DNA from: Chloroflexota bacterium
GTDB taxonomy: Bacteria; Chloroflexota; Dehalococcoidia; SM23-28-2; RBG-16-64-32
Assembly: GCA_022560365.1 (NCBI GenBank)
Contig: JADFTG010000021.1
Span: forward strand, 1-10,257
Reading direction: 5' to 3'
DNA length: 10,257 nucleotides
Shown here: positions 1 to 10,257 of the stretch, one piece after another
Layout: each line of letters starts with the position of its first letter
Position numbering within the stretch: position 1 is the first letter of the stretch
The notes under the pieces: model-generated
What the model was told of the DNA's origin: nothing
The model's database searches: none
The model's input: the letters and a program-made list of their open reading frames with translations, nothing else
Made by a program: the position numbers and the translations under genes

Positions 1-2
1 TG

Positions 3-914
3 GTCGTGGATGAGCGCGAGGTCTACAAGGACGACGACGTAGAGCTACACCTGCGCGAGGGCCAGACGATCATGCTCACGGGCCTCGTCGAGGCTATCAT
101 CGGCGCGAAGAAGGGCGAACCGCTCGAGGTCGGCCTTGAGATGCCGGAGGATAGTGGTGGCCAGTCTGCAGGCAAGACCGTGAACGTCACCGTCACCGTC
201 AAAGAGATCAAGGACGAAAAGCTACCGGAGCTGGACGACGAGTTCGCGCAGAGCGTCGGCGAAGGCTTCGCCACGCTGCTCGAACTGCGCGACCGCCTGC
301 GGAACGACATCAAGGAGCGCCTCGAAGCCCAGGCCGAAGAGGCCTACCGCGAGAAGGTGATCGGTACGCTGACGGACGCCGCCGGGACGATCGAGTTCCC
401 GCCGATCATGATCGACCGCGAAGTCGAGCGTCTGATCCGCGAGCAGGCGCGCAACAGCGGTGTCGAGGTCAAGCGCTACCTGGAGCTGGTCAAGAAGACG
501 CCGGAGCAGATACGGGAAGAGGTCGGGTCGGCGGCGTCCGAGAGGGTGCGCCGCTCCCTGGCTCTCGCCGAACTGGCCGACGCCGAGGGCATCGAAGTCG
601 GTGAAGACGAAATCGACGCCGAGATCGGAAACATCATCCAGCAGGCCACCAGCGGGAACGAGGAGCAGGCTGAGCGCTACCGCCGCCTCTTCGACTCGCA
701 GGAGGCGCGCGCCTCGTTGGGCAACTCCCTGCTCACGCGCCACACGCTGGACCGGCTGGTGGAGATAGCGAGCGACGGGGCCGGCCCGAAGGCTGCCAGC
801 GCCGCGAAGCCGAAAGCGAAGGCGAACGCAAAGAAAACAACAAGGGCCAAAGCTGCGTCTACAAAGAAGAACACTGAAGCGAAGAAGGCTGAGACCGAAG
901 AGGAGGACTCGTGA
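3..914 (+). CDS. tig: Trigger factor (ribosome-associated chaperone), 5' truncated
   Basis: Trigger factor binds the ribosome exit tunnel and folds nascent chains. The window begins inside the gene, so the ribosome-binding N-domain is missing. The reading frame is open from base 3, and the GTG at 6 is not taken as the true start. Residues below count from that GTG. The end of the FKBP-like PPIase domain is visible at about 1-68, closing with the family-typical [16 protein letters not shown] (66-80). The helical SurA-like C-domain follows to about 255. The last 45 residues are a low-complexity Lys/Ala tail ending in an acidic EEEDS, longer than in E. coli. The stop overlaps the clpP GTG start (GTGA), so the two are probably translationally coupled. 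The tig-clpP-clpX order is a classic bacterial arrangement. Identification is firm; only the tail is unusual. Confidence 0.95.
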
Positions 915-1558
915 GCCGCGACATTCAGAACATCATTCCATACGTCGTCGAGCAAAGCGCGCGAGGTGAGCGTGCGTACGACATATTCTCGCTCCTCCTG
1001 AAGGAGCGCATCGTCTTTCTGGGGACTCCGATCGACGACCAGATCGCGAACCTGATCGTCGCCCAGCTCCTGTACCTCGACCGCGATGACCCGGACAAGG
1101 ATGTCAGCATGTACGTCAACTCTCCCGGTGGTGTGGTCAGCGCCGGCCTGGCGATCTACGACACGATGCAGCTGATGAAGAGTGACGTGGCGACGATCTG
1201 CGTCGGGAGCTGCTCTAGCATGGGCACCGTTATCCTCTGCGCGGGAGCGAAGGGTAAACGCTACGCCCTGCCCAACAGCACGATCCACATTCACCAGGCG
1301 ATCATCCACGGTCTCAGTGGCCAGGCGACGGACGTCGAGATCCACGCCAAAGAAGTGCTTCGCCAGAACCAGCTGATCCGCGACATCCTGGCCAAGCACA
1401 CCGGCCAGGACATCGAGAAGATCATCCACGACACCGACCGCGACTTCTTCATGGATGCCAACTCCGCGAAGGAATACGGCCTGATCGACGAGGTGCTGCA
1501 GTCGGCCGAGCCGAAGAAGGAAAAGGCCGGGACGAGCAGCGACGGAGCGAAGGCCTAG
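911..1558 (+). CDS. clpP: ATP-dependent Clp protease proteolytic subunit ClpP
   Basis: ClpP is the barrel-forming serine peptidase that degrades proteins unfolded by ClpX or another Clp ATPase in the cytoplasm. The protein is 215 aa, the usual length. By alignment to B. subtilis ClpP (S98, H123, D172), the catalytic triad is S103 in CSSMG, H128 in HIHQA and D178 in DTDRDFF. There is one extra residue between His and Asp. The N-terminal IP-x-[13 protein letters not shown] segment (9-27) and NSPGG (70-74) are typical. The GTG start at 911 overlaps the tig stop, and the frame opens with [15 protein letters not shown], matching the family's short N-terminus. clpX follows 4 bp after the stop, so the three genes form one transcription unit. 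No frameshift or missing catalytic residue is seen. Confidence 0.97.
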
Positions 1559-1562
1559 GGCG

Positions 1563-2888
<1,326 letters not shown>

Positions 2889-2903
2889 CGCTCAGACACC
2901 GGC

Positions 2904-2924
2904 CCTGTCGCCTGTCCCCTGTTC
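2904..2924 (+). repeat. Three tandem 7-bp repeats, consensus CCTGTNN
   Basis: The clpX-tlyA gap holds three perfectly phased heptamers, CCTGTCG at 2904, CCTGTCC at 2911 and CCTGTTC at 2918. The 7-bp period is the same as in the arrays bounding the cassette in the sdh operon, but the sequence differs. No gene and no inverted partner is seen nearby. It could be a remnant of a similar element or simple slippage-derived sequence. Confidence 0.6.
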
Positions 2925-2936
2925 CCACTCACCGCG

Positions 2937-2945
2937 TGCTATCCT
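2937..2945 (+). promoter_or_regulatory. Extended -10 promoter of tlyA operon, probably leaderless
   Basis: TGC-TATCCT reads as an extended -10 (TGn plus TAnnnT). No good -35 is present at 16-18 bp. Transcription would start about 2951-2953, only 2-4 bases before the tlyA ATG at 2955. No Shine-Dalgarno precedes that ATG; the preceding bases are T-rich. This fits a leaderless mRNA. Confidence 0.6.
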
Positions 2946-2954
2946 TTTTGCACA

Positions 2955-3710
2955 ATGGCGAAACGCAGACTGGATACGCTCCTCGTCGACCGTGGGCTCG
3001 CTGAGAGCCCTGAGAAGGCGCAGGCGCTCGTGATGGCGGGTGTTGTGCGCGTAAACGAGCGCCCGGCCCCGAAAGCGGGCGTCATGGTCCCTGACGACGT
3101 CTCAGTTGACGTCGCAAAGGGCCCGCGTTTCGTCAGTCGTGGCGGCGAGAAGCTTGACCACGCGCTCGAGACGTTCGGCGTCGACGTGAGCGGCCTGGTG
3201 GTGGCGGACGTCGGTTCGTCGACCGGCGGCTTTACGGACTGCCTTCTGGGACGCGGGGCGTCGCGCGTCTACGCGATCGACGTCGGCCGCGGTCAGCTCG
3301 ACTACAAGCTACGGCAGGACCCGCGCGTCGTCGTCATGGAGGGAGTAAACGCGCGCGATCTGTCGCTGGCGGAGCGCGTCGACTTCGCTGTTGTCGACGT
3401 CGCGTTCATCTCGCTGCGGCGGGTTCTGCCCGCGGTGGCGGGTGTGCTGAGACGGGAGGCCGAGAACCGGGGATCCGGCACTATCGTTGCGCTGTTCAAG
3501 CCGCAGTTCGAGGCGGCGAAGGAAGAGGTGCCGCGCGGCGGCGTAATCAAGGCGCCGCTGATGCACGCGACGCTCATCGGCCGCTTCGTCCGCTGGTGCA
3601 CCGATAACGGCTTCCGGGTGCTCTCGATGACCGCTTCGCCGATACTCGGCGCCGAAGGGAACCGCGAGTTTCTCTTCTGGCTGCGGCAGAGCGGAGGCGA
3701 TGCCGAGTGA
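2955..3710 (+). CDS. tlyA: TlyA family rRNA (cytidine-2'-O)-methyltransferase
   Basis: TlyA-type enzymes methylate the 2'-O of cytidines in 16S and/or 23S rRNA using S-adenosylmethionine. Homologues were first named as hemolysins. The protein is 251 aa. Residues 1-60 form an S4 RNA-binding domain (RLDTLLVDRGLAES, then VMAGVVRVN). SRGGEKL (61-67) starts the FtsJ-like methyltransferase domain. The SAM-binding loop is DVGSSTGGFT (85-94), followed by AIDVGRGQL (107-115), VDVAFISLR (147-155) and FKPQFE (181-186). K66, D148, K182 and E238 or a nearby acid are candidates for the catalytic K-D-K-E set. The ATG at 2955 is chosen because it begins the S4 domain directly. The stop overlaps the nadK start. 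Whether it modifies both rRNAs cannot be judged from the sequence. Confidence 0.92.
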   Translation: MAKRRLDTLLVDRGLAESPEKAQALVMAGVVRVNERPAPKAGVMVPDDVSVDVAKGPRFVSRGGEKLDHALETFGVDVSGLVVADVGSSTGGFTDCLLGRGASRVYAIDVGRGQLDYKLRQDPRVVVMEGVNARDLSLAERVDFAVVDVAFISLRRVLPAVAGVLRREAENRGSGTIVALFKPQFEAAKEEVPRGGVIKAPLMHATLIGRFVRWCTDNGFRVLSMTASPILGAEGNREFLFWLRQSGGDAE

Positions 3711-4591
3711 AGAAAGTCGGGATCTTCGTGCACTCGCGGCTGGAGGCGGCGGGGAAGCTTGCCGAGGACGTGAGCGCGCATCTGGCCTCGCACGGGACGG
3801 ATGACGTCTGGGTGTCATCGGACTGGGAGGCGGGCGACCTGCAAGCAAAGATCCCGGGCACGGAGTTGCTGATCTGCCTGGGCGGCGACGGGACCGTCCT
3901 GCACGCGGCGCGGTCCGTGATCCCACACGAGATACCGATCCTCGGCGTGAACATGGGCCGGCTGGGCTTCCTGGCGGAGGTGCGGCCCGCTGACCTGATA
4001 GATTACCTGCCGCGCCTTCTCGGTGGCGACTACCGGGTTGAGTCGCGCACGATGCTCCAGGCCAGGGTGCCTGACTGGGGCGTGACCTACCACGCGCTCA
4101 ACGACGTCGTCGTCGGCCGCAGGACGGTGAGCCGGCCGGTCTACGTGGAGGTGACAGCGAACGGCTCGCGCCTGGCGATCCACCGCTGCGACGCAGTAAT
4201 CGTCTCGACGGCGACGGGCAGCACGGCCTACTCGCTATCCGCCGGTGGGCCGATACTGCACCCGGAGTCGGCCGACCTGATCATCACGCCGGTCTCGACG
4301 CACATGGCGGTCGCGCGGCCGATTGTGATGCCGCCGGACACGACGATTGACCTCACGGTGAGCGCCGACAAGGACGCGATCGTCAGCGTCGACGGCCAGA
4401 TCGATCACGACCTCGACTCCGGGCAGACCGTGACGATCTGCCGGAGCGCCCACTACGCGCGCTTCATCCGCTTCTCCGAGCCGAAGGATTACTACGCGCT
4501 CCTGTCCGAACGGCTCGATTGGCTGCGCGTCCTGCGGACGACGGACAACCTCGCCCTTTTTGACCTCGACGTTGCGGCGATGCCGCGGTGA
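3707..4591 (+). CDS. nadK: NAD(+) kinase (polyphosphate/ATP-NAD kinase family)
   Basis: NAD kinase phosphorylates NAD to NADP, the only route to NADP, in the cytoplasm. The protein is 294 aa, a normal bacterial length. The diagnostic GGDGT is at 59-63, then NMGRLGFLA (82-90), the LNDVVV segment (131-136), and the Gly-rich TATGSTAYSLSAGGPI (168-183). VSVDGQ (226-231) lies in the C-terminal beta-sandwich. The start is a GTG that overlaps the tlyA stop (GTGA), giving MKKVGIFVHS, the expected first beta strand. The stop in turn overlaps the next gene's GTG. A roughly 30-residue C-terminal tail (DWLRVLRTTDN onward) extends past the conserved domain. The tlyA-nadK order is common in high-GC bacteria. 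Its neighbour on the right acts on a product of NAD breakdown. Confidence 0.96.
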   Translation: MKKVGIFVHSRLEAAGKLAEDVSAHLASHGTDDVWVSSDWEAGDLQAKIPGTELLICLGGDGTVLHAARSVIPHEIPILGVNMGRLGFLAEVRPADLIDYLPRLLGGDYRVESRTMLQARVPDWGVTYHALNDVVVGRRTVSRPVYVEVTANGSRLAIHRCDAVIVSTATGSTAYSLSAGGPILHPESADLIITPVSTHMAVARPIVMPPDTTIDLTVSADKDAIVSVDGQIDHDLDSGQTVTICRSAHYARFIRFSEPKDYYALLSERLDWLRVLRTTDNLALFDLDVAAMPR

Positions 4592-5139
4592 GCGAAGACC
4601 GCGAACCGGCCGCCGAGCGCGTAATCGAGAGCAACCGCATCTTCGAGGGGCGCATCTGCTCTCTGCGGGTCGACACTGTGGAGCTGGACGGCGGCCGCAC
4701 GGCGATCCGCGAGATCGTTGAGCACGACCCGGTGGTGGCGATAGTGCCGGTGGAAGCGGACGGCACGGTCGTGCTCATCCGGCAGTTCCGGCTGGCCACC
4801 GGCGAGGTGATGCTGGAGATACCGGCCGGAATCGTCGATACCGGCGAAGACACCGCCGCCGCGGCGCAACGCGAGCTGCGCGAGGAGACCGGGCTGCGGG
4901 CCGAGAAGCTGACGCTGCTGGGCGAGTTCTTCGCTTCGCCGGGGTTCCTCACCGAGCTGATGACGGTCTTCCTGGCGGAGGGGCTCCAACCGGCGCCACT
5001 GGACGCTGACGAGGATGAAGATATCGTGGTCCGTCGGGTGACGCTGGAGGAGGCTGTGCGGCTGGTGGAGGGCGGCGAGATCAAGGACGCGAAGAGCGTG
5101 GCCGGCATACTGCTCGCGGCAAGACGGCTGCTCGTTTGA
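4588..5139 (+). CDS. nudF: Nudix hydrolase, probable ADP-ribose pyrophosphatase
   Basis: This enzyme probably cleaves ADP-ribose to AMP and ribose 5-phosphate, clearing a reactive product of NAD turnover. The protein is 183 aa. The Nudix box (GX5EX7REUXEEXGU) is perfect from G81 to L103, with E87, R95, E96, E99 and E100 in place. A proline sits 15 residues after the box (P118 in SPGF), the position that marks the ADP-ribose subfamily. The N-terminal strand region (ESNRIFEGRICSLRVDTVEL) is also typical of that subfamily. The GTG start overlaps the nadK stop (GTGA), so the pair is likely co-translated, placing NADP synthesis and NAD-derived waste removal together. Other nucleoside-diphosphate sugars remain possible substrates, so the symbol is by subfamily resemblance. 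The gene ends the operon; 90 bp of non-coding DNA follow. Confidence 0.88.
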   Translation: MSEDREPAAERVIESNRIFEGRICSLRVDTVELDGGRTAIREIVEHDPVVAIVPVEADGTVVLIRQFRLATGEVMLEIPAGIVDTGEDTAAAAQRELREETGLRAEKLTLLGEFFASPGFLTELMTVFLAEGLQPAPLDADEDEDIVVRRVTLEEAVRLVEGGEIKDAKSVAGILLAARRLLV

Positions 5140-5155
5140 CCGAGCACACACCGGT

Positions 5156-5184
5156 TTGAAGCTCATAGGGGGCGTTGATAGAAT
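5156..5184 (+). promoter_or_regulatory. Sigma-70-type promoter of sdhC-sdhA-sdhB operon
   Basis: A -35 TTGAAG (5156-5161) and a -10 TAGAAT (5179-5184) are separated by exactly 17 bp, and a TG precedes the -10 by one base (TGA-TAGAAT). This is the best promoter in the window. Transcription is expected near 5191, leaving a leader of about 39 bases with a GGAG Shine-Dalgarno (5217-5220), 9 bp before the sdhC ATG. Confidence 0.75.
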
Positions 5185-5229
5185 GGCGTCGTAATCGCGA
5201 GAGTAATCAATAGCTCGGAGCGTAACTAG

Positions 5230-6036
5230 ATGGCGCAACTGGACAGGACGGTCAGCCCCCCTCATAAGCTTGGATTCCTGCGCACTCTGCGTACCGACGC
5301 CTGGTGGTTCGAGCCGGTGCTCATCGCCGTTGGTCTCTCGGTCTTCCTCGGCTATCTGACTGTCAGCGCCTTTCTCGATGGTTGGGCCTACGAGATCGGG
5401 CCCTACCTGACGCCCGTGTTCGAGCCAAAGCTGGCCGGCTCGTATGATGCCTGGTACTTCTCTCCGGCGCTGCTCATCCTCTGGGTACCCGTAGGCTTCC
5501 GCGCGACGTGCTACTACTATCGCCGGGCATACTACCGTTCTTTCCTGCTGAGCCCGCCGGCCTGCTCCGTCGGCGACGCCGCGCCGAAATACGGCGGCGA
5601 GTCCGGCTTCCCGCTCGTGATGCAGAACCTGCACCGCTTCTTCATGTACGCCGCGCTCGTCTTCGTGGTGCTGCTCTGGATCGGGGCGATCCGCGCCTTC
5701 TACAACACGGAAGGCATCATCGACGGCGAGGTTGCGGAGACCGGCTGGGGCATCGGTCTCGGCTCGATCGTGCTGGTAATCAATGCGACGCTGCTGATGA
5801 TGTACTCGTTCAGCTGCCACTCCTTCCGTCACCTGGTCGGCGGCGGTCTCGACTGTTTCAGCTGCAGTCTGGTCAACCGGACGCGCAAGCGCATCTGGGA
5901 CCGCGTGTCGGCCTGGAACGAGTCCCACCGCACCTGGGCCTGGGCAAGCCTGATCTGGATCGTCTTCACTGACCTCTACATTCGCCTGGTCGCCAACGGT
6001 CACATCACGGATCCGAACACCTGGAGCGGGTTCTGA
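5230..6036 (+). CDS. sdhC: Succinate dehydrogenase membrane anchor subunit, Sdh1 (type F)-like
   Basis: This is the membrane subunit of complex II that passes electrons from SdhB to quinone. It is recognised mainly from position (directly before sdhA) and architecture, since the family is divergent. The protein is 268 aa, much longer than classical SdhC or SdhD (about 120 aa) but the size of the single-anchor mycobacterial Sdh1 subunit. Five hydrophobic segments are visible at about 29-48, 77-95, 136-157, 174-194 and 236-254. After the fourth, C196, H197, H201, C209 and C212 cluster in SFSCHSFRH and LDCFSC. In mycobacterial Sdh1 a Rieske-type [2Fe-2S] cluster is embedded in this subunit, so these are candidate ligands (inference). 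H135, at the start of helix 3, is conspicuous. The ATG has a GGAG Shine-Dalgarno. sdhA starts 3 bp after the stop. No separate SdhD is seen. Confidence 0.85.
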   Translation: MAQLDRTVSPPHKLGFLRTLRTDAWWFEPVLIAVGLSVFLGYLTVSAFLDGWAYEIGPYLTPVFEPKLAGSYDAWYFSPALLILWVPVGFRATCYYYRRAYYRSFLLSPPACSVGDAAPKYGGESGFPLVMQNLHRFFMYAALVFVVLLWIGAIRAFYNTEGIIDGEVAETGWGIGLGSIVLVINATLLMMYSFSCHSFRHLVGGGLDCFSCSLVNRTRKRIWDRVSAWNESHRTWAWASLIWIVFTDLYIRLVANGHITDPNTWSGF

Positions 6037-6039
6037 GCA

Positions 6040-7839
6040 GTGGCTGATATCGAAACGCACGAATACGACGTAGTCGTCATCGGCGCCGGCGGCGCTGGAT
6101 TGCGGGCCGCTATCGAAGCCTCGGCCATGGGCGCGCGCACCGCGCTTGTCTGCAAGTCGTTGCTGGGCAAGGCGCACACCGTGATGGCCGAGGGCGGCAT
6201 CGCAGCGGCGCTGGGCAACGTCTACAGCGAGGACAACTGGCAGGTTCACTTCCGCGACACGATGCGAGGCGGCAAGATGCTCGGCAACTGCCGCATGGCG
6301 CAGATCCACGCACAGGAGGCGCCGGCTCGCGTTCACGAGCTTGAATCGTGGGGAGCGCTGTTCGACCGCACGGACGACGGGCGCATCCTGCAGCGCGCGT
6401 TCGGCGGCCACCGCTACGACCGCCTGGCGCACGTCGGTGACCGCACCGGCCTGGAGATGATCCGCACGTTGCAGCAGCACGCCGTGCACAAGGGCATCGA
6501 CGTCCACATGGAGTGCACGATATCGCGACTGCTCAAGGACGGCGACCGCATCTCCGGCGCCGTCGGCTACTGGCGCGAGAGCGGCGACTACGTCGCCTTC
6601 AAGGCGAAGGCCGTCGTCCTGGCGACGGGCGGCACGGGTAAGGCGTTCCGGATCAACTCCAACTCGTGGGAGTACACCGGTGATGGGCACTCGCTCGCCT
6701 ACTGGGCAGGCGCTGAACTGATCGACATGGAGTTCATCCAGTTCCACCCGACGGGCATGGTCTGGCCGCCCAGCGTGCGTGGCATCCTGGTCACAGAGGG
6801 TGTGCGCGGCGACGGCGGGACGCTCACGAACTCCGAAGGTAAGCGCTTCATGTTCGAGTACATCAGCGACTACTTCCGCGCGGAGACGGCCGAGACCGAA
6901 GAAGAGGCCGATCGCTGGTACGACGACAAGCTCAACAACCGTCGCACGCCGGACCTGTTGCCGCGAGACGAGGTGGCGCGCGCGATCGTCGCGGAGGTGA
7001 AGGCTGGGCGCGGCAGCCCGCACGGCGGCGTCTTCCTCGATATCGCCTCGCGGCGGCCGGCGGACTACATCAAGCGCGCGCTGCCCAGCATGTACCATCA
7101 GTTCAAGCAGCTGGCCGACGTCGACATAACGGCCGCGGCGATGGAAGTTGGCCCGACGATGCATTACACGATGGGCGGCGTCCGCGTCGAGCCCGATACT
7201 GGCGCGGCCACGTTGCCCGGGCTCTTCGCCGCCGGCGAATGCGCTGGCGGCATGCACGGCGCCAACCGCCTCGGCGGCAACTCGCTCTCGGACCTGCTGG
7301 TGTTCGGTAGGCGGGCCGGGATGGGCGCCGCCGAATACGCCCTCGGCCTCGGCTCGCAGCCAGCGCTTACCGATGCCGATGTTTCCGCCGTCACCGCCGA
7401 GATGGACGCAGCCTTTAGCAGCGACGGCGACGAGAACCCGTACACAATCCAGTCGGATCTGCAGGACGCGATGCACACGCTCGTCGGCATTATCCGCACC
7501 GGCTCCGAGATTGAGGAAGCGCTCGGCAAGATCGCTGAGCTGAAGGAGCGCGCCGAGAGGGCCAGCGTCACCGGGAGCAAGGCGTACAATCCCGGCTGGC
7601 ACCTGGCGATGGACCTGCGCTCACTCCTGACCGTCTCGGAAGCGATAGCCCGGTCCGCGGCAGAGCGGACCGAGAGCCGCGGCGGCCACACACGCGACGA
7701 CTACCAGGAGACCGACCCCGAGTGGGGCAAGTGGAACCTCTCGCTGAGCCAGAACGCAGACGGCTCGATGAAGCTGGAGAAGACGCCGCTGCTGGAGATA
7801 CCGGCTGATCTGGCGGCGCTGATCGAGGAGGCTGGATAG
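6040..7839 (+). CDS. sdhA: Succinate dehydrogenase flavoprotein subunit
   Basis: SdhA oxidises succinate to fumarate with covalently bound FAD and hands electrons to SdhB. The protein is 599 aa, full length. The FAD-binding VVVIGAGGAGLRAAIE is at 11-26. H46 in KAHTVMAEGG is the residue expected to carry the FAD. Substrate-site residues follow: HPTGM (236-240), R309 in LPRDEVARAI (proton-shuttle Arg), H375 in MHYTMGG and R409 in GANRLGGNSL. The C-terminal WNLSLSQNADG and KLEKTPLLEIP are typical of SdhA. The GTG start is 3 bp after sdhC and leads directly into the FAD domain. The TAG stop lies inside the first 7-bp repeat of the cassette that separates this gene from sdhB, so the present stop is element-derived. 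No catalytic residue is missing. Confidence 0.97.
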   Translation: MADIETHEYDVVVIGAGGAGLRAAIEASAMGARTALVCKSLLGKAHTVMAEGGIAAALGNVYSEDNWQVHFRDTMRGGKMLGNCRMAQIHAQEAPARVHELESWGALFDRTDDGRILQRAFGGHRYDRLAHVGDRTGLEMIRTLQQHAVHKGIDVHMECTISRLLKDGDRISGAVGYWRESGDYVAFKAKAVVLATGGTGKAFRINSNSWEYTGDGHSLAYWAGAELIDMEFIQFHPTGMVWPPSVRGILVTEGVRGDGGTLTNSEGKRFMFEYISDYFRAETAETEEEADRWYDDKLNNRRTPDLLPRDEVARAIVAEVKAGRGSPHGGVFLDIASRRPADYIKRALPSMYHQFKQLADVDITAAAMEVGPTMHYTMGGVRVEPDTGAATLPGLFAAGECAGGMHGANRLGGNSLSDLLVFGRRAGMGAAEYALGLGSQPALTDADVSAVTAEMDAAFSSDGDENPYTIQSDLQDAMHTLVGIIRTGSEIEEALGKIAELKERAERASVTGSKAYNPGWHLAMDLRSLLTVSEAIARSAAERTESRGGHTRDDYQETDPEWGKWNLSLSQNADGSMKLEKTPLLEIPADLAALIEEAG

Positions 7840-7863
7840 GTGCAGGGTGTTAGGTGATAGGTG
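7836..7863 (+). repeat. Left heptamer array of the cassette (4 x NNAGGTG)
   Basis: Four phased 7-bp units of consensus NNAGGTG start at 7836, 7843, 7850 and 7857. Units 1 and 4 are identical (ATAGGTG); unit 2 is degenerate (CAGGGTG). The sdhA stop TAG (7837-7839) is inside unit 1. The AGGTGA at 7852-7857 also serves as a Shine-Dalgarno for the GTG at 7863. Bases 7846-7867 pair with 8257-8278 as an ungapped inverted repeat, 18 of 22 positions identical. Confidence 0.85.
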
Positions 7864-8243
7864 TGAGTGAGCGTGTCCGTTCGCACAGGGATCTCGTCGT
7901 GTGGAAGAAGGCGATGGATCTCGTCGATGCCGTCTACCGGCGCATGGCGAAGCTTCCGCAACGCGAGACATACGGTTTGTGGAGCCAGCTCACCCGCGCC
8001 GCCGTGTCTGTGCCGGCCAACATCGCCGAAGGGCGTGCTCGGTCGACTGGGAAAGACTTCGCCAACTTCTTGTCGATCGCGAGGTCATCTCTGATGGAGA
8101 TGGACACGCTAGTGACAGTGGCGAAGCGACAGCAGTACATCGACGGAGCAGCCGAAGCCCAGCTACTGAGCCAGATCGAGGAGGTCAGCAAGATGTTGAG
8201 CAGCCTCAGGCGCCGGATCGTTTCCAAAGGGGGCTCGTCATGA
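7863..8243 (+). CDS. Four-helix-bundle protein, 23S rRNA intervening-sequence (S23) family
   Basis: A small cytoplasmic helical protein of a family whose molecular function is unknown. Members form oligomeric four-helix bundles, and Avd of diversity-generating retroelements is a distant relative. The hallmarks are all here: RDLVVWKKAMDLVDAVY, LPQRETYGLWSQLTRAAVSV followed by PANIAEG, and DFANFLSIARSSLMEMDTL. The protein is 126 aa from the GTG at 7863, preferred because AGGTGA sits 5 bp upstream and MSERVRSHRDL is the usual N-terminus. A GTG three codons earlier (7854) is possible. The gene lies between sdhA and sdhB, bounded by inverted 7-bp repeats. Its stop overlaps the sdhB start (ATGA), and its last codons (SKGG) contain the sdhB Shine-Dalgarno. 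A role in succinate dehydrogenase is not implied. It is intact, so it is either recently acquired or maintained. Confidence 0.9.
   Translation: MSERVRSHRDLVVWKKAMDLVDAVYRRMAKLPQRETYGLWSQLTRAAVSVPANIAEGRARSTGKDFANFLSIARSSLMEMDTLVTVAKRQQYIDGAAEAQLLSQIEEVSKMLSSLRRRIVSKGGSS
8226..8233 (+). promoter_or_regulatory. Shine-Dalgarno of sdhB, inside the cassette gene
   Basis: AAAGGGGG lies 6 bp before the ATG at 8240 and is the only strong Shine-Dalgarno for sdhB. It is read as Lys-Gly-Gly near the C-terminus of the four-helix-bundle protein, so sdhB translation depends on cassette sequence. This site decides the sdhB start at 8240 over an in-frame GTG at 8288. Confidence 0.65.
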
Positions 8244-9028
8244 GCCGGGCTGACACCTCTCACCTATCAACTGGCACCAACCGCCAGGTGACGTTACAGG
8301 TGTTCCGCGGCGACGCCAACGGCGGCGAGTTCGTCGACTACACCGTCGAAATGGAAGAAGGGCAGGTCGTTCTCGATGTTGTGCTCACGGTGCAGGCGAC
8401 GCAGGCCGGCGATCTGGCGGTGCGCTGGAACTGCAAGGCCGGCAAGTGTGGCTCCTGCAGCGCCGAGGTCAACGGCACGCCCTGCCTAACGTGCATGACG
8501 CGCATGAACACGCTGGACATGAGCCAGCCGATCAGCGTGGCACCGATCAAGACGTTCCCACTGATCAAGGACCTGGTGACGGATGTCTCGTTCAACTACG
8601 AGGGGGCGAAGCAGATCCCGGCGTTCGCGCCGCGCGCGCCCGACGCCGACGACGGATCCTATCGCATGATGCAGCAGGACATCGAGCGCGGGCAGGAGTT
8701 CCGCAAGTGCATCGAGTGCTTCCTCTGCCAGGACGTCTGTCACGTCATCCGCGACCACCCGGAGAACAAGCCGAACTTCATGGGCCCGCGCCAGTTCGTG
8801 CGCCTGGCGGAGCTGGAGATGCATCCGCTGGACACGGCCGACCGGACGGAGTTCATCCGTAAGGCCGGCGGAATCGCCTATTGCAACATCACGAAGTGCT
8901 GCACCGAGGTCTGCCCGGAAAGCATCCACATCACGGACAACGCGATCATCCCGCTCAAGGAGCGCGTCGCGGACAAGTACTACGACCCGTTCCGCTGGAT
9001 CTTTGGCAAGCTGACCGGCCGCGATTAG
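8240..9028 (+). CDS. sdhB: Succinate dehydrogenase iron-sulfur subunit
   Basis: SdhB carries electrons from SdhA flavin to the membrane subunit through three iron-sulfur clusters. The protein is 262 aa. By alignment with E. coli SdhB, [2Fe-2S] ligands are C65, C70, C73 and C85. The [4Fe-4S] set is C157, C160, C163 and C225, and the [3Fe-4S] set is C167, C215 and C221. All ligand positions are filled. The start ATG at 8240 overlaps the cassette gene's stop and has AAAGGGGG 6 bp upstream. The open frame continues much further upstream, but only as a shadow of the four-helix-bundle gene. Residues 5-14 (DTSHLSTGTN) are encoded by the right heptamer array, so the first 16 or so residues are probably not ancestral. 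The conserved fold starts at VTLQVFRGD (17-25). An in-frame GTG at 8288 is an alternative start. Confidence 0.96.
   Translation: MSRADTSHLSTGTNRQVTLQVFRGDANGGEFVDYTVEMEEGQVVLDVVLTVQATQAGDLAVRWNCKAGKCGSCSAEVNGTPCLTCMTRMNTLDMSQPISVAPIKTFPLIKDLVTDVSFNYEGAKQIPAFAPRAPDADDGSYRMMQQDIERGQEFRKCIECFLCQDVCHVIRDHPENKPNFMGPRQFVRLAELEMHPLDTADRTEFIRKAGGIAYCNITKCCTEVCPESIHITDNAIIPLKERVADKYYDPFRWIFGKLTGRD
8254..8281 (+). repeat. Right heptamer array of the cassette (4 x CACCTNN, degenerate)
   Basis: Four phased 7-bp units start at 8254 (CACCTCT), 8261 (CACCTAT), 8268 (CAACTGG) and 8275 (CACCAAC). They are the reverse complement of the left array's unit. The second is identical to the complement of left units 1 and 4. 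Units 3 and 4 have diverged, as expected for sequence now translated as part of SdhB. Confidence 0.8.
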
Positions 9029-9069
9029 CCCTGACGTCCGCTCGCCCTGAGACCCTCGAACGCAGGGCC

Positions 9070-9078
9070 TGCTATCAT
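9070..9078 (+). promoter_or_regulatory. Extended -10 promoter of the amidohydrolase lipoprotein gene
   Basis: TGC-TATCAT is an extended -10 almost identical to the one before tlyA. Transcription would start about 9084-9086, ten or so bases before the ATG at 9095. The ATG at 9077 overlaps the -10 and would not be in the transcript, which supports 9095 as the start. No convincing -35 is seen at 16-18 bp. Confidence 0.55.
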
Positions 9079-9094
9079 GTGCGGGCCTGGTCCG

Positions 9095-10156
9095 ATGCGA
9101 ATACTCTACTGGCTCGTAGCTGCCGCTGTGGCCACCGTCATCGTCGCCTGCAGCGGTGACAGCGCGCCGACGTCCACGCCTGCGAAGACGCCGCGCTCCC
9201 TCACGCCAACGACGGTGGCAACGCCCAGCCCGACCCGTCCTCCACCGCTGGCGACGCCTGCGCCGCTTCCCGGCAGCCTCGCGATCGTAAACGCGCGAAT
9301 TCTCGACGGCACGGGTGCGCCAGCGATCGAGTCCGGATACGTGATCGTGCGGGACGGCTACATCGTCGAAGTGGGCGAGGGCGAGGGCGATCTGCCTCTG
9401 GACGCGCAGGTCATCGACGCTGACGGGCGGACGGTGATGCCGGGCCTGGGCGACGGTCACGTGCACACGACCCGGGCGTTCATAGTCAACACAGGGTATC
9501 TAGCGAGCTCTATCAACGAAAATGCGTACCTGCCGTTCCTCAGCGCCGGCCTCACCAACCTGCGCGACGTTGGTACAGCAACTGTCATACTAAAGGCGAT
9601 CAAGGGGCAGACTGACGTCCAGACGCGGCTGGGCAACGCGCCGCGTATCACCTGGGCGGGGCCGCTCATCACGGCGCCCGGCGGGTACCCGTTTACGGTC
9701 GAGCGGTATTCGGCGGGTGGCCAAGAGGTGACGTCGACCGATGAGGCGGTCGATCTCGTGGACGCTATGGCATCGAGCGGTGCCCGTGTGATCAAGCTTG
9801 CGCTTGAGCACGGCTATTACGGCGACGATGGCTGGGCGGTGCTCGACCTCGTGACGGTACGGGCGATCACCGAGGCGGCGCACGAGCGCGGCCTGCTGCC
9901 CCACCACCTGCTTGTCGATCCCCGTCACATGGATGCGCTGCGGCGTCTCCACTTCGAACGTCGCGCCTTCCAGCGGTTCGATCTCGACGAGGTGCGAGAA
10001 GCCGACGGTCAGCACCAGCGTGCTGCCGCGCAGCTTAAGAATCGCCGTGGGTGTCGGTGCCGGACCGCGTCGTCCCATCACTTACACTCCCAATCGTGTG
10101 CGCCGCGTCGAGTCGCCATGAATGCCCCGCAGCCCGGCTACCCCCCCCCTATGTAA
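9095..10156 (+). CDS. Amidohydrolase-family lipoprotein, 3' truncated by a chimeric junction
   Basis: The genuine part (residues 1-268, to base 9898) is the start of a secreted metal-dependent amidohydrolase. A lipoprotein signal peptide (MRILYWLVAAAVATVIVAC) has its lipobox ending at C19. A Thr/Pro-rich spacer (24-59) follows, then the beta-sandwich (LAIVNARILDGTGAP) and the metal motif GHVH (H122, H124) in MPGLGDGHVH. AGLTNLRDVGT (151-161) is family-typical, and K234 in VIKLALEHG is the candidate carboxylated lysine. The frame reaches AAHERGLL, just before the expected third metal-binding His, and then enters unrelated sequence. The tail to 10156 is antisense to an L6 fragment and a phage gene. 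The product would lack half the barrel and be inactive. Substrate is not predictable (prolidase- and imidazolonepropionase-like relatives exist). The start is ATG 9095 because an earlier ATG overlaps the promoter. Confidence 0.75.
   Translation: MRILYWLVAAAVATVIVACSGDSAPTSTPAKTPRSLTPTTVATPSPTRPPPLATPAPLPGSLAIVNARILDGTGAPAIESGYVIVRDGYIVEVGEGEGDLPLDAQVIDADGRTVMPGLGDGHVHTTRAFIVNTGYLASSINENAYLPFLSAGLTNLRDVGTATVILKAIKGQTDVQTRLGNAPRITWAGPLITAPGGYPFTVERYSAGGQEVTSTDEAVDLVDAMASSGARVIKLALEHGYYGDDGWAVLDLVTVRAITEAAHERGLLPHHLLVDPRHMDALRRLHFERRAFQRFDLDEVREADGQHQRAAAQLKNRRGCRCRTASSHHLHSQSCAPRRVAMNAPQPGYPPPM
9887..10029 (-). pseudogene. rplF: Ribosomal protein L6 internal fragment
   Basis: On the minus strand about 48 residues match the C-terminal domain of ribosomal protein L6: LVLTVGFSH, VEIEP, EGATFEVETP, RIHV and GIDKQVVGQQAA in the correct order and spacing. 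The fragment has neither the L6 N-domain nor the PYKGKGI end, which should follow about 10 residues later. It stops where the plus-strand amidohydrolase begins. On its other side it runs in frame into the first codons of a terminase gene. Two near-invariant prolines are leucine (SHPV to SHLV, PPEG to PLEG), each explicable by one C-to-T change. It is a displaced fragment, not a working gene. Confidence 0.75.
10024..10078 (-). pseudogene. Phage terminase small subunit (P27 family), N-terminal codons only
   Basis: The minus-strand ATG at 10078 opens with MGRRGPAPTPTAILKLRG, which resembles the conserved start of P27-type small terminase subunits, the DNA-recognition part of the phage packaging motor. 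A GGGAG Shine-Dalgarno (plus-strand CTCCC, 10087-10091) lies 8 bp upstream, so this is a real gene start. After about 18 residues the frame becomes ribosomal protein L6, so the rest of the terminase is missing. The match is short but distinctive; identification is from memory of the family. Confidence 0.6.
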
Positions 10157-10257
10157 AACCCTCGACAAAACGTGCGCGCCTGGCCACGCGGTCAAGGGCG
10201 CCGGAGCTGTAGAAATTTGACCGGCTTACCCCCCCGCGCGGTTGTCGTGACCAGGCG
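10079..10257. other. Region upstream of the terminase start, with short repeats
   Basis: No gene is recognised here. Two direct repeats of CCGGCT(T)A followed by a C-run occur at 10134-10149 (nine C) and 10221-10235 (seven C). An inverted pair, CGCCTGGCCACG at 10177-10188 and CGTGACCAGGCG at 10246-10257, matches at 11 of 12 positions and ends on the last base of the window. It may be a regulatory or packaging-related stretch of a phage, or a low-quality contig end. Confidence 0.4.

Follow-up and report, generated by a model that had tools for sequence, protein, structure and literature searches.

Why does a gene of the S23/IVP family, a family also encoded by intervening sequences of 23S rRNA genes, lie between sdhA and sdhB in a Chloroflexota bacterium, and are the heptamer repeats on both sides of it the ends of a small mobile unit? 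We addressed this question in a 10,257-nucleotide stretch of DNA (the window), in genomes of relatives, and at S23 loci from Chloroflexota and other phyla.

The S23 gene and its flanking arrays in the window

The window contains a complete S23/IVP gene (7854 to 8243, + strand, 129 amino acids) between sdhA and sdhB, as a first-pass annotation had reported. The protein matched PF05635 with an E value of 9.8e-36 over profile positions 1-105 of 106, and TIGR02436 with 117 bits (cut-off 24). PF05635 was the only Pfam family in it; there was no Y1/HUH tyrosine transposase, and Pfam and other protein models matched no transposase or nuclease family. Upstream is sdhA (6040 to 7839, + strand; NF005866, 1037.6 bits, cut-off 819), preceded by a membrane-protein gene (5230 to 6036, + strand) that has no Pfam family and is called sdhC-like here on the basis of its position. 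Downstream is sdhB (8240 to 9028, + strand; NF009052, 426.1 bits, cut-off 256), whose ATG overlaps the S23 stop codon (ATGA).

The left array (7837 to 7864, + strand) consists of four heptamers, TAGGTGC AGGGTGT TAGGTGA TAGGTGT. Its first bases are the stop codon of sdhA (7837-7839), and it extends over the predicted S23 start, a GTG at 7854. The annotation had read four NNAGGTG units here; there are four heptamers, the second of which, AGGGTGT, deviates from that pattern. The four complementary, partly degenerate units that it described on the right were recovered in inverted orientation (8252 to 8279, - strand): CACCT at 8254, CACCT at 8261, a decayed CAACT at 8268 and CACCA at 8275, spaced 7 nt apart. 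This array is translated as the N-terminus of SdhB, so that the first ~14 residues are encoded by the putative cassette, and the NF009052 alignment begins at residue 15. The putative cassette is about 0.44 kb in size, and S23 is the only gene inside it, with no transposase among the window gene calls and Pfam matches.

The 22-nt inverted repeat noted earlier (7846-7867 with 8257-8278) was confirmed at 18 of 22 identical positions (82%) and could be extended to 29 nt at 79%. In the window copy the period-7 score was 15 of 21 for the left array and 14 for the right array, compared to 18 and 16 in each of two congeners. The left/right inverted score was 14, and 15 in the two congeners with the same site. 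Because a score of at least 14 was also reached by 34 of 1500 pairs of mismatched left and right flanks (2.3%), the inverted flanks of the window copy alone are weak evidence and only suggestive. The case for inverted arrays is made by the family-wide tests.

Inverted arrays across the S23 family

We compared the flanks of S23 genes in Chloroflexota, using 139 loci that are a fetched subset of the PF05635 matches (171 loci, minus the window copies and minus 30 loci fetched through sdhB); one locus had a short right flank, leaving 138. Left and right flanks were inverted relative to each other at 67 of the 138 loci, compared to 1-3 with shuffled partners. Many of these loci are orthologous to one another and thus not independent. 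Among named S23 loci from many phyla (the best 80 of 586 relatives), 56 had inverted flanks, compared to 0-3 after shuffling, and 24 did not reach the threshold. At a few loci (L098, L126, L130, L134 and L138) the two arrays pointed the same way. The flank counts exclude 55 S23 loci on viral contigs, the plasmid search covered 6 of 24 records, and one further locus search covered 30 of 60 matching loci. There was no match in the phage records searched. S23 loci were also present in contigs labelled archaeal (Methanophagales).

The period of the flanks was 7, and sometimes 8. At least 17 of 21 matches at period 7 were found in 46 of 139 left flanks and 55 of 138 right flanks of the Chloroflexota loci; the same level was reached by 0-8 S23 flanks at other periods and by 5 of 267 distal controls at period 7. 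The left unit agreed with the reverse complement of the right unit at a mean of 5.55 of 7 positions (shuffled mean 3.67, maximum 4.06 in 2000). The unit had a fixed polarity, being G-rich on the S23 sense strand at the left end. The layout of a small cassette between inverted arrays thus recurs at many unrelated loci, but a fixed heptamer as end signal is rejected: the unit varies between lineages, is matched from left to right within a locus, and is an octamer at some loci.

Repeat units and the S23 protein

The array unit goes with the S23 protein to new sites, as comparison of loci that share no flank shows. Units agreed at 6-7 of 7 positions in 3% of the pairs with less than 40% protein identity, in 24 of 46 pairs with 60-70% identity, and in 7 of 13 pairs with more than 70%. 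We also considered the target site as the source of the units, which do resemble stop and start letters at three junctions, but related units are present at unrelated sites too.

Variation within the arrays was uneven. The G of an AG anchor had 15 mismatches, compared to 62.5 expected (minimum 37 in 5000). A rule of five fixed and two free letters was only modestly supported: the mismatch share of the best adjacent pair was 0.536 (random 0.502, maximum 0.523), and 0.758 in a tighter set (random 0.648, maximum 0.687). The AG anchor is the firmer of the two.

Arrays without an S23 gene

Further arrays of the window S23 unit occur elsewhere in the window genome, where the first-pass annotation had proposed to look for them. 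In some genomes arrays that lack S23 were scattered over the genome (each array was checked for S23); some stand in inverted pairs that enclose a short stretch of unrelated sequence, and others stand alone. There were at least 11 inverted pairs with spacers of 38-99 bp among 40 arrays in Pseudoxanthomonas wuyuanensis, from the 100 of 109 matches listed; positions relative to genes were read for a few of these arrays.

Pattern counts, which are overlapping matches rather than arrays, differed between genomes. The pattern GGGGACC had 109 matches in P. wuyuanensis, the only genome of this survey with an S23 of that unit, and 0 in 11 others. AGGTG had 39 matches in G002 and 31 in G006, where the sole known S23 of each genome has another unit, and Brevundimonas had 41 AGTGG matches and no S23 with exactly that unit. 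Reversed-pattern controls gave up to 48 (G009), 65 (G049) and 32 (G403) matches, and 0-6 in the GGGGACC survey. These controls are not neutral: AGGTGNN reversed is GTGGANN, as in AGTGGA arrays, and AGTGGNN reversed is GGTGANN, as in AGGTGA arrays. In G009, arrays of period 6 and period 8 were about as numerous as heptamers.

These observations bear on a different explanation, in which the arrays are ordinary, slippage-prone host repeats and S23 lands in or between them by recombination, so that they are landing sites and not ends. In some genomes solo arrays far outnumber S23 genes or occur without an S23 of their unit, and published arrays change copy number in 7-nt steps (PMC4679880), all of which a landing site would accommodate. 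It would not lead one to expect ends that are inverted, matched from left to right and fixed in polarity, units that stay with the protein where the flanks differ, or uneven variation within arrays around an AG anchor. There were also no heptamer arrays in 373 kb from 17 S23-free genomes, compared to 20 in 400 kb from 20 S23-rich genomes, a comparison confounded by the different phylogeny of the two sets. We consider landing sites unlikely.

Orientation and pairing in RNA

The arrays could instead act in RNA, with the transcript pairing and being cut by RNase III, which would make the cassette an intervening sequence of mRNA like those of 23S rRNA. A precedent is the intervening sequence of Coxiella burnetii (PMC4990558). 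It lies in rRNA helix 45, has tandem heptamers (GACAGAT) in strain-variable number beside an S23 ORF, described as upstream of it, and has complementary ends that form a 28-bp terminal stem; it is cut out by RNase III, as found in vitro. The window cassette is similar in that it encodes S23/IVP and has complementary ends (29 nt, 79%, weak evidence alone), but it lies between the protein genes sdhA and sdhB, not in an rRNA gene. Few cassettes were fully antisense to their neighbours (2 of 68 and 6 of 127 loci, compared to 29 of 182 in the control), as expected for a function in the transcript. An antisense cassette does occur between nrdB and nrdA of Nostoc edaphicum, however, and G.U pairs on the sense strand were not in excess over A.C (65 versus 76 in Chloroflexota, 38 versus 56 at the named loci), leaving selection on a sense RNA stem unsupported. 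An RNA function of this kind is doubtful, more so than landing sites.

The sdh site in relatives

Of four genomes examined in this genus, three have the S23 insert at sdhA-sdhB, and in the fourth, G002, the site is empty. SdhB starts inside the cassette and is longer by ~14 residues in all three insert-bearing genomes; SdhB of the insert-bearing congeners aligns from residue 1-2, and that of G002 from residue 15. The proposal that the cassette landed without breaking the operon therefore needs amending: the operon is not broken, but it is altered. By eye, in comparison with diverged empty sites, no target-site duplication was recognized at sdhA-sdhB, sdhC-sdhA or recG-coaD.

It is very improbable that S23 is an old member of the sdh operon with arrays that serve translational coupling of SdhB: the left array contains both the stop codon of sdhA and the first codon of S23, the end of S23 overlaps the beginning of sdhB, and the site is shared by three of four genomes in the genus, but G002 lacks the gene there, G005 and G009 carry a cassette with a different unit in the gap between the sdhC-like gene and sdhA, and elsewhere S23 is found at carA-carB (as in P. 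wuyuanensis), nuoC-nuoD, dnaK-dnaJ and recG-coaD. The first-pass annotation had held that the gene would be an old operon member if all relatives carried it at this site without heptamer repeats or if the genome had no other copy of the arrays; neither is the case, because the site is empty in G002 and the window genome has other arrays of the unit.

Discussion

S23 and the inverted tandem-heptamer arrays on its two sides are probably one small mobile cassette with gene-less derivatives. The architecture, the matching of the ends, the unit that follows the protein, the empty site and the gene-less derivatives all emerge from comparison of loci and genomes. The arrays would be the ends of the cassette, with a lineage-specific, AG-anchored unit matched between left and right. 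The cassette would enter the gap between the stop codon of one gene and the start codon of the next and, once inserted, would mostly be inherited with its neighbours. Because arrays of the same unit occur without the gene, the ends may behave as non-autonomous derivatives. We infer that S23, a four-helix bundle that forms rings, binds to DNA at the repeated AG-anchored heptamers, and that the bound protein might recruit an enzyme, provided in trans, that cuts or copies.

The best reading is that the cassette works like REPIN-RAYT, without enclosing a recognizable transposase. As with REPINs (PMC3116915), there appear to be dispersed extragenic doublets, inverted and separated by a short spacer, whose genome-specific sequence is shared with a linked gene, and the P. 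wuyuanensis pairs are of this kind. In contrast to that system, the partner is a four-helix bundle rather than a tyrosine transposase, and the ends are tandem 7- or 8-mers rather than single palindromes. S23 cassettes have terminal inverted repeats like insertion sequences and MITEs; unlike an insertion sequence, the window cassette contains no transposase gene. Avd of diversity-generating retroelements belongs to a related protein family (PMC10053308), but window S23 scored 25.5 bits against NF033474 (cut-off 80), and its neighbours are sdhA and sdhB.

Over-representation of heptanucleotide repeats has been reported for bacterial genomes (PMC4679880, PMC4692102). Dispersed arrays have been described for TAACTGA in Beggiatoaceae and cyanobacteria (PMC4679880), GGGAATC in Xanthomonas and GGGGA(C/T)T in Nostoc (PMC4692102), and heptanucleotide elements in Geobacter metallireducens (PMC2700814), whose unit GGGACCG resembles the Pseudoxanthomonas unit GGGGACC. 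Like the S23 arrays, they are tandem, mostly intergenic and lineage-specific. The portions of these three papers available to us link them to no S23 or other gene and explain them as regulator sites, slippage or quadruplexes; the available portion of the Coxiella paper does not generalize its heptamers. We found no paper in the open-access literature that ties S23 to heptamer arrays in general.

A broader proposal, which we hold tentatively and with less confidence than the cassette itself, is that S23 and the AG-anchored heptamer arrays belong to a single selfish system that is widespread. The S23 ring would read consecutive heptamers, lineage-specific recognition would keep array families private, and S23-dependent copying would scatter gene-less arrays. 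If true, this would account for the excess of heptamers among the simple repeats of many bacterial genomes, with rRNA intervening sequences as one particular form of the element.

The family-wide layout and the gene-less copies suggest that a type of small mobile DNA has been overlooked. On the cassette reading, such DNA would enclose no recognizable transposase, would occur in many phyla of bacteria as well as in contigs labelled Methanophagales, and could insert into core-gene operons without disrupting them. Three puzzles, the function of S23/IVP, the origin of 23S rRNA intervening sequences and the bacterial excess of heptanucleotide repeats, may then be one.

Occupied and empty junctions in the sdh operon

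The complete S23/IVP gene (7854-8243; PF05635, E 9.8e-36) sits between sdhA and sdhB. The left array (7837-7864) starts on the sdhA stop codon and includes the start predicted for S23, and the right array, at about 8252-8279, runs inverted with decayed units. In the window genome and two congeners the SdhB ATG overlaps the S23 stop, adding about 14 residues absent from the SdhB of the empty-site genome, so the right array is translated as protein. Taken alone, the window copy is weak evidence for inverted arrays, as its flank-pair score was equalled or beaten by 34 of 1500 mismatched flank pairs. Near the contig end, an ORF at 9077-10156 has a partial amidohydrolase match below the cut-off (28 vs 29.7 bits, first 25 of 472 positions) and is possibly frameshifted.

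The first-pass annotation proposed that the gene may travel as a small cassette rather than being an old sdh operon member, and comparison of sdhA-sdhB junctions located, within the genus, an empty site of the kind that it suggested looking for. Among the four genus genomes examined, three (the window genome, G001 and G003) carry S23 at sdhA-sdhB, and in G002 sdhA abuts sdhB with no insert. In G005 and G009, of the same family, sdhA-sdhB is insert-free and S23 lies instead between an sdhC-like gene and sdhA, a junction that is empty in the window genome; these proteins are 60% and 49% identical to the window protein, respectively, and their array unit, TAGTGGN, differs from the window unit. 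S23 genes of this family are patchily distributed, and the window protein has matches in 21 of 61 relatives. PF05635 at 1e-8 matched 82 of 301 genomes of the phylum, some with 10 to 15 copies, and none of 14 well-known control genomes.

Inverted arrays flank S23 genes at unrelated loci

We analyzed 139 fetched Chloroflexota S23 loci, orthologues included. Period 7 with at least 17 of 21 matches was found in 46 of 139 left flanks and 55 of 138 right flanks, compared with 5 of 267 distal control windows. Other periods gave 0 to 8 at that threshold, the 6 and 8 belonging to period 8, and genuine octamer arrays exist among these flanks. Both sides had arrays at 15 of 21 or better in 76 of 139 loci (66 heptamer, 10 octamer). 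In the 66 heptamer loci, the left unit agreed with the reverse-complemented right unit at 5.55 of 7 positions, compared with 3.61 when both units were read in one orientation; shuffled partners averaged 3.67 and reached at most 4.06. An inverted flank match of at least 15 was found in 67 of 138 loci (shuffled partners, 1 to 3). The ten octamer loci are L025, L116, L118, L126, L134, L138, L152, L154, L155 and L156; in L098, L126, L130, L134 and L138 the two arrays seem to share one orientation rather than being inverted.

The named set, the best 80 of 586 relatives from a genome-contig scan, carries labels from Chloroflexi, Acidobacteria, Clostridia, Planctomycetes, Proteobacteria, Bacteroidota, candidate phyla, Nostoc, Methanophagales archaea and others. 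Within these best 80, 56 loci passed the inverted threshold (five shuffles, 0 to 3), and period 7 at 16 of 21 or better marked 44 of 79 flanks on the left and 46 of 80 on the right (8/146 in controls; other periods in flanks, 0 to 7).

The first-pass annotation proposed testing whether the flanks recur at unrelated loci; the inverted-array layout does so, at many host junctions. HMM-checked neighbours place S23 at carA-carB in Pseudoxanthomonas, sdhA-sdhB in Lacinutrix and Capnocytophaga, nuoC-nuoD in Bosea, dnaK-dnaJ in Chitiniphilus, recG-coaD in a Chloroflexota genome (RecG domain; cytidylyltransferase-like protein) and beside carB in Ramlibacter (checked on the carB side only). In one fetched locus (L243, 2440-2492) the CarA frame passes through the left array, giving an array-encoded C-terminus, the mirror of the array-encoded N-terminus of the window SdhB. 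Fully antisense placement is rare: where both neighbours were called, it occurred in 2 of 68 named and 6 of 127 Chloroflexota loci, compared with 29 of 182 control genes; 42/68, 77/127 and 98/182, respectively, were on the same strand as both neighbours.

In the 6 of 24 cyanobacterial plasmid records that were read, S23 lies at cas6-cas4 (two records), at cas10-cmr3, antisense between nrdB and nrdA, and amid hypothetical genes. Period-7 scores (left/right) were 19/21, 20/21, 19/10, 19/17, 21/21 and 9/10; the Picosynechococcus locus scored 9/10 at period 7 and 14/17 at period 8, and by eye the Anabaena locus lacks a clear array on its gene-proximal right side. Three of the plasmid loci (L469, L473 and L474) have S23 within CRISPR operons, at the cas6-cas4 and cas10-cmr3 sites. 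A figure legend in a CRISPR survey places 23S rRNA IVP among CRISPR-associated domains (PMC10910872), a listing that S23 insertion into cas operons may explain.

Arrays without the gene

Additional array copies in the host genome, which the first-pass annotation suggested searching for, are present as S23-less AGGTG arrays on contigs 217, 97, 145 and 154. The contig 97 element (L346, 1550-1635) is gene-less with unlike ends, AGGTGCG and CTGTCTC-like, the latter resembling the array unit at the S23 locus of congener G002 (L018). Across 61 relatives, 11 genomes contained AGGTG matches and 15 contained AGTGG matches. The highest or nearly highest counts belonged to G049 for AGGTG (50 matches; its S23 locus L007 has an AGGTG unit) and G009 and G005 for AGTGG (97 and 48; both S23 units AGTGG). 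G002 and G006 have 39 and 31 AGGTG matches, yet no known S23 with that unit. G009 also contains a dispersed octamer family (AAGACACG-like; L409, L413, L422 and L423), with no S23 of that unit seen.

At recG-coaD, S23 was found only in G122 among the 30 of 60 loci read. By eye, a short spacer separates inverted octamer-like arrays in G389 and G394, G350 has a long array, three of the 30 loci retain remnants and several have no insert. In two genomes (L308 and L309) this gap is occupied by another repeat of greater length (gggcagacacataggt-like).

In 20-kb stretches sampled away from known S23 genes, S23-rich genomes had 20 heptamer arrays in 400 kb (20 genomes; 7 of 20 stretches), with no S23 gene in those stretches, and S23-free genomes had none in 373 kb (17 genomes, 20 stretches); because the groups differ in phylogeny, this link is an association only. 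Arrays of other periods numbered 0 to 3 in each group. In 398 kb of G009, from contigs partly picked for S23 and arrays, there were 16 heptamer arrays alongside 14 octamer and 15 hexamer ones. In 400 kb of G168 there were 4 heptamer arrays, and two S23-free genomes, again over 400 kb, showed none.

Unit specificity was tested in named genomes. GGGGACC has 109 overlapping matches in Pseudoxanthomonas wuyuanensis, one of whose three S23 genes, at carA-carB, has that unit, and 0 matches in 11 other S23-bearing genomes. The 100 of 109 matches listed form 40 arrays, with 11 plus-then-minus pairs within 150 bp (spacers 38-99 bp) and no minus-then-plus pairs. Five such S23-less elements that were compared have interiors of 34 to 178 nt, sharing only short chance words with one another or with the S23 cassette; four lie at what we take to be murG-murC, ddlB-ftsQ, pilT-pilU and flgH-flgI. 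AGTGG matches number 34 in Thiohalocapsa and 323 in Nostoc mirabile, and both genomes have an S23 whose unit is the same or nearly so. Brevundimonas has 41 matches and no S23 with quite this unit; the nine remaining genomes have 0 to 3.

Array units and S23 proteins

We compared 96 loci with strong heptamer arrays, using pairs without a common flanking gene. Binned by protein identity, the share of pairs whose units agreed at 6 or 7 of 7 positions was 3% below 40%, 4% at 40-50%, 12% at 50-60%, 24 of 46 pairs at 60-70% and 7 of 13 pairs above 70%. The 215 pairs at 50% identity or more had a mean agreement of 4.60, compared with 3.97 for permuted units (maximum 4.18 of 2000). These sequence comparisons show end type and protein arriving at new sites together, which common descent of the cassette explains and which is not proof of recognition. 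Between L159 and its related cassettes L112, L139 and L168, the matching neighbour switches side and strand, as though an inversion had affected the cassette or the DNA around it.

The arrays as probable cassette ends

If the arrays were maintained as an RNA stem, G.U wobble might be in excess among sense-strand arm mismatches. No such excess was found in the Chloroflexota (G.U 65, A.C 76) or named (38 and 56) sets, and therefore nothing here indicates that an RNA stem is under selection. Host slippage repeats are disfavoured by uneven within-array variation, which plain slippage would not predict: AG is present in 78% of units (237 arrays, counting the left and right arrays of a locus; letter-shuffled, 58%), and 161 arrays with a single AG have 15 mismatches at its G (random rotation, 62.5; minimum 37 of 5000).

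Earlier papers describe heptamers dispersed in Beggiatoaceae and cyanobacteria (PMC4679880), Xanthomonas and Nostoc (PMC4692102) and Geobacter (PMC2700814), with no linked S23 gene reported in the available portions of these papers. In a Coxiella rRNA element, heptamers adjoin an S23 gene (PMC4990558). We found no literature that links S23 genes to heptamer arrays as a general feature, within an open-access search that leaves most subscription papers and all preprints outside. Every known type of element tested departs from the heptamer-ended S23 cassette in a defining feature, although the plan of a small mobile element accompanied by gene-less derivatives is itself familiar.

The best-supported reading is that a small cassette has the arrays as its ends and that the S23 gene inside it probably makes the factor that recognizes them. 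S23 proteins form pentamers. The deposits of two solved relatives (2gsc and 2rld) contain five chains each; on these grounds, a ring of S23 subunits could recognize the repeats. TRAP, a ring that reads repeated AG triplets, would be a parallel for such a ring on AG-anchored arrays. A cutting or copying enzyme would be supplied in trans.
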